Of a DNA stretch of 64,000 bases, positions 1 through 64,000 are shown piece after piece. The notes under the pieces were generated by a model. The model worked only from the letters and a program-made list of their open reading frames with translations. It was not told where the DNA came from and did no database searches. Numbering within the stretch: the first letter of the stretch is position 1; every line of letters starts with the position of its first letter. The stretch is from Methylotenera mobilis 13 (GTDB taxonomy: Bacteria > Pseudomonadota > Gammaproteobacteria > Burkholderiales > Methylophilaceae): the NCBI RefSeq assembly GCF_000384255.1, contig NZ_KB913035.1, forward strand, positions 62,001 through 126,000, given 5' to 3'. A program made the position numbers and the translations under genes.

Positions 1-1773
1 CGTCAAGATTCTGGAGAAGTAATCGGCGTATTGGGGATTTACGAAGATATTACCCAAATAAAGAAATCTGAAGCTGAACAAATCATCAATCGTGAACGCT
101 TAAACTTTGCATTAAAAGGTGCCAACGATGGCTTATGGGATTGGAATCTAGACACTAACGAGGTGTATTATTCCCCTCGTTGGAAGTCAATGCTTGGCTA
201 TCGTGATGACGAATTAGGTAACACCCTCGACACATGGTCCTCACTAGTCGACCCTAAAGACAGTGCAGCTACATTAGCGCATGCGCAGTCTTATATCAAT
301 GGTGATTGTGTGAGCTTTGAAACAGAGTTTCGTATGAAGCATAAGGATGGACATTGGGTTGATATACTTTCTCGCGCAAAGTTAGCCCTCGATGTAAATG
401 GAGTAGTACTTAAACCAAAAAGACTCATTGGCACTCATGTCGATATCAGTCATTTAAAAAGTGTCGAGTCAGAGTTACGGAAAAAAGAGGGCTATCAACG
501 TGCATTGTTAGATAACTTTCCTTTCATGGTCTGGCTTAAAGACCTGGAAAGTCGCTTTTTATCAGTTAATAAAGTACACGCCAATAACTTTGGTGAAAAT
601 AACCCTGAGAGCTTGGTTGGCAAGACAGACTTTGACTACTCGCCAATAGAGATTGCTGAAAACTATCGTAAGGATGACTTATCCGTATTACAGACAAGGC
701 AACCAAAATCCGTTGAAGAAACTTATGTTGATACCAAAGGTAATCAACACTGGATTGAAACTTTTAAAGCACCAGTGACTGATCAGGATGGTAACTTATT
801 GGGAACTGTTGGCTTCGCACGGGATATTTCAGACCGAAAGAAAATTGAAACCGAACTTCAAATTGCCGCGACTGCTTTCGAATCACAAGAAGGCATGATA
901 GTGACGGATGCAAATGCCAATATATTAAAAATTAATCATTCTTTCACTAGAATTACAGGCTTTACGGCAGACGAAGCTGTCGGTAAAAAAATGAAATTGT
1001 TAAAATCTGGCGTACACGATGCAGCTTTCTATAAAGAAATGTGGGATAGCATCCAAAGCCAAGGCTCTTGGCAAGGCGAAATCTGGAACAAACGTAAATG
1101 CGGTGAGATCTATCCAGAGTGGCTGACAATTACTGCAGTGAAAAATAGGGACAATATTGTCACGCATTATGTTGGTACGATGATTGATATTACTGCGAGA
1201 AAGTCGATTGAAGAACGAGTCCACCATCTTGCACATTACGACCCGCTCACAGACCTGCCAAATCGGACATTACTGACAGACCGCTTGCATCAGGCATTAG
1301 CACAAGTTCGGAGAGAGAAAACGAAACTGGCGCTCATGTTTTTAGACTTAGACAAGTTCAAACCAGTCAACGACTTACTAGGTCATGACATTGGAGATTT
1401 ATTACTCAAAGCAGTTGCAGAACGTCTGACTGCGCGCATAAAAAGACAAACCGACACTGTTGCCCGTATAGGTGGTGATGAGTTTGTCATTGTACTCTCG
1501 CAAATTGAGTCAAACCAAGATGCTGCGATGGTCGCTAACGAAGTGGTATTTGCTTTGACACAGCCTTTTCTGATTGAGCAACATAAGATTCATATTTCTT
1601 GTAGCATAGGCATTGGTATATACCCTCTTCATGGCAGTGATGTAGTCTCACTGATGCGTGTTGCAGACCAAGCAATGTATGAAGCAAAACGTGCCGGCAG
1701 AGGATGCTTTAGATTTTATACAGATGAGACCACTAATCAATCATCTCTAGACAGTCCGACGCAATCGCCTTAA
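1..1773 (+). CDS. PAS-domain diguanylate cyclase (5' end outside window)
   Basis: The frame is already open at base 1, so the gene begins upstream; the apparent TTG at 31 is only an internal leucine codon. In order it shows the tail of one PAS domain, three more PAS/PAC modules (roughly residues 33-150, 165-285 and 290-405 counted from base 1) and a C-terminal GGDEF domain. The GGDEF motif itself is encoded at 1471-1485, and an RQTD inhibitory site lies five residues upstream at 1444-1455. The enzyme should therefore make cyclic-di-GMP and be feedback-inhibited by it. There is no EAL domain and no membrane segment in the visible part. Its last 41 bases overlap the convergent oxyR gene. The family assignment is secure; the signal sensed by the PAS domains is unknown. 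Confidence 0.93.
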   Translation, partial: RQDSGEVIGVLGIYEDITQIKKSEAEQIINRERLNFALKGANDGLWDWNLDTNEVYYSPRWKSMLGYRDDELGNTLDTWSSLVDPKDSAATLAHAQSYINGDCVSFETEFRMKHKDGHWVDILSRAKLALDVNGVVLKPKRLIGTHVDISHLKSVESELRKKEGYQRALLDNFPFMVWLKDLESRFLSVNKVHANNFGENNPESLVGKTDFDYSPIEIAENYRKDDLSVLQTRQPKSVEETYVDTKGNQHWIETFKAPVTDQDGNLLGTVGFARDISDRKKIETELQIAATAFESQEGMIVTDANANILKINHSFTRITGFTADEAVGKKMKLLKSGVHDAAFYKEMWDSIQSQGSWQGEIWNKRKCGEIYPEWLTITAVKNRDNIVTHYVGTMIDITARKSIEERVHHLAHYDPLTDLPNRTLLTDRLHQALAQVRREKTKLALMFLDLDKFKPVNDLLGHDIGDLLLKAVAERLTARIKRQTDTVARIGGDEFVIVLSQIESNQDAAMVANEVVFALTQPFLIEQHKIHISCSIGIGIYPLHGSDVVSLMRVADQAMYEAKRAGRGCFRFYTDETTNQSSLDSPTQSP

Positions 1774-2635
1774 TTGCATCGGCTACACACATCACAGCAA
1801 GCTCTCTTGCATAACTCTTGCGCCATGCAATCGCCACCCTACGCACAGGAACAGGCTCAGAAAATGGAATGACTTTTACTAGTGGGTTTAAATACCGGTC
1901 TGTTGCGGCACTACATGGCAACACGGTAATGCCTAAATTGGAAGCTACCATATTGCGAATAGTTTCTAATGAGTTTCCTTGTAACACCTGACCTTTACGA
2001 GACAAATCTGGACAGGCCTGTAACACTTGATGACTATAACAATGCCCGCTATTGAGCAATAGGACATTTTCATCTGCAAGCTCGTCTGCACTTACTGACT
2101 TGCGGCTTGCCCATGGGTGGCTCACTGGCACCATCACCAAATATTTTTCATCATATAAAGGTAAGGTATTAATTCCTGGCACATCAAAAGGCAGTGCAAC
2201 CACTGCCGCATCGATTATCCCGTTTTTCAATTGAGCTTCTAATTGAACCGTCAAATTCTCTTCAATATCCAGTGGCATTTCTGGTGCGCTCTGGCGGAGT
2301 ATTGGAATGATCTCTGGCAGTAAATACGGTCCTACAGAGTAAATCAAGCCTAGTCGGAAAGAGCCACTTAATTGATTATTGCCTTGCTTAGCTAGCTCTC
2401 GAATATAGTTAACTTCTTCTATCGCTTTAATTGCCTGCTCGATTATTTTCTCACCGATGGGTGTTGGATTGATATCAGTTCGACTACGCTCAAAAATTTG
2501 TACGCCCAAATCCTCTTCTAGCTTTTTAATCGCTAAGCTCAAGGCCGGTTGGCTGACATAGCATTTCTCAGACGCGCGTCTGAAATTACGCTCTTTCGCT
2601 ACGGCAACAACAAAACGCAGTTCACTTAAAGTCAT
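1733..2635 (-). CDS. oxyR: OxyR, peroxide-sensing LysR-type activator
   Basis: A 300-residue LysR-type regulator with an N-terminal winged helix-turn-helix (about 1-60) and a periplasmic-binding-like sensor domain. The sensor domain carries cysteines at positions 199 and 208, in SGHC and QAC contexts with eight residues between them. These are the same numbers and spacing as the redox pair of E. coli OxyR, which forms a disulfide with hydrogen peroxide and switches on catalase and peroxidase genes. This is what separates it from other LysR proteins. No catalase or peroxiredoxin gene is adjacent in the window. The gene stands alone, its 3' end overlapping the PAS-GGDEF gene by 41 bases. The start ATG is preceded by a weak purine-rich stretch. 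Confidence 0.9.
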   Translation of the reverse strand: MTLSELRFVVAVAKERNFRRASEKCYVSQPALSLAIKKLEEDLGVQIFERSRTDINPTPIGEKIIEQAIKAIEEVNYIRELAKQGNNQLSGSFRLGLIYSVGPYLLPEIIPILRQSAPEMPLDIEENLTVQLEAQLKNGIIDAAVVALPFDVPGINTLPLYDEKYLVMVPVSHPWASRKSVSADELADENVLLLNSGHCYSHQVLQACPDLSRKGQVLQGNSLETIRNMVASNLGITVLPCSAATDRYLNPLVKVIPFSEPVPVRRVAIAWRKSYARELAVMCVADAIKAIASDCLEMID

Positions 2636-2670
2636 GATTGATACTCCACTTATCTACTAATTACCTACCA

Positions 2671-2691
2671 TTGATAAGTTTAGCATATCAA
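2671..2691. promoter_or_regulatory. inverted repeat upstream of oxyR
   Basis: TTGATA and TATCAA face each other across nine bases, about 36 bases upstream of the oxyR start. LysR-type regulators often bind such interrupted dyads and autoregulate. The match to a particular OxyR site is not demonstrable by eye. Confidence 0.3.
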
Positions 2692-2805
2692 TGGCATTTC
2701 GATATTCAATTATACAAATCAATATTCACGCTATACACTGCTCTAACTTGCTACACTAAATTGTTTTTCCAATATTCTGAAGTAGCAATCTGAATGGAGA
2801 CTGAA

Positions 2806-2877
2806 ATGAAAAACTATTTATACGAACTACAGGATATTTTTATTGAGCTATTTGCGCAATATGGATTAAGCCAATAG
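2806..2877 (+). CDS. putative 23-residue peptide
   Basis: A short open reading frame starts with ATG, preceded at good spacing by GGAG (TGGAGACTGAAATG), and encodes MKNYLYELQDIFIELFAQYG followed by three more residues and a TAG stop. The peptide is rich in aromatic and aliphatic residues with regularly placed acidic residues, compatible with a single amphipathic helix. It is transcribed away from oxyR and ends 24 bases before the convergent ETF-quinone oxidoreductase stop. I do not recognise the family. The good ribosome-binding site is the main evidence; it could be chance. Confidence 0.4.
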   Translation: MKNYLYELQDIFIELFAQYGLSQ

Positions 2878-2900
2878 CAAAAAGCAATCTTACTTAGCAC

Positions 2901-4565
2901 TTACATGCCTAAGTAAGTTGGCCCACTGCCACCCTCTGGCGGTACCCAAACAATATTCTGAGTTGGATCTTTAATATCGCATGTTTTGCAATGAATGCAG
3001 TTTTGAGCATTGATTTGTAAATAGCTCACCTCCTGCTGCCTAATAATCTCATACACACCTGCTGGGCAATAACGCTGCTCAGGTGCATCATAGTTTGCTA
3101 AATTAATACTGATAGGTACATTTTTGTCTATCAACTTCAAATGGCAAGGCTGATTTGCATCATGTGCAATATTGCTTAGGCTGATTGAACTTAAACGATC
3201 AAAGCTATAAACACCGTCTGGTTTAGGGTAATCGATTACGGGCATTTCCGATGCAGATTTTGTGCAGTCGTGGTCTGCCTTTTTATGCACCAAAGTCCAT
3301 GGCAGACGAATTTTAAAAGCACTCAGCCACATCTCAACACCACCTAACAGTGTGCCACCCCAGCTACCAAACATTGATAGAAGCGGTTTCACATTGCGCA
3401 CAGCGTCTAAATCTTTCCAAACCCATGAGTTTTTTAACGCATTCGGATAATCTAGTAGCACAGGTATTCTCTGCGTGCCTGATTGTATTAATGCGTGAAA
3501 TACAGTCTCAGCCGCCAACATGCCAGACTTCATCGCGTTATGGCTGCCTTTGATACGTGGCACATTCACCATGCCCGCACTACAACCAATCAATGCACCA
3601 CCAGGAAACACCAAATCAGGTAAAGACTGTAAGCCTCCTTCACTAATGGCCCTTGCACCATAACTCAAGCGCTTAGCGCCTTTCAGTAAAGATTTAAGCT
3701 GTGGATGAGTCTTGAAACGTTGGAACTCATCAAAAGGAGAAAGGTGTGGGTTGGCATAATCTAAATGCACCACAAATCCGATAGAAACCAATTGCTCACC
3801 ATAATGATAAATAAAAGAGCCACCCCCAGTATCAGCAGTCAATGGCCAGCCAATACTATGTTGCACCAAGCCTATTTGGTGCTGCTCAGTTGGCACTCGC
3901 CATACTTCTTTGAAGCCTAAGCCATATTTCTGGGGTGAAGATTGTTTACGCAGACTAAATTTATTTTCCAGCTCGCGCGTTAATGACCCACGCGTACCTT
4001 CTGCCACCAATGTATATTGCGCCCTTATTTCAATGCCCTGCGTAAACTGTACGGTTTCCCCGCCTTGCGCATCACGCCCCATATCCCCCGTGATGACACC
4101 CACTACTTGTTGATGCTCATCATAAAGCATCTCTTGTGCGGAAAAGCCAGCATAAATCTCAACACCCAATGCTTCTGCCTGCTCACCTAGCCAACGGCAA
4201 ACATCACCTAGGCTCGCGATATAGTTACCTTGATTATTCATTAAAGGTGGCATCAGCCAATGTGGAATTGACCAAGCTTTAGCTTGCCCTAGAATCAAGA
4301 ACTCATCTTTAGTCACATGGGTCTTGAGTGGCGCACCTTTATCTCGCCAATCAGGAATAAGCTCATTCAAGGCGATGGGGTCTATTACTGCACCTGACAA
4401 AATGTGTGCGCCAACCTCTGCCGCCTTTTCAAGCACACATACGCTGATTTCTTGACCTTGGTCATTAGCAAGTTGTTTAAGTTTAATTGCTGCGGCCAAG
4501 CCAGACGGCCCTGCGCCTACAATCAACACATCATAATTCATTACATCACGTTGCACATTTATCAT
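2901..4565 (-). CDS. electron transfer flavoprotein-ubiquinone oxidoreductase
   Basis: ETF-QO takes electrons from reduced ETF and passes them to quinone at the inner face of the cytoplasmic membrane. The 554-residue protein has an N-terminal FAD-binding GxGxxG region (VLIVGAGPSGLAAA, about residues 13-26). The C-terminal domain carries a four-cysteine 4Fe-4S cluster (C-x-x-C-x-x-C in CIHCKTCDI, with an earlier cysteine in RYCPAG), and the protein ends in the family-typical YLGM. Length is normal for the family. An alternative start eight residues in (MNYDVL) is possible; the first ATG has an AAAGGA upstream. It lies 14 bases after the LysR gene, so the two are probably co-transcribed, divergently from etfBA-fpr. 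Confidence 0.95.
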   Translation of the reverse strand: MINVQRDVMNYDVLIVGAGPSGLAAAIKLKQLANDQGQEISVCVLEKAAEVGAHILSGAVIDPIALNELIPDWRDKGAPLKTHVTKDEFLILGQAKAWSIPHWLMPPLMNNQGNYIASLGDVCRWLGEQAEALGVEIYAGFSAQEMLYDEHQQVVGVITGDMGRDAQGGETVQFTQGIEIRAQYTLVAEGTRGSLTRELENKFSLRKQSSPQKYGLGFKEVWRVPTEQHQIGLVQHSIGWPLTADTGGGSFIYHYGEQLVSIGFVVHLDYANPHLSPFDEFQRFKTHPQLKSLLKGAKRLSYGARAISEGGLQSLPDLVFPGGALIGCSAGMVNVPRIKGSHNAMKSGMLAAETVFHALIQSGTQRIPVLLDYPNALKNSWVWKDLDAVRNVKPLLSMFGSWGGTLLGGVEMWLSAFKIRLPWTLVHKKADHDCTKSASEMPVIDYPKPDGVYSFDRLSSISLSNIAHDANQPCHLKLIDKNVPISINLANYDAPEQRYCPAGVYEIIRQQEVSYLQINAQNCIHCKTCDIKDPTQNIVWVPPEGGSGPTYLGM

Positions 4566-4579
4566 TTAAAGTCGGTCCT

Positions 4580-5506
4580 TTAAGGTATTTCTGGCAAATT
4601 AACTTGGTCACTGCGCTCGGCGCCAATGACCATTGCTTTACATAAAGCGATAAATTCACGCATTCCCGTTGTTTGATACTTCTGTTTATGCCAAAGAAAA
4701 TAGAAATACCTTCCTAAGTTCAGGGATGGCGTAGCCAATTGCACTAGGCTACCACGACGAAAGGCATCTTTAAGGGCCAGACGCGATATGCATCCGATGC
4801 CAAGTCCAGACTCAACTGCGCGTTTAATCGCCTCGGTATGCTCTAATTCAAGCCTGATATGCAGTTTTGCATGATTGTTCTGAAAAGCGCGATCAAAAGT
4901 TGCCCGAGTACCAGAACCTTTTTCTCTTAAAATCCACTGTTCTTGTAAGAGCTGTTCCATAGTAATTTTCTTTACTGCCGCTAATGGATGATGAGGGGAA
5001 GCAAACACCACAAGTTCATCTGCCACCCACTGCTGCACCTCTATATCAGGATGATTACAATCTCCCTCAATCAACCCTAAGTCCAGTTCATGATTTGCAA
5101 TCTGTTGTACCACTGTGCTTGTATTGTGCACTTGTAGTTGAATACTACTTTCAGGATGCTCTTGCAAGAACTTGGCAACAAGTATCGTGGCAAGATAATT
5201 GCCAACGGTTAATGTCGCACCAATTTTCATATAACCAAAGCCAGCATGTCCGCGCAAAAGATTTTCTATTTCATTGGCACGGTCTAATAAATCGACAGCT
5301 TTTGGCAACAATTGGCGCCCTGTTTCATTAATGCGTAGCGTTTTACCTACACGATCAAAAAGCTGCAGGTCGAATTGCCGCTCAAACTCACTCAACGCAG
5401 TGCTGGTTGCTGATTGTGATAACGACAACGCCTCGGCCGCACGCGAAACACTCTCCGTACGACTGATTGCCACAAAAATCTCTAGTTGCCTTAAGGTATA
5501 TTTCAT
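4580..5506 (-). CDS. LysR-type regulator, probable regulator of the ETF genes
   Basis: A 308-residue LysR-type protein with an N-terminal winged helix-turn-helix (residues 1-60, SRAAEALSLSQSATSTALSE) and a substrate-binding effector domain. It sits between etfB, which is divergent with a 102-base intergene, and the ETF-quinone oxidoreductase gene, which is downstream on the same strand with a 14-base gap. This is the classic arrangement of a LysR gene controlling a divergent target. GAGG is suitably placed before the ATG. The inducer cannot be told from sequence. It resembles the CysB/YeiE-like branch in its N-terminus, but I would not name it. Confidence 0.88.
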   Translation of the reverse strand: MKYTLRQLEIFVAISRTESVSRAAEALSLSQSATSTALSEFERQFDLQLFDRVGKTLRINETGRQLLPKAVDLLDRANEIENLLRGHAGFGYMKIGATLTVGNYLATILVAKFLQEHPESSIQLQVHNTSTVVQQIANHELDLGLIEGDCNHPDIEVQQWVADELVVFASPHHPLAAVKKITMEQLLQEQWILREKGSGTRATFDRAFQNNHAKLHIRLELEHTEAIKRAVESGLGIGCISRLALKDAFRRGSLVQLATPSLNLGRYFYFLWHKQKYQTTGMREFIALCKAMVIGAERSDQVNLPEIP

Positions 5507-5514
5507 ACATCCTC

Positions 5515-5533
5515 ATATCTACAATACAGATAT
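5515..5533. promoter_or_regulatory. palindrome in the lysR-etfB intergene
   Basis: ATATCT and AGATAT form a perfect dyad separated by seven bases, starting 9 bases upstream of the LysR start codon. It is followed by a strongly AT-rich stretch to about 5570. Its position in the divergent promoter region makes it a candidate LysR binding site for control of both transcripts. Confidence 0.45.
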
Positions 5534-5608
5534 ATATTATCTTAATAATCCATTTTATATATATTATATGCCGATGTAGAATGCACAGCAATTGCAGAGG
5601 AAACTGTC

Positions 5609-6361
5609 ATGAAAATATTGGTCGCAATCAAGCGTGTAGTAGATTACAACATTAAAGTACGCATTAAGCCAGATGGCTCAAATGTAGATATCGATGGCGT
5701 CAAAATGAGCATTAATCCATTTGACGAGAACGCCATTGAAGAAGCCGTACGCCTAAAAGAAAAAGGCATTGCTTCAGAAATCGTTGTCGTTTCATTAGGC
5801 GGCGCCGCTAATCAGGATGTATTAAGACATGCCTTAGCAATGGGGGCAGACCGCGCCATATTAGTTGAAAGTGACCAAGACCTACAACCATTAGCCGTTT
5901 CGAAACTACTCAAATCTCTAGTTGATCGTGAACAACCAGCACTTACCATACTTGGCAAGCAAGCGATTGATGATGACGCAGGCCAAACAGGGCAAATGCT
6001 GGCCGCATTGCTTGACTACCCACAAGCAACCTTTACATCAACAATCAGCATCAACGGCAACGAAGTGGTCGCAATACGTGAAGTAGATGGCGGGACAGAA
6101 ACCATAGGTTTCAATCTGCCTGCGGTGATTACAGCAGATCTGCGTTTAAACGAACCGCGCTTTGTAAAGCTGCCAAACTTAATGATGGCTAGAAAGAAAT
6201 CTATTGAAACAATCAATGCTACAGATCTTGGTGTAGATACCAAGCCGCGTCTTCAGTTATTAAAAGTGTCAGAGCCGCCAGCAAGAAAATCAGGCATCAA
6301 AGTAGGTAGCGTACAAGAGTTACTTGCTAAGCTGCGTGCTCATGAAGGAATACAACTATGA
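5609..6361 (+). CDS. etfB: electron transfer flavoprotein beta subunit
   Basis: Small ETF subunit, 250 residues, beginning MKILVAIKRVVDYN as is typical of the family. It contains the NPFDENAIEEAVRLKE segment and the AMGADRAILVE nucleotide-binding region that holds AMP in ETF. With EtfA it forms the soluble FAD carrier that accepts electrons from flavin dehydrogenases and gives them to ETF-QO, encoded just upstream on the opposite strand. AGAGGA precedes the ATG. Its stop codon overlaps the etfA start (ATGA), so translation is probably coupled. In Methylophilaceae, trimethylamine dehydrogenase is a known ETF donor, but no donor dehydrogenase gene is in this window. Confidence 0.96.
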   Translation: MKILVAIKRVVDYNIKVRIKPDGSNVDIDGVKMSINPFDENAIEEAVRLKEKGIASEIVVVSLGGAANQDVLRHALAMGADRAILVESDQDLQPLAVSKLLKSLVDREQPALTILGKQAIDDDAGQTGQMLAALLDYPQATFTSTISINGNEVVAIREVDGGTETIGFNLPAVITADLRLNEPRFVKLPNLMMARKKSIETINATDLGVDTKPRLQLLKVSEPPARKSGIKVGSVQELLAKLRAHEGIQL

Positions 6362-7299
6362 AAACCCTAATTTTAGCCGAACATAATGGCGAGGCGTTAA
6401 ATGCTTCAGTTTACCAAGCAGTGACAGCGGCCCAGTTTTGGAACGCGCCCGTTGAGATTCTAGTCACGGGCAACAATACCGACAGCATTGCGCAACAGGC
6501 CGCGTTAATTGCTGGCGTTGCTCGTGTTATCCACGTCAAAGCTGAGTATTTAGCACACCCATTGGCTGAAGATGTTGCCCAGATTATTGTCGACATAGCC
6601 AATGAGTATGCCGTCATTCTAGCTGCGCACTCATCATATAGCCGCAATATATTACCGCGAGCTGCGGCTTTACTTGATATCGCAATGATCTCTGATGTCC
6701 TGGAGATTCAGCCTAACAATACCTATGTGCGCGCCATCTACGCTGGCAATATACATACATCGATACAAAGTACGGATCGCATACAGCTGATTACCATACA
6801 CAGTAGCAACTATAGTGCGGCAGATATTATTACTAACCATGCAGAAGTCGCCGTATTTCAAGCACCTGCACCACAGCAAAAATCACGTTGGATCTCTGAA
6901 ACACGCACACTATCAGACCGACCTGCTCTGAGCACAGCAAAAGTGGTCATCTCAGGCGGCCGATCATTGGGCAGTGCAGAAACGTTTGAGCAAGTGCTAT
7001 CACCACTTGCGGCAAGACTTAACGCGGCACTAGGAGCAACGCGTGCAGCAGTCGATGCAGGCTATGCACCTAATGACATTCAAGTCGGTCAAACTGGTGT
7101 AACTGTCGCACCTGATTTATATATCGCAGTGGGTGTGTCTGGTGCTACACAGCACACTTATGGCATGAAGGATAGTAAAGTTGTGGTTGCCATCAACCAA
7201 GACCCTGATGCGCCTATCTTCCAGATTGCAGACTATGGGCTAGTGGCTGACTTGTTCGAAGCCATTCCCGAGCTAACTGCCGCCATTCAAAAAAATTAA
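6358..7299 (+). CDS. etfA: electron transfer flavoprotein alpha subunit
   Basis: Large ETF subunit, 313 residues. The C-terminal FAD-binding domain is evident from VVISGGRSLGSAETFE, from GATRAAVDAGYAPNDIQVGQTGVTVAPDLYIAVGVSG (abridged as the GATRAAVDAG and VGQTG motifs) and from INQDPDAPIFQIADYG near the end. These are diagnostic for the subunit that carries the redox FAD. It overlaps etfB by four bases and is followed 18 bases later by fpr, forming an etfB-etfA-fpr operon. Length is normal, with no sign of degeneration. Confidence 0.96.
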   Translation: MKTLILAEHNGEALNASVYQAVTAAQFWNAPVEILVTGNNTDSIAQQAALIAGVARVIHVKAEYLAHPLAEDVAQIIVDIANEYAVILAAHSSYSRNILPRAAALLDIAMISDVLEIQPNNTYVRAIYAGNIHTSIQSTDRIQLITIHSSNYSAADIITNHAEVAVFQAPAPQQKSRWISETRTLSDRPALSTAKVVISGGRSLGSAETFEQVLSPLAARLNAALGATRAAVDAGYAPNDIQVGQTGVTVAPDLYIAVGVSGATQHTYGMKDSKVVVAINQDPDAPIFQIADYGLVADLFEAIPELTAAIQKN

Positions 7300-7317
7300 A
7301 CTAAAGAAAAATCCATC

Positions 7318-8094
7318 ATGAGCAAATATTCTACTGAACGTGTACTAAGTGTCCATCACTGGAACGACAGCCTTTTCAGCTTTAAAACAACGCGTGAAGA
7401 AAGCCTGCGTTTTGAAAACGGGCAATTTGTTATGATTGGCCTAGAAGTCGATGGTCGCCCACTGACACGCGCCTACAGTATCGCTAGCCCAAACTATGAA
7501 GAGCATCTAGAGTTCTTTAGCATTAAAGTCCCGAATGGCCCATTAACATCAATATTACAACACCTACAAGTGGGCGATGAGATATTAGTCAGCAGAAAAC
7601 CAACGGGCACTTTAGTGATTCACGATTTAAAGCCGGCAAAAAACCTTTATCTACTTTCAACAGGTACAGGGCTAGCGCCATTCATGAGCTTAATTCAAGA
7701 CATAGAAGTCTATGACCGTTTTGAAAAAGTAGTGTTAATACACGGTGTTCGTCACGTAAATGAGCTTGCTTATGCTGACTTTATTGAAAATGAGCTACCG
7801 AATAATGAGTTCTTTGGTGAGGAAGTGCGTAACAAACTGATTTACTACCCGACGGTGACCAGAGAGCATTTCCGCAACCAAGGACGATTAACAGACCTCA
7901 TTAACTCAGGTAAATTATTTGAAGACATTGGCTTGCCACCGCTTGACCCTGCCAATGACAAAGCCATGATTTGCGGTAGTCCTCAAATGCTTAAAGACAC
8001 CGAAGAACTGCTAGACTCAAGAGGCTTTATCGTTTCGCCGCGCGTAGGCTCACCAGGTGACTATGTAATTGAGCGCGCTTTTGTTGAAAAATAA
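7318..8094 (+). CDS. fpr: ferredoxin/flavodoxin-NADP+ reductase
   Basis: A 258-residue bacterial Fpr-type FAD enzyme. It has the FAD motif RAYSIASP (about 58-65), the phosphate-binding GPLTSIL segment, the NADP-domain start STGTGLAPFMSLI (about 114-126), ICGSPQML and a C-terminus ending in VEK, as in the subclass I bacterial enzymes. It moves electrons between NADPH and ferredoxin or flavodoxin. It is the third gene of the etfBA operon, 18 bases downstream of etfA. Coupling of an Fpr to ETF suggests that flavin-derived electrons and the NADPH/ferredoxin pool are balanced together, but that is inference. Confidence 0.93.
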   Translation: MSKYSTERVLSVHHWNDSLFSFKTTREESLRFENGQFVMIGLEVDGRPLTRAYSIASPNYEEHLEFFSIKVPNGPLTSILQHLQVGDEILVSRKPTGTLVIHDLKPAKNLYLLSTGTGLAPFMSLIQDIEVYDRFEKVVLIHGVRHVNELAYADFIENELPNNEFFGEEVRNKLIYYPTVTREHFRNQGRLTDLINSGKLFEDIGLPPLDPANDKAMICGSPQMLKDTEELLDSRGFIVSPRVGSPGDYVIERAFVEK

Positions 8095-8137
8095 TCTGAA
8101 CTATCTTCATCGCGTGATTGCTTAATCGCATTAATTC

Positions 8138-8779
8138 TCAAGCACGTGATTGCATCATATGCTTGAGAAACACCCAAACCGCAGGCAGGCTAGGAATAAT
8201 AATCAAGGCCAAGGCCACCAGAGAAAAGTTGGCCTTTACCCACGGATGATTACCCACCAAGTACCCGATGCCAGTTAATCCACAGACCCAAATTAAACCA
8301 CCAATCACGTTATAAAAAGCAAATCTCGGATAGGTCATCTGTGCAACACCCGCCACAAAAGGCGTAAACGTACGAATAAACGGTAAAAACCTCCCCACCA
8401 CTATCGTAATCGGCCCGTGTTTCTCATAGAACGCATGAGTCTTATTAAAAGCGTCTTTATTAAACCATCGAGAGTTTTCCCACGCAAATACCTGATTACC
8501 CGTCCACCTGCCAATTGAATAATTCAAGGCGTCACCTGCAATGGCGGCAATTGATAGCAATGTCATTAAAACAGGCAAGCTCATACCACCAACAGCAGCA
8601 ATCGCACCCGCCACAAATAATAAAGAATCACCAGGCAAAAAAGGCATGGCCACTAGGCCCGTTTCTATAAAAATAATAAGAAACAACAGCGCGTAAATCC
8701 ATACACCCCAAGTGGCAGTCACAACAGCCAAATGCTTATCTAAGTGCAAAAATAGATCAATCATGTTTTGTAAATCCAT
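8138..8779 (-). CDS. DedA-family membrane protein
   Basis: A 213-residue DedA/SNARE-associated family protein with about five hydrophobic segments. It has the family signature: acidic residue in IETGLVAMPFLPGDSLLF near the N-terminus and the GRFLPFIRTFTPFVAGV motif in the middle (about residues 130-146). Members are inner-membrane proteins linked to undecaprenyl-phosphate or phospholipid flipping and membrane homeostasis. It is convergent with fpr (43-base gap), and the next gene upstream on the same strand is gnd, more than 250 bases away. Probably monocistronic. Confidence 0.92.
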   Translation of the reverse strand: MDLQNMIDLFLHLDKHLAVVTATWGVWIYALLFLIIFIETGLVAMPFLPGDSLLFVAGAIAAVGGMSLPVLMTLLSIAAIAGDALNYSIGRWTGNQVFAWENSRWFNKDAFNKTHAFYEKHGPITIVVGRFLPFIRTFTPFVAGVAQMTYPRFAFYNVIGGLIWVCGLTGIGYLVGNHPWVKANFSLVALALIIIPSLPAVWVFLKHMMQSRA

Positions 8780-8987
8780 ACCTAATTTTTAGCCTTATTT
8801 TCTCTAAATATCAGCAAAGTAAAATACCTTACTCAACCCTATAACGCCGCTATCCCGTGCTAATAAAGCAGCGACATATCATCAAAAAACCTTTGAATCA
8901 ACAACAATAGCTAGTTGAGTAACACAGCATGACATTGAATACACAAAATTAAAGGTGTCTGCATTATAGCGTTCGGATAATAAAAAA

Positions 8988-9010
8988 CCCGCTAAAAGCG
9001 GGCTTTTTAT
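8988..9010 (-). terminator. intrinsic terminator of gnd
   Basis: CCCGC and GCGGG pair across TAAAA. The minus-strand reading ends in GGGTTTTTTA, about 30 bases after the gnd stop codon; the plus-strand reading also has a T run, so it may work in both directions. Confidence 0.8.
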
Positions 9011-9032
9011 TATTTAAAACTAACGACCAATA

Positions 9033-10544
9033 TTACACTTCTAATTGCGGACGACCAGCTTCAGGCCAATCCAAGTGGTAGAACTGACCACGTGGCTGAT
9101 CTTTACGCTCATAGGTATGTGCGCCGAAGTAGTCACGTTGACCTTGCAACAAGTTTGCAGGTAGGTCTGCACTGCGGTAGCCATCGTAATAAGCCATTGC
9201 AGAAGCAAAACCTTGCGCAGGAATACCGTTGGTAACTGCTAAAGCAATCACTTTACGCCAGCCTGCTTGACCTTCGTTCATCGCTTGTGTGAAATATGGA
9301 TCTAACATCAAGTTTTTCAAACGTGAGTTCAACGCATAAGCATCAGTGATTTTTTGCAAGAAACGTGCACGAATAATACAACCACCGCGCCAGATTTGAG
9401 CAATCTCACCGAAGTTCAATTTCCAGTTGTAAGCTACTTGTGCTTTGTCGATCAATTGGAAACCTTGAGCGTATGCACAAATTTTAGAGCAATAAAGAGC
9501 ATTTTTAATCGCTTCAATAATTGCTTTCTTGTCAGACTCAACTTTAATCACTGGGCCTTTAAGAATTTTGCTCGCTTCAACGCGCTCTTCTTTTAAGCTT
9601 GATAATGCACGTGCGTACACTGCAGCTGCAATCGCGTTAGCTGGTGCGCCTAACTCAAGCGCATTCGCTGCTGTCCATTGGCCTGTACCTTTTTGACCAG
9701 CAGTGTCCAAGATTTGATCAACCAAGAAACCTTTACCCATTGGGTCTTTTTGTTGCAGAATATCAGCCGTAATTTCAATCAAGAAGCTTGATAATTCGCC
9801 TTTATTCCACTCAGCAAATACTTTACCGATTTCATCTGCTTGCATGCCAAGCAGATTTTTCATCAACCAGTAAGCTTCGCAAATCAATTGCATGTCGATG
9901 TATTCAATACCGTTGTGCACCATTTTTACGTAGTGACCAGCACCGTCAGGACCGATGTATTCAGCACATGAGAAGCCGCCTTCTACTGGTTTACCAGGTT
10001 TGCCGCCTTCTAAAGGCTCGCCTGTGACAGGGTCTACTTTAGCTGCGATATCACGCCAGATTGGCTCTAAACTCGCCCAAGCTTTACGTGTACCTGATGG
10101 CATTAATGATGGGCCGAAACGTGCACCTGTCTCACCGCCTGAAACGCCAGAACCGATGAAATCAATACCTTTAGCCGCTAATTCTTTTTCGCGACGGATG
10201 GTATCTGTCCACAATGCATTACCACCGTCAATGATGATGTCGCCTTGCTCAAGGAATGGTAATAAAGCGTTGATAGTCACATCAGTTGCGCTACCAGCTT
10301 TAACTAGTAAAATAATTTTACGTGGGCGTTTGATACTTAAAACAAATGAAGCTAAATCAGCATGACCAACAACGTTAGCATGTGAAGGTTCATTTTTTTT
10401 GCATTCTTCGATGAAATTCACCATTTTTTTTGGGTCACGGTTATAAACCGCAATGGTGTAGCCATGATCGGCAATATTCAGAGCCAAGTTTTGGCCCATA
10501 ACAGCTAGGCCAACTAGGCCAATATCAGCATTTTTCGTAGTCAT
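9033..10544 (-). CDS. gnd: 6-phosphogluconate dehydrogenase (decarboxylating)
   Basis: Oxidises 6-phosphogluconate to ribulose 5-phosphate and CO2. In RuMP-cycle methylotrophs this is a key step of cyclic formaldehyde oxidation. Evidence: N-terminal dinucleotide fold [42 protein letters not shown] (diagnostic GVSGGE loop, about 133-137), and the catalytic KMVHNGIEY segment (about 207-215). At 503 residues it is longer than the roughly 470 of the E. coli enzyme. Most of the difference is an insert of about 17 residues (about 171-190, rich in Gly/Pro) just before the YIGPDGAGH motif. AGAGAAG precedes the ATG. Cofactor preference cannot be decided here. Confidence 0.97.
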
Positions 10545-10594
10545 TTATCTTCTCTTTTGGAGTTGTTTAATGGAAAGGTTTTTTGGTAGGCAAG

Positions 10595-10600
10595 ATTATA
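10595..10600 (-). promoter_or_regulatory. possible gnd promoter -10 box
   Basis: A consensus TATAAT on the minus strand lies about 51 bases upstream of the gnd start codon. A weak CAATTT lies 16 bases further upstream as a possible -35. Confidence 0.4.
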
Positions 10601-10863
10601 GAACTTTTTCATGAATAAATTGCTGAAAATTGACGTAGATCAGAGAATTATTTTAAATATGTGACAATATCCATAACAAGCGATCCAATCTGCTTTACAG
10701 AAAGCAGTCGGCTGAGCTCAGTCCATAGTTAGAACCGATTGAATTTTTAATAAGAAAATAGATGATATTTGCGCTTTATATCACCAAGCGAAATACAAGA
10801 CCTTAAAGAATATGGTCAGAGAGTACTATGGGAGTAATACTTTGGCGGTAATGATGGTGTATT
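10601..10863. other. non-coding stretch upstream of gnd
   Basis: No credible gene is seen. It contains one short hairpin (CTGCTTT and AAAGCAG across ACAG, 10690-10707) with no following T run. An apparent plus-strand frame through 10812-11015 is the shadow of the small zinc-ribbon gene. Confidence 0.5.
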
Positions 10864-11082
10864 CTAATAATCACTACTTCTGCCGGTTGAGTAACCAGCA
10901 GGCACATCATTTTGCCATGTTCCACAATCAGCACAACAGTGATCATGCATGGTTGGGCTTAACACAAGATGCGTGCTCTTGCAGACTCTGCAATGTGGAG
11001 CATCTTCATCAGTGAGCTTGTGATGCAGACGATGATGCTCTGTCGCAACCTTACTACTTCCTAATCCGTATTTATTATCCAT
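10864..11082 (-). CDS. small protein with a CxxC zinc-ribbon-like pair
   Basis: A 72-residue protein of unknown function. Two cysteine pairs (HCRVC and CCADC, about residues 31-34 and 50-53) suggest a zinc ribbon. The N-terminal half is His-rich (TEHHRLHHKL) and the C-terminus is polar. I chose the ATG at 11082 because GTGGAG lies six bases before it; a GTG four codons upstream would consume that ribosome-binding site. It stands alone between gnd and the large GGDEF-EAL gene. A DNA-binding, metal-handling or chaperone role are all possible and none is shown. Confidence 0.6.
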   Translation of the reverse strand: MDNKYGLGSSKVATEHHRLHHKLTDEDAPHCRVCKSTHLVLSPTMHDHCCADCGTWQNDVPAGYSTGRSSDY

Positions 11083-11274
11083 GGCTAACTCCACGTTACT
11101 TCTGAACTGAATTTTTCAAACAGACTTCAGAACTTGGAATAACCAAGTTACGCCTTTTTTATAAAATCGGCAAGTACTTAATAAATGAGAATGATTAAGT
11201 ATTAATAAGCTTAAATTTAATGGCAGGGTCCATTTCAACCTCTCAAAATAGACTAAAACTTACACAAAACCTTA

Positions 11275-14079
11275 TTAAACTAACCCTTGAGTCCAACTAG
11301 GATCTTGCTGGTAAGCCTCTACCCAATTTAACACAGCATCGGCATGCATAGGGCGTGCAATACCGTAACCTTGAACGACAGAGCATCCCATCCGTAATAA
11401 CCAAACACCCTGCTCAGAAGTCTCAACGCCTTCTGCAACAACTTTACGTTTAAAGTCTCGACTTAAGCTAATGACGCCAGCAACCACAGCCAAATCATCA
11501 ACGTCTTGTAACATATCCCGCACAAATGACTGGTCGATTTTAATGGTCTCTACTGGCAAGCGGCGCAGATAAGTAAGCGATGAATAACCCACACCAAAAT
11601 CGTCGAGAGCAAAGCTTACACCCAGTTGCTTGCAGCTATTAATGGTATTCGCCACCCCTGAAACATCTTCAATCGCAGCAGTTTCTGTAATTTCGAGCTC
11701 CAGCTTACGAGGCTCTACCTCAGGAAATTCGGCTAACAATAAGATCAATCGCTCTGTAAAGTTAGATTGCACGATATGTCTTGCTGCAATATTCACACTC
11801 ACCTGAAAGTCTAGGCCAGCTGCTTGCCAAATCTTAATTTGACCTAAGGCTTCGCGGATTACCCACTCGCCTAATGGAATAGAAAAATCGGTATCTTCAA
11901 TAATGGGCAAGAAGGTGATAGGGCCACGCAAGCCTAACTCAGGATGTTCCCAGCGAATTAAAGCCTCCATGCCAACCACTTTACCTTGGCGTAAATCTAC
12001 TTTAGGTTGGTAATGCAAACGGAATTCGTCATTAGGTAGCGCAGCTTCAACACGCTCCCTGTCTTGACGCAAGCCTCTAAACTGACGATCATGATGCGAG
12101 TCAAATTGTTGTACGCGGCTACCGCCATTCAGTTTTGCTTGATACATCGCGTGATCTGCGTGCCGGAGTAAAGTGTCTGGCTCACAACCATCATCAGGGA
12201 AAATAGTATATCCAATACTGGAAGACACCGTCACGGTCTTGTCACCTAGGCTATATGGCGTTTTAATCACACTCAGTAAACGCTCTAAAGTTTGCGTACA
12301 CTCATCGACACTTTGCAAGCCGCATAACAGCACCGCAAACTCATCGCCACCCAAGCGCGCAACGGTATCACTATCACGCAAGCAAGCACTCATACGAACT
12401 GCCAATTGAACTAGCAGGTAATCTCCAGCTTCATGCCCTAAGGTGTCATTGACAGGCTTAAATCCATCTAGATCCAGACAGCAAACTGCCAACAACTCGC
12501 CTGAACGTTCCGCCCTCGCTAGCGCTTGCTGCAAACGATCAGACAACAAAGCACGATTAGGCAATTGCGTAAGCGGATCATGATAAGCCATCCGCTCTAA
12601 GTTTTGCTGCTGCTCTTTGGCTTGGGTAATATCGGAAAATAGGCCAACAAAGTTTTTAATATGATTAGCTTCGTCTCGCACACAGAATATATCTAGCCAT
12701 GCTGCGTAAACATCACCATTCATGCGGCGATTCCAAGTCTCACCACGCCATTCGCTGTTACTTTCAGCCTGTAGCCACAGCAGGTCAAGCAGACTTTCAT
12801 CGTAAGTCACAAACCCCAGCGCTTGAGGCACATGGCCTAACGCCTCTTCTCTTGAATAGCCGGTAATTTGAGTAAATGCGTAATTAACTTCAACGATGTT
12901 TGCGTTGGCATCCGTAATAAAAATACCATCATGTGCATGGTCAAATACACTTGCAGATAAGCGCATACGCTCAGCATTTAACTGTAAAGTATCAATGGAC
13001 TCGCGTAACTTTTGGCGCATCTCCAATACACTCGCCATTAAAGTATCAGGCTTTGCATTCAGCCCATCTTGCGCTAAATCGCCAGCGGCAATGCGCTTTA
13101 CAACATCAATTGCTAATGCAGGATCGCCCCCTATCGGGTTAAGAATCAATCGTCTTAATTGCCACAGGATAATAAAGATTAACAAAGTACCAAGCAATAT
13201 GCCGGCGAATACAACAAACCATGCATTAGCCAAACTGACTGCACGCGCCTCACTGATAGGATAAGCAACAACCACCTTAAAGCCCCATGTCGGCACACTT
13301 TCTGTGACGAACTCCCAGTTACCTGGCCGAGACTTCAACAGCTTCTCTGCTTTAGCATGGTCTACATGAGATGACAAAAAGCGAACATTATTTGTCTCAT
13401 CTATTATCACGGCAAAACCTGTAGTGAGTTGACGCATATTTTCTACAGTGTCACGGAGTATCTTAATGTCTACTTTATAGCCAATATAGTAAGCACCAAT
13501 CACCTGACCATTTTCATCGAATACTGGGTCATATCTCGTAATATAAGGCTGGCCAAGGATATCAACCACACCATGGTATTCCTTACCAGCTAGCAGTGCG
13601 CCGATCACTTTACCTTTGGGGTTAAGTACAGTCCCTACCGCGCGCGCGCCATCATCTTGTTTAACATTGGTCGCTATTCGAACAAAACCATCACCAGAAC
13701 GCACAAACATGGTGGCAGTACCACCAAACAAATCGCTGACCCCATCAACCAAATTGAAATGGCCAGCAACTTCTGTTTCACCCATTTTAAGATTAGGTAA
13801 AGTCATGGCCTGGAACTGAACTAAACCGTCTATGTGAACTTTGCCTAGTTCCTGACTACGCTGTTTTAACAAGCGCATAGCTGCGTTTGCCTGCTCACTC
13901 ACCAGCTCTTCTGTGACATCTAAAAGACGAACTAATGTATGCGCCTGCTCGCTTGCACCGGCATGAATATTATCTAGCTGCTGTGAAGCTTGCTGGCCCG
14001 TGAGTACAAAAGGCGCAACCGCCAACAGCACTAGTACGGGCAATAGGAAACGCCAAATTGTGGAAATCTTTTTCTGCAT
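11275..14079 (-). CDS. cache-HAMP-PAS-GGDEF-EAL membrane sensor
   Basis: A 934-residue cyclic-di-GMP enzyme. Order: N-terminal membrane helix (about 12-30), a periplasmic single-cache sensor region (about 35-275), a second helix (about 285-305), HAMP (305-360), PAS (370-485), GGDEF (495-655) and EAL (665-915). GGDEF is intact (ARLGGDEF) with an RDSD inhibitory site. The EAL catalytic set also looks complete: MEALIRW, ELEITE, LDDFGVGYSS, KIDQSF and AEGVET. It could therefore both make and hydrolyse cyclic-di-GMP, with direction set by an external ligand. It is transcribed alone, with 156 bases of AT-rich sequence upstream before the next gene. Confidence 0.95.
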   Translation of the reverse strand: MQKKISTIWRFLLPVLVLLAVAPFVLTGQQASQQLDNIHAGASEQAHTLVRLLDVTEELVSEQANAAMRLLKQRSQELGKVHIDGLVQFQAMTLPNLKMGETEVAGHFNLVDGVSDLFGGTATMFVRSGDGFVRIATNVKQDDGARAVGTVLNPKGKVIGALLAGKEYHGVVDILGQPYITRYDPVFDENGQVIGAYYIGYKVDIKILRDTVENMRQLTTGFAVIIDETNNVRFLSSHVDHAKAEKLLKSRPGNWEFVTESVPTWGFKVVVAYPISEARAVSLANAWFVVFAGILLGTLLIFIILWQLRRLILNPIGGDPALAIDVVKRIAAGDLAQDGLNAKPDTLMASVLEMRQKLRESIDTLQLNAERMRLSASVFDHAHDGIFITDANANIVEVNYAFTQITGYSREEALGHVPQALGFVTYDESLLDLLWLQAESNSEWRGETWNRRMNGDVYAAWLDIFCVRDEANHIKNFVGLFSDITQAKEQQQNLERMAYHDPLTQLPNRALLSDRLQQALARAERSGELLAVCCLDLDGFKPVNDTLGHEAGDYLLVQLAVRMSACLRDSDTVARLGGDEFAVLLCGLQSVDECTQTLERLLSVIKTPYSLGDKTVTVSSSIGYTIFPDDGCEPDTLLRHADHAMYQAKLNGGSRVQQFDSHHDRQFRGLRQDRERVEAALPNDEFRLHYQPKVDLRQGKVVGMEALIRWEHPELGLRGPITFLPIIEDTDFSIPLGEWVIREALGQIKIWQAAGLDFQVSVNIAARHIVQSNFTERLILLLAEFPEVEPRKLELEITETAAIEDVSGVANTINSCKQLGVSFALDDFGVGYSSLTYLRRLPVETIKIDQSFVRDMLQDVDDLAVVAGVISLSRDFKRKVVAEGVETSEQGVWLLRMGCSVVQGYGIARPMHADAVLNWVEAYQQDPSWTQGLV

Positions 14080-14235
14080 ATGGAAACAATAAGGCTAGAG
14101 TGAAATTATCCTATCACAATTTAATAAGGGTTTAGACTAGGAGCAGCCTGAATTAACAACAAATTACATTTAACAACCCGTGCAAATATCAAAAACACAT
14201 CACCTCTACTGGATGATTAAGTACTTTTGAATAGA

Positions 14236-14598
14236 CTATTTCTTCAATTGCGGCTTGCAATTAAGGTAAGCTATTTTTTCGCCGTCATTAAGGGTGGTAG
14301 CGTCTCCATTAATCACCAGTGCTATCACGCCACTTGCGTAACGTCGATGATCGTCACTTGATTTTGGTAAGTTAACTTCATGGTCAGGATAAATTAACCA
14401 AGCATCATTACCATTGTTCAACATACGCACATGGAAGTGTTTATTACCGTCACAAATGTATTCTGTCGCATCTTTAGGATACTGCGATATTTCACTACTA
14501 TCATCACGAAAGGGATTGGGCAACCCAATAGAACTACATGCTGGAATTGCTGCCACTAATAATGAGGCTAAAACAAACTGTTGTAATTTAATCATCAT
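14236..14598 (-). CDS. small predicted lipoprotein
   Basis: A 120-residue protein with an N-terminal signal sequence ending in a lipobox (AIPAC-S, cysteine at about 21), so it should be lipidated. Serine at +2 favours outer-membrane sorting. The mature part is short, polar and contains one further pair of cysteines (EYICDG and LNCKPQ), perhaps a disulfide. No family is recognised. ATGs at 14598 and 14595 are both possible starts. It lies between the cache-GGDEF-EAL gene and the Sua5-type gene on the same strand, with gaps too large to argue for an operon. Confidence 0.75.
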   Translation of the reverse strand: MMIKLQQFVLASLLVAAIPACSSIGLPNPFRDDSSEISQYPKDATEYICDGNKHFHVRMLNNGNDAWLIYPDHEVNLPKSSDDHRRYASGVIALVINGDATTLNDGEKIAYLNCKPQLKK

Positions 14599-14665
14599 AT
14601 TTCTAACCTAAATTGTGCGGACAAGTCGCTTAAACAAAGTTAAGCAATCAGTAATATACAACAAA

Positions 14666-15643
14666 TCACCGGTATCCCGCGCGACTTAATCTATCCAACA
14701 CCGCCAGCCATTCAGGCAATACAGGAGGCAACTCCACCAATAAACGATCCACTTTCATCGCATCTAGGTCATGTAGACTGCTATACAACAGCTCTGCAAC
14801 CTTATCTGGGGAGTTTGGCAAATTGATAGTTTGGCAATTTAACTCAACATGATCAGAATCGCCAATCAGCATGATTGCAAAAGATAGCCCCATCGCTTGT
14901 AAAGCTTTGCTTTCTTGAATCAATGACAGCCTGTCTTTAAATAACATTAAGGGTGTGCGCGGTGAGTAATGCAAAGCATGCTGACCAGGCACTTTAGGTA
15001 CCACTTGGCTTGCATCTGTACTCTCTGTAAATGGCGCTTGATGATGAGTGGTCGCTACCTTAGCAATCTCTTCTTCACTAATCATACCTGGGCGTAGTAA
15101 TTGCCATAGTCCATTGGCTGATACGCTGACGATAGTTGACTCTATCCCTACATTACAAGGGCCGCCATCTAACACTGGAATTGATTCGCCCAAGCCTGCT
15201 TCAACATGTGCTGCGGTTGTAGGACTGAGCTGAGTGAATAAATTAGCAGAAGGTGCAGCCACACTTAAATTACCGTGCTTAAGCAATGCCAGGGCAACAG
15301 GATGATTAGGTACTCTGAGCGCGACAGTTGGCTCATCTCCACGCACGACACGTGAAACCTGTGGTTGCGCAGGTAGTACTAATGTTAATGGGCCGGGCCA
15401 AAAGGCTTCTGCCAACTTGATGGCAACTTCAGGAAAGCTCGTTGCCCAATCGCTCACTTGATTCACATCACCGATATGCACAATCAAAGGATGGTCTGCT
15501 GGACGTTGTTTAATCTCGAATATTTTTCTAAGCGCGCTATCATTGGTGGCATCTGCGGCTAAGCCATAGACTGTTTCGGTAGGAATCGCAACGACACCAC
15601 CGTTTTTGAGCTCGGCAATTGCCTGTTCTAAACTAACACGCAT
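14666..15643 (-). CDS. tsaC: threonylcarbamoyl-AMP synthase (Sua5/YrdC family)
   Basis: Makes L-threonylcarbamoyl-AMP from threonine, bicarbonate and ATP, the first step of t6A modification of tRNAs reading ANN codons. The 325-residue protein is of the long Sua5 type. The YrdC domain (about 1-200) shows IPTETVYGLAADA, the KQRPADHPL motif and SAPSANLFTQLSPTTA; a smaller C-terminal Sua5 domain follows after a PGQHALHYSPRTPL linker. Start ATG is followed directly by RVSLEQAIAELKNGGVV, as expected. It is single and divergent from the cupin gene. Confidence 0.93.
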   Translation of the reverse strand: MRVSLEQAIAELKNGGVVAIPTETVYGLAADATNDSALRKIFEIKQRPADHPLIVHIGDVNQVSDWATSFPEVAIKLAEAFWPGPLTLVLPAQPQVSRVVRGDEPTVALRVPNHPVALALLKHGNLSVAAPSANLFTQLSPTTAAHVEAGLGESIPVLDGGPCNVGIESTIVSVSANGLWQLLRPGMISEEEIAKVATTHHQAPFTESTDASQVVPKVPGQHALHYSPRTPLMLFKDRLSLIQESKALQAMGLSFAIMLIGDSDHVELNCQTINLPNSPDKVAELLYSSLHDLDAMKVDRLLVELPPVLPEWLAVLDRLSRAGYR

Positions 15644-15772
15644 AATATTTAATGATGACTAAGCAATGACTAAAAGTAATATTTTACTACTTTACGCGCA
15701 TCAGCACTCAAATTAGAACATTTCAGCTTTATTGCTTCATGGGATAAAATACATTTTTTAAAAGGAATACTC

Positions 15773-16099
15773 ATGACTCAAATCACTGTTGAAAAAAACC
15801 CAAGTCAGCAACGTTTAGATGCGCTAAATGTAAGTAAATGGCCAACATGGGAGAAAGAAGTTTCTGTTTTTCCATGGACATTTCCTGAGCAAGAAATTGC
15901 CTACATTTTAGAGGGTGAATGTGTGATTACGCCAACTGGCGGCACACCAGTGACTTTTGGCAAGGGTGATTTAGTGACTTTTCCAGCAGGCATGACCGCA
16001 AGCTGGGAAGTAAAAAAACCACTACATAAACATTACCAGTTAGATGGCTCTAAGCTTTGCCAGATCTACCGTCGTATTAAGCTTGCGTTAAAACTGTAA
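15773..16099 (+). CDS. cupin-domain protein
   Basis: A 108-residue single-cupin protein of the type related to (S)-ureidoglycine aminohydrolase (DUF861/cupin_3). The stretch IAYILEGECVITPTGGTPVTF then KGDLVTFPAGMTASWEV is typical. AAAGGAAT precedes the ATG at good spacing. Members of this group are small metal-binding beta-barrels whose function is mostly unassigned. No purine-degradation genes lie nearby, so the ureide role should not be assumed. It is convergent with alkB, nine bases away. Confidence 0.88.
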   Translation: MTQITVEKNPSQQRLDALNVSKWPTWEKEVSVFPWTFPEQEIAYILEGECVITPTGGTPVTFGKGDLVTFPAGMTASWEVKKPLHKHYQLDGSKLCQIYRRIKLALKL

Positions 16100-16108
16100 G
16101 GTTTTTCG

Positions 16109-16744
16109 TTACCCAGCTTTACGAAAAGTAAGATTGATTCGAACTGCGCCTAAAGCTGGGTGCATATTTGCCTTCAGTGGCAGTACGCCGTGATAGCGCA
16201 AACGCGCCTCCCCGCCCCACACCACCACATCTCCATGATAAAGCGGAACATTCAAGGCTTTATCAGTACGCTTTAAACCACCAAACTGAAATGTTGCAGG
16301 CACACCTAAAGAGACCGAAACAATAGGTTGCGTGAAATCACGTTCGTTTTTGTCTTGATGCAACCCCATACGCGCACCACTTTGATAACGATTAATTAAA
16401 CAAGCGTCTGGCTTAAAGTCAGCGTATCCCGCCGCTAAAGCAGCCGCACGTGACAATACTAAAAAACTATCTGGGATTGGCGGCCAAGGCATATCTGTAA
16501 GCGGGTCTAAATTGGCATAGCGATAGCCTTGGCGATCCGTCACCCAACCTAATTCACCACAATTAGTCATGGCGACAGACATCGTAAAGCCACTAGGGAC
16601 GACCATATGACGAAACGGCGCCTGTGTGATAATACTTTCTAAATCTGCGAGTAGCGTTGCTTCATCTTTAAGCGCAAATCCCTTAAGTAAATTCACTCCG
16701 GCCAGTGCGGTTTCGATAGGTGTTATGTTGCTAAATAAATCCAA
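16109..16744 (-). CDS. alkB: AlkB, oxidative DNA dealkylase
   Basis: Fe(II)/2-oxoglutarate dioxygenase that removes methyl groups from 1-methyladenine and 3-methylcytosine. The 211-residue protein has the iron triad H129-x-D131 (GLHQDKNERD) and H185 (RYHGVLPL), and the 2-oxoglutarate arginines R202/R208 in VRINLTFR. The SVSLGVPATFQFGG strand is also family-typical. It is divergent from a DNA glycosylase gene with a 92-base shared upstream region, so the two alkylation-repair genes are likely co-regulated. No ada gene is visible in the window. Confidence 0.95.
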   Translation of the reverse strand: MDLFSNITPIETALAGVNLLKGFALKDEATLLADLESIITQAPFRHMVVPSGFTMSVAMTNCGELGWVTDRQGYRYANLDPLTDMPWPPIPDSFLVLSRAAALAAGYADFKPDACLINRYQSGARMGLHQDKNERDFTQPIVSVSLGVPATFQFGGLKRTDKALNVPLYHGDVVVWGGEARLRYHGVLPLKANMHPALGAVRINLTFRKAG

Positions 16745-16795
16745 GCTAAATCACTCCATCCATATATGACAGGTTTGTTTAATCAGAATACTGGC

Positions 16796-16811
16796 AATAT
16801 TGAACAATATT
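16796..16811. promoter_or_regulatory. dyad in the alkB-alkA intergene
   Basis: AATATTG and CAATATT form a perfect inverted repeat across two bases, between two divergent alkylation-repair genes. It is a candidate shared operator; no binding protein can be named. Confidence 0.35.
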
Positions 16812-16824
16812 ACATTCAGATGCT

Positions 16825-16830
16825 TATAAT
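16825..16830 (+). promoter_or_regulatory. -10 box placed for a leaderless alkA-like transcript
   Basis: TATAAT ends six bases before the ATG at 16837 and no purine-rich ribosome-binding site is present. If used, transcription would start at or next to the start codon. A -35 element is weak (TTGAAC at 16800, 19-base spacing). Confidence 0.4.
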
Positions 16831-16836
16831 CACTGC

Positions 16837-17445
16837 ATGAAAGTCCCTTACCAACAAGCTGAAGAATTTTTGCGCGCGATAGACGATGACTGGTCACAAT
16901 TGATTGACCACATTGGTGAATGCAAGTTTACAACAAAAAGTGAACGTGACCCTTACGAGGCATTAGTCCGCGCAGTGGCATATCAACAGCTAAGCACTAA
17001 GGCTGGTGACGCTATTCTAAAAAAGCTGATTAATCATTATGGGCAGTTTCCGGCGCCTCCACAGTTGCTAGCCTCAACATTTGAAGAACTACGTGCTGTG
17101 GGATTTTCTGGTAGAAAGGTAGAAACACTCCAAGGTATAGCCAATGCCGCGGTATCAGGATTAGTACCGCCTCAAGCAGTTGCTGACAGCATGAGCAATG
17201 AAACGTTAATTCAACAAATCACGACCATTAAAGGTATTGGTCAATGGACGGTAGAAATGATGCTGATGTTTACGCTAGCGCGCATGGATGTTCTGCCTGC
17301 CGATGATTTTGGTATTGTAGAGGGTTACAAAAGGCTTAAAAAACTTGAGATTGCGCCTAAACGCAAACAAATGGCAGAAATTGGCTTAGCTTGGAGCCCT
17401 TACCGAACAGTCGCCAGCTGGTATTTGTGGCGTGTACCTAAATAA
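16837..17445 (+). CDS. DNA-3-methyladenine glycosylase II (AlkA-like)
   Basis: Base-excision glycosylase of the HhH-GPD superfamily, 202 residues, removing alkylated purines such as 3-methyladenine. The helix-hairpin-helix is IKGIGQWTVEMMLMF (about 131-145) and the catalytic aspartate lies in LPADDFG (D156/D157). It lacks the extra N-terminal domain of E. coli AlkA, as is usual for the short bacterial and yeast Mag1-type enzymes. Divergent from alkB, supporting a joint DNA-alkylation response. It ends seven bases before the convergent deacetylase-like gene. Confidence 0.93.
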   Translation: MKVPYQQAEEFLRAIDDDWSQLIDHIGECKFTTKSERDPYEALVRAVAYQQLSTKAGDAILKKLINHYGQFPAPPQLLASTFEELRAVGFSGRKVETLQGIANAAVSGLVPPQAVADSMSNETLIQQITTIKGIGQWTVEMMLMFTLARMDVLPADDFGIVEGYKRLKKLEIAPKRKQMAEIGLAWSPYRTVASWYLWRVPK

Positions 17446-17451
17446 GCAGCA

Positions 17452-18408
17452 CTAATGACTTACCCAGTCGATAGTGATGCCCTGCTCCCTTGCGATTTCT
17501 TCATACAAAGGTATCGCATCTTGCAAATGTTTTAAATAAGAGAAGGCCGTTTCTTGGTGAAAACCCAACACTAGCACCCGCTTGTCATGTGAAATGAGTG
17601 TTTTAAATATCGTTAATAATTGTTGCGTATCTGTGTAATCAGCCAAGCTTCCATTATTGGGATACTCCATCACAGAGGCTGTTAACTGATACGGCTGATC
17701 CAACACCGAGGCCTCTGGGTGCAAGGCTTTCACCATCTGCACCAAACCGCTGCTCTCCGCCCACTTAGTCGTCAGCAAGTTGGCATCGGTACGTGAGCTA
17801 TCAAACACAAATTGATTCGCTTCCAACGCGCTCGCTAATTTGGGCCCTAATTGCCAGCCACCTGCCCGAAAATATCGAGGACGAGCAAAACCCTGCGCTA
17901 CTAACAAATTAGCGCTACAAGCTATTAATTTTGTTAAATCCTGTGCTGAGTACGCATATTCTAAGCTTACTGCGTATCCACAATCACCCGCCTCACACAC
18001 GTCAGTTTGTGCTGTAAATGATGGAGCATTTTGAAAGGGTACCTCACATGCGTCGAGCAAAGACTTCCAACCGTGAACATGTAGCCCCATGCTATCTGAG
18101 GGTAAAAAAGTGGAACGTATCTTTTCAGCCTCCACTTTCGTATCAGCGCTAGGCCGTAACAGATAAACTGGATTTAATAACTGCATCATCGGGATGTGTG
18201 GATATTGCTTGCGAAAAGCCTGCATCACTTCGATGTTTTCCTCATCGAGTGACCATCCTTCCCAATCTACAGTGACGAATATTTTAATCGTAGGCTTGGC
18301 ATTGGTTTCAGCATAGCTATTTAAATTAGCGAAGAAGCATACAGAGGCCATTAAGCAAAGACTCAGCAGTTTGAAGTAAGGATAAAAATGAATCATTAAA
18401 CGCATCAA
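17452..18408 (-). CDS. secreted polysaccharide-deacetylase-like protein
   Basis: A 318-residue protein with an N-terminal signal peptide (hydrophobic about 8-30, then NSYAETNA). The mature part begins with a beta strand IFVTVDWEGW, whose aspartate resembles the first metal-binding motif of NodB-fold deacetylases. A possible second site is MGLHVHGW (about 115-122), and VLVLGFHQETAF lies near the end. A periplasmic carbohydrate esterase or a non-catalytic relative would fit. The motifs are looser than in classical NodB enzymes, so the activity is uncertain. No exopolysaccharide genes are adjacent. Confidence 0.7.
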   Translation of the reverse strand: MMRLMIHFYPYFKLLSLCLMASVCFFANLNSYAETNAKPTIKIFVTVDWEGWSLDEENIEVMQAFRKQYPHIPMMQLLNPVYLLRPSADTKVEAEKIRSTFLPSDSMGLHVHGWKSLLDACEVPFQNAPSFTAQTDVCEAGDCGYAVSLEYAYSAQDLTKLIACSANLLVAQGFARPRYFRAGGWQLGPKLASALEANQFVFDSSRTDANLLTTKWAESSGLVQMVKALHPEASVLDQPYQLTASVMEYPNNGSLADYTDTQQLLTIFKTLISHDKRVLVLGFHQETAFSYLKHLQDAIPLYEEIAREQGITIDWVSH

Positions 18409-18704
18409 TGGTTATCACTATTTGCTGAAAAATGCGAAGTTGAAAGCGGCGCATCATCACGAGGGATGCTCTCGATTGGTGGTTAGTGCGCCTAATCTAT
18501 ATCGGTAGAATCACACTAGGTCAATGATGACTCATCGGCAAGGTAAGATAAATCTTCAGCTTGCTTACTACCTTATTCACTGCACTAACTCGTGCATTCT
18601 ATCCGTTTACATTCAAGTATTAAATGTTTTTATACGCGTGTAAGCGCCAATTCTAAACCACAAGCGTTAAAGCAATATGACGTTTGCACTTATAATGGGA
18701 GTCT

Positions 18705-19925
18705 ATGGAATTATTTAAATATCATCAATTTGCATTCGCTAAACTTCTCGCATTCCGCATTCAGATCGTACTAGCTTACCAAATAATAGCAGTGGTCGTC
18801 GGCTGGCATATTTATCAGATAACCCACAACCCATTGTCTTTAGGGTTAATTGGTTTAGCCGAAGTGATTCCTTACTTCGCTTCTGCATTATTTGCTGGCC
18901 ATGCGGTGGATCATTATTATTCACGCCGCATCTTTGCTGGTTTAGCCGCAGTGTTACTCACCATTAATGCAATCACGCTCACGGTAGTAGCGCTAGGTTG
19001 GCTAGATGGGAATATCACTTTCTGGATTTACGGCTCCATTGCATTTACTGGGGTGGCACGCGCCTTTATTGCACCTAGCTACAATACTTTATTTGCTATT
19101 ATCTTGCCGCGTGAACAATATGCACGTGCTGCGGGCATCGGCACCTCTACATTTCAGGTAGGGTTAGTATTAGGCCCAGCGATTGGCGGACTATTAGTAG
19201 GATTTGGCAGTAAGTCTCTAGCTTATAGTGTTGCGACAGTATTATGTTTAGGTGCTGCCATTTCGATTGCTCTCCTTAAACTAAAAGAACCAGATAAAGC
19301 GGAAAGCATCCCTGTATTTACCAGCATTGCACAAGGCTTGCGCTTTGTATTTAGCAACCAAATTGTACTTGGTGCATTATCACTAGACATGTTTGCCGTC
19401 TTATTTGGTGGTGCAGTTGCCATGCTTCCAGCATTTATTCATGACGTTTATCACATGGGTCCTGAGAGCTTAGGTATTCTACGTGCAGCGCCTGCACTAG
19501 GTGCCATCGTCACTGGGATTTGGCTCACCAAACACCCCATTCACCTTAATACTGGGCGCTGGTTGTTAGGCACTGTAGCTGGCTTTGGGTTCTGCATCAT
19601 CGGGTTTGGACTTAGTACTAGCTTTTGGATGGCAGCCATTATGTTGTTACTTTCTGGTGTGTTTGATGGTGTTTCTGTCATTACGCGACAAACTATTATG
19701 CAGCTTGCCACACCAGATGCCATGCGCGGACGCGTTTCAGCCATCAATGGCATTTTCATCGGCTCATCCAATGAACTAGGTGCATTTGAATCAGGCGTAA
19801 CCGCACGCTTAATGGGCTTAGTACCGTCCGTTATTTTTGGCGGCTTCATGACGTTAAGTGTTGTAGGTATCACAGCCAAACTGGCACCCAAACTACGCAC
19901 ACTGCATTTGCACCAATTACACTGA
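18705..19925 (+). CDS. MFS transporter (EntS-like)
   Basis: A 406-residue major facilitator superfamily protein with about eleven to twelve hydrophobic segments. The first loop after helix 2 (AGHAVDHYYSRR) and the FQVGLVLGPAIGG motif C-like segment place it near the enterobactin-exporter/MFS_3 group. It is therefore probably a proton-driven exporter of small molecules. GGGAG lies five bases before the chosen ATG. DUF4186 follows after 16 bases and may be co-transcribed. No siderophore synthesis genes are nearby, so substrate is unknown. Confidence 0.9.
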   Translation: MELFKYHQFAFAKLLAFRIQIVLAYQIIAVVVGWHIYQITHNPLSLGLIGLAEVIPYFASALFAGHAVDHYYSRRIFAGLAAVLLTINAITLTVVALGWLDGNITFWIYGSIAFTGVARAFIAPSYNTLFAIILPREQYARAAGIGTSTFQVGLVLGPAIGGLLVGFGSKSLAYSVATVLCLGAAISIALLKLKEPDKAESIPVFTSIAQGLRFVFSNQIVLGALSLDMFAVLFGGAVAMLPAFIHDVYHMGPESLGILRAAPALGAIVTGIWLTKHPIHLNTGRWLLGTVAGFGFCIIGFGLSTSFWMAAIMLLLSGVFDGVSVITRQTIMQLATPDAMRGRVSAINGIFIGSSNELGAFESGVTARLMGLVPSVIFGGFMTLSVVGITAKLAPKLRTLHLHQLH

Positions 19926-19941
19926 GTTAAATAAAGCAACC

Positions 19942-20301
19942 ATGAAAGATCTAGATAAGCTATTTGCAGCACTGGCTCAATCTACTTTCAGAAACAGCTT
20001 TCAATTACGTGATAAGGATTTAGCCTATTTGCAGCAGAAAGGCTTATCCACCGTACTGGATCATGCTGAAGATTTTATTGGCAAACGCTTAGCGCCCGCC
20101 ATCATTAATAATGATGGCAAACAAACACCGATGCGTGGTCATCCAGTGTTTGTTGCGCAACACGCCACTGCTTGCTGTTGCCGTGGCTGTTTAGCCCAAT
20201 GGCACCAAATACCGCAAGGGCGTGAGCTAACGTTGGCAGAGCAAGCTTATATTGTAGTGGTGCTAGAAAAGTGGCTACGCATCAGACTTGAAAGTAATTA
20301 A
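19942..20301 (+). CDS. DUF4186 family protein
   Basis: A 119-residue protein matching the conserved DUF4186 pattern: FRNSFQLRDKDL, DHAEDFIGKRLAPA, NDGKQTPMRGHPVFVAQHAT and a CCCRGCLAQWH cysteine cluster. The conserved His/Cys residues suggest metal binding. The family has no known function. It follows the MFS gene by 16 bases, and its end overlaps the convergent SdiA-regulated-like gene by four bases. Confidence 0.88.
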   Translation: MKDLDKLFAALAQSTFRNSFQLRDKDLAYLQQKGLSTVLDHAEDFIGKRLAPAIINNDGKQTPMRGHPVFVAQHATACCCRGCLAQWHQIPQGRELTLAEQAYIVVVLEKWLRIRLESN

Positions 20302-21224
20302 GGCTTATGATGCTTGAATACATAAAACAGATTCGGCTCACTCATAATGTAGATACTGCCATCAGGGCCGATGGCAATCCCCTCGGCTTGCGGCACATGA
20401 CGACTTAAACCATGAAATCCTTTCCACAAAGCAAGCGCCCCTACCGCATGACCATGCTCATCATATTCTTTAATCAAGCGTGACTCGTCACTTAAGAGCA
20501 CTAAACTGCCTGTTTCGTCGTGATAGGTGACTGAAGATAAGTCTCTTAATGACCATTTAATGGCGGCATCGTATTTGTCTAATCGCTTAATTTCTAAGGG
20601 TTCACCCACTTTTGCTTCAAAAAAACCTTGTACCGACAATATATATTTAGGATCACGCTCTTTCACGACCAATAGCCGATTATTTTTACCGTCCCAAGAC
20701 ACGCCTTCGAAATTCTTATTGCTTGTAAAATTAAGTCCTAGTTTAAGCTTGGGTGCGTTGGTGACATCAATACTTGTCGCATCATCATCCATTGTCACCA
20801 ACACCAATCGATTGTCACTTTCATCGGCAATCACATAACGATTCTCTGTAACATGGGTAATGCCTTCCATATCTGAAACACCTGTGACATCTACCCTACG
20901 AATCACTTTGCCGGTTAAGCTCAACTCAATAATCTGCGCTTCTTTATTTAATACAGTAAAAAGCGTATTGCTTCGGGTGTTATATGTAAATCCTGATGCA
21001 TTAGCTAAATCTGGAATTGACAATCCGTCGATTTCTACACGATAGTTTTTTAAGTCTAGCGTTTTGGCAGGAAGTGTAGAAGCTGACTGGTTGTTATGCC
21101 AAACATACCAACCTAGGGCCTCTAGCCTAAAGTAGTAAATGTTAGCGAATATCAGAATAAGCAGTGCGAATAGCCAACGACGTTTGTTTTTCTGAGACAT
21201 GTGTAGATAATGATTAATCGGCAT
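20298..21224 (-). CDS. SdiA-regulated-domain (YjiK-like) protein
   Basis: A 308-residue protein with one N-terminal membrane helix (about 14-32) followed by a beta-propeller-like domain. The family hallmark is VSDMEGITHVTENRYVIADESDNRL (abridged as SDMEGIT and VIADESDNRL), with NKNFEGVSWDG, LSDESRLIKEYDEHG and QAEGIAIGPDGSIYIMSEPNLFY repeating the propeller-blade pattern. The domain is found in proteins such as E. coli YjiK. The role is unknown, probably periplasmic. The gene is single. Confidence 0.85.
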   Translation of the reverse strand: MPINHYLHMSQKNKRRWLFALLILIFANIYYFRLEALGWYVWHNNQSASTLPAKTLDLKNYRVEIDGLSIPDLANASGFTYNTRSNTLFTVLNKEAQIIELSLTGKVIRRVDVTGVSDMEGITHVTENRYVIADESDNRLVLVTMDDDATSIDVTNAPKLKLGLNFTSNKNFEGVSWDGKNNRLLVVKERDPKYILSVQGFFEAKVGEPLEIKRLDKYDAAIKWSLRDLSSVTYHDETGSLVLLSDESRLIKEYDEHGHAVGALALWKGFHGLSRHVPQAEGIAIGPDGSIYIMSEPNLFYVFKHHKP

Positions 21225-21376
21225 TGCGCCAACTTATCACATATAAATTTAAGAAGAACTAAACAGACTAAAGCTTAGAATAATAGTTCAGCAATGAATT
21301 CGACATTAAGTGCTCTGTTCTTTTAATATCAGCACTTTATCAACTCGTTCAGACAATGCAATTCATTCAATGAAGG

Positions 21377-22582
21377 TTAGCCAGGCGTACCATCGACCCT
21401 AGGCATCCATAATATGGGCGTATAAATCCACACAAAAACTGCAAACCCAACTATCCAGCATACAGCAGAAACAAATATCCAGCTGGTATAAAGTTGCATG
21501 CTAAACATCGGTGCAAATACCCGAAACAACACACTCAGCGTCATTGCAATAAACAGCAACACCAGCCAGCTAGATGATTTTCTGATATCCCGGCCAGTGT
21601 GCCCTAATGCCACGCGGGCCATCATCGCCACGCTCATTAAGCCAATCCCACCTATTGTAAAGAGGTGTAGCACCAATACTAACGGGATAGAAAACAACGC
21701 TTGCAAACCATACACCAAAAAACCCACATTAATCATCCATGCAGACAGATATAAGCTCCACAATAATGGTACACGCCATAGGCCACTGGTATGCCAGTGA
21801 TACAAACGATAACCATTCATTAGAAACAAGCCACAAGCCAAATAAGGCGTTAGCTGATGGTTTCTATAAAAAATCTCATTTACAAACAAAGCGAGAAATG
21901 TCACTAAGATACTGATATCCACCCATTGATGATGGGTGATTTTAATTTTGTCTTGCACGCCGCGCTCAATAAAGAACGGAATCACGCGACGGCCTATCAT
22001 TAAAATCAAACTAATCAGTAATAAAACAGCGCCGTTGATGGCGTACAGCATGCCATCTTGCAATATCCCGTAATAACCCAAGTAAAACACCGCATTACCT
22101 GTCCAAAGCAACGCTACTTTAACAATCACCGCAAGCTGCGGCCATTGTCTTGCACGGATAATCGGGTAACCAATAGACAGAATCAACACTAGACCAAATA
22201 GTAAATCTAAGATTGCAGCCCACAGCATCAAACTTGTACCAAACAAAAACAACACACGCGCCCCAACCCACAATGCAAACAATCCCATTAAGGGCTTGCC
22301 ATGCAACGTTTGTATGCCAGTCCAATTTCTTACCGCCGTCAGCAAAAAACCTGCAACCACAGCCAAACTGTAACCATATAACATCTCATGCGCATGCCAT
22401 TGAGCACTAGTAATCGATTGAATTTTCACAACGCTATGCGCGCTATAAATCAGCATCCACCAAACAATAGATACGATCGCAAAAATACCTGCGCCTAAGA
22501 AGAAGGGACGAAAACCAAGATTGAATAACGCGCAACCCTTTGCCGGGCTGGACTGACGCATCTGAATTTGCACAACGGCCAT
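21377..22582 (-). CDS. NnrS family membrane protein
   Basis: A 401-residue polytopic protein of the NnrS family, with about twelve hydrophobic segments. The start GFRPFFLGAGIFAI and the WHAHEMLYGYSLAVVAGFLLTA segment are diagnostic. NnrS is a haem- and copper-containing membrane protein that relieves nitrosative stress on metabolism. No denitrification genes or NnrR-type regulator is seen in the window. It lies 95 bases downstream of the sensor-GGDEF-EAL gene on the same strand and could be read through from it. Confidence 0.92.
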   Translation of the reverse strand: MAVVQIQMRQSSPAKGCALFNLGFRPFFLGAGIFAIVSIVWWMLIYSAHSVVKIQSITSAQWHAHEMLYGYSLAVVAGFLLTAVRNWTGIQTLHGKPLMGLFALWVGARVLFLFGTSLMLWAAILDLLFGLVLILSIGYPIIRARQWPQLAVIVKVALLWTGNAVFYLGYYGILQDGMLYAINGAVLLLISLILMIGRRVIPFFIERGVQDKIKITHHQWVDISILVTFLALFVNEIFYRNHQLTPYLACGLFLMNGYRLYHWHTSGLWRVPLLWSLYLSAWMINVGFLVYGLQALFSIPLVLVLHLFTIGGIGLMSVAMMARVALGHTGRDIRKSSSWLVLLFIAMTLSVLFRVFAPMFSMQLYTSWIFVSAVCWIVGFAVFVWIYTPILWMPRVDGTPG

Positions 22583-22677
22583 CGTGATATGCCTTTAATG
22601 AAGAAGTAAAGTCTATCCTAGCCTAACTTCAATATTATTAAATTGATTTAGCGCATTTTTTAAATTAAAAACTCAAA

Positions 22678-24978
22678 TTAATTTAATGACTGTTTACTCC
22701 GCATTTCAAATAAAAACTGCATAAAGTCGTTAAAAGACTTTGGTCTAGATATCAAATATCCCTGACCATAATCACACGCAAAACTATTTAATAAATTTTG
22801 CTGTGCTTCTGTCTCAATCCCTTCAGCAATCACTTTCATACCAAGCTTGTGTGCCATGCTGATGATGGCTTCACAAAGAATGGCATCATAATTATTGGGC
22901 TGAAGATTTTGAGTAAACGACTGATCTATTTTTACATACTCAATATCAAATTTATTTAAGTAAGCAAGCGCAGAGTAACCAGTACCGAAATCATCAATAG
23001 AGAATTGAACACCAGCCTCCCGTAAATCAGAGATTGTATTGACCACATTAACACTCGGTTGCAGCAACAAACCCTCTGTGATTTCAATACAAATAGCACG
23101 GCCAGCGACTCCTTGCTTGGCTAACAACGCTTTCCAAGCCAGTAAACGTTCAGATTTAAGAAATTGATTAGGTGAAACATTCACGCTAATTTGAAACTCT
23201 GTCGAATATTGTGTGTGAATATGTTTGATATCACGAAGCGTTTGATTAAACACCCACGCGCCAATTTCATCGATCAACCCAATTTCTTCAGCTAGAGAAA
23301 TAAACTCTATGGGGCTAATCAACCCTTTCACCGGATGGTTCCACCTGATTAACGCTTCAGCTTTTAATATTTCTTGCGTGCTTAAACTGATAATTGGCTG
23401 ATAATAAAGCTCAAACTGTTGATGCGCGATAGCATTTCTTAAGTCATTTGTCAGTTCCAGTCTTTTAGTAGAGTCAGACTGCATAGATGCTTTGAAAAAC
23501 TGAAACCTGTTTCGACCTAATTTTTTAGCCTCATACATGGCCTGATCAGCATAGCTAATTAACGCCTCAGGATTAGATGTGTCATTTGGATAGATTGTTA
23601 GCCCAATACTTGCAGAAATATAAAAAAGCTCACCACCAATTTGAAACGGTTTTTTAATTTCTGCCAAAATTTTCTGCGATGTTTTTTCCAGTGCCTGTTC
23701 GTTATCAAAATCAGACATGATGACCATAAACTCATCGCCACCGAATCGCGCGACTGTGTCGTAAGACCTCACACAATGTGTGATTCTACTAGCGGCCTCT
23801 TTAATCAACTTATCACCAATAGAGTGCCCAGCAGTGTCATTCACCTGTTTAAAGTTATCTAAATCAATAAACAAAATACCGACCGATGACAAAGATTCAT
23901 CCGCTTTTCCCATCGCCTGCATTAGTCGAGTATCTAACAAGTGGCGGTTCGGTAAATCAGTTAAATAATCATAATTTGCCTGATGCCAAATTGTTTTTTT
24001 GGCTTCAACTCTCTGTCGCCTTAAAGTTTGCTTGAGCTTGAACACTCCAATCAGCCCAACAAGTAAAAACAGACTTGTAACAATAATGATTGGGATTAAC
24101 CATCGACTATAATGGCTATCTGTAATCTGCCATTTCTCAAGTATCTCCTGATTGTTCTTGCCAATCGCCTGCAAGCCCTTATCCAATATTGAAGCGAGTT
24201 CAGGAAGGTCTCCCCTGACAGCCATTGATACATCAGTACTAAAAGGTGTCATCCCCACTTTTTCAACAAAATTTAGCCGGTGCACCACTATATGATAATC
24301 GATAATGATTTGGTTACCGACGTATGCGTCAACTCGCCCTAACCTAAGCTCTTCAAAAGCTTCATCTGCAATATCCACATGTAACAACTTAATGTTTGGG
24401 TAGTTATTCGCGATTTCTTTTGCAATTGGCCCGTTTTTAAATATCGCTACACGCTTATCATCAAGATCGCTCATGGATGTCACTTCGGGGCCATCATTTA
24501 ATTTCTTATTCACATAGATTGCGAAGGGGACATTGAGGAACGGATAAGGTTGTTTCTTAAACTCGGGATGCTTAAGATTAGAGCTCACCACTCCTGAGAT
24601 AACGTCTACAGAAGAGATGCTCATTGATTCTGAGTAATCTATAGGGATAAAACGAATATTAAAAATAGTACCGAGCGCATGTAAATAATCCACACTAATA
24701 CCACGATGCTGATTACTTTCCAATTTAAACTCTATCGGCATCCAGCCATGTTTAACTGCAACACGTACTTCAGGATGCTCTTTAATCCACGCAAGCTCAT
24801 TAGGTGTCAACTGAATATCGCCATACTTGCTATTAACTTTGAGACTGTCTTCGCTTTTAATTCCAACAGGGATAAGCATTACGCTCAATGCGATAAGAAG
24901 TATCAACACCCTGAGTTGCTTAACGCTGAGACGAAATCGCTCAATATAGCGCTGATGAATGAATGACTTTTTTATCAC
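22678..24978 (-). CDS. periplasmic solute-binding sensor with GGDEF and EAL
   Basis: A 766-residue protein: membrane helix (about 20-42), periplasmic solute-binding domain of the SBP_bac_3 type (about 60-285, with RVAIFKNGPIAKEIA and RLGRVDAYVGNQ), a second helix (about 295-315), GGDEF (335-495; ARFGGDEF with RSYD inhibitory site) and EAL (505-755; AEALIRW, EITEG, IDDFGTGYSA, KIDQSF and AEGIET all present). Probably a bifunctional cyclic-di-GMP enzyme gated by a small ligand, amino-acid-like by family. The start is GTG. It follows the DUF3820 gene by nine bases. Confidence 0.93.
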   Translation of the reverse strand: MIKKSFIHQRYIERFRLSVKQLRVLILLIALSVMLIPVGIKSEDSLKVNSKYGDIQLTPNELAWIKEHPEVRVAVKHGWMPIEFKLESNQHRGISVDYLHALGTIFNIRFIPIDYSESMSISSVDVISGVVSSNLKHPEFKKQPYPFLNVPFAIYVNKKLNDGPEVTSMSDLDDKRVAIFKNGPIAKEIANNYPNIKLLHVDIADEAFEELRLGRVDAYVGNQIIIDYHIVVHRLNFVEKVGMTPFSTDVSMAVRGDLPELASILDKGLQAIGKNNQEILEKWQITDSHYSRWLIPIIIVTSLFLLVGLIGVFKLKQTLRRQRVEAKKTIWHQANYDYLTDLPNRHLLDTRLMQAMGKADESLSSVGILFIDLDNFKQVNDTAGHSIGDKLIKEAASRITHCVRSYDTVARFGGDEFMVIMSDFDNEQALEKTSQKILAEIKKPFQIGGELFYISASIGLTIYPNDTSNPEALISYADQAMYEAKKLGRNRFQFFKASMQSDSTKRLELTNDLRNAIAHQQFELYYQPIISLSTQEILKAEALIRWNHPVKGLISPIEFISLAEEIGLIDEIGAWVFNQTLRDIKHIHTQYSTEFQISVNVSPNQFLKSERLLAWKALLAKQGVAGRAICIEITEGLLLQPSVNVVNTISDLREAGVQFSIDDFGTGYSALAYLNKFDIEYVKIDQSFTQNLQPNNYDAILCEAIISMAHKLGMKVIAEGIETEAQQNLLNSFACDYGQGYLISRPKSFNDFMQFLFEMRSKQSLN

Positions 24979-24987
24979 TTTCAGAGA

Positions 24988-25197
24988 CTACTTTCTCAGT
25001 GGGTCTAGCAGACCCGACAAACCATTATGGTCTATTTCCTGCATTAATTGTAATAAACGACCCAAGTCACCAGCAGGAAAACCTTCGCGCGCAAACCAAT
25101 TTAAGTAGTTACCTGGTAAGTCAGCAATTACCCTCCCTTTGTATTTTCCATAAGGCATGACTAATGCAACTAGTCGTTGTAAGTCATCCGGATTCAT
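24988..25197 (-). CDS. DUF3820 family small protein
   Basis: A 69-residue protein with the DUF3820 pattern: MPYGKYKGRVIADLPGNYLNWFAREGFP. The family is widespread and sometimes called a putative quorum-sensing-regulated virulence factor; no function is established. It sits between two GGDEF-EAL genes, 34 bases after one and nine before the next, so it is likely part of the same transcript. Confidence 0.85.
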   Translation of the reverse strand: MNPDDLQRLVALVMPYGKYKGRVIADLPGNYLNWFAREGFPAGDLGRLLQLMQEIDHNGLSGLLDPLRK

Positions 25198-25231
25198 ATT
25201 GATAGCGATTTTATTGCAAAATAATGGGCAG

Positions 25232-27277
25232 TTAACTGTCTTGCAGTTTGCCTCCGCTTAAGAGCAGATCTAACTCTTCTACCGGCAAAGGTTTACTGAA
25301 GAGATACCCCTGGAAGTAATCACAACGTCGCTCACGCAAGAAGTCAGCCTGTTGTGCGTTCTCAACACCTTCCGCGATACTGGTAAAGTTCATTGCCTGC
25401 GCTAAACCAAGTACCGCACTTGCAATCGCATTATCATCATTGTTATGCGGTAGGTTAAGCACGAAAGATTGGCATATTTTAAGTGTATCCACAGGAAAGT
25501 CTTTAAGATAAGCCAGCGATGATGCTCCAGTACCAAAGTCATCAATGGCAAGAGATACGCCCAAAGCTTTAAGCTGCGTGAGTTTATTTACGTCACTGGT
25601 CGCGCTGTCCATGAACATACTTTCGGTGAGTTCCAACTCCAACAGCGCTGGTGGCAGGCCACTTTCTGCCAAAATCTGTGCAACATCATCAACAAGACCC
25701 GGGTGTTTAAACTGTCGCACAGAAAGATTCACTGCTACACGGACTGGTGTGCCTGCGTCATACCAAACACGTCCTTGCTGACATGCTGTCTTTAATACCC
25801 ACTTACCTACCGGAACAATTAAACCACTTTCTTCAAGTAGCGAAATAAACTCCCCTGGTGCCACTAATCCACGTTCTGGGTGCTGCCAGCGTATCAAGGT
25901 TTCAACGGCAGTGACACTGCCTCCTTCAACTGCAATTTGTGGCTGATAATATAAGATGAATTCGTTTCTATCTAAGGCATGCCGCAAATGATTTTCCATC
26001 ACCAGCCGCTCATAAGCGACGGCATCCATCTCAGAAGAATAAAACTGGTAGTTATTACGACCACGTTCTTTTGCGTGGTACATCGCTACATCGGCTTTTT
26101 CCAACAAAACATCTCGATCACCATGGCCCGGGCGATAAAGTGTAATGCCGATACTAGCGCCAACAAACACCTCATGATCACCCACTACAAACGGTAAGCG
26201 CAAGGCATCGATAATCTTTTCTGCCACTATCGCGGCGTCACTTTCTTCTCTCACATCCACCAAAACGACGGCAAACTCATCACCACCCATTCTTGCTACG
26301 GTATCTGACTCTCGAATACAAAGTGCGATACGATTGCCGACCTGCTGCAATAATTTATCGCCGATCCCATGCCCTAAAGTATCATTGATATTTTTAAAGC
26401 GGTCGAGATCGATAAACATCACCGCAATCGTGTCACTGGTTCGATTAGCGTGCGTCTGTGCTTGGTGCAAGCTTTCATTAAACAATAGTCGGTTTGGTAG
26501 CCCTGTCAGCGTGTCATAGTGCGCAAGAAAATGTAGCTGCTGTTGTGTACGCTTGCTCTCACTGATATCACGGACAATGCACAGCACTTGCTCTTCACTA
26601 GCACGAATAAAACGGGATTCGTAGTTAGAAATACCCTGAGGTAAGGTCATCTGATATTCAAAAGAGGCAATGCCTTTACCTACAACGGCTTTTTCCAAAC
26701 AGAGCATGGCCTGATCGGCTACCCCCTGTGGCAAAGCTTCATGTATCGTTTTACCCAGAAAATGCTCAGGCTCTATATGCGTTTGAAAGTCTTTAGCAGG
26801 CTTACACTCTAAAAAACGGCCTTCTAAATCAAGAAATAAAAGTAGATCTGGTACGGCTTCATATAGGGCACGAACTTTGGCTTCACTCTGACGTAATTGC
26901 AGTTCTGCGCGCTTACGTTCAATCGCATAGCGCATCACGCGTAGCAACCAGCGCCCATCTACACTACCTTTTACCAAGTAGTCTTGTGCACCCGCTTGTG
27001 CTAACTCATTCGCCAGCACCTCATCATCATGGCCGGTCATCACCACAATAGGCACATCCGAGACAACCTCATGCAAGCGCCAGAAAGTACCACTGCCTTG
27101 CGAATCTGGTAGTGACAGGTCAAGCAAAATGATGTCAAACTGCACTAAGCAGGCATGCGAAATGGCTTTCCCGAGCGTATCAGCGTGCGTAAGCGTGCAT
27201 GCTGTCAGCACCTCGCGTAGCATGATATCTAATAAACGCGCATCACCTTGATTATCTTCTACCAGTAAGATTTTCAT
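25232..27277 (-). CDS. response regulator REC-PAS-GGDEF-EAL
   Basis: A 681-residue response regulator: REC (1-120, phospho-acceptor Asp in ILLDLSLPD), PAS (125-240), GGDEF (245-410, ARMGGDEF with RESD inhibitory site) and EAL (425-670). The EAL glutamate is kept in an ETL variant, and ELTES, DDFGTG and AEGVEN are present. The usual KIDQSF motif reads KICQSF, with the aspartate replaced by cysteine, which may weaken phosphodiesterase activity. It overlaps the upstream REC-GGDEF-EAL gene by four bases and belongs to the kinase-led operon. Confidence 0.93.
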   Translation of the reverse strand: MKILLVEDNQGDARLLDIMLREVLTACTLTHADTLGKAISHACLVQFDIILLDLSLPDSQGSGTFWRLHEVVSDVPIVVMTGHDDEVLANELAQAGAQDYLVKGSVDGRWLLRVMRYAIERKRAELQLRQSEAKVRALYEAVPDLLLFLDLEGRFLECKPAKDFQTHIEPEHFLGKTIHEALPQGVADQAMLCLEKAVVGKGIASFEYQMTLPQGISNYESRFIRASEEQVLCIVRDISESKRTQQQLHFLAHYDTLTGLPNRLLFNESLHQAQTHANRTSDTIAVMFIDLDRFKNINDTLGHGIGDKLLQQVGNRIALCIRESDTVARMGGDEFAVVLVDVREESDAAIVAEKIIDALRLPFVVGDHEVFVGASIGITLYRPGHGDRDVLLEKADVAMYHAKERGRNNYQFYSSEMDAVAYERLVMENHLRHALDRNEFILYYQPQIAVEGGSVTAVETLIRWQHPERGLVAPGEFISLLEESGLIVPVGKWVLKTACQQGRVWYDAGTPVRVAVNLSVRQFKHPGLVDDVAQILAESGLPPALLELELTESMFMDSATSDVNKLTQLKALGVSLAIDDFGTGASSLAYLKDFPVDTLKICQSFVLNLPHNNDDNAIASAVLGLAQAMNFTSIAEGVENAQQADFLRERRCDYFQGYLFSKPLPVEELDLLLSGGKLQDS

Positions 27278-29004
27278 ACAGAAGCTACCGCGACCGGGCC
27301 AAGATGCTGCCCGCGCTCGAGTAATGCTGTGGCTGCATCAGAAGGTAACGGATGGCAATAGAGATACCCTTGAGCGTCATCATAAGCAAGATTACGCAAA
27401 GTATTCAGTTGTGCTGCCGTTTCTACGCCACCCGCTAAGCCTTTCATGCGGAATACATGCGCCACCTGAATCACCGCACGCGCCATATCGGCACCGTCAG
27501 TTGAGGATGAAGCCGCCTGTGTCAGTCTGCGATCAAGCTTAATGGCGTGGAAAGGAAACTTGCGTAGGTAGTAGAATGAAGCGCGACCATTACCAAAGTT
27601 ATCAAGGGCTAATCTAACGCCTAATTGATTAAGCTTAGTCACTTGTTTAAAAGCACATGCTTCGTCTTCCCATAAGGCATGTTCAGAAATATCAAGCTCC
27701 AAACAATGAGGTGGCAATCCTGTTTCAGCTAACACTGCAGCAACCTGCTCAGCAAAATCGTCCTGCAACAACTGACGTGGTGATAAATTAACTGACAGCA
27801 CTAAAGGCGTGTCAGAATAAGCTAGCCACGCTTGGCCTTGCATGCAAACACTACGTAATACCCACAATCCGACTTCAAGAATGAGCGGGGAGCTTTCCAA
27901 CACATTCATAAACGCTCCTGGCAACAGTAAACCACGTGTCGGGTGCTGCCAACGCAACAATGATTCCATGCCATTAATTTGGCTGGTCTTCACATCCACT
28001 TGAGGTTGGTAGTTAATGACAAACTCGCCCTGGTTAACAGCAGTTGCTAACTCCCCTAGCAATACTCGATCTTCAGTAGCCCTGTCATTCATATTCGCCG
28101 AGAAAAAACGGTAATTACTTTGCAAGCCGGTTTCTGCCTTGGCCTGATACATGGCAACATCTGCATTCCGTACTAAAGACTCTATGTGATCTGTATCAGT
28201 AGGATAAATGCTTATTCCGACACTCACGCCAATATCCAATGAACGCCCATCAATCAAGAAAGGTGGTCTCACGGCATCTATAATTTTACTGGCCGCCGTT
28301 GCTGCATCTTCTTCATCATAGATATCAGTTAATATCAGGGTAAATTCATCTCCCCCAATTCTGGCGACACAATCCGTTTCACGCATACATTCACGCAAGC
28401 GCAGAGCGACGCCCTGTAGTAGCAAATCACCCACATAATGACCTAATGTGTCATTAATGGACTTAAACCCATTCAAATCTAATAACAATAAGGCTAGCTT
28501 GGTTTCGTGCCTGCGTGCTAAGGCAATTGAATTTTTAAGCGTATCGTAAAAATGCTTACGATTGGATAAGCCAGTCAGACTGTCATAATGAGCAAGGTGA
28601 TTTAACCGTTCTTCAGTGCGCTTGCGCTCAATTGCATAGCGTAAAGAGCGAGTCAGTTGGTGTGCGTCAACATGACCTTTGACCAGAAAATCTTGAGCAC
28701 CCTGCTGTACGGATCGGACTGCCAACCCCTCATCAGCAATGCTACTGAGTACAACAATCGGTATCCCTGGCGCATTTGCATGTATTTTAAGTAGCGTATT
28801 AAGGCCACTGCTATCTGGTAGCTCTATATCGAGCAAAATGGCCGTAATGTCGTGGCTATCTAAGATGGCCAGTGCTGTTTCTTGGCGATCCGCCGTGACT
28901 AAAGTAAAACTTTCACTTTGGTCAGCAGCCAATAGCTCTCGTACCAAGCGGATATCACCTGGATTGTCTTCAACCAGTAAAATGGTCAGTGAAGTGCCAC
29001 TCAT
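27274..29004 (-). CDS. response regulator REC-GGDEF with degenerate EAL
   Basis: A 576-residue response regulator: REC (5-125, Asp in ILLDIELPD), GGDEF (135-300, intact ARIGGDEF with RETD inhibitory site) and an EAL-fold domain (310-560). In the EAL domain the motif DDFGTG reads DNFGNG and AEGVET reads AGGVET, removing a metal-binding aspartate and a catalytic glutamate; EAL itself is ESL. The phosphodiesterase is probably dead, so the protein should act as a phosphorylation-controlled cyclase, perhaps with the EAL domain as a regulatory or binding module. It overlaps the next gene by four bases. Confidence 0.92.
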   Translation of the reverse strand: MSGTSLTILLVEDNPGDIRLVRELLAADQSESFTLVTADRQETALAILDSHDITAILLDIELPDSSGLNTLLKIHANAPGIPIVVLSSIADEGLAVRSVQQGAQDFLVKGHVDAHQLTRSLRYAIERKRTEERLNHLAHYDSLTGLSNRKHFYDTLKNSIALARRHETKLALLLLDLNGFKSINDTLGHYVGDLLLQGVALRLRECMRETDCVARIGGDEFTLILTDIYDEEDAATAASKIIDAVRPPFLIDGRSLDIGVSVGISIYPTDTDHIESLVRNADVAMYQAKAETGLQSNYRFFSANMNDRATEDRVLLGELATAVNQGEFVINYQPQVDVKTSQINGMESLLRWQHPTRGLLLPGAFMNVLESSPLILEVGLWVLRSVCMQGQAWLAYSDTPLVLSVNLSPRQLLQDDFAEQVAAVLAETGLPPHCLELDISEHALWEDEACAFKQVTKLNQLGVRLALDNFGNGRASFYYLRKFPFHAIKLDRRLTQAASSSTDGADMARAVIQVAHVFRMKGLAGGVETAAQLNTLRNLAYDDAQGYLYCHPLPSDAATALLERGQHLGPVAVASV

Positions 29005-29022
29005 ACAGCCCCCATAACGCAG

Positions 29023-29475
29023 TTAATCTTTGACGTCTGATGGTAATTTAACGATGGTCAGCCAGAAGCTCTCTATCGCTTGAATTACTTTGATAAACTG
29101 ATCTAAATCTACAGGTTTGCTTACGTAGCAATTGGCATGTAAATCGTAAGTGCGCAGGATATCTTTTTCTGCTTCGGAAGAAGTGACGATCACCACCGGA
29201 ATGCGCTTAAGTTGAGGGTCTGATTTAATTTCAGCCAGCACTTCACGCCCATCTTTTTTAGGTAAATTAAGGTCTAATAGCACCACATCAGGAGTAGGCG
29301 CATTCACGTACTGCCCTTCTTTACGTAAGAATGCTAATGCCTCCACACCGTCTTTAACCACATTCAGGTTATTGCTTATCTTACTTTCGCGCAATGCTTC
29401 CTGCGTTAATCTAACGTCGCCAGGGTTATCCTCAGCCAATAAAAACTCAACCTGCCTGCTCACTTCACTCTCCAT
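29023..29475 (-). CDS. single-domain response regulator (Rcp1-like)
   Basis: A 150-residue CheY-like protein with only a REC domain. It shows the acidic pair LLAEDNPGD, phospho-acceptor in VVLLDLNLPKKDG, the threonine switch in VVIVTSS and the lysine in YVSKPVDL. The extended form with the loop after helix 2 resembles the Rcp1 partners of phytochrome-type kinases. I start it at ATG 29475, preceded by AAAGGA; a GTG-type start upstream would lie deeper in the kinase gene. It overlaps the kinase 3' end by 11 bases and is its likely partner. Confidence 0.92.
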   Translation of the reverse strand: MESEVSRQVEFLLAEDNPGDVRLTQEALRESKISNNLNVVKDGVEALAFLRKEGQYVNAPTPDVVLLDLNLPKKDGREVLAEIKSDPQLKRIPVVIVTSSEAEKDILRTYDLHANCYVSKPVDLDQFIKVIQAIESFWLTIVKLPSDVKD

Positions 29476-31084
29476 GATGTTTCCTTTCCCCATGATGTAT
29501 AGGTAAAGTAAAATAAAAAACTGCTCCCTTGCCGACTTCTGATTCTATCCAAATCTTTCCGCCGTGTCGCTCAACGATTTTCTTGCATACAGAGAGGCCA
29601 ATACCCGTTCCCGGATATTCATGCTTGCCATGCAAGCGTTGAAAAATAATGAAAATACGCTCAAAGAAATCTGGCGCGATACCGATGCCGTTATCACGTA
29701 CTGAGAATAACCATTCACCCTCTTTTTTCTCTGCACCTACGTGGATAATTGGTGAGCTGTCTCCACGGAACTTGATACCGTTGCCGATTAAATTCTGAAA
29801 CAACTGAGTCAGCTGCGAAACATCAGCCTCCAGTCTAGGCATCGGATCACGAGTCACGACTGCGCCTGACTCCTCTATTGCTAGACGTAGATTAGACTCA
29901 GCCCGCTCTAATGCAACGGAAGTCTCGCACATCTCCATCCGCTTACCATGCGTACCAATACGCGACATGGTCAATAGATCAATAATCAGTGCCTGCATCC
30001 GCGTTGCGCCATCTACCGCATAGCCAATAAACTCATTCGCATCCTGATCCAGCTTATCTTTATAGCGCCTTGCCAACAATTGTGTATAGCTAGCCACCAT
30101 GCGTAGCGGCTCTTGCAAATCATGTGATGCCACATAAGCAAACTGCTCTAATTCACGATTAGAATTAGCAAGCTCTTCCGTACGCTCTGCCAACGCCTCT
30201 TGTGTCTGCTTAAAGGCTGTAATATCTGAAAACTCGGCAATCACTTGTGTTACTTTTCCAGCAGAGTCTTTAACGGCATTCATATTCATCCATGCCAGAT
30301 AATCATCACCTTGCTGGTTCTTTAGCCAGATTTCCCCTTGCCACTGGCCACCAGCAGTCACCGTGGTCCAAAGGTCTTGATATAGTGTTGGCTCCAATTC
30401 TGCAAGTAAACCTTGCATCGGTTTGCCAATTAAAGCGTCTGAAGCATACCCCGTAATCTTTGCCACCGATTTATTCACGTGAAGCATATGGCCTTTCACG
30501 TCAGCAATAATCACCGCCTCTAAATTACTCTCAAACACCTGTGCCAATAAGCGCAACATTTCATGGTCGGCATGGAAATATGCAGAGAGTGAAAGCTCAG
30601 AGTCAAACATAGCGATTTTATTAATCGCTTTTGAATAGGCGAGAAAACGTTCAGCATCGTTATCCACCAAACGCATCACTTCTGGAAGCACCCAAGATAA
30701 ATATTTGTTATACGCACCTAGATACCAGCGTGGCTCTAACCCTATTTGCTGATAGATGACACCCACGCGGAGACGGCTCTTGATGTAGTCAGGGCCGTAA
30801 TCACCCGCAAATACTTGTTTAAAATACTCCCGCTGTTTTTGTTTAAGCTGTGATAATTGCTCAGGATTACTGAGGCTAGCAACTATTTGCGGATAGGAGT
30901 CTAAGTGCTGATATAGCAGATCGGCAAAAGTATCTTCAAGTGGCGCAAGTAAAGGCCCCAACTCTTTGAGCAGTCTGGAATCCTGCTCGCTGAACTCAAG
31001 AAAATCCTTACGCGACTGAACCTCATCGGCGCTCGGGGTCATGCTGTCGATCAAAGCATCAACGGTAGGCTGGTGCAATAACAT
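29465..31084 (-). CDS. protoglobin-PAS histidine kinase lacking the proximal haem histidine
   Basis: A 539-residue soluble sensor kinase. An N-terminal globin-coupled-sensor (protoglobin) domain (about 25-160) has the hallmark RVGVIYQQIGLEPRWYLGAY; the position normally held by the haem-binding histidine (H-x-x-I-G-L) is tyrosine 111. PAS follows (180-290), then the dimerisation domain with acceptor histidine H321 in VASHDLQEPLR, and the ATPase domain with DNGIGIAP and GTGIGLS. The chosen ATG has GGGAG five bases upstream; a GTG four codons earlier lies inside that site. It is the first gene after the riboswitch and leads the signalling operon. Confidence 0.93.
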   Translation of the reverse strand: MLLHQPTVDALIDSMTPSADEVQSRKDFLEFSEQDSRLLKELGPLLAPLEDTFADLLYQHLDSYPQIVASLSNPEQLSQLKQKQREYFKQVFAGDYGPDYIKSRLRVGVIYQQIGLEPRWYLGAYNKYLSWVLPEVMRLVDNDAERFLAYSKAINKIAMFDSELSLSAYFHADHEMLRLLAQVFESNLEAVIIADVKGHMLHVNKSVAKITGYASDALIGKPMQGLLAELEPTLYQDLWTTVTAGGQWQGEIWLKNQQGDDYLAWMNMNAVKDSAGKVTQVIAEFSDITAFKQTQEALAERTEELANSNRELEQFAYVASHDLQEPLRMVASYTQLLARRYKDKLDQDANEFIGYAVDGATRMQALIIDLLTMSRIGTHGKRMEMCETSVALERAESNLRLAIEESGAVVTRDPMPRLEADVSQLTQLFQNLIGNGIKFRGDSSPIIHVGAEKKEGEWLFSVRDNGIGIAPDFFERIFIIFQRLHGKHEYPGTGIGLSVCKKIVERHGGKIWIESEVGKGAVFYFTLPIHHGERKHHGE

Positions 31085-31089
31085 GTTAT

Positions 31090-31096
31090 CTCCCAC
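31090..31096 (-). promoter_or_regulatory. ribosome-binding site of the kinase, able to pair with an anti-SD
   Basis: GTGGGAG precedes the ATG at 31084. The segment CTCCCAT (minus strand, 31145-31151) can pair with it over seven bases, and the same ACTCCC can instead pair with GGGAGT inside the riboswitch core (31185-31200). This gives two mutually exclusive structures. Confidence 0.45.
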
Positions 31097-31178
31097 AAAA
31101 GTACTAATCTCGCTCCTAAATCACTAAGGGAAACTGGCGATAGAATGGGAGTTACTGAAAGAAATACGGGGGATCCGC

Positions 31179-31271
31179 ACATCTGGCACTCCCGCTATCC
31201 TAGAACTGACGCCCCTTAGACCGGTGATTTTGCGCCCTCGCTTTTCAGCAGAGTTTGCCTTTTACAAATGT
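31179..31271 (-). promoter_or_regulatory. cyclic-di-GMP-I (GEMM-I) riboswitch
   Basis: Read on the minus strand, this 93-base element has the GEMM-I landmarks in order: closing helix ACATTT (31266-31271) with AGATGT (31179-31184); GGCAAAC; a hairpin CTCTGCT-GAAA-AGCGAG with a GNRA loop; GGGCGCAAA; the tetraloop-receptor-like CCGGTCTAAG; and GATAGCGGGAGTGCC. The base before CAAAC is G, as in cyclic-di-GMP binders rather than cGAMP-type GEMM-Ib (which carry A). It lies 95 bases upstream of the histidine kinase start in an operon full of cyclic-di-GMP enzymes. Identification is by motif recall, not a covariance search. Confidence 0.82.
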
Positions 31272-31282
31272 AATGCTGCATG

Positions 31283-31311
31283 AGTATCAGTACATTTATA
31301 AAATCAGTCAA
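31283..31311 (-). promoter_or_regulatory. promoter of the riboswitch-kinase transcript
   Basis: On the minus strand TTGACT (31306-31311) and GATACT (31283-31288) are separated by exactly 17 bases. The expected start of transcription, about 31276, is about five bases before the first helix of the riboswitch. Confidence 0.55.
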
Positions 31312-31566
31312 CCACCCATTCCAGTGAATGGCTATCATGCGAATTTGATGCCAACATCACAATTGACCGATGTAAACCCACCTGACTTGATGCTTGCCAT
31401 CACGCCAGATGATATGATGTATCCGTATCAACACTTAAGATGACATAACAAAGATAGGTGTGACTTTTGCCAGATAACGGGTACCGAATGATGTGGTACT
31501 AAAATCAGAAGTGTCCAGCACCCAGTGTTAATCACCGGCGGCGTCACAATCCATCAGGAAAAATCC
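31312..31566. other. intergene between the kinase operon and the pseudokinase gene
   Basis: About 255 bases without a credible gene. It has a short dyad CCATTC/GAATGG (31316-31331). A 62-codon open frame from a TTG at 31255 runs through it but starts inside the riboswitch and has no ribosome-binding site. Confidence 0.5.
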
Positions 31567-33894
31567 ATGCTCAACAAAATAGACCGCTTTGAAATGCTAA
31601 GGAAGCTTGATGAAAGCAAGCAAAATGCTGTTTATTTAGCGCGTGATCCGCATATGGGTCGTGAGGTGATGATTAAACTTCTGTTACAAAACGACCTGAG
31701 CTTAGACACCCTGCTACCGCAGGTACGTATTGTTGGCAAATTACAACATAAGCACATTGTTACTTTGTTAGATGCAGGTGAACATGATGGCGCTCCTTAT
31801 CTAGTCTATGCATTTGTCAACGGCATCACTTTATCCCAGCAACTAAAATCATCACTACCATTCGCAGGGACTCAAGCAGCACAAATGATAGCGGACGTGC
31901 TTGAAGCAGTAAGCTATGCGCACGCCCAAGGTGTCATGCCTTTAGACTTGAACCCAGAAAATTTTATGCTTGCCGAAGATCAAACACCTATGCTGTTGGG
32001 CATCGGCATGGCTAATCTTGGAACAAAAAACCATCAGGCTCAGTTGGCTACTCCATACACAGCGCCCGAGCTAATCTCTGGTGACAAAGCCACCGCATCT
32101 GCAGACATTTTTTCACTAGGCGTAATGTTGAACGAAATGGTCACAGGGTTACCATTTATCGAAAAAGCAAAAAAACCAACAGCGCTCCCAACGACTGGTG
32201 TTACCCCTAAAAGCATACAGATTCATCTTGATGAAGCACTAGAAAGCATTATTCTTAAAGCAACGAGTAAGGCGCCAGAAGATAGATATGCTAACGCCAA
32301 CACCATGCGACAAGCGCTGCAAGACTACCTAACACCAGTCCATGGTGAGCATAAGCCAGTGGATGCACACAGCACGATGGATTTCTTGCTGCGTCGCATG
32401 CGAAGCAAAAGCGATTTTCCAGCATTGTCCCATACCATTAGCGAAATCAACCGATTGGCAGATGACGACTCAGCCAGTAACAACGCACTAGCACAGAGCA
32501 TTTTGAATGACTTTGCGCTGACTAATAAATTATTAAAACTGGTGAACACAGTCACTTATGGTCAATTTGGCGGCCATATTAATACCATCTCTAAAGCCGT
32601 GGTGATTTTAGGTTTCGAAACGGTACGCAATGTGGCAATGTCATTGATATTACTTGATTTTTTGCAAAACAAAGCACAAGCATCTCAACTTAAAGACGAC
32701 GTACTAGCGTCATTCTTTGCGGGTATTGTGGCAGCACAATTAGCGCCATCCAGCCATGTTAAAAATGCAGAAGAAGCCATTATTTGCTCAATGTTCCGCA
32801 ACTTAGGCAAGCTACTCGCGAGCTTTTACTTTTTTGAAGAAAGCCAGCAAGTTTCGCGCTTAGTTGATCAGGGCGACAGCGAAGACAAAGCTTCGGTAAA
32901 AGTATTGGGCATGAGCTATAACGAGCTGGGAATCGGCGTTGCCAAAAGCTGGAACTTTCCACCACGATTAATCGCGGGCATGCGCAAATTAAGTGGTGAT
33001 AGAGTCATCAAACCGAATGGTGAGCTAGAAAGTTTGTCCCTGACAGTTAACCTGGCTAATGAATTATGTACGATTGCCAGTAACGGTAATATTGCTGACA
33101 AATCCAAAGCGCTTAAGCAACTAGCAACTCGTTACGAAAATGCGCTTAGCGTTTCAGAGCAACAGCTACGTCAATCAATGGAAAGCGCTTTAGATGAGCT
33201 CGCAGCACGCGCTAGAATCGTCGGCATCAACACCTCGCAAAGTATGCTAATGACGCGAGTTAACGCTTGGATAGGCGCTAGAGCAGAGGTATCACACAAG
33301 TCTGCTGAAGAGACTGAACTGGCATCATTAGGCATCAGCCTTGAAAAGCCTGATGAAAAAAGTAGCGAAACGGCAAAACTTGATTCTGAGTCTATCCTCA
33401 CCGAGGGTATTCAAGAGGTCACCAACACCCTGATTGAAGAACATCAACTTAACGATATTATGCAGATGGTGCTTGAAACCATGCACCGCGGCATGGGCTT
33501 TAACCGCACTCTGCTATTCGTAAGAGATATCAAAAACAATCAAATGGCAGCGCGCTTTGGGTTTGGTCATGACATTGATGTTGCACTTAAGAAGTTTAAG
33601 TTTAGTTTAGATTTTGCGCCAGATGTGTTCCACCTTGCTATTAGCAAAGGCGCGGACTTAATGTTGGAAGATATTACGGCAGACAACGTGACTGCTAAAA
33701 TTCCACAGTGGTACAGACAGACCGTTTCATCACAAAGCTTTTTACTATTGCCGATTATGGTCAACAACAAAGCATTGGGCATGTTTTACGCAGATATGGA
33801 GCAACCTAATAGCATGCAGGTTTCAGCTAGGCAGCTTTCCCTGTTACGTACTTTGAGAAACCAATCTGTACTTGCCATCAAACAAAAAGGCTAA
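31567..33894 (+). CDS. pseudokinase-HDOD-GAF signalling protein
   Basis: A 775-residue three-part protein. An N-terminal Ser/Thr-kinase fold (about 5-260) keeps the ATP-site lysine K37 and the APE-like YTAPEL. It has lost the glycine loop, has PLDLNPEN where HRDLKPEN is expected (lysine to asparagine), and has GIG in place of DFG, so catalysis is unlikely. An HDOD domain follows (about 270-480; SILNDFALTNKLLKLVNTV and AVVILGFETVRNVA) and a C-terminal GAF domain (about 620-770). AGGA lies eight bases before the chosen ATG; earlier in-frame starts lack one. It is divergent from the riboswitch operon. HDOD proteins often act in signalling and motility regulation. Confidence 0.85.
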   Translation: MLNKIDRFEMLRKLDESKQNAVYLARDPHMGREVMIKLLLQNDLSLDTLLPQVRIVGKLQHKHIVTLLDAGEHDGAPYLVYAFVNGITLSQQLKSSLPFAGTQAAQMIADVLEAVSYAHAQGVMPLDLNPENFMLAEDQTPMLLGIGMANLGTKNHQAQLATPYTAPELISGDKATASADIFSLGVMLNEMVTGLPFIEKAKKPTALPTTGVTPKSIQIHLDEALESIILKATSKAPEDRYANANTMRQALQDYLTPVHGEHKPVDAHSTMDFLLRRMRSKSDFPALSHTISEINRLADDDSASNNALAQSILNDFALTNKLLKLVNTVTYGQFGGHINTISKAVVILGFETVRNVAMSLILLDFLQNKAQASQLKDDVLASFFAGIVAAQLAPSSHVKNAEEAIICSMFRNLGKLLASFYFFEESQQVSRLVDQGDSEDKASVKVLGMSYNELGIGVAKSWNFPPRLIAGMRKLSGDRVIKPNGELESLSLTVNLANELCTIASNGNIADKSKALKQLATRYENALSVSEQQLRQSMESALDELAARARIVGINTSQSMLMTRVNAWIGARAEVSHKSAEETELASLGISLEKPDEKSSETAKLDSESILTEGIQEVTNTLIEEHQLNDIMQMVLETMHRGMGFNRTLLFVRDIKNNQMAARFGFGHDIDVALKKFKFSLDFAPDVFHLAISKGADLMLEDITADNVTAKIPQWYRQTVSSQSFLLLPIMVNNKALGMFYADMEQPNSMQVSARQLSLLRTLRNQSVLAIKQKG

Positions 33895-34042
33895 GTTTAA
33901 GCCTCATCACTTTACTGTAGCGGCATGCAAATCACCTAAACTAGCCTTAAAACTATGACTGATTGACCTGAGTCAATGTCGGCGCCTGCGTTTACCGCAA
34001 TCATAAGCAATATTTCTAACCCCAATATTTCTTGGTCAAATC

Positions 34043-35218
34043 ATGATGAACTTCGATATTGTCATTGTTGGCGCGGGTCCAGCTGGCCTATGTTTTGCAC
34101 AAGCTGTTGCAGGATGCGGCTTACGGATTGCTATACTTGAGCGCCAGCCAGAATCTATGTTAGCCAACCCAGCTTTTGATGGGCGTGAAATTGCACTGAC
34201 ACACCATTCTGCACAACTAATGCAATCCCTTGGCTTGTTGGAGCGCATTGATCAGCATGCCATCTCACCATTACGCGATGCGAGAGTGCTCAATGGGCCA
34301 TCGCTTTATGCCATGAATATCGAACACGGCGACAGCAAAAAAGCATCATTAGGCTATTTGATCGCTAATCACCTTATCCGTCAATCTGCTTATGAAGCGG
34401 TAAAATCATCACCAGATATCACGCTTCTCACCGAGTCAGACATGACAGGCGTTAGCACAGATAATGAGGGCGCCTACATCAGCCTTGCTAGTGGAGAAAA
34501 AGTAAAATCACAACTTTTGGTCGCAGCAGACAGCCGATTTTCTGAAACAAGACGAGCGATGGGCATCCCCGCCAGCATGCATGACTTTGGCAAAACCATG
34601 ATGGTCTGCGTCATGGAGCATAGTATCCCGCATCATCATGTGGCTTGGGAATGGTTTGACTACGGCCAAACCTTAGCACTATTACCGATGAATGGTATGC
34701 GCTCCTCTGTTGTCATCACCCTTCCCGCTAACGATATTCAACGGCTAATGTCGTTAAGCGAACCAGCGTTTAATGAGGATATCGCCATGCGCTTTAAGCA
34801 TCGACTAGGTGCAATGCAATTAGCATCCACCCGACATGCTTACCCACTGGTAACAGCCTATGCCAGCCAACTTGTTGCAAAGCGCTTTGCACTGGTTGGC
34901 GATGCTGCCGTGGGCATGCACCCAGTGACCGCACACGGATTTAATTTTGGGCTATCTGGGATTGATGTACTTGCCCAAGAAATCAAAACTGCAAAGTCAC
35001 GGGGTAGCAATATCGCTGCCACGGCGCTGCTCGAACGTTACGAAAGAAAACATCGCATCAAAACACGTCCTCTGTTTATTGCTACACATGCTATTGCAAA
35101 ACTGTATGGAAACGACTCGATGCCTGCACGCCTCATTAGATCAGCATCGCTACGCATCGGTAATCGTGTCTCTCCCTTTAAACGTGCGGTGGCACATATG
35201 CTGACCGAAGCGCGTTAA
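34043..35218 (+). CDS. UbiH/UbiF-family FAD-dependent hydroxylase
   Basis: A 391-residue aromatic-ring hydroxylase of the UbiH/Coq6 family. It has the N-terminal FAD motif IVIVGAGPAGLCFAQAVA, the DG-type motif LLVAADSRFSETRRAMGI (about 150-170) and the second FAD motif FALVGDAAVGMHPVTAHGFNFGLSG (abridged as ALVGDAA and HPVTAHGFN). Members hydroxylate intermediates of ubiquinone biosynthesis. The divergence of the DG motif and the isolated position, away from other ubi genes, leave open which position is hydroxylated or whether it acts outside ubiquinone synthesis. ATG at 34043 or 34046 can serve as start. Confidence 0.88.
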   Translation: MMNFDIVIVGAGPAGLCFAQAVAGCGLRIAILERQPESMLANPAFDGREIALTHHSAQLMQSLGLLERIDQHAISPLRDARVLNGPSLYAMNIEHGDSKKASLGYLIANHLIRQSAYEAVKSSPDITLLTESDMTGVSTDNEGAYISLASGEKVKSQLLVAADSRFSETRRAMGIPASMHDFGKTMMVCVMEHSIPHHHVAWEWFDYGQTLALLPMNGMRSSVVITLPANDIQRLMSLSEPAFNEDIAMRFKHRLGAMQLASTRHAYPLVTAYASQLVAKRFALVGDAAVGMHPVTAHGFNFGLSGIDVLAQEIKTAKSRGSNIAATALLERYERKHRIKTRPLFIATHAIAKLYGNDSMPARLIRSASLRIGNRVSPFKRAVAHMLTEAR

Positions 35219-35264
35219 TGTCCTGTCAAATACATCTGTGATTTAACTAATAGATTGTAAAGTG

Positions 35265-35279
35265 AACCTGCATCAGGTT
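35265..35279. promoter_or_regulatory. dyad upstream of the isochorismatase-like gene
   Basis: AACCTG and CAGGTT are a perfect inverted repeat across CAT, 62 bases before the start codon. Candidate operator of an unknown repressor. Confidence 0.3.
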
Positions 35280-35340
35280 TAATTGACTATATATAAGTGC
35301 TCACAACACGACCAAGTCAATTAATTGCAAAGGAAACAGG

Positions 35341-35940
35341 ATGGCGACAGCGTCTAAAACATTACGCGAAATTTCGGGCTTAGGACTATCGGCTACATCA
35401 CTGGCATCTTCTGCCCTGGTGATGATTGATTGCCAAAATACCTATCGAAAAGGGCTAATGCAATTAACGAATGTGGAACCAGCAATCATTGAAGCAAAAA
35501 AACTACTTACACGCGCAAGAGTGCTCAACATTCCAATCATTCACATTCAACATGATGCTGGCGTGGGTTCGCCGTATGACATTACCGCCGAAATAGGCGC
35601 AATCTGTGATGAAGTGGCCCCTATCAATGGTGAAACTGTTATCGTTAAAAACTACCCTAACGCGTTTATCCACACAACACTTGATCAACATTTAAAAACA
35701 CTAGGCATCAACAACATTGTGTTAGCAGGATTTATGACACACATGTGCATCAACTCAACCGCCCATGGTGGTTTTAATTTAGGCTATACAGTCACCGTAG
35801 TTGCAAGTGCCACCGCCACACGGCCACTAGAAGCCGCTAACGGAAAAGTATTGACTGCTGAAGAGGTGCATGAAGCCGCCATTGCCTCAACGCGTGATTT
35901 ATATGCGGCTATTGTAGATAATGTAGATGCACTGAGTTGA
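35341..35940 (+). CDS. isochorismatase-family cysteine hydrolase
   Basis: A 199-residue member of the isochorismatase-like hydrolases. The catalytic triad is visible: Asp in VMIDCQNTY, Lys in VIVKNYPNAF and Cys in GFMTHMCINSTAHGG. The family includes nicotinamidases, N-carbamoylsarcosine amidases and many uncharacterised amidases, so the substrate is open. AAAGGAAACAGG directly precedes the ATG. It is single, followed by a strong dyad and a convergent PAS-GGDEF-EAL gene. Confidence 0.9.
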   Translation: MATASKTLREISGLGLSATSLASSALVMIDCQNTYRKGLMQLTNVEPAIIEAKKLLTRARVLNIPIIHIQHDAGVGSPYDITAEIGAICDEVAPINGETVIVKNYPNAFIHTTLDQHLKTLGINNIVLAGFMTHMCINSTAHGGFNLGYTVTVVASATATRPLEAANGKVLTAEEVHEAAIASTRDLYAAIVDNVDALS

Positions 35941-35965
35941 TTCAACCAACACTTAGCTAAATCTC

Positions 35966-35999
35966 CACAGCTTACTAAGCACTTAATTGGTAAGCTGTG
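35966..35999. terminator. hairpin between convergent genes
   Basis: CACAGCTTAC and GTAAGCTGTG form a perfect 10-bp stem across 14 bases between two convergent stop codons. No clear T run on either side, so termination efficiency is doubtful. Confidence 0.45.
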
Positions 36000-36015
36000 A
36001 TTCCGTGCTTCACGA

Positions 36016-38235
36016 TTAAACCAGCTTAGTGATATCCACAACCGATCCATAATGCTTCATGAGCGCATCAAACTGCTCAATAGGTAATGGCTTACTAAAT
36101 AAATACCCTTGATATGCCATACAGTCATGCTGCTTCAAGAAGGCCAATTGCGCTTCGGTTTCAACACCTTCAGCAATCACGTTTAAGCTAAAGTTCTGTG
36201 CCATATCAATAATGGTTTTTACCATCACTGCATCACTTTTATCGGTGGTGATATCTCGCACAAAACTTTGATCAATCTTGATCTGATCCAGTGGCAAACG
36301 TTTTAAATAAGAGAGTGAAGAAAACCCAGTGCCAAAATCATCTAAAGACAACGTAACCCCTACTTCTTGTCTTAATAGATTCTTTTTTGCAATCACATCA
36401 GCAATATCATCCAGCGCGACACTTTCTGTCAGCTCTAACTTAAGTCGTGATGGATCTATCCCATGTTTACGAATAGCCGATACGACCTGCTCAACAAAGT
36501 TTGCTTGCTTAAACTGCTGCGCGCTAATATTAACAGCTAACACCAAATTGCCCATTTTCTCATGCGCACTCCACACAGCAATCTGCCGGCAGGCCTCGTC
36601 TAGCACCCAATCACCAATATTTAGAATCAATCCACTTTCTTCTGCCACTGGAATAAAATGTGCTGGTGAAACCATGCCTCTTTGCGGGTGTATCCAACGA
36701 ATCAGTGCCTCTGCACCTATTGGCTGATTTTCGTGGTCAACTTGTAGTTGGTAGTGCAACTCAAATTGTTCGGTTTCTAGTGCATGATGTAAATCAGACT
36801 CTAGCAAAGCACGCACTTCAACTAGCTTCTGCATTCGGGGGTCAAAAAAGCGGACTCTATTTCGGCCGCCATCTTTTGCCTGATACATTGCCATATCGGC
36901 ACGTTTGATTAATTCCTCTACACTTTTATCCTGTCCGCAAAAAACCGACACTCCAATGCTTGATGAGCTATGTATATTCAATTGGTTGATTTGATAAGGC
37001 TCGGCAAGTGCTGCACGTATGTTTTCAGCAATTTTTGCCGCCATACGGGAAGCGTCTTCTAAATTTGCACCTAATCTTTCTACCAGTACAACAAACTCAT
37101 CACCACCCTGACGGGCAACAGTATCCACCTCCCGCACACAGGCGTTGATTCTTTTTGCCACCTCAATCAGCAACAAATCACCATCACTATGGCCTTGCGT
37201 ATCGTTAATGACTTTAAACTTATCTAAATCAAGAAACAACAAAGCCCCATATTGCATACTACGCGCAGAGGCTGCCAAAGCAATGTGCAGCCTGTCCAGT
37301 AAGTGTCTTCTATTAAATAAGCCAGTTAACGCATCTTTATAAGCTAGGTTCTGAATTTCCTCTTCTGCCCGTTTGCGGTCACTAATATCACGACCCACCG
37401 ATTGAATTTCTGTCAGTTGTCCATGCTCGTCAAAAATCCCTCGGTTACTAAACTGCATCCAGTGAACCTGACCACTTGCAGACAACACTCTATTTTCAAT
37501 TATCACCACAGGGTTAGCCTGAGACATCGTGGATAATTCAGCAATCACACGCTGCACATCTTCAGGGTAAACAACGGGTGTCCATGTGGAGCCAATCATC
37601 TCCTCTTCGGTTTTACCAAAGAACCGACAATAAACATCATTCACAAAAATATAGGTGCCATCAGCACGCAATCTCGAGATGACTTCCGTTTGATCTTGCA
37701 CCACGGAACGAAAGCGCTCTTCACTTTGCCTCAGCACGGCTTCTGCCTCTTTAATGGCGCTGATATCAGTCACTAGAACAAAGAATCCATGCACCTCGCC
37801 ATCTCTAATATCTGGAATGTAATGCGCTAATGAGTGACGCGAGCGGCTACTATCTGCATTAGGGATAATCCGCTCAAACTCCTGAAACTCGCCCCTTAAG
37901 GCACCTTCAATATAGGGCAGGTTTAAGCGATATAGATCTTCACCCAGTAGCTCCCAAATATATTTACCAACAATCTGACTAATATCTACACCAAACCATA
38001 GTTCATAAGCCTTATTTACAAAGCGATTCTTCAGGTCTTTGTCCCAATACCCTACCATCGAAGGTAAATAATCGAGTACAGTTTGAATCACTGAACTTGA
38101 TAACATTGAGTCAGCGATCTGATCAGAGGCTTTAGAAAGTTTTGATAATTCTTCAGGCAAAATAAGATTGTCGGTAACACTAGCTTTTACATCTTCTGAA
38201 TTAGCGAATACTGGCGGAATTGATGGAGATTTCAT
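36016..38235 (-). CDS. PAS-PAS-GGDEF-EAL protein
   Basis: A 739-residue soluble protein with two PAS/PAC modules (about 50-165 and 170-290), GGDEF (300-460, ARQGGDEF with an REVD inhibitory site) and EAL (470-725). The EAL catalytic set is intact: AEALIRW, ELTESVA, LDDFGTGFSS, KIDQSF and AEGVET. Both synthesis and breakdown of cyclic-di-GMP are possible. The first 45 residues are polar and of unknown role. No membrane segment. Single gene, the sixth GGDEF protein in the window. Confidence 0.94.
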   Translation of the reverse strand: MKSPSIPPVFANSEDVKASVTDNLILPEELSKLSKASDQIADSMLSSSVIQTVLDYLPSMVGYWDKDLKNRFVNKAYELWFGVDISQIVGKYIWELLGEDLYRLNLPYIEGALRGEFQEFERIIPNADSSRSRHSLAHYIPDIRDGEVHGFFVLVTDISAIKEAEAVLRQSEERFRSVVQDQTEVISRLRADGTYIFVNDVYCRFFGKTEEEMIGSTWTPVVYPEDVQRVIAELSTMSQANPVVIIENRVLSASGQVHWMQFSNRGIFDEHGQLTEIQSVGRDISDRKRAEEEIQNLAYKDALTGLFNRRHLLDRLHIALAASARSMQYGALLFLDLDKFKVINDTQGHSDGDLLLIEVAKRINACVREVDTVARQGGDEFVVLVERLGANLEDASRMAAKIAENIRAALAEPYQINQLNIHSSSSIGVSVFCGQDKSVEELIKRADMAMYQAKDGGRNRVRFFDPRMQKLVEVRALLESDLHHALETEQFELHYQLQVDHENQPIGAEALIRWIHPQRGMVSPAHFIPVAEESGLILNIGDWVLDEACRQIAVWSAHEKMGNLVLAVNISAQQFKQANFVEQVVSAIRKHGIDPSRLKLELTESVALDDIADVIAKKNLLRQEVGVTLSLDDFGTGFSSLSYLKRLPLDQIKIDQSFVRDITTDKSDAVMVKTIIDMAQNFSLNVIAEGVETEAQLAFLKQHDCMAYQGYLFSKPLPIEQFDALMKHYGSVVDITKLV

Positions 38236-38417
38236 AAGCGAATAGTGCCATAACTTATTAAGGTTAAAAAGTAATTAGTTAACAATATCAATCATATGAG
38301 AATAAAAACTTTTGTTTATCATCGGGCTTGTTTCAAACAGTTCCATCTACTCACTAAAGTGTAAGTTAGCCGCGAAAAGCGCTTAATTGCTCAATCAATA
38401 AGCCGACAAAAACTAAA
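38236..38417. other. AT-rich upstream region of the PAS-GGDEF-EAL gene
   Basis: Non-coding. It must hold the promoter of the minus-strand PAS-GGDEF-EAL gene but no box stands out; no riboswitch motif like that at 31179 is seen. Confidence 0.4.
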
Positions 38418-38435
38418 AAGGAGCCTGAGCTCCTT
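38418..38435 (-). terminator. terminator of the 38-residue peptide gene
   Basis: AAGGAGC and GCTCCTT pair across a four-base loop. The minus-strand reading continues as TTTTAGTTTTT. It lies about 75 bases after the small gene's stop codon. Confidence 0.65.
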
Positions 38436-38508
38436 AAAAAATAAAACGCCTAAACTTTAGCGCTCAGACTAAATAACAAGTCTGCTTTATTAGAAGCTAG
38501 CGAGATAC

Positions 38509-38625
38509 TTATTTCTTTGGTGCAGGTTTACTAGGAATGAGAGTAGAGCCCGACACAACAACTACTTTTTTGTCCTGTTTAGGCTTTTTCGTCTCTTTGT
38601 TTTTATGTAACTGCCCTTTTGCCAT
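38509..38625 (-). CDS. 38-residue lysine-rich protein
   Basis: A very short gene with a strong ribosome-binding site (TTTAGGAGAAACATCATG) and its own terminator downstream. The product begins MAKGQLHKNKETKKPKQDKK and ends SKPAPKK; about a third of residues are lysine. I recall similar MAKGQ...NKE-KKPK small proteins annotated as hypothetical across betaproteobacteria, but cannot check this. A nucleic-acid or ribosome-associated peptide would fit the charge; function is unknown. Confidence 0.75.
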   Translation of the reverse strand: MAKGQLHKNKETKKPKQDKKVVVVSGSTLIPSKPAPKK

Positions 38626-38869
38626 GATGTTTCTCCTAAAGTTTTCAACATCAAACTGATTAATCAATCATTAAACACTACGTGCTTAAAAATCACTCAG
38701 ATATGTTTGATTCATATGGTGAATTGGACTGGTATCCTCACCAATGGTTTCATCATAGGCTGATGCGAAAATATAGGGTGATTATTTTTAACTAAGGCTA
38801 TACAAGGCTATGTGAAGTAGCGCCTGCAAACTTAAATAAAACGCTAGCTAGAACAAGCAGTAAAGATAA
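38626..38869. other. intergene upstream of the 38-residue gene
   Basis: About 240 bases with no gene. A tandem AAGGCTAT pair separated by two bases lies near 38792-38811. Otherwise nothing recognisable. Confidence 0.4.
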
Positions 38870-38889
38870 GATTGGTCTGTGAGCCAATC
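38870..38889 (-). terminator. probable tRNA-Pro terminator
   Basis: GATTGG and CCAATC form a 6-bp stem across eight bases just after the tRNA 3' end on the minus strand, followed by TTATCTTT. Weak but well placed. Confidence 0.4.
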
Positions 38890-38906
38890 ATTGAAACCAA
38901 TTAAAT

Positions 38907-38983
38907 TGGTCGGCGTGGAGAGATTCGAACTCCCGACATCCTGCTCCCAAAGCAGGCGCGCTACCAGGCTACGCTACACGCCG
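38907..38983 (-). tRNA. tRNA-Pro (anticodon TGG)
   Basis: A 77-base cloverleaf on the minus strand. Acceptor stem CGGCGTG pairs with CACGCCG, the D-arm contains AGCCTGGTAGCGC, the anticodon stem-loop is CCTGC-TTTGGGA-GCAGG giving anticodon TGG, and the T-arm contains GTTCGAATC. The discriminator is A and the CCA end is encoded in the DNA. It reads CCN proline codons, mainly CCA. Confidence 0.96.
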
Positions 38984-39117
38984 AAGGTCGGCACTATACT
39001 GCTAACAAGCATACCCGTCAACTATTAACGCTTAGTTAACTACTACCACCTGATTTAATTGTATTGTTTTACACTAACAAGTGCCCAAGCTTGTATTGGC
39101 AGTGATTAAGCCGGCCG

Positions 39118-41100
39118 TTAGCTCTTGTCAGCTCGCCACTGTGCATTCAACAAGCGATCTTGGCGCTCATCTCCTAAGCGCCGAATAAAAGTACAAGTCT
39201 GGCGATGAATAGTCACGCCCCGATCGCATGTCACATAACCGACGATGGCATCTGGAAAAACTGGCTTGCAGCATTTAGCCATATTGGTCTGTAAGTTACC
39301 GATACCCTCTATCGTCACTTCTGTTGTGCTTAAATTTGTGGGTACTCTTTTTACCGCTACATGACTGACCTTCTCGGCATTTGGGTGCAACAACTCTTGA
39401 ATAGCCGTGGCCATTTGATATTCGCTTACATCTCCTCGACCAATCGCATTTAAACAATCTTCAAGTTTATTAAAATGTAGCTTTTGGGCGATTTTTTCCT
39501 GATTCAACGAACCAGCACCCGCACGATGAATCTCCTTATCTAACCTTGCACGTCCGTGCGTGATATTTTCTTCTGCGTGCTGATGTTTAAACCAGTGTCT
39601 TACTTTCGCTCGTCCGCTTGCACTCTTTAAGTAGCCAAGTGTCGGGCTTAACCAATCGCGGCTAGGCGCACCATGCTTAGTGGTCAGAATTTCTACCCGC
39701 TCCGCATTCTGTAGTTTGTAATTAAGCGGTACGATATGACCATCCACTTTAGCCCCGCGCGTGCGGTGCCCTAAATCTGTATGTAAGGCATAGGCAAAAT
39801 CAATAGGCGTCGCGTCTTTAGGTAAATCAACCACTCGCCCTTGTGGGGTAAATACATAGACATTGTCCTGAAACAATTCAGTCTTAAACTGCTCAAGTAT
39901 GTCACCACTGTCTTTGGGCGCCTCTTTCCACGCCAATATTTGGCGTAACCATGCGATTTTCTCATCGAGTACGATGTCAGACTTGCCACCTTCTTTGTAG
40001 CGCCAATGGGCAGCGACACCAAGCTCAGAATATTCATGCATTTCAAAGGTTCGAATCTGCACCTCTAACGCCAAGCCTTCTGGCCCATTCACTGCAGTAT
40101 GTAACGAGCGATAATTATTGCTTTTGGGGCGTGCAATGTAATCATCAAACTCACCTGGAATAGCCTGCCATAGCGTTTGCACCAAACTGAGTGCGGTGTA
40201 GCAGTCTTTCACGTCATCCACCAAAATACGCACAGCACGCACATCGAACAACTGCTCAAAATCAAGATTTTTGCGCCGCATTTTGTTGATAATGCTGTAG
40301 ATATGTTTTGGGCGACCCGATACTTCAGCTTTGATACCAGCCTGCGCTAATTTTTGCTTAAGCGTATCCTCAACGTGCTTAATATATTGTTCACGGTCAA
40401 CACGACGTGAATCCAGTAGCTTGGCGACTTCTTTGTAGAGTTGCGGCTCTAAATAACGCAGTGACAGGTCTTCCATCTCCCACTTAAGCTGCCATACTCC
40501 TAAACGATTTGCCAGTGGGGAAAAAACACCTTGGATACCCCGTGCAATCTGCTTTTGTTGTGTTTCACTAGCACCCGCTAAGTAGCGAAGCGTTTGCGTG
40601 CGTTCGGCTAGCTTAATCAACACCACACGAATATCTTGCACCATTGCCAACAGCATCTTGCGTAAGCTTTCAATCTGCTTGCTGTAGTCGCCATTTTCTT
40701 TATCCTGCGCTTGCAGATCTTCAAACTCACTGAACTCCTGCACTTGCTCTATGCGCAAAATACCTTCCACCAAACTGACGATATTACTACCAAACCTTGC
40801 TTTTAAAGTTTCCTGCCAGTTGTCGATATGCGCAGGTGCCGCATATAAAATGGTCGCGATAATGGTCTCCGCATCCATATTTAAACTAATCAGTATGGCG
40901 GCTGTGCCTGTTGCATGTTGCAACAAGGGCACGCCTGTTAATTCAGTATGTGATGCATAGGCCAAAGTCGCAAGCTCACAAGCTTGGCGAACTAACTCAA
41001 CCTCACTAGGAGATAAATGCTTCGATAATGAATCTATCCATACTTGCGTATCATGATCAGATAAAGCTGGAATTTGTAATGAGCTGGAGCCATGAATCAT
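39118..41100 (-). CDS. relA: RelA, (p)ppGpp synthetase without ACT domain
   Basis: Makes pppGpp on stalled ribosomes in amino-acid starvation. Order: an inactive HD-like domain (the HD pair is replaced, TILYAAPAH around residue 85), the synthetase domain with EFDD at 317-320 (the EXDD type of monofunctional RelA) and SNNYRSLHTAV, a TGS domain (about 410-470), a helical region, and the CCKP...C zinc-finger region (about 605-640). The protein stops at 660 residues, about where the ACT domain of the 744-residue E. coli enzyme would begin. No ACT-like frame follows the stop. It is followed 134 bases later by tRNA-Pro. Confidence 0.94.
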   Translation of the reverse strand: MIHGSSSLQIPALSDHDTQVWIDSLSKHLSPSEVELVRQACELATLAYASHTELTGVPLLQHATGTAAILISLNMDAETIIATILYAAPAHIDNWQETLKARFGSNIVSLVEGILRIEQVQEFSEFEDLQAQDKENGDYSKQIESLRKMLLAMVQDIRVVLIKLAERTQTLRYLAGASETQQKQIARGIQGVFSPLANRLGVWQLKWEMEDLSLRYLEPQLYKEVAKLLDSRRVDREQYIKHVEDTLKQKLAQAGIKAEVSGRPKHIYSIINKMRRKNLDFEQLFDVRAVRILVDDVKDCYTALSLVQTLWQAIPGEFDDYIARPKSNNYRSLHTAVNGPEGLALEVQIRTFEMHEYSELGVAAHWRYKEGGKSDIVLDEKIAWLRQILAWKEAPKDSGDILEQFKTELFQDNVYVFTPQGRVVDLPKDATPIDFAYALHTDLGHRTRGAKVDGHIVPLNYKLQNAERVEILTTKHGAPSRDWLSPTLGYLKSASGRAKVRHWFKHQHAEENITHGRARLDKEIHRAGAGSLNQEKIAQKLHFNKLEDCLNAIGRGDVSEYQMATAIQELLHPNAEKVSHVAVKRVPTNLSTTEVTIEGIGNLQTNMAKCCKPVFPDAIVGYVTCDRGVTIHRQTCTFIRRLGDERQDRLLNAQWRADKS

Positions 41101-41106
41101 TGTTAT

Positions 41107-41316
41107 TTAATCTTCTATTCTAAAACCAACCTTAATAGTTACTTGATAATGCGCAATCTGACCATTCACAATATGGCCTCTAGTTTCCACAACTTCAAAC
41201 CAATCCATATGTTTAACAGTTAACGCTGCTTTGGCAATTGCGTTACGAATAGCGTCATCTGAGCCAACTGTAGAGCTACCAACAAGTTCAATCAGTTTAT
41301 AGGTATGTGCAGACAT
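41107..41316 (-). CDS. dodecin, flavin-storage protein
   Basis: A 69-residue dodecin. The pattern KLIELVGSSTVGSDDAIRNAIAKAALTVKHMDWFEVVETRG (abridged here as LIELVGSS and MDWFEVVETRG) is diagnostic, with the tryptophan that stacks on flavin. Twelve copies form a hollow sphere that binds FMN or riboflavin. It lies six bases upstream of relA on the same strand and may share its transcript. Confidence 0.93.
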   Translation of the reverse strand: MSAHTYKLIELVGSSTVGSDDAIRNAIAKAALTVKHMDWFEVVETRGHIVNGQIAHYQVTIKVGFRIED

Positions 41317-41552
41317 GTCATTCTCCTTGATTAAAAAATCTTAAATAAACCCTGATAATTATCATCATCTGCTTTTTAATGGAATATTACCAATTTAATT
41401 TGGTGCCATTTAATTGGCTTTCAAGATGGTTAATCAATATGCGATCGTTTAACTTGTAGCATCAACGCTAGATTAACATCCATCATTCTGTGAAAAGCTG
41501 CCTGTGGTAAGATTCCGTCACATTCAACTTGCTTAACCAACTCAATATCACC

Positions 41553-41819
41553 ATGACAAATACAGAACAACTAACAGACGGCCTAAAAAGCATCACAGGC
41601 CTGACAGATCAAGAGTACGAAGCACTTAGCGCCGCGCTTGCAAAAATGAGAGCACCTAAATTGGAGGCTGGAGATAGCGGTGTTCATTCAAAAATGCTAT
41701 CCGCAGTACGCCACCAACTTCAACAACGCTTAAATAACGGCAGCCATTTAAGTGACGATGAAAAAACAAAACTTATGCATGATATTGCAGAGCTTGATCG
41801 TAAAATGTACGCACTCTAA
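41553..41819 (+). CDS. small helical protein of unknown function
   Basis: An 88-residue protein counted from the ATG at 41553; a TTG eight codons upstream is an alternative. It is polar and mostly helical by appearance (QEYEALSAALAKM, SAVRHQLQQRLN, SDDEKTKLMHDIAELDRKM), without cysteines or a signal peptide. No family is recognised. The ribosome-binding site is poor. It precedes an exported protein gene by about 65 bases on the same strand. Confidence 0.6.
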   Translation: MTNTEQLTDGLKSITGLTDQEYEALSAALAKMRAPKLEAGDSGVHSKMLSAVRHQLQQRLNNGSHLSDDEKTKLMHDIAELDRKMYAL

Positions 41820-41885
41820 CGCTTACAAACTCACTTATCCCTTAAATCATCATGACTCATTCAAGCATAACCATTGGAGTATAAA

Positions 41886-42278
41886 ATGAAGCAATTTTTC
41901 ATCACACTAAGCCTGACGTTGATCAGCTTTAACGTAGTGGCTGGATGGACTGAATTTGGTGGATCAAGCAGTGATGGCAATGTTAAGACGTATTTTGAAC
42001 AAGTGACGGCTCGTAACAAAGACCATGTGATCAGAGTGTGGCAAATTAAAGACTACGCAAAACCTCAAGTAATCAACAATATGTCTTCTCTATCAGTGAA
42101 ATCTCTGCTTGAAGTCAATTGTAAAACCAGAATGATCAGAACCTTGGCTTACACGCACTACAACCAAAATTTGGGTCGTGGCGAGCCTGTAATTAAGAAC
42201 AGCAACCCTGACGAGTGGGGCAATATTGCACCAGACATTACCAATGAAGCGATGCGCAAGCGGTATTGTGGTCAATAA
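41886..42278 (+). CDS. exported protein, surface-adhesin-E-like
   Basis: A 130-residue secreted protein. Signal peptide about 1-17 ends at VVA-G, and the mature part starts with WTEFGGSSSDGNVKTYFE. The layout (WxE, then TYFE... VWQIKDY... and two cysteines, one in EVNCKTRMIR and one in the C-terminal RYCGQ) resembles the surface-adhesin protein E-like family found in many proteobacteria. TTGGAG lies seven bases before the chosen ATG. Role in adhesion is known only for a few distant members and should not be assumed here. Confidence 0.7.
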   Translation: MKQFFITLSLTLISFNVVAGWTEFGGSSSDGNVKTYFEQVTARNKDHVIRVWQIKDYAKPQVINNMSSLSVKSLLEVNCKTRMIRTLAYTHYNQNLGRGEPVIKNSNPDEWGNIAPDITNEAMRKRYCGQ

Positions 42279-42640
42279 TGCAGCCAGTGATGAAGTGCTA
42301 ATCGTTAATCCTAACGAATAAGGCGCGATTCCTGAATGGCTAAACTTGGATAATTTTGACTGCCGCTAGCTTAAACGCCACACTCATCTCTTGCTAGCAA
42401 CAGCAGTGTCTTCAATCGTTTAGACACGCCAACTTCTGATAATCAAATTACCTCAGTTCGGTTAACCACATATCAAGATAAATAATTAATATCTTTTGTG
42501 TGAATATGTGTATATTCAATCATGTGTATATCTCCATTGTGATTCTACAATGCTGAAAATTAATGGCAGTAGTTTTTCCCCTTAACGCTACACTTTTATT
42601 TTTCTTCGTATTATCAAAGTACAGCTTGCTGGAGATACCG
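42279..42640. other. non-coding region upstream of the PLD lipoprotein gene
   Basis: No credible gene before the start at 42641. It contains two dyads: TCGTTA/TAACGA near 42301-42316 and TGAATAT/ATATTCA at 42501-42518 across GTGT. The second may be regulatory for the downstream gene. Confidence 0.45.
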
Positions 42641-44050
42641 ATGTTGTTACAAAAAGTTTGGTATTTCAAGTTTCAGCAACTACTAGCAATGCTTAGCATT
42701 ACATTGCTAGGCGGGTGCAGTGCAATCCCCACCATGGTGCCCGATATGGCAATGCATCCTGCCAAAGCGGTGCAACTGGACGGCGCACACGGCCCACTCT
42801 CCCCTAAACAGACTAAACAGATTCTCGCCAAACTAGAAAAGAATGGTGCAGACACCAATATATTTGATAAACACTTAGCCTTAGAAGCTGAGATTGTCGG
42901 CAGCCCATTAGTCGTTGGTAATCAGGTACAGCTACTGGTGGATGGCCCAAGCACCTATAACGCCATGTTTGCAGCGATTGAATCTGCAAAAGATCATATC
43001 AATATGGAAACTTTTATTATTGAAAATGATGAAATCGGGCAACACTTTATTGACATACTAGTCAGCAAGCAACGGAGTGGCGTTCAAGTCAATCTGATTT
43101 ACGACAGTGTAGGCTCCATGAATACACCCAAAGAGTTTTTTGTTCCGTTGATAGAAAGTGGTGGCAACGTGCTGGAGTTTAATCCTATCAACCCGCTTAA
43201 TTCGCGCAAAAGTTGGGAAGTCAGCCTGCGCGATCACCGTAAATTACTAATCGTAGATGGTGGAACCGCGTTTGCGGGTGGTATCAATATTAGCAGCGTT
43301 TATTCCAGTGGTTCGCGTGGCAGTGGCTCATTCAGAAAATCCAAATCAGGCGAAGGAAAAGTGCCTTGGCGTGACACTCACTTACGCATGTCAGGCCCAG
43401 TGGTGAGCGAATTCCAGAAACTGTTTATCGCCACATGGAATCAGCAAAAAGGCGAGCCACTAACCGTTAAAAAGTATTTCCCTGAAACAGGCAGTCAAGG
43501 TAACGAGGTGGTACGAGCGATCGGAAGCTCTCCCGATGAACCCTATAGTCAGATTTATTCCACCCTGCTATCTGCCATCAACAGTGCAGAAACTCAGGTC
43601 TTTTTAACTAACGCTTACTTTGTGCCTGATCCGCAACTGCTAGCATCCTTGAAAGATGCTGTTGAACGTGGTGTAGATGTAAGACTACTATTACCTGCAA
43701 AAACAGATTCAGCGTTGGTATTTTATGCCTCACGTTCTTACTACGACGAACTACTGAGTGCAAAAGTCAAAATATATGAACGACAAGACGCGCTATTACA
43801 CGCAAAAACCGCGCTGATCGATGGTGTATGGTCAACGGTAGGCTCAACTAATCTAGATTGGCGTAGTTTCGTCCACAATCAGGAAATTAACGCCGTCATA
43901 CTGGGCCAAAGCTTCGGCACACAAATGCAGGTGTTGTTTGAAAAAGACCTACAATCTTCAAAAGAAATCACGCTGGAAACATGGAGAAAGCGCTCAATCA
44001 GCACGCGCATTAAAGAAAGAGCTGCACGCTTATGGGCACGCTGGCTTTAA
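42641..44050 (+). CDS. phospholipase D-family lipoprotein (cardiolipin synthase-like)
   Basis: A 469-residue protein with a lipoprotein signal peptide (ITLLGGC, Cys at about 26) and two HKD motifs: DHRKLLIVDGG with the following AGGINIS, and LLHAKTALIDGVWSTVGSTNLD (abridged as HAKTALID). These are the catalytic sites of phospholipase D/cardiolipin synthase enzymes, which move phosphatidyl groups. Being lipid-anchored in the periplasm or outer membrane makes it unlike ClsA. I chose ATG 42641 because GGAG lies eight bases before it and the signal peptide starts there. Confidence 0.85.
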   Translation: MLLQKVWYFKFQQLLAMLSITLLGGCSAIPTMVPDMAMHPAKAVQLDGAHGPLSPKQTKQILAKLEKNGADTNIFDKHLALEAEIVGSPLVVGNQVQLLVDGPSTYNAMFAAIESAKDHINMETFIIENDEIGQHFIDILVSKQRSGVQVNLIYDSVGSMNTPKEFFVPLIESGGNVLEFNPINPLNSRKSWEVSLRDHRKLLIVDGGTAFAGGINISSVYSSGSRGSGSFRKSKSGEGKVPWRDTHLRMSGPVVSEFQKLFIATWNQQKGEPLTVKKYFPETGSQGNEVVRAIGSSPDEPYSQIYSTLLSAINSAETQVFLTNAYFVPDPQLLASLKDAVERGVDVRLLLPAKTDSALVFYASRSYYDELLSAKVKIYERQDALLHAKTALIDGVWSTVGSTNLDWRSFVHNQEINAVILGQSFGTQMQVLFEKDLQSSKEITLETWRKRSISTRIKERAARLWARWL

Positions 44051-44235
44051 GCTGATAGCGGTTATTGGGTTTTCAATCTACAAGACATTAGACAAACCAT
44101 CATCCGTCATTTAGCTTTACCCAAGCGATTGGGCTTGATTTGTCATTACTCGCCTTGCTCCTTTAGCCAGTCTAATGTGATGCCACATCAAATGGATGTT
44201 ATGAGTATCGCTTGGCGACAAAGACGATATCTTGT

Positions 44236-44682
44236 CTACATCTCCACGTCTGGTTGGATAATTTGTATCGGACGAGAGCCAATTTTTGCCCCTGTCACTT
44301 CATCTAGCAGGACAGGTTTAATCTCTGTCCCTGCTTCTGCATCGAGGAAGCGCACTAATTTACCATCGCCACGGTATTTCCGCCCCCAGTCCCCTATCAT
44401 AAAAAGTACAGGAAGGAAGTCTCTGCCTGCTGTTGTCAGCACATATTCATCACGCGGCGGGTGTTCTGAATAGACCCTTTTTTCAAGGATACCTTCCTCG
44501 GTGAGCGTCGCCAAACGTTTGGTGAGTATTGTCGGCGCAATACTGAGATTTTTACGAAACTGCTCAAAGCGCGTGAGGCCAGCATGCGCATCTCTAAGTA
44601 TTAATATACTCCACGCATCACCAAGAAAATCGAGGCTCCTAGCGATTGGACAAGAATTTTTAGCATTAATTTTCGAGTTCAT
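44236..44682 (-). CDS. HxlR-type transcriptional regulator
   Basis: A 148-residue winged-helix regulator. The hallmark is CPIARSLDFLGDAWSILILRDAHAGLTRFEQFRKNLSIAPTILTKRL (abridged as CPIARSLDFLGDAW and IAPTILTKRL). The N-terminal cysteine in the CPIA motif is the redox or electrophile sensor in characterised HxlR relatives. It is divergent from an SDR/oxidoreductase operon and the intergene holds at least three copies of a GATAGT dyad, so it very probably represses that operon and itself. Confidence 0.92.
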   Translation of the reverse strand: MNSKINAKNSCPIARSLDFLGDAWSILILRDAHAGLTRFEQFRKNLSIAPTILTKRLATLTEEGILEKRVYSEHPPRDEYVLTTAGRDFLPVLFMIGDWGRKYRGDGKLVRFLDAEAGTEIKPVLLDEVTGAKIGSRPIQIIQPDVEM

Positions 44683-44688
44683 ATCATT

Positions 44689-44697
44689 TTGATAGTG
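44689..44697. promoter_or_regulatory. HxlR operator half-site
   Basis: TTGATAGTG, matching the right arm of the palindrome at 44724, lies just upstream of the hxlR-type gene start. Confidence 0.5.
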
Positions 44698-44723
44698 ACA
44701 TAGTATTCAACCAGTAGTAACAT

Positions 44724-44740
44724 ACTATCAAATTGATAGT
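44724..44740. promoter_or_regulatory. HxlR operator palindrome 1
   Basis: ACTATCAAATTGATAGT is a perfect 17-base palindrome around a central A in the divergent promoter region. Confidence 0.7.
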
Positions 44741-44758
44741 GACAGTTACTTTCAGTTC

Positions 44759-44773
44759 GATAGTATCACTATC
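44759..44773. promoter_or_regulatory. HxlR operator palindrome 2
   Basis: GATAGT and ACTATC face each other across ATC, about 30 bases before the SDR gene start. It shares arms with palindrome 1. Confidence 0.65.
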
Positions 44774-44804
44774 AAGTTAGATAATCCATCCTAAGGAGAT
44801 TGAT

Positions 44805-45647
44805 ATGAGCAAGAAAGAATTAGGCGTTGCCATTGTGACAGGTGCGTCTTCAGGTATTGGCCAAGCTACAGCAGAGTTACTCGCCAATTCCGGGTATAAG
44901 GTGTACGGAACAAGCCGTAAAGAAGTGCAACCAGCTCAACGCTCTTATAAGATGATTACGCTAGATGTGAACAGTGAAGCATCGATTGAAGCTGCCATCA
45001 AAGAAATAGTCAACATTGAAGGCCGGATTGATCTAGTTGTAAACAACGCAGGATTTGGCGTAGCGCCTGGTGGTGCCGAAGAGAGCTCAATGGAACAAAC
45101 CAAGATGATTTTTGACACCAATTTTTTGGGGATTGTCCGCATGACGCGTGCCGTAGTACCCTATATGAGAAAACAGGGTAAAGGGCGAATCATCAACATC
45201 GGCTCCATCCTTGGGTTGATACCAGCACCTTACATGGCCACCTATGCCGCCACTAAGCATGCAGTAGAAGGTTACTCAGAATCTTTAGACCATGAGTTGC
45301 GAACAAGAGGCATCCGTGTTTCTGTGGTTGAACCAGGCTATACCAATACGCATTTTGAAGCCAACACTTTAGAAGTAGACGCCAAAATAGATGAATACAA
45401 TATTGCGCGGAAAGCACTCGCAAAATTGATGAAACTGGCTATTGCGGCAGGCGACGATCCCAAAGTGGTTGCCAACGTTGTATTAAAAGCTGCCAACGCT
45501 AAACATCCTAAGTTACGTTACGCTGCTGGTAAATTAGCGTGCCGGCTAAGTTTACTGAGAAGATTTGCCCCTGCGGCCTTAGTTGATATCGGCATTCGTC
45601 AAGAGCTAAAACTTGATTCACTTGAAAAAATAGCGAGTCAACCCTAG
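44805..45647 (+). CDS. short-chain dehydrogenase/reductase
   Basis: A 280-residue classical SDR with the cofactor motif TGASSGIGQATAE (about 11-23), NNAGFG, the catalytic serine in NIGSILG and YAATK (Tyr-x-x-x-Lys). Sequence after the beta-2 strand (GTSRKE, with Ser/Arg) favours NADP(H). It leads a three-gene operon with a small membrane protein and a quinone-reductase-like enzyme, behind HxlR operators; AAGGAG lies before the ATG. Reduction of a reactive carbonyl is plausible; the substrate is unknown. Confidence 0.92.
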   Translation: MSKKELGVAIVTGASSGIGQATAELLANSGYKVYGTSRKEVQPAQRSYKMITLDVNSEASIEAAIKEIVNIEGRIDLVVNNAGFGVAPGGAEESSMEQTKMIFDTNFLGIVRMTRAVVPYMRKQGKGRIINIGSILGLIPAPYMATYAATKHAVEGYSESLDHELRTRGIRVSVVEPGYTNTHFEANTLEVDAKIDEYNIARKALAKLMKLAIAAGDDPKVVANVVLKAANAKHPKLRYAAGKLACRLSLLRRFAPAALVDIGIRQELKLDSLEKIASQP

Positions 45648-45656
45648 GCAACCATC

Positions 45657-46073
45657 ATGAAATTATTCACCTTCTATCGCCTTTCAGTGTTCAGTTCAAT
45701 CTTGTTTATATTGCTGGCCATCATCTTAATGTTTGCGCCGTCCCAAATGTTAGCCAGTTGGGGAGTGGAATTAACAACCTCAGTAGGGTTGATGGCAAGA
45801 CGAATCGCAGCACTCTATATAGGTATCGCCGCGATGTTTTTCTTTGCAAGAAATGCAGAACATTCGGCAACCCGTACAGCACTTATTCACGGAACCATCA
45901 TCTCTTGCTTGATATTGGCGGCGCTTGGCGCTTACGAGCTTTATGTAGGGCATGCATCTAGCGGCATATTGCCTGCCATCTTTGTTGAAATCGGTCTTGC
46001 GCTGGCGTTTACGTATGTAGGGTGCGCATGCAACAATACAAAAAGCCTCAATAAAAACCAGAGGAAAAAATGA
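45657..46073 (+). CDS. four-helix membrane protein, DUF4345-like
   Basis: A 138-residue protein with four hydrophobic segments (about 10-30, 45-65, 75-95 and 103-123) and an ARRIAALYIGIAAMFFFARN signature like that of DUF4345 and related small membrane proteins. Middle gene of the HxlR-controlled operon, nine bases after the SDR gene and overlapping the next gene by four bases (ATGA). Function unknown. Confidence 0.75.
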   Translation: MKLFTFYRLSVFSSILFILLAIILMFAPSQMLASWGVELTTSVGLMARRIAALYIGIAAMFFFARNAEHSATRTALIHGTIISCLILAALGAYELYVGHASSGILPAIFVEIGLALAFTYVGCACNNTKSLNKNQRKK

Positions 46074-47074
46074 TGAAAGCACTTATCTTAAAGCGTTATG
46101 GCAAGTCTGATCAGCTCGCGTTTGCAGACATTTCCCCGCCTGTAATCAAGCCCGATGAAATGCTCGTCCAAGTGCATGCCGTGGGACTGAATCCGATCGA
46201 CAATATGATTCCTAAGGGAACCTTCAAAGCCATTCTCAAATTAACACTACCCGCTACCATGGGCAGCGATGTAGCAGGTGTTGTGGTAGAGGTAGGAAGT
46301 CGCGTGACCCGCTTTAAAACGGGAGATGCAGTATTCGCCAGCATTTTCGATTTAGGTACCGGCGCACTTGCTGAGTTTGCTGTTGTGCCCGAGAACGTCG
46401 CCGCCATCAAACCAACCAACCTAGATTTCGTGCAAGCAGCGTCTATCCCAATGGTAGGGCTCACGTCTTGGCAAGCCCTCAAAGAGCGGGCAAATCTCAA
46501 GCCTGGTCAGAAAGTATTCATACCTGCGGGTTCTGGCGGGATTGGCACGTTCGCGATTCAGCTCGCAAAACATCTCGGCGCAAAAGTGGGAACAACAACC
46601 AGCACGGGTAACGTAGATCTAGTAAAACGCCTCGGCGCTGATGAAGTAATCGATTACAAGAAGCAAGCATTTGAAGATGTACTACAGGGTTACGACGCAG
46701 TGCTAGGCACTGTGAGAGGTGATGGAATCGAGAAATCACTTCGTATATTAAAACCAGAGAGTAAGGTCGTGTCGCTCATCGGCCCACCAGACGCTGCGTT
46801 CGCTCATGCCCGAGGCATGAACTTCCTCATGAAGTTTATATTTGGGCTGATTAGCTACAAGATAATTCGCCAAGCCAAGAAGCGGAATGTCGAGTATTCA
46901 TTCTTGTTTGCACATCCTGATGGCCAGCAACTAGGAGAGATAGGAAAGCTTCTAGAGGCAGGCGTCATACAACCAGTCATCGATAAAATATTTCCGTTTA
47001 ATCAAGCAAAAGAAGCACTTGCCTACCTTGAAGCAGGCAGAGCCAAGGGAAAAGTCGTGGTTAAAATTATTTGA
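46070..47074 (+). CDS. NADP-dependent quinone oxidoreductase-like enzyme (MDR family)
   Basis: A 334-residue medium-chain reductase of the zinc-independent quinone oxidoreductase type. It has the N-terminal GroES-like domain (VGLNPIDNMIPKG, LPATMGSDVAGVVVEVG) and a Rossmann domain with AGSGGIGTFAIQLAKHLGA (about 153-171), and ends ARAKGKVVVKII. The structural zinc cysteines are absent. The enzymes reduce quinones or alpha,beta-unsaturated carbonyls with NADPH, consistent with an electrophile-responsive HxlR operon. Tandem ATGs at 46070 and 46073 are both possible. Confidence 0.92.
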   Translation: MMKALILKRYGKSDQLAFADISPPVIKPDEMLVQVHAVGLNPIDNMIPKGTFKAILKLTLPATMGSDVAGVVVEVGSRVTRFKTGDAVFASIFDLGTGALAEFAVVPENVAAIKPTNLDFVQAASIPMVGLTSWQALKERANLKPGQKVFIPAGSGGIGTFAIQLAKHLGAKVGTTTSTGNVDLVKRLGADEVIDYKKQAFEDVLQGYDAVLGTVRGDGIEKSLRILKPESKVVSLIGPPDAAFAHARGMNFLMKFIFGLISYKIIRQAKKRNVEYSFLFAHPDGQQLGEIGKLLEAGVIQPVIDKIFPFNQAKEALAYLEAGRAKGKVVVKII

Positions 47075-47168
47075 ATACGTCTACACTCAGTGGAACCCAT
47101 CGCCACGCGACTTAGCTTCGTCATGATAAACTGGCTCCAGTCTATCAACTAAGATCAAATATCAAACA

Positions 47169-48032
47169 ATGATTCAATACAACCCAAAAGACTGGATTAT
47201 CTTTATCTTCCGTTTTCACGAGTCGGATACCTTTCGACGGCTCATCCCCATGATGATATTCATTGGGCTGTACGCTGGCGGCATTGCCTACTTAGAGTTA
47301 GAGTTTTGGCAACTTTCCGATAAAAGTCATGTGAAGAATATCCCGTTAATGCACACCACGGTCGGGTTTGTTTTGTCCTTACTATTGGCTTACAGAACCA
47401 ACACCGCTTATGAACGCTGGTGGGAAGGCAGAAAAACATTTGGCGCACTCGTCAACAACAGCCGCAATCTGGCGCTCAAACTTTCCGCTTACTTATCTGA
47501 AGAAAGTGACCGCAACTTCTTTAGAAAAGCCATCCCGACCTATGCCTCAGTGCTCTCTAATCACCTATCCAACGAAGAAGTCGGCCAAATGCTGTTTGAA
47601 GGTTTAGCGTTACAAATCAACCAGCACAATCACGCCCCCAACCAAGTGGCTAAAATCCTGTTTCAAAAAGCCAACGAGCTATACACATCAGGCAAAATCA
47701 CAGGCGACCAGTTCTATATCATCAACGACGAACTACAATCGTTTACCAGTATTTGCGGCATTTGTGAACGAATTAAAAACACCCCAATCCCCTACTCTTA
47801 TAGTGCATTTATTAAGAAATTTATCTTCTTTTATGTCATGACACTGCCATTTGGCTACGTGTTCAGCTTGGGCTATTACGTGATACCCGTTGTCGTGTTT
47901 ATTTTCTATGTGCTAGCCAGCTTAGAACTGATTGCCGAAGAGATTGAAGACCCATTTGGTAATGATGATAACGATTTACCTACCAAGAAAATTGCGGCGA
48001 ATATTAAAAAGCATGTAGAAGAGTTGCTGTAA
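47169..48032 (+). CDS. bestrophin-family anion channel
   Basis: A 287-residue bestrophin (former UPF0187). Signature: RTNTAYERWWEGRKTFGALVNNSRNLALKL (abridged as AYERWWEGRK), preceded by two hydrophobic segments, with ELIAEEIEDPFGNDDNDLP near the C-terminus, the region that gates human bestrophin. Bacterial members form pentameric channels for monovalent ions. Single gene, convergent with lrgB. Confidence 0.92.
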   Translation: MIQYNPKDWIIFIFRFHESDTFRRLIPMMIFIGLYAGGIAYLELEFWQLSDKSHVKNIPLMHTTVGFVLSLLLAYRTNTAYERWWEGRKTFGALVNNSRNLALKLSAYLSEESDRNFFRKAIPTYASVLSNHLSNEEVGQMLFEGLALQINQHNHAPNQVAKILFQKANELYTSGKITGDQFYIINDELQSFTSICGICERIKNTPIPYSYSAFIKKFIFFYVMTLPFGYVFSLGYYVIPVVVFIFYVLASLELIAEEIEDPFGNDDNDLPTKKIAANIKKHVEELL

Positions 48033-48061
48033 GCACCGATAGCCCATACAATTAGGGTGGG

Positions 48062-48080
48062 TGGGCAATGATTGCCCACG
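48062..48080. repeat. REP-like palindrome
   Basis: GTGGGCAAT and ATTGCCCAC form a nearly gapless palindrome between two convergent genes, preceded by AGGGTGG. Short GTGGGCA-type palindromes recur between genes in many proteobacteria; only one copy is evident here. Confidence 0.45.
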
Positions 48081-48128
48081 TAGCGCTTTATATTCATGCA
48101 TGGGTAGCGAGTTATCCACCGACCTTAA

Positions 48129-48860
48129 CTAAGCACGAATATACCCAATAATAAATGGTAATAACACGGCACTCAATACGCCATTTAAGCCCATTGCCAT
48201 ACTCGCATATGTGCCAGCTTCATCATTAATGCTAAACGCACGGGTAATGCCTAAACCGTGCGCACCCACACCAATGGCAGTGCCGCGCATCCACCAATGT
48301 TGGATATTGAGCGCATTGAAAATATACGGCGCTAAGATAGAACCCAACATGCCCGTAATCACCGTAAACACAGCGGTGAGGGTGGGTGATACATGAATGC
48401 GCTCGGCAATGCCCATGGCAATAGGTGCGGTGACGGATTTTGCATACATGCTGCCGACAATCGTACTACCAGCCCCCATGCTTTTCGCAATCATTACCCC
48501 TACAAAAATCGACACTGCACTGCCAATAGTTAATGCGAGTGTAATGGGGAATAGCTTACCTTTTAAATCATTAAAGCCACGATAAATGGGCACAGCTAAC
48601 GCCACCGTTGCTGTCCCCAATAAAAAATGCACAAACTGCGCGCCTTCAAAGTATTTTTGGTAAGGCATATCCATGAATGAAATAATGCAAGTGACCAATA
48701 ACACCGAAATGGCGACAGGGCTAAAAACAGGGTGGCGATTCACTTTAACGTAAATCATGTAACCTAGTTGGTAGGTCGCTAACGTGAGCACCAGCGCAAA
48801 TAATGGGTCACCGGAAAGATACACCCAAATTTCAGAGATCGGTAAGCGGTCATTCGTCAT
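48129..48860 (-). CDS. lrgB: LrgB/CidB-family membrane protein
   Basis: A 243-residue polytopic protein with the LrgB hallmark GSMYAKSVTAPIAMGIAERI (about 140-160) and HGLGITRAF. With LrgA it forms a holin-like pair that affects murein hydrolase activity, autolysis or export of small acids. I start it at ATG 48860, where GGAAGG lies six bases before; a TTG-type start 15 codons upstream is inside lrgA. It overlaps lrgA by 11 bases. Confidence 0.92.
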   Translation of the reverse strand: MTNDRLPISEIWVYLSGDPLFALVLTLATYQLGYMIYVKVNRHPVFSPVAISVLLVTCIISFMDMPYQKYFEGAQFVHFLLGTATVALAVPIYRGFNDLKGKLFPITLALTIGSAVSIFVGVMIAKSMGAGSTIVGSMYAKSVTAPIAMGIAERIHVSPTLTAVFTVITGMLGSILAPYIFNALNIQHWWMRGTAIGVGAHGLGITRAFSINDEAGTYASMAMGLNGVLSAVLLPFIIGYIRA

Positions 48861-49197
48861 GGGTCGCCTTCCAGAAAAACTTAAGCACCAATGCGGTGAC
48901 AGCAATCGTCAGCACCACACTCACTAATAATGCCAAAGTGACCGCTAATCCATGCGTTTTCAGGTCGGGTAAAAATAACACTACACCCACAGATGCCGGC
49001 ACAAACAGCAAACCCAAGTGTTGACGGAACGTATCAGCCACCATCCCCAACGGCTGGTTAACCTCGCCTTTAATCACCAAAAAGCTGAGTAATAACAGCA
49101 AACCAATCACAGGGCCCGGAATATCAGGAATAAAGAATTTAGAGATTAACTCCCCCATTCCTTGCCAGATTAAGATTTGTACTAGGCCGTCTATCAC
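48850..49197 (-). CDS. lrgA: LrgA/CidA-family holin-like protein
   Basis: A 115-residue protein with four hydrophobic segments and the LrgA signature IPDIPGPVIGLLLLL followed by LLFVPASVGVVLF. Start is GTG. First gene of the lrgAB pair. Members resemble phage holins and are thought to form small oligomeric pores. No adjacent LysR or two-component regulator is present. Confidence 0.92.
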   Translation of the reverse strand: MIDGLVQILIWQGMGELISKFFIPDIPGPVIGLLLLLSFLVIKGEVNQPLGMVADTFRQHLGLLFVPASVGVVLFLPDLKTHGLAVTLALLVSVVLTIAVTALVLKFFWKATHDE

Positions 49198-49259
49198 TGT
49201 TGAGAATTTCTTAAAAATAATTGTAGATAGATTGTAATGGGTTACTGATTTTTTTCAAT

Positions 49260-49289
49260 GTAACCATCCCTATTTTAAGGGATGGTTAC
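49260..49289. repeat. perfect 12-bp hairpin
   Basis: GTAACCATCCCT and AGGGATGGTTAC pair perfectly across ATTTTA, between lrgA and the accessory membrane-protein gene. Neither side has a T run expected of an intrinsic terminator. Confidence 0.7.
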
Positions 49290-49325
49290 ACGGGAAACAT
49301 TAAAAAATGGTGGAGTTTTTTATAT

Positions 49326-50333
49326 TCAAAGCAATTTTTTACCAATCAATGTCACTCTATCAAACGAATAAACATGCTCTCTTGGGCTCTCACCACACCT
49401 ACCAACTATTCTTCTTGGAAATTCTGGCTCACCGTTTTCTAAATAAACCTTCGCACCACAGATATTGCATGTTGACACATACTTGGTTAATCGAACTTCT
49501 TTATGAGATAGCTCATCCTTTTCATTTTTAATAGTAACAAGTTCTTGAAGCACATTGGATTCTTTATACTTAACAAACCAATCAGAGGCCATGATGACTT
49601 TGTCCTCAACAAATCTATCCGCTCTGTCTTTATAAGATTTTGCAATTAAATACCCAATAAAAAATGATACTAATAAAGCCAATGTCTTAGTTGTAATTAT
49701 GCTTGGATTTAAAAACCAATTTAAATAAACCAAATAGGCAACTGAGGTGATTACAATAATTGAAATGATTGGATAAAGAATCATTAACCATTTCCTTAAC
49801 CCTGACATTGCCAACTCTCTGCTTAACATTATTTTTGCAAAAATTGTCGCTTGAATTTCTTTTACTGGGGTATATTCGATCTCCCCTTCCTTAGCTTCAT
49901 ATTTTTTTAAAAGATTACTTTTGGTTTCAAGTATAGGCAGCCCAACAAGTTTGTACTTTGAGGCGTTCCCCTGACCGCCGATAGTTGATGTCTTTTCAAT
50001 CCATGGATAGCAATTTAATCCTTCTTGTTGGGCAAAACGTGAGAGAGGGCTCTCGATTTGAACTTTAATTTTATCTTCTAATTTTGTATAAATTGGATTT
50101 AACCAATTACTTGCTTTACTCTCCTCAGCTTCTGGCAAAACTCCTTTTTGTATCTCTTTTGATGTGAATGTGGGCTGGCTAAAAACTTCCTGACTTGAAA
50201 TTCTTCTTAGCGTTTCTGTAGCAATAAATTGAAGAACATTGTAGTCATAGGTATTTGGATTGTCCTTAGATATAAATTTGATTAAACAATTTGCAAGTTG
50301 TTTTAATTGTTCTTGATTTTTCAACTCATCCAT
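49326..50333 (-). CDS. membrane protein with zinc-ribbon-like C-terminus, unknown
   Basis: A 335-residue protein I do not recognise. The N-terminal 185 residues are soluble and polar, two adjacent hydrophobic segments follow (about 187-209 and 220-238), and a cytoplasmic tail ends with a cysteine module: CNICGAKV, then CGESPREHVYSFD (about 292-330), which looks like a zinc ribbon with a His ligand. Strongly AT-rich codon use. It is divergent from a two-gene unit containing a CoiA-like protein. Two-helix membrane proteins with soluble sensors are common in accessory and defence islands, but nothing here proves such a role. Confidence 0.75.
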   Translation of the reverse strand: MDELKNQEQLKQLANCLIKFISKDNPNTYDYNVLQFIATETLRRISSQEVFSQPTFTSKEIQKGVLPEAEESKASNWLNPIYTKLEDKIKVQIESPLSRFAQQEGLNCYPWIEKTSTIGGQGNASKYKLVGLPILETKSNLLKKYEAKEGEIEYTPVKEIQATIFAKIMLSRELAMSGLRKWLMILYPIISIIVITSVAYLVYLNWFLNPSIITTKTLALLVSFFIGYLIAKSYKDRADRFVEDKVIMASDWFVKYKESNVLQELVTIKNEKDELSHKEVRLTKYVSTCNICGAKVYLENGEPEFPRRIVGRCGESPREHVYSFDRVTLIGKKLL

Positions 50334-50425
50334 AACCTACACAACCTCCAATTAACATGTTTAAGGATTTTTGCCATCTCTAAAAAGACCTAACCTAACC
50401 CTACTTAATTATTAGGAGGGTAAAA

Positions 50426-50659
50426 ATGGTACTTTCTAAATACTACTACATCAATAATGTCCCTGTTCAAATTAGGTACTTGCCATCAGGAGACATCGCA
50501 ATATGGCATCCATGCAACCAAGAGATTGCATACATTATTGATGGTGTTTGTCGTAATCGCGGGCGCTGGAATAGTCATTACAACAATTGGATTGTATTTA
50601 GCCAATTCAAGCATAAAGTCATAAATGATATTAAAAGTAGAGGTAGTAATAATGGCTAA
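50426..50659 (+). CDS. small unknown protein
   Basis: A 77-residue protein, rich in tyrosine, tryptophan and asparagine (KYYYINNVPVQIRYLPSGD, IWHPCNQEIAYIIDG, RNRGRWNSHYNNW). A beta-rich fold seems likely. A strong ribosome-binding site (TTAGGAGGGTAAAAATG) supports it. Its end overlaps the next gene by eight bases, so the two should be coupled. No family recognised. Confidence 0.7.
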   Translation: MVLSKYYYINNVPVQIRYLPSGDIAIWHPCNQEIAYIIDGVCRNRGRWNSHYNNWIVFSQFKHKVINDIKSRGSNNG

Positions 50660-51284
50660 TACCTCTCAGAATATTCCGTATGCTATTAATGTTGAAACTG
50701 GCCGAAGAATTAAGCCTGAAGAAGGTTCGAATAATGCAAGAAAGGGTTTGTATGAGTGCTTTAACCCAGAATGTAGAAATCATGTATTTGTTTCTATAAG
50801 TAAAAATGGGCGAGCATTTTTTAAACATTACCCAAATAAAAATGATGTAATTGATTATAAAAACGCACATTCAAAATCGCAGGATACTCACACACGAGCC
50901 ATCGAATTACTTAGTCATTTTTTTAAGAATGGGCTGGAGAGAAAGTCACCCATGCCACTGCTATTGTTCGAGACACCAGATGGTGTACAAAAGATTTTAC
51001 CTTTTTTACCTAAATGTATCATTAAAAAGGAGTTCACAATTGAAGCAATAAATAAACGAATTGACCTTGCGATTGTGGACGAAAATAACAACCCTATATT
51101 ATTAATAGAAGTTAATCATAAACACCCAGTCCCGTTAGAAAAGGAGATTGCCTTGAAGCAATTTTGGTGGATAGAGGTCAATGCGAAAGATGTAATAAAT
51201 GACCCGAGCAATCTTGTGGTTAGGAAGCACAGAAATTTCCCATACGAGTTTGACTTACTTGGAGCACAAGATATTCTTTTTTAA
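50652..51284 (+). CDS. CoiA-like putative nuclease
   Basis: A 210-residue protein resembling the CoiA competence-protein layout. It has an N-terminal zinc finger (YECFNPECRNHVFVS, about 34-48), then GRAFFKHYP and SKSQDTHTRAIELL as in the family's H-x(n)-H region, then a restriction-fold core KRIDLAIVDENNNPILLIEVN, in which Asp and the E-x-N replace a PD...E-x-K signature. ATG 50652 is preceded by AGAGGTAG. No transformation genes are adjacent and the composition is AT-rich, so a role in mobile-element or defence biology is as likely as competence. Activity is unproven, since the usual lysine is asparagine. Confidence 0.65.
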   Translation: MANTSQNIPYAINVETGRRIKPEEGSNNARKGLYECFNPECRNHVFVSISKNGRAFFKHYPNKNDVIDYKNAHSKSQDTHTRAIELLSHFFKNGLERKSPMPLLLFETPDGVQKILPFLPKCIIKKEFTIEAINKRIDLAIVDENNNPILLIEVNHKHPVPLEKEIALKQFWWIEVNAKDVINDPSNLVVRKHRNFPYEFDLLGAQDILF

Positions 51285-51861
51285 TTTACGTTTGAGTTGC
51301 ATATTTAATGCGAGTTTATCCGAGATTAACTCGTGTTGTAATCAAAATGATATTGCAAAAAATTAAGGTGTTTACGCCGTTAAGTTTTCGTGCTCGCATG
51401 GTTTGTATAACCCCTTTGCCGCACGTAGGCTTGAGCAAGCAAAAGTAAAGTAACTCAGCGAGAGGGAATGGTGAAGATTTAGATTATTACGCATCATACT
51501 TGGCTACGAGCTTGGCTTATTTTTGTTTACTCACCCCAAATGTGTGAAATAGTTACAACATGGAATAAATTGTAACAATTATTGACTTTAAAGTTGACAT
51601 AAATTTTCTTTCCGTTTTTCAGGGTTATCGAGGCTACAAAAACTATCTGATAACCCTCTGGTATATCCAACGGCAACTTAAGTTGGCTCATTTGGCTTCA
51701 CCCCCTTTCTGTTGCTTAAATTTTCGAGTTCCCGCTCGAATGCAACGGTTAAGGTTAATAAAACCAACAGCGTCCTAACAACAAACCTGAAATTTTCCCC
51801 TTAAGAAAATGCATTATCAAAACTAACTGGTTTTGATAGGAAAAATTTATTCAATTAAACT
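51285..51861. other. 577-base non-coding region with serial inverted repeats
   Basis: No gene is credible. The second half is unusually structured: AGGGTTATC/GATAACCCT (51622-51658), the palindrome CAACTTAAGTTG (51674-51685), a two-level dyad GTTGC/GCAAC (51711-51746) enclosing TTCGAG/CTCGAA, and TATCAAAAC/GTTTTGATA (51815-51838). This could be a folded RNA, or the remains of a mobile-element end. Confidence 0.55.
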
Positions 51862-52035
51862 TTACTTCTCTTTACGCACACCTTTAAAAGGTGTGCCATT
51901 GGCTTTTTGATCCATAAACTGACCATTATTTAAATCTCGTTTAGTCCATTTATCATTTTGAGGGTTATAGACTTGTGAGCGGTCACGTACGGCACCATTT
52001 CTATGCCCATCACCTTTAGGTGGATTAGTAGCCAT
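51862..52035 (-). CDS. conserved 57-residue protein (MATNPPKGDGHRNGA type)
   Basis: Counted from the ATG at 52035 the product is 57 residues: MATNPPKGDGHRNGAVRDRS at the start, NPQNDKWTKRD in the middle and FMDQKANGTPFKGVRKEK at the end. It is basic and glycine-rich, probably disordered. I recall nearly the same small protein annotated as hypothetical in many unrelated proteobacteria. A longer frame extends 33 codons upstream but runs through AT-rich direct repeats and is unlike the family. The ribosome-binding site is weak. Function unknown. Confidence 0.7.
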   Translation of the reverse strand: MATNPPKGDGHRNGAVRDRSQVYNPQNDKWTKRDLNNGQFMDQKANGTPFKGVRKEK

Positions 52036-52051
52036 ACAACTGTGGTTTAAG

Positions 52052-52181
52052 GCATAAGCTGCGATTTTAAACCGAGTGAAAACAACTATTCTTACAATCA
52101 TATTTAACCAAATGTCGCTACTAGGTATAGGCAAATGTTGCGATTTTATAATGCACTGATATGCATAAATTGCGATTTTAA
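52052..52181. repeat. three direct repeats with core TGCGATTTTA
   Basis: GCATAAGCTGCGATTTTAA (52052-52070) and GCATAAATTGCGATTTTAA (52163-52181) match at all but two bases. A third, partial copy, GCAAATGTTGCGATTTTA, lies at 52131-52148. They sit upstream of the 57-residue protein gene and beyond the end of copA. Confidence 0.7.
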
Positions 52182-52197
52182 TTTTTATATAAAACTT

Positions 52198-52218
52198 CCG
52201 CTTTGGGGGACAAAGCGG
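52198..52218 (-). terminator. terminator of the copper operon
   Basis: CCGCTTTG and CAAAGCGG form an 8-bp stem over five bases. The minus-strand reading continues AAGTTTTATAT, about 85 bases after the copA stop codon. Confidence 0.65.
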
Positions 52219-52301
52219 CTATTCCATTTTTGTGAATTGATCTCTATAGACTATCCAAAGCAGACGTTCAAAATACACTAGATATTGATTGAATAATTGT
52301 A

Positions 52302-54602
52302 TTACCTCAAACGTAATGCATTGGTAATCACTGATACAGAACTCAAACTCATGGCGAGAGCTGCAATCATCGGTGATAGTAACCATCCAGTCAGTGGGTA
52401 AAGCAGACCAGCTGCCAAAGGTACACCTAGCGAATTGTAAACGAAGGCAAAGGTAAGGTTTTGCTTCATATTAATAATCGTCTGCTCCGAGATTGCTCTC
52501 GCTTGAGCGATGCCGCGCAGGTCACCTTTTACAAGAGTCACTTGGGCACTATTCATTGCAACGTCTGTTCCAGTCCCCATTGCGACACCTACATTCGCTT
52601 TAGCTAGCGCAGGTGCGTCGTTGATACCATCGCCCGCCATTGCAACGAAACGGCCCTCACGTTGTAATTTATCTACCAGCGCTAATTTGTCAGCAGGCCT
52701 GACTTCGCCATAGACCTCATCAATACCAAGTTTGGCAGCTACTGATTTTGCTGTTGCAAGACCATCTCCGGTTGCCATGATTACCCGAATATCAAACGAT
52801 CTGAGAATGCTCAATGCTTCTAATGAACTTGCCTTAATTGGGTCAGAAACAGCTAGTAATCCGGCCATTTTCCGATCTACCGCCAATATCATGACACTAG
52901 CCCCCTCGGCTCTTAATGCTTCTGCCTGTGGCTTCAAATCTTCTACAAATACACCAATTTGCGTCATCAGTGCAGTATTGCCTAACGCAAGTGCTTTGCC
53001 GGTCACAATCCCTTTAACACCGATACCAGAAATTGAATCAAATGCTTCTACCTTATCCAGTACAAGCCCCTTTTCTCGCGCGGCTTGCACAATAGCATCT
53101 GCCAGAGGATGTTCACTTCCCTGATCTAAACTAGCCGCCAGACGCAGCACTTCATCCTCGGTGAACCCTTTGTTAGCAATAATACGGTCAAATCTAGGTT
53201 TGCCTTCTGTTAACGTCCCTGTCTTATCGACAATAATGGTGTCAATTTTTCGGAAGTTCTCTATAGCTGCAGCATCACGGAATAACACACCCTGAGAAGC
53301 CGCCTTACCCGTAGCAACCATAATAGACATCGGCGTTGCCAATCCTAATGCACATGGACAGGCAATAATAAGCACCGCAACAGCATTAATGAGACCATAG
53401 ACCCAACTAGGCTCTGGGCCAAATATTCCCCATGCAAAAAATGTCAGTATCGCGATGACGACAACGGTGACAACAAAGTAGCCAGCCACATGATCAGCCA
53501 TACGCTGCATTGGAGCTCTGGAACGTTGAGCCTGCATCACCATTTGCACAATACTAGAGAGCACAGTCTGAGCACCTACCTTCTCGGCGCGCAACATTAA
53601 TGCACCATTTATGTTTAGCGTTGCTCCAATCAGCTTATCACCGACACGTTTTGTTACAGGAACAGGTTCACCCGTTAGCATGGATTCATCTACTGCACTT
53701 CCGCCTTCAATCACGACACCATCTACCGGCACTTTCTCACCTGGACGAACGCGAAGCGTGTCACCGACATGAACGTGCGTCAAAGGCACATCCTCTTCAC
53801 TGCCATCAGCATTAATCCTGCGGGCAGTCTTAGGTGCCAATCCCAGTAAGGATTTTATTGCAGCAGATGTCTGTGAGCGTGCCTTCAGTTCAAGCACCTG
53901 ACCCAGCAAGGTCAGGGAAATGATTACGGCAGCCGCCTCAAAGTAGACTGCCACACGCCCCATCGCCATAAACGACTCGGGAAAAACATCAGGAGCTACC
54001 GTAGCAACAACGCTGTAAACAAATGCTGCTGAAGTACCCAGACCAATCAGAGTCCACATGTTAGGTTTGCGATTAATGACTGACTGCACACCCCGCTGGA
54101 AGAAAGGCCAGCCTGCCCATAATACAATCGGTAATGAAAGAACGAGCTCGATCCAGCTTTGTGTTGTCATTTCGAACCACTGTAATCTGTGACCCAGCAT
54201 CGCTAAGACTGTGACGATGATGGTGAGTGGCAACGTCCAAATAAAACGTCGTTTGAAATCCACCAATTCGGGACTATCACCTTCTTCCAGAGTCGGCATT
54301 TCCGGCTCCAGAGACATGCCGCACTTAGGGCAGGCACCAGGTTTGTCCTGACGTACCTCGGGGTGCATTGGGCAGGTATAAATTGTACCTGTGGCATTAA
54401 TTTCGGCAGTTACCGGCTCAGTATTAACAGGATTAGATTGATGATATTGAGAAGGATTTTCTGTAAATTTACCCTTACATCTCGCACTGCAGAAATAAAA
54501 CATTTTGCCTGAATGCTGCAAAGAATGTGGAGACTGTTCAGTAACACTCATTCCACATACCGGATCTTTTAACTGCTCAGAGTTATTGTTATGCATATCC
54601 AC
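52302..54602 (-). CDS. copA: copper-exporting P1B-type ATPase
   Basis: A 766-residue P-type ATPase. In place of N-terminal CxxC domains it has a YHS metal-binding domain (DPVCGMSV ... [12 protein letters not shown], about 12-48) and a heavy-metal-binding domain (YTCPMHPEV ... [10 protein letters not shown], about 75-105). Then come eight membrane helices with the CPC metal site in [13 protein letters not shown], the phosphorylated Asp in [11 protein letters not shown] and [11 protein letters not shown]. This belongs to the PacS/CopA-like YHS group and should pump Cu(I) or Ag(I) out of the cytoplasm. The GTG start has AAGGAG eight bases upstream. Last gene of the copper operon. Confidence 0.95.
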
Positions 54603-54636
54603 GGGCTCTACTCCTTCGATTATTAATGTAGCTTAA

Positions 54637-54846
54637 CTAACCAACCAAACCGTACCCAGCGTTTTTCACAGCCGATCTAAGCTGATCCGAGGTAGTAAAA
54701 TTCTCGTCGTATTGAACCTGAGTATCGCCAGTTGATAACTCCACCTGCACTCCATCAACACCGTTAATAGATTTCAGTGCTCGCGTTAAACTATTTACGC
54801 AACCGCCACATGTCATGCCGGTTACTTTTAAAAATTCTGTTTTCAT
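54637..54846 (-). CDS. copZ: CopZ-like copper chaperone
   Basis: A 69-residue heavy-metal-associated (HMA) domain protein, with the metal site GMTCGGCVNSLTRAL and the C-terminal AVKNAGYGLVG. It would carry Cu(I) in the cytoplasm and deliver it to CopA, encoded 34 bases downstream; that ATPase itself lacks such a domain, so a free chaperone makes sense. AAGGAGAATCATC precedes the ATG. Confidence 0.93.
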   Translation of the reverse strand: MKTEFLKVTGMTCGGCVNSLTRALKSINGVDGVQVELSTGDTQVQYDENFTTSDQLRSAVKNAGYGLVG

Positions 54847-54863
54847 GATGATTCTCCTTAAAT

Positions 54864-55439
54864 TTAGTGTGTATGCTCATGCTGCGAATGCTCATGAACT
54901 TGATCATCTGGCACTGTATCCGCATGGGAATGTTCACTCATGTCGGTCGCAGTGTCACTGTAGTGACCATGTCCAACACCATCTTGTGGAACTGGCAGTG
55001 ACATGACTCCCAAGCCATGCCGGTAGACTAGCTCTCCACCATGCCATGCCGTGATGGCGACCATACTCCACGCGCCAATCACCGCAACTACAAACCACCA
55101 AACAGGAGGTGAATCTATCTTATTGCGCCAACCATCCCAGCTAGCCAGAATGATTAATACTATCGATGTTCCTAACGCCCAGTTGCGGTGGATTAACATG
55201 GCAGCGTGACTGGCATCATCATGGGTTACGCTGTTATAAGCCTGCCAGCCAAAAAACACGGCTGGCAATACTGATAATGCGCTTAGCCACAATAGAGTGC
55301 GAGCAAGAGTGGCAAAGTTGCTGAAAATTGGCTTCCCTCGCGTTGCAGCTGCCGCAATATGAAAAAAAGCTGACACCGTGGTAAGTGCAATTGGAAAGTG
55401 CACTATCAACGGATGCAGGTTAGGAATTATTTCAGGCAT
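54864..55439 (-). CDS. DUF2231 membrane protein with histidine-rich tail
   Basis: A 191-residue protein with about four hydrophobic segments, opening IPNLHPLIVHFPIALTTVSAFFH, the DUF2231 signature of conserved histidines. The last 45 residues are histidine-rich (HGHYSD, EHSHAD, HEHSQHEHTH), suiting metal binding. It overlaps cusA by eight bases and is followed by copZ after 17. DUF2231 proteins are frequent in metal-resistance operons; their function is not defined. Confidence 0.87.
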   Translation of the reverse strand: MPEIIPNLHPLIVHFPIALTTVSAFFHIAAAATRGKPIFSNFATLARTLLWLSALSVLPAVFFGWQAYNSVTHDDASHAAMLIHRNWALGTSIVLIILASWDGWRNKIDSPPVWWFVVAVIGAWSMVAITAWHGGELVYRHGLGVMSLPVPQDGVGHGHYSDTATDMSEHSHADTVPDDQVHEHSQHEHTH

Positions 55440-58400
55440 TCGGAGCTCCTTTTCTTTGGAGTGATATTTGTTTTATAAGTGCGTAAATTGCCGGGATCAC
55501 GATAAGCGTCAATACCGTTGAAGAAACCATACCGCCTACCATAGGCGCAGCAATACGCCGCATCACTTCAGACCCAGTGCCGCTTCCCCACATAATAGGA
55601 AGTAAACCTGCCATGATGGCCACTACAGTCATCATCTTTGGTCGTACACGTTCTACCGCACCTTCCATCACGGCTTCATAAATATCGGCGACAGTGAAGA
55701 CTTTGCCTTCGGACTCGCGCTTTGTTTTGAGCTCAATGTATGCATGATCGAGATAGATCAGCATAATCACACCGGTCTCCGCAGCTACACCAGCTAATGC
55801 AATGAACCCAACCGCAACGGCAACGCTCATGTTGTAGCCTAGCCAATACATCAGCCAGATTCCGCCAACCAGAGAAAACGGCACTGACAGCATGACGATA
55901 AAGGTTTCTGTTAAGCGCTTGAAGTTTAGATATAGCAGCACGAAGATGATGAGCAATGTAAGTGGAATCACGATCTTCATCTTGGCTTTAGCGCGTTCCA
56001 TATATTCAAACTGGCCGCTCCATGTTGCGTAATATCCAGGTTGGAATTTAACCTGCTCACGAACCGCTTTCTGCGCATCGGCTACATAACTGCCGATGTC
56101 TCTATCGCGAATATCGACAAAAATATAAGCGGATAGCAATGCATTCTCGGTACGGATGCTAGGCGGCCCTTTCTCTAAGGAAATGTGCGCCAATTGACCT
56201 AGCGGGATCAATGCTCCGTTCATGGCAGGCACTAATACCTGACGCGCGATAGCATCCGGGTCTGAACGCAGTTCGCGTGGATAACGCGTGATTACCCCAA
56301 AGCGCTCTCGTCCTTCAACCGTCGTGGTAACTACTTCCCCGCCAAGCGCGCTGCTGATCACATCCTGCAAGTCGCCCACGGCTAGACCATAGCGAGCCAG
56401 TGCCATCCGATCCGGCTCAATATTCAGGTAATAACCTCCCGTGATACGCTCTGCATAAGCACTCGTGGTTCCCGGTACGTTTTTAACTACAGCCTCGATA
56501 GATTTGGCGAGCTTTTCCATTTCAATCAAATCCCTGCCGAATACCTTGATGCCGATTGGTGTGCGGATACCTGTTGACAGCATGTCGATACGTGCCTTAA
56601 TCGGCATCGTCCAGGCGTTGCTCACACCGGGCAATTGCACGGCTTTATCCAGCTCCGAGATAATCTTGTCGATATTCATGCCAGGACGCCATTCGCTCTC
56701 CGGTTTAAGATTAATGACTGTCTCAAACATTTCCATAGGCGCCGGGTCCGTAGCGGTATTAGCGCGACCTGCCTTGCCAAAAACCGAGGCTACTTCCGGG
56801 AAGCTCTTAATGATTTTGTTCTGGGTTTGCATAATCTCTGCGGCCTTCGTCACAGATAGTCCGGGCAAGGTGGCTGGCATGTAGAGCAAGGTGCCTTCGT
56901 TGAGGGTGGGCATGAACTCGCTGCCGAGTTTAGTCAGAGGATAGACAGAGATACCAAGCACAAGCAGCGCAAGCAGGATGGTAGTTTTTTTCCAGCGCAT
57001 CACTAATGCAATGACAGGACGATAAATCCAGATCAGGAAGCGATTTACCGGATTTTTACCTTCTGCCATGATTTTGCCTCGTACAAACAGCAGCATCAGT
57101 ACTGGTACAAGCGTTACCGAAAGCAGTGCTGCTCCAGCCATCGAGAATGTCTTGGTGAATGCAAGCGGCTGAAACATGCGGCCTTCCTGCGATTCCAGCG
57201 TAAATACAGGCAAGAAGGAAACGGTAATGATCAGCAGGCTAAAAAATAGCGCAGGGCCTACCTCTTTACAGGCATCAATAATAAGCTGCAATCGAGGCGC
57301 ATCAGGCGGTGCCCGTTCAATATGCTTGTGGGCATTCTCTATCATCACAATGGCAGCATCTACCATAGCGCCGATGGCAATCGCGATGCCGCCCAAGCTC
57401 ATGATGTTGGAATTGAGACCTAACGCATGCATCAGCGAAAATGCAATCAGAACACCAACCGGCAACATCACAATCGCGACTAGCGCACTTCGCACATGCA
57501 TCAGGAATAGCATGCAAACCAATGCGACCACGATGCTTTCTTCCAGCAGCGTGGTCTTGAGATTATCAATCGCCCGATGAATCAAATCGGAACGGTCATA
57601 TACGGTTTCCACCGTAACGCCCGGTGGTAAGCCAGGCGCAAGCTCAACGAGTTTTTGCTTGATGTTGTGGATGACTTCAAGTGCATTCTGACCGTAGCGG
57701 GACATGGCAATGCCGGCGACCACTTCGCCTTCACCATTGAGCTCGGCAATGCCGCGTCGCTCATCCGGTGCCAATTCAACCCTTGCCAAATCACGCAGCA
57801 ATACCGGTGTACCTTTATCGGCCTTGACTACGAGTGTTTCCAAGTCACCGATGCCGCGCAGATATCCTTTGCCACGCACCATATATTCGGTTTCCGTCAT
57901 CTCGACTACGCGTCCGCCGACATCGCGATTGCTCTCGCGAATCACCTGTGTAACACGCGATGGTGATACACCATAGGCTTGCAGCTTGCGTGGATCAAGA
58001 ACGACTTGATACTGTTTAACAAAGCCGCCAACGCTGGCAACCTCTGCTACGCCATGCGCCTTGGTCAGCTGATAACGTAAATACCAGTCCTGAATTGCGC
58101 GCAATTCCTCAAGAGAGCGATTTTTTGCCAATACCACATACTGATAAACCCAGCCTACACCAGTAGCATCCGGACCCAGCGTTGGCGTAACGCCGCGTGG
58201 CAATCGGCCAGTCACACTGTTCAAGTATTCCAGTACGCGAGAACGTGCCCAGTAAATATCAGTACCATCTTCAAAGATCACGTAAACAAAGCTGGCACCA
58301 AAGAACGAAAAGCCACGCACGACTTTTGATTTTGGTACTGACAACATCGAGGTAGTGAGTGGATAGGTCACCTGATCCTCTACAACCTGTGGCGCCTGCC

Positions 58401-58563
58401 CCGGATACTCGGTATAGACTATCACTTGAACATCGGACAAATCCGGGATGGCATCCAGAGGCGTTTTTAGCAACGAATAAACACCGGCACCCACTGTAAA
58501 TAACGTGGCTAACAAGACAAGAAATACGTTGCGTACTGACCAGTTAATAATTTTTTCCAACAT
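55432..58563 (-). CDS. cusA: CusA-type RND copper/silver efflux pump
   Basis: A 1043-residue heavy-metal-efflux RND protein with twelve helices and two large periplasmic loops. It opens MLEKIINWSVRNVFLVLLAT and has PLDAIPDLSDVQVIV, the DAAIVMIENAHKHIE helix-4 region, and methionine-rich periplasmic parts (APMEMFETV, NAWTMPIKARIDMLSTGIRTP) typical of monovalent Cu/Ag pumps rather than CzcA. With CusB and CusC it spans the envelope and expels periplasmic copper. One base separates it from cusB. Confidence 0.96.
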   Translation of the reverse strand: MLEKIINWSVRNVFLVLLATLFTVGAGVYSLLKTPLDAIPDLSDVQVIVYTEYPGQAPQVVEDQVTYPLTTSMLSVPKSKVVRGFSFFGASFVYVIFEDGTDIYWARSRVLEYLNSVTGRLPRGVTPTLGPDATGVGWVYQYVVLAKNRSLEELRAIQDWYLRYQLTKAHGVAEVASVGGFVKQYQVVLDPRKLQAYGVSPSRVTQVIRESNRDVGGRVVEMTETEYMVRGKGYLRGIGDLETLVVKADKGTPVLLRDLARVELAPDERRGIAELNGEGEVVAGIAMSRYGQNALEVIHNIKQKLVELAPGLPPGVTVETVYDRSDLIHRAIDNLKTTLLEESIVVALVCMLFLMHVRSALVAIVMLPVGVLIAFSLMHALGLNSNIMSLGGIAIAIGAMVDAAIVMIENAHKHIERAPPDAPRLQLIIDACKEVGPALFFSLLIITVSFLPVFTLESQEGRMFQPLAFTKTFSMAGAALLSVTLVPVLMLLFVRGKIMAEGKNPVNRFLIWIYRPVIALVMRWKKTTILLALLVLGISVYPLTKLGSEFMPTLNEGTLLYMPATLPGLSVTKAAEIMQTQNKIIKSFPEVASVFGKAGRANTATDPAPMEMFETVINLKPESEWRPGMNIDKIISELDKAVQLPGVSNAWTMPIKARIDMLSTGIRTPIGIKVFGRDLIEMEKLAKSIEAVVKNVPGTTSAYAERITGGYYLNIEPDRMALARYGLAVGDLQDVISSALGGEVVTTTVEGRERFGVITRYPRELRSDPDAIARQVLVPAMNGALIPLGQLAHISLEKGPPSIRTENALLSAYIFVDIRDRDIGSYVADAQKAVREQVKFQPGYYATWSGQFEYMERAKAKMKIVIPLTLLIIFVLLYLNFKRLTETFIVMLSVPFSLVGGIWLMYWLGYNMSVAVAVGFIALAGVAAETGVIMLIYLDHAYIELKTKRESEGKVFTVADIYEAVMEGAVERVRPKMMTVVAIMAGLLPIMWGSGTGSEVMRRIAAPMVGGMVSSTVLTLIVIPAIYALIKQISLQRKGAPNA

Positions 58564-58564
58564 G

Positions 58565-59899
58565 TCAGTGCCCTTCGTGCCCAGTTACCGGTGCAGGAGT
58601 GGTTTCCGCAGGTTCCGGCAAACTGCTTGAATGTGAACTGTGCTCGCCAAAGCTCCCTAGTGCGGCTTTAAGATTGCTTTCAGCATCAATCAGGAAATTG
58701 GCGCGAACTACCACGTTCTCACCTTCACTTAATCCTTCAGCCACCTCAACATAACCATCGCTACGCATACCAAGCTTGACCTCACGTGGCTCATACAGCC
58801 CTTCTGTGAGTTGAACCAGCACAACCTGACGTATACCACTGTCGATCACAGCCGAATCCGGAACCGCCAATACGCTGGCATCATGACCTGACATCAGTTG
58901 AATGCTGGCATACATATCAGGTTTTAGAATTCCGTCTGGGTTAGCCAGCACTATCCGTACTTTGGCAGTGCGGGTCTCAGAGGTGACTGTTGGATAGATG
59001 TAATCAATCTTGCCTTTGAGCTCCTTACCTGGATAGGCATTGACAGTAATGTTCACCGTCTGGCCAACATGCACCAGAGCGATGTCCTGCTCGAACACAT
59101 CGGCCAGCAGCCAGACTCTCGATAGATCTGCAATCTTGAACAGGAGTTCGCCCGGCATAAAGCGCATACCCTGCACAGCAGTTTTCTCCAATACCACGCC
59201 GTTTGCCGGCGAGTACATCGTAAGCGTACGTGTCGCTTTACCGTCCTTTTTCAAACGCTGTAATTGAGCATCTGAAATATCCCAGTTACGTAAACGTTTA
59301 AGCGCGCTGTCAGCCAGTTGACCAACACCAAGCAATGATTCCGAGGTGCCGTTACTCAATGACTGTCGGCCATTCCAGGCGATCAGGTATTCTTCCTGCG
59401 CAGATACCAGTTCCGGACTGTAAACTTCCATCAGTGGCTGCCCACGTTTTACCGGCTGCCCGGTTGAATTGACATAGAGTTTTTCAATGTATCCCTCAAA
59501 TTTGGTGGTGACTGTTGAGAAACGCTGTTCGTTAAATTGGAACTGCCCCACCGCACGCACCGTATTGACCATTTTTCGCGATAGCACTGGCTCAGTTTTT
59601 ACGCCAAGCTTCTGTACCTTGTCGGTACTGATCTTGACCTGGTTATTAGAAACTTCCTCATCTGCATACACTGGGGTGTAATCCATACCCATAGAGTCCT
59701 GCTTAGGCACTGGAGATGTATCCGGCAATCCCATAGGATTTCGGTAATAGAGTATCTTCCGTTCAGCCGGTGCTGTAATAGCCGCAGGCATTTCTACTGA
59801 CGGGTGGCTAACCTGCTGCAATCCCCACCAGTAGCCGCCACTTACAGCCGCAGCAACAACAGCTAGCGCCAGTGCAATCCATATTCCAAAGCGCTTCAT
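58565..59899 (-). CDS. cusB: CusB-type periplasmic adaptor
   Basis: A 444-residue membrane-fusion protein. It has an N-terminal anchor helix (about 5-25), a metal-binding YYRNPMGLPDTSPVPKQDSMGMDY segment (abridged as RNPMG and DSMGMDYTPVY) with the methionines that bind Cu/Ag in CusB, barrel-sandwich and beta-barrel domains (VKRGQPLMEVYSPEL, ITVNAYPGKELKG) and a His-rich C-terminus (VTGHEGH). It overlaps the cusC-type gene by four bases. Confidence 0.95.
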   Translation of the reverse strand: MKRFGIWIALALAVVAAAVSGGYWWGLQQVSHPSVEMPAAITAPAERKILYYRNPMGLPDTSPVPKQDSMGMDYTPVYADEEVSNNQVKISTDKVQKLGVKTEPVLSRKMVNTVRAVGQFQFNEQRFSTVTTKFEGYIEKLYVNSTGQPVKRGQPLMEVYSPELVSAQEEYLIAWNGRQSLSNGTSESLLGVGQLADSALKRLRNWDISDAQLQRLKKDGKATRTLTMYSPANGVVLEKTAVQGMRFMPGELLFKIADLSRVWLLADVFEQDIALVHVGQTVNITVNAYPGKELKGKIDYIYPTVTSETRTAKVRIVLANPDGILKPDMYASIQLMSGHDASVLAVPDSAVIDSGIRQVVLVQLTEGLYEPREVKLGMRSDGYVEVAEGLSEGENVVVRANFLIDAESNLKAALGSFGEHSSHSSSLPEPAETTPAPVTGHEGH

Positions 59900-61182
59900 A
59901 AATCTTCCCCAATCATTCTTTCAATCTCTGCAAGGCGGACTTCCTGTTCAACCCGCATCTTTATCTGGCCTTGTCGCGCAAGCCTGATTGCCTTTTGTGC
60001 ATCCAGCAGCGTTGCAAAGTCCACTTTACCGTTTTCGTAACCTGCCAATGCCGAGCGGAAGGTCAACTCTGCTTGCGGGAGTAATGTGTAAGTAATAAGG
60101 CGCCCTTGTTTTTCTGCTGCCTCGAAAGCGACCAGGTTTTCCTGAAGTTCGCCTATCACCTGATTCTCTACTCCGCTACGACGTTCCTTGGCTGCATCTA
60201 GCATAGCGGCAGCCTCACTTTCCTGGGACCTGCGCGTATCAAAGCGGATAGGAATATTGACCTCTACCATCGCCTCCCAGCTACTGATATTGCTACCACG
60301 TTGAGTAGGCGCAATGCCTAGCGTTAGATCTGGGTAACGATTCTTTTCTATCAATCGCTTGTTAGCATCTGCCGCTGATATTTGTGCTGATTGTGTAGCA
60401 AGTAGTGGGTTATTTCGTACCACCTTTTGTTGCAAGGCCACTGTATCCAGCTTTTCTAGCGGCAGACGACGCAACTCTGGTAACGCAGAAAGAGGCGCAC
60501 CTTGTGTCCGCCCCAGTATCGCGTTAAGACGCGCCTTAGCCTGTTGCTGATCGGTCTCCAGGCTGATAATCTCGGACTGTAAGGTGGTCTTCTCAACTTG
60601 AGCGCGAATTGCATCTTGCTGCGGCACTAAACCACTGGCATAGCGAACGCGAGTGACCGATTCAAGATCGCCTAGCAAGGTTAAGATATCCTCGTTAAGC
60701 TTCTTGAGGCCAACAGTCTGAAAATACTGGGCATAAGCGTTTTTGATTCGGGCGTGGGTTTCGGCAACACCGATGAGCCTGCGTCCTTTAAACTGCTCAA
60801 GCTGTGCAGTAGCCACTTCCCTACGCAAGTCCCGCTTTCCCCAAAGTGGAATGCTCTGCATTAGAGTGTATTTAGTTCCACTTCCTTTGCCAGGAAAAGG
60901 ATTAAAACCATCAGGCGCATCACGCCCAGCAAAATCCATAAATTCAACGCGCAGCAAAGGGTCAGGTAGAGCGCCTGCAGGTGCGATTCGCTCGCTTGCT
61001 GCATCCGTCTCATATCGCATTGCCGTAAGCTCAGGGTTATGTGTGTCTGCCCAGTTTAGTAATTCCTGTACATTGGCACCGATAGGGTTGCCGGAAGCGA
61101 CGTCTTCCGCCCAGGAAAGGCCTGGCAACATAAGTGCTGTGAAGGTCAGGACGAGCATTGTTTTTGAATTATTTGTTTTCAT
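59896..61182 (-). CDS. cusC: CusC-type outer-membrane efflux protein (TolC family)
   Basis: A 428-residue TolC-family channel. It has a signal peptide (MKTNNSKTMLVLTF ... GLSWA-ED) and two helical repeats with LLNWADTHNPELTAMRYETDAA near the start and FATLLDAQKAIRLARQGQIK near the end. It lacks the lipid-anchor cysteine of E. coli CusC. I start it at ATG 61182, with AGG seven bases before; longer frames begin with GTG 11 codons upstream. It forms the outer-membrane exit of the CusCBA pump. Confidence 0.92.
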   Translation of the reverse strand: MKTNNSKTMLVLTFTALMLPGLSWAEDVASGNPIGANVQELLNWADTHNPELTAMRYETDAASERIAPAGALPDPLLRVEFMDFAGRDAPDGFNPFPGKGSGTKYTLMQSIPLWGKRDLRREVATAQLEQFKGRRLIGVAETHARIKNAYAQYFQTVGLKKLNEDILTLLGDLESVTRVRYASGLVPQQDAIRAQVEKTTLQSEIISLETDQQQAKARLNAILGRTQGAPLSALPELRRLPLEKLDTVALQQKVVRNNPLLATQSAQISAADANKRLIEKNRYPDLTLGIAPTQRGSNISSWEAMVEVNIPIRFDTRRSQESEAAAMLDAAKERRSGVENQVIGELQENLVAFEAAEKQGRLITYTLLPQAELTFRSALAGYENGKVDFATLLDAQKAIRLARQGQIKMRVEQEVRLAEIERMIGEDL

Positions 61183-61241
61183 TTTCATACCTGTAGTCAT
61201 CTGTATGGCTACCACGTTGAATTGCGGCTAGCCCAGATTCC

Positions 61242-61571
61242 TTATTTAACTGGTTTGATTTTTGTAATCAATGGGCCACTACCGTCGACTTTAACGAACT
61301 CGAATTCAACCTGATCACCAATCTTTACTGTGTCCAGCAGAGCCTTGCCAGCAACGTTAAAAAACATGGTCATACCAGGCCATTTAAGCTCCGGAACAGC
61401 GTCATGCTTCAATTTAACCTTGCTTAATGCACTGTCCATGGCAACGACTTCACCTTTTGCTGAATAACTCTTTTGATTATCTGCAGTCTGATGATGGGCA
61501 TCGTTTGCGTAGACTGGAGCAGCAGCGATACTCAATACCGCAACGAACATACAAATTAATAACTTTTTCAT
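61242..61571 (-). CDS. cusF: CusF-type periplasmic copper chaperone
   Basis: A 109-residue secreted protein with a signal peptide (LSIAAAPVYA-ND) and a small beta-barrel. The Cu(I)/Ag(I) site is complete: H in KLKHDAV, W in LKWPGM and the two methionines of GMTMFF, the same H-W-M-M set as E. coli CusF. It delivers metal to CusB in the periplasm. Located 59 bases upstream of the cusC-type gene in the same operon. Confidence 0.94.
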   Translation of the reverse strand: MKKLLICMFVAVLSIAAAPVYANDAHHQTADNQKSYSAKGEVVAMDSALSKVKLKHDAVPELKWPGMTMFFNVAGKALLDTVKIGDQVEFEFVKVDGSGPLITKIKPVK

Positions 61572-61632
61572 TTCTTTGATCCTTTAATGTTTGATTGAAT
61601 CTGGGCGGGACGTTGCCCGCCCGATTCACAAA

Positions 61633-62058
61633 TTAATGCTTGTGTGTATTGTCAGTTCCTTTGGACATACAGTCCATTTCACCTGACCCTTTAGACATGC
61701 CACCCATATTCATCATCATGTGATGCTCGTCCATCATCTGGCTCATCATTTCATCCATGAGTTTCTGATGCTCGCTCATCCATTCTTCATGTTCCTGCAT
61801 GGTCATGCCTGACTTCGGTTTCATAGCCTGCATTTTGCCCATGTTGTCATGCATCATTTTCATGTGTTCGCCCATAAGTTTTTTACGCTCATCGCCTTTG
61901 GCGGCCTCAGCTGCTTTAAGCTTCTGCTTGGCTTGCATAACTTTTTGAGTCATCTGCCTTTGAAATTCATCCTGCGCAGCAATCGCGGACACAGATAGAA
62001 AGCTGATGCTACAGACAGCAAGTGTTGCAATCATTTTGTAAATGGTTTGATTCTTCAT
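61633..62058 (-). CDS. secreted methionine/histidine-rich protein, copper-linked
   Basis: A 141-residue secreted protein. Signal peptide MKNQTIYKMIATLAVCSISFLSVSAIAA-QD; the mature part is one long helix-like stretch full of methionine and histidine (GEHMKMMHDNMGKM, HQKLMDEMMSQMMDEHHMMM). Such residues bind Cu(I), so periplasmic copper buffering is a fair inference from content and neighbours. ATG 62058 has AGGAG nine bases upstream. It has no clear domain family. Confidence 0.8.
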   Translation of the reverse strand: MKNQTIYKMIATLAVCSISFLSVSAIAAQDEFQRQMTQKVMQAKQKLKAAEAAKGDERKKLMGEHMKMMHDNMGKMQAMKPKSGMTMQEHEEWMSEHQKLMDEMMSQMMDEHHMMMNMGGMSKGSGEMDCMSKGTDNTHKH

Positions 62059-62088
62059 GATAAATACTCCTAGACAATTTATAGTCAC

Positions 62089-62283
62089 TGCAATTGCATA
62101 GAGGTGGTTCAGCAGTCGTGCGCGGTTATGTATAGGCGTAAACAGCCATACGCTAGACCTCGAACGGATATAAAACCACCGCCGGGAATACGTGCCGAAG
62201 AAATAGAAGTGTGTTGGGTACGATCAAGTACTCAGATAAGCATCTGAGTTCGAGAGCCGTTTAAAACAAGACGACCTTCGGCA
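62089..62283. other. structured intergene in the copper cluster
   Basis: Contains a hairpin ACTCAGAT/ATCTGAGT (62230-62249) and a long-range 9-base dyad GTGCCGAAG/CTTCGGCAC (about 62190-62283). No T run follows, and I cannot identify a CueR- or CusR-type operator. Confidence 0.4.
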
Positions 62284-62640
62284 CTATGCGAAGGTTTGTC
62301 TGGGGGGATGAAAAAGTGAGGGTGGAACGGTATCCGGAACTTCAGATATATCGGTGGAGTACATAGGTAATGCACCACTAAATTCCAGAGGGGTGTTAAA
62401 TGGAATAATTGCCTGTGCTACGCTTAAATGGCAGGGCAGGCATTTGTCACATGTTACATTTTTAGCTGGTTTTGCACTGTCATGGTGATCGCAGTGAGCC
62501 ATATCATCCATATTGCTCATGTCAGCATTCACCTGCATTTGCTGGGTATCATGCATCTGACAATTAGGCATAGCTACTGCTGCCATGCCTTCTACAGGGA
62601 GGCATATCAGCATAATGAATTTAATTATTTTGGACTTCAC
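62284..62640 (-). CDS. secreted cysteine/histidine-rich protein, copper-linked
   Basis: A 118-residue protein with an N-terminal hydrophobic signal (IIKFIMLICLPVEGMAAVA). The mature part contains MPNCQMHDTQQMQ, MDDMAHCDHHD and VTCDKCLPCHL, a dense set of Met, His and Cys that suits copper binding. Similar small proteins head cus-type operons (often DUF2946-like). Start is GTG at 62640 and has no good ribosome-binding site, so the true N-terminus is uncertain. First gene of the copper cluster. Confidence 0.7.
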   Translation of the reverse strand: MKSKIIKFIMLICLPVEGMAAVAMPNCQMHDTQQMQVNADMSNMDDMAHCDHHDSAKPAKNVTCDKCLPCHLSVAQAIIPFNTPLEFSGALPMYSTDISEVPDTVPPSLFHPPRQTFA

Positions 62641-62729
62641 GGATCAATTTTACGCTTAAAAAAAACTCTTTGCAATTACTTGAACGTACTATGTATGATA
62701 AAAAATAGAAATGATAATTGGAACTCATT

Positions 62730-63107
62730 TTGAAAACGTTATTGATATTCGCATTTTTACTGGCTTTGTCCGGTTGTAGCAGCATTCCAAGTGGTGGTCG
62801 CGACAATTGGATAGGACATACCGAATCGGGAGAAGCTTCTTTCTACGCTGATAAATTTCAGAATCGAAAAACTGCTAGCGGAGAGCGGTATAACCATAGT
62901 TTAAAAACAGCGGCTCATAACAAAATCCCTTTCGGTTCAAGCGTAAAGGTAACGAACAAGAATAATGGCAAAAGCGTCGTTGTAAAAGTAAATGATCGTG
63001 GCCAATTCGCAAAAGGCCGAGTTATTGATCTTTCAAAATCTGCATTTATTAGTATTGGCAACCCATCTTCTGGTGTGATAAACGTTAGTATAGAAGTTGT
63101 TCAGTAG
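62730..63107 (+). CDS. short RlpA-like lipoprotein (double-psi beta-barrel)
   Basis: A 125-residue protein from the TTG at 62730, with GGAA eight bases before (TTG 62718 is an alternative). Lipoprotein signal LLIFAFLLALSGC-SS, then a double-psi beta-barrel of the RlpA type: GEASFYADKFQNRKTASGERY, AAHNKIPFGSSVKVTN, VNDRGQFAKGRVIDLSKSAF (abridged as VNDRGQF). It has no SPOR domain. RlpA proteins cleave naked glycan strands of peptidoglycan or bind them. Its position between the copper cluster and an IS element suggests it is accessory cargo. Confidence 0.88.
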   Translation: MKTLLIFAFLLALSGCSSIPSGGRDNWIGHTESGEASFYADKFQNRKTASGERYNHSLKTAAHNKIPFGSSVKVTNKNNGKSVVVKVNDRGQFAKGRVIDLSKSAFISIGNPSSGVINVSIEVVQ

Positions 63108-63133
63108 CACATGACGATTCCTTCATGCGTGAC

Positions 63134-63146
63134 GCCGCTTCGCGGC
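63134..63146. repeat. short GC-rich hairpin
   Basis: GCCGC and GCGGC pair across TTC just after the RlpA-like gene. No T run follows; weak terminator at best. Confidence 0.35.
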
Positions 63147-63234
63147 ACAGCTTAATTCAGACATTGAACGTCCGCTTTGGGCTGATCACAGTCGGTTAGC
63201 TTCTATAGTTGACCGTCAGCTTTGCGGTGTGAGT

Positions 63235-64000
63235 TCAACCGGTCGATGCAACACACGTTTTGAATCTTTCTGCTGGGGTCTCGTAATTTAATGTTTTACG
63301 AGGTCTGTCATTTAGCTGTCTAGCCACTGCACTTAGTTTAGCTTGTGAGTGTACCGATAAGTCAGTGCCTTTTGGAAAGTACTGCCTTAACAAGCGGTTT
63401 GTATTTTCATTACTGCCACGCTGCCATGGACTGTTTGGATCGCAAAAGTACACATCAATATTCGTCTCCACTTTAAACCGTCGATGATCTGCAAACTCCG
63501 TACCTCTATCCAGAGTTAATGATTTATATAACTCATTTGGGAGTTTCTTTGCTTGCTTAATTAAAGCAGATACAACGCTTTCGGATTTTCTGTCTTTAAT
63601 TTTAGCTAACATTACAAATCGTGAATGACGCTCAACCAATGTAACGATGTAGCTGTTTTTAGACCCTGCTATCAAGTCACCCTCCCAATGTCCTGGTATA
63701 GCACGATCCTCTATAGAGGCTGGACGTTCACTAATCGAAACTGTATCAGTAATTTGCCCAAGTCCATTTCCTTTTAAGCTCGAATGCTTGGACCTACGCA
63801 TAATACGTTTCGTCCTCAGGTATTGAATTAACTCCTTCTTCAATACACCGCGAGTCTGAACATACAAGCTACGATAGATGGTTTCATGTGACACTTGGTT
63901 ATGCTCTTCTGTAGGAAACTCTCTTTTCAACCAACCAGCAATCTGCTGCGGTGACCAGTTTAATTGTAGCTTACATGTGATGGCTTTTATTAAACCTTGA
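63235..64000 (-). mobile_element. IS30-family transposase, 5' part beyond window
   Basis: The minus-strand frame stays open from the stop near 63235 to the end of the window, so only the C-terminal two thirds are present. It has WSPQQIAGWLKREFP and SHETIYRSLY of the helix-turn-helix region, then the DDE core: D in GHWEGDLIAGSKN, D in LTLDRGTEF and E in SPWQRGSNENTNRLLRQYFP (the NENTN-x-LLRQYFPKG block is diagnostic of IS30). The visible frame has no break. The element's terminal repeat probably lies near 63215-63245 but cannot be defined from one end. Confidence 0.93.

Follow-up and report, generated by a model that had tools for sequence, protein, structure and literature searches.

Does the c-di-GMP riboswitch at this locus act on the turnover of its own ligand, and in which direction? 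Feedback on the ligand's own pathway is typical of riboswitches. Among c-di-GMP riboswitches such feedback is rare, according to the part of a review consulted here (PMC6366702). In the 64-kb stretch of Methylotenera DNA that we analyzed (the window), a spacing of 97 nt separates the aptamer from a downstream operon that encodes, by Pfam, a globin-type histidine kinase, a single receiver, an RR-GGDEF-EAL protein, and an RR-PAS-GGDEF-EAL protein (Table 1). We lean toward the view that a true c-di-GMP-I riboswitch occupies the 5' leader of this four-gene operon for c-di-GMP signaling and exerts negative feedback, most probably by switching translation OFF. The aptamer match, the gene order, and the conservation of both are the computed part of this model. 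The switch itself is of an ordinary, known kind; the operon that it adjoins is less usual.

Table 1. Features of the riboswitch leader and of the operon behind it (window coordinates)
Feature	Coordinates	Strand	Basis and remarks
Sigma-70-like promoter, TTGACT-17-GATACT	31283..31311	minus	Consensus match and conservation; 13 nt upstream of the aptamer match
c-di-GMP-I (GEMM-I) aptamer including P1	31179..31271	minus	RF01051 match and structure counts, 10 leaders
Aptamer 3' strand, GATAGCGGGAGT	31188..31199	minus	Predicted alternative pairing with the anti-SD block
Hairpin, AGA.GUGCGG/CCGUAU.UCU	31160..31184	minus	96.7% of cells paired, 10 leaders
Anti-SD block, CUCCCAUUCUAUC	31139..31151	minus	Alignment, pair counts, folding
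Shine-Dalgarno (SD), GUGGGAG	31090..31096	minus	Overlap with GTG, the mechanical start of the ORF as listed
Globin-coupled histidine kinase, Protoglobin-PAS-HisKA-HATPase_c	29465..31084	minus	Pfam; likely start ATG 31084, 539 aa
Single-domain response regulator	29023..29493	minus	PF00072; frame overlaps the kinase gene
RR-GGDEF-EAL	27274..29004	minus	Pfam; GGDEF with RxxD; EAL has DNFG and AGGVE versus the usual DDFG and AEGVE
RR-PAS-GGDEF-EAL	25232..27277	minus	Pfam; GGDEF with RxxD; EAL motifs mostly kept (KIC for KID); 4-nt overlap with the previous gene

A first-pass annotation of this DNA had assigned the element to the GEMM-I class from a series of landmarks, all of which are present on the minus strand in the order that it gave. 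The covariance-model search that it had called for, run with cmscan (Infernal, Rfam 15) on the whole window, bore out the assignment: RF01051 matched positions 31269 to 31182 of the minus strand with 69.8 bits (E = 1.2e-11), far over the gathering score of 35, and the match covered the full length of the model (positions 1 to 87 of 87), confirming that this stretch is a c-di-GMP-I (GEMM-I) aptamer. It was the one c-di-GMP-I match among three Rfam matches above the gathering score in the window. A Methylophilales-1 RNA (RF03011) was also recorded at 18590 to 18481 (minus strand, 109.1 bits), in agreement with the genus assignment. The closing helix ACATTT/AGATGT, likewise proposed beforehand, is P1, in which 31271 to 31266 pair with 31184 to 31179 (letters checked); the Rfam model leaves it unpaired, and our coordinates include it. 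In an alignment of homologous leaders (n = 10), 96.7% of the P1 cells were paired and one pair showed a two-sided change, and the bound-state structure as a whole, which is mostly aptamer, showed 10 cells with two-sided changes, compared to a mean of 3.7 after shuffling. RF01051 matched only once in the 2,803,787 bases (2.80 Mb, one contig) of this genome, with 150 of the 203 first-look candidates scored, and the same genome gave 40 GGDEF matches.

We then considered the identity of the ligand. In the part of PMC9262584 consulted, G11 of Cd1, equivalent to G20 of Vc2, is the selectivity base and is described as a factor rather than a hard filter. By our own mapping, this equivalence places the selectivity base at 31259 (Rfam position 11), where GGCAAAC begins, and the window as well as each of the 10 operon leaders carries G there. 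The first-pass annotation had taken the G before CAAAC as the mark of c-di-GMP binders; its c-di-GMP call stands, while the base concerned is the first G of GGCAAAC and not the one directly before CAAAC. Retention of G at the selectivity position favors c-di-GMP over cGAMP as the ligand type. Although the leniency of this base as a filter leaves some room for an aptamer preferring cGAMP, such a preference is hard to reconcile with a G at that place in every leader or with an operon encoding GGDEF-EAL proteins, and on account of the selectivity base we consider cGAMP a very improbable ligand.

The downstream genes had been described as a kinase-GGDEF-EAL operon, in agreement with the Pfam assignments and with frames that overlap or nearly abut (29465/29493, 29023/29004, and 27274/27277). 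The kinase ORF as listed starts at GTG 31096, which is a mechanical start, and both its globin sensor and its kinase core are present (PF11563, PF00512, and PF02518). Both GGDEF domains keep GGDEF together with RxxD, which we take to be the product-inhibition site. The EAL domain encoded by the third gene had DNFG in seven of seven relatives and AGGVE in six of seven, neither AEGVE nor AGGVE being detected in contig L037. Both motifs bear on EAL catalysis, and with these changes the domain is probably inactive as a phosphodiesterase, which would favor synthesis for the third gene. Other genes of this kind lie nearby. About 250 nt past the operon is an SBP_bac_3-GGDEF-EAL gene (24978 to 22678, minus strand; SBP_bac_3 below the Pfam cut-off); L031 and L032 likewise have a relative of this gene after the operon. 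With a further PAS-GGDEF-EAL gene (38235 to 36019, minus strand) there are four GGDEF-EAL genes within 22678 to 38235. The divergent gene (31525 to 33894, plus strand) encodes a protein kinase with HDOD and a weak GAF match.

We next asked how far the arrangement of riboswitch and operon is conserved. A search of 187 Methylophilaceae genomes with RF01051, under the stricter filters applied above 40 genomes, returned matches in 39 genomes (69 rows, 68 of them over the cut-off). The kinase was present at E <= 1e-60 in 12 of the 187 genomes, and in 10 of these 12 the riboswitch was located directly upstream, nine belonging to Methylotenera and one (G177) to another genus; the operon aptamer of G177 matched best to c-di-GMP-I-GGC (RF03167). 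No Rfam riboswitch match at E <= 1 was obtained in the stretches examined around the kinases of G051, G049, and contig L037 (L037 has the start coordinate of the G049 contig and is probably identical with it). The four genes occur in unchanged order in six Methylotenera contigs with long flanks (L031 to L036; for the receiver of L032, residues 1 to 89 alone aligned) and also in L037, and six kinase homologs from Methylotenera are 69 to 95% identical to the window kinase. In the wider order, a kinase match at E <= 1e-80 was returned by 17 of 399 genomes, this one included. Apart from it, five gave full-length matches (L161 to L165), near which no c-di-GMP aptamer was found at E <= 0.5 in the stretches examined. 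Given that none was found near the kinases of G051, G049, and L161 to L165, the riboswitch would have joined this operon within the Methylophilaceae, or some lines would have lost it.

The leader itself contains a candidate platform for control of translation. The linkers between aptamer and start codon drift in the alignment of the 10 leaders, except for the hairpin and, in most leaders, the CUCCCA block. Within the anti-SD block, CUCCCA can pair with the SD, while A plus CUCCC, together with CUAUC, can pair with the aptamer 3' strand; the SD core reads GGGAG in nine leaders and GGGGG in the tenth. The outer three pairs of the hairpin (AGA/UCU) use the 3' strand of P1, so the hairpin competes with P1. 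Upstream, a box pair similar to that of the window lies 13 to 14 nt from the aptamer in 8 of the 10 leaders, window included, whereas G143 has TTGAC at -43 with no passing -10 and G177 has TTGAC at -51. Scanning of the region for promoters gave two promoter-like sites, compared to 1.4 expected by shuffling.

In the OFF model that we favor, the anti-SD block would, without ligand, pair with the aptamer 3' strand during transcription, and the downstream hairpin would capture the P1 strand, leaving the SD open on emergence. Once c-di-GMP is bound, both aptamer and P1 would hold, the anti-SD would be free, and the SD would be closed, resulting in less kinase, with the overlapping frames carrying repression along the operon. 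High c-di-GMP would in this way damp a phosphorelay with GGDEF- and EAL-bearing outputs, and the net change in c-di-GMP would depend on whether synthesis or breakdown dominates.

The same hairpin could alternatively be read as an intrinsic terminator (31184 to 31160) that P1 weakens, so that the same aptamer would be an ON or transcriptional switch in which c-di-GMP lets transcription continue. Sharing of the outer three pairs with P1 and pairing in 96.7% of the cells would fit this reading, as would a terminator-like site at 31180 to 31164, the hairpin core, given that 31000 to 31530 contains two such sites versus 0.3 expected, the other being upstream of the aptamer. However, the stem core is short, and the tract after the stem is UUCUUUCA here but CUCUACAU, CUCUAUAC, CUCUACAA, or CUCUCACA in five near relatives. 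Since the U-run is not conserved, we ranked an intrinsic terminator lower as the main platform and regard control of this type as unlikely, though not negligibly so.

We then examined the pairings on which the translational OFF model depends. The SD:anti-SD helix (CUCCCA/GUGGGAG) was paired in 91.7% of the cells over the 10 leaders, with one-sided changes only and no two-sided change. For the competing pairing to the aptamer strand GAUAGCGGGAGU, the values were 91.7% for ACUCCC and 78% for CUAUC. The apo structure had a two-sided count that 92 of 500 shuffles reached, and sliding it by -2 still paired 75.7% of the cells. Whole-leader stability was dropped as evidence, the folding energy being ordinary (z = -0.64). 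When folding of the growing transcript was followed, the aptamer strand was paired with the block with a probability of 0.63 to 1.00 in all 10 leaders at ten nucleotides past the anti-SD, and just before the SD the alternative helix still stood at 0.79 to 1.00 in nine of them and at 0.08 in G143. The final SD without ligand was mostly open in four leaders (G114, G147, G146, and G143; mean unpaired, 0.58 to 0.75) and mostly closed in six, that of the window among them. At equilibrium, the full leader of the window without ligand had a closed SD in 1,994 of 2,000 samples; this sampling classed together all pairings of the aptamer strand to sequence further downstream, and its rows for G109 and G110 thus mix structures. 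The OFF model thus needs kinetic control in this leader.

Duplex scoring placed the two best partners in an overlap of 9 nt in 3 of the 10 leaders and of 0 to 3 nt in the other 7, and it was weak in the window, where 56 of 500 shuffles reached the SD duplex, 76 the aptamer-strand duplex, and 10 both with the overlap. We therefore added a folding control with shuffled linkers. With the aptamer locked (set apart), the SD was closed at 0.89 to 1.00 in all 10 leaders; shuffled linkers gave means of 0.81 to 0.90, indicating that closure alone is not special. For the window leader, none of 150 shuffles reached the pairing between aptamer strand and linker, two reached the number of nucleotides serving both partners, and four jointly reached 90% of all three values. 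Shared nucleotides were strong also in G109, G145, G110, G118, and G146 (reached by 0, 0, 7, 8, and 11 of 150 shuffles, respectively), and weak in G114, G147, G143, and G177 (1.15, 0.19, 0.10, and 0.02 nucleotides, reached by 30, 65, 71, and 87 of 150); in these last four, two of which are near relatives, the SD pairs mainly with other parts of the linker. Joint hits among the 150 shuffles numbered 1 each in G109 and G145, 9 to 14 in five others, 34 in G143, and 16 in G177. Taken together, the folding calculations support a kinetic translational OFF reading in 6 of the 10 leaders, including the window, and not in the other 4, and covariation of the SD helix does not add to this support.

A real aptamer that has ceased to control the operon, or one working via RNA decay or processing instead of SD access, would also be in line with a window leader that is closed at equilibrium without ligand and with shuffled linkers that close the SD too. 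The part of PMC6366702 consulted, moreover, counts as functional no more than 11 of the 16 c-di-GMP riboswitches of C. difficile. Such a loss of switching would sit poorly with the retention of the aptamer, P1, the hairpin, and, in most leaders, CUCCCA within an otherwise drifting linker, or with a promoter spacing kept in 8 of 10 leaders, and we consider it rather improbable.

We next turned to the signal that the kinase may perceive. Among solved structures, its globin domain matched HemAT, the globin 2w31, Tlr1989, a stressosome protein, and a globin-coupled histidine kinase, the last being PDB 5ohe (so titled; E = 5.6e-4), which we take to be AfGcHK. The reference for our alignment was the His within IASIHLRIGL of HemAT, presumably the heme ligand; the window kinase has Tyr at this position, and a proximal His was thus not found. 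Tyr was present in six genomes, namely, G000 (this genome), G109, G110, G114, G145, and G147, and His in G118, G146, G143, and G177, all riboswitch bearing, while the kinases without riboswitch had Gln (G051) and His (G049). Because of the Tyr, gas or O2 sensing by the window kinase should not be assumed, and its globin sensor may carry a Tyr-ligated heme or may be heme-free, either way. The His/Tyr difference among closely similar kinases constitutes a natural experiment on the signal of the globin sensor. The first-pass annotation was silent on the globin coupling, the changed heme-ligand position, the direction of the switch, and the departures in the third-gene EAL motifs.

To place this operon among the genes that lie behind aptamers in the family, we took as the target the longest open frame of at least 100 codons starting at most 500 nt away, which 67 of the 69 matches had, grouped the targets into single-linkage BLAST clusters, and scanned 20 representatives for domains. 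The 69 matches precede this kinase operon (10), DUF3391-HD genes (7), which we take to be HD-GYP-like, GGDEF/EAL genes (6), EAL-HDOD genes (3), which cover the EAL model only in part and are possibly degenerate, and MotA genes (3); the remaining targets include beta-helix, S8 peptidase, two-partner secretion, and autotransporter genes. Turnover-type genes or operons (kinase operon, HD-GYP-like, GGDEF/EAL, and EAL-HDOD) thus account for 26 of the 69, a count in which related genomes are not independent and one genome contributes 13 rows. That many c-di-GMP-I matches occur in G177 (L005, L111 to L115, L118, L120, L122, L128 to L130, and L142), preceding this kinase operon and HD-GYP-like, EAL-HDOD, MotA-like, MCP, S8 peptidase-like, and other genes. 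The motA-like genes of three genomes (L020, L110, and L128; domain scan of L020 alone) have the aptamer 92 to 112 nt upstream. As a tentative idea, possible rather than probable, the c-di-GMP-I riboswitch of the Methylophilaceae might be a homeostat on c-di-GMP turnover, and in Methylotenera it would brake a two-component system with a globin sensor that is shifting from His to Tyr, one operon integrating an RNA-sensed messenger and a protein-sensed signal.

The open-access literature searched, covered mostly by titles and the beginnings of abstracts, yielded no c-di-GMP riboswitch linked with Methylotenera or with a globin-coupled kinase. The part of PMC12530212 consulted reports seven c-di-GMP riboswitches in another methylotroph, Methylophaga strain GP59, beside PEP-CTERM, TonB-receptor, PqqA, and similar genes, and mentions Methylotenera in another connection only, not with riboswitches; no passage on riboswitches or GGDEF was found in the available part of PMC3728764. 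The kind of switch is already known, and what is added here is its solitary status in the genome, its conserved arrangement, an OFF mechanism with its weak points, and a changed heme-ligand position. As a conserved counter-example to the rarity of feedback on the ligand pathway, and as the sole aptamer found amid 40 GGDEF matches, it offers a simple place for testing direct RNA feedback on c-di-GMP turnover.

The window aptamer shares with RF01051 riboswitches the full-length model match and the selectivity G, and we found no difference in the aptamer. The CmrRST operon of Clostridioides difficile is likewise a signal transduction target, behind a switch that we take to be class II. The operon under c-di-GMP riboswitch control there comprises a kinase together with two response regulators; c-di-GMP promotes its expression, and the abstract names no GGDEF/EAL output (PMC8844915), whereas for the operon studied here we propose an OFF switch, and its outputs are GGDEF-EAL proteins. 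The logic proposed here is that of Vc2 of Vibrio cholerae, a translational OFF switch dependent on P1 according to the part of PMC9262584 consulted, although the platform for the window leader was derived from sequence alone. Vc2 homologues lie upstream of tfoX orthologues, as far as the consulted part of PMC6366702 goes, in contrast to the two-component c-di-GMP operon found here. Finally, AfGcHK of Anaeromyxobacter, which is O2 activated according to the part of PMC8697598 consulted, joins a globin sensor to a histidine kinase as the window kinase does, but the latter differs in having a PAS domain between globin and kinase and Tyr at the heme-ligand position.
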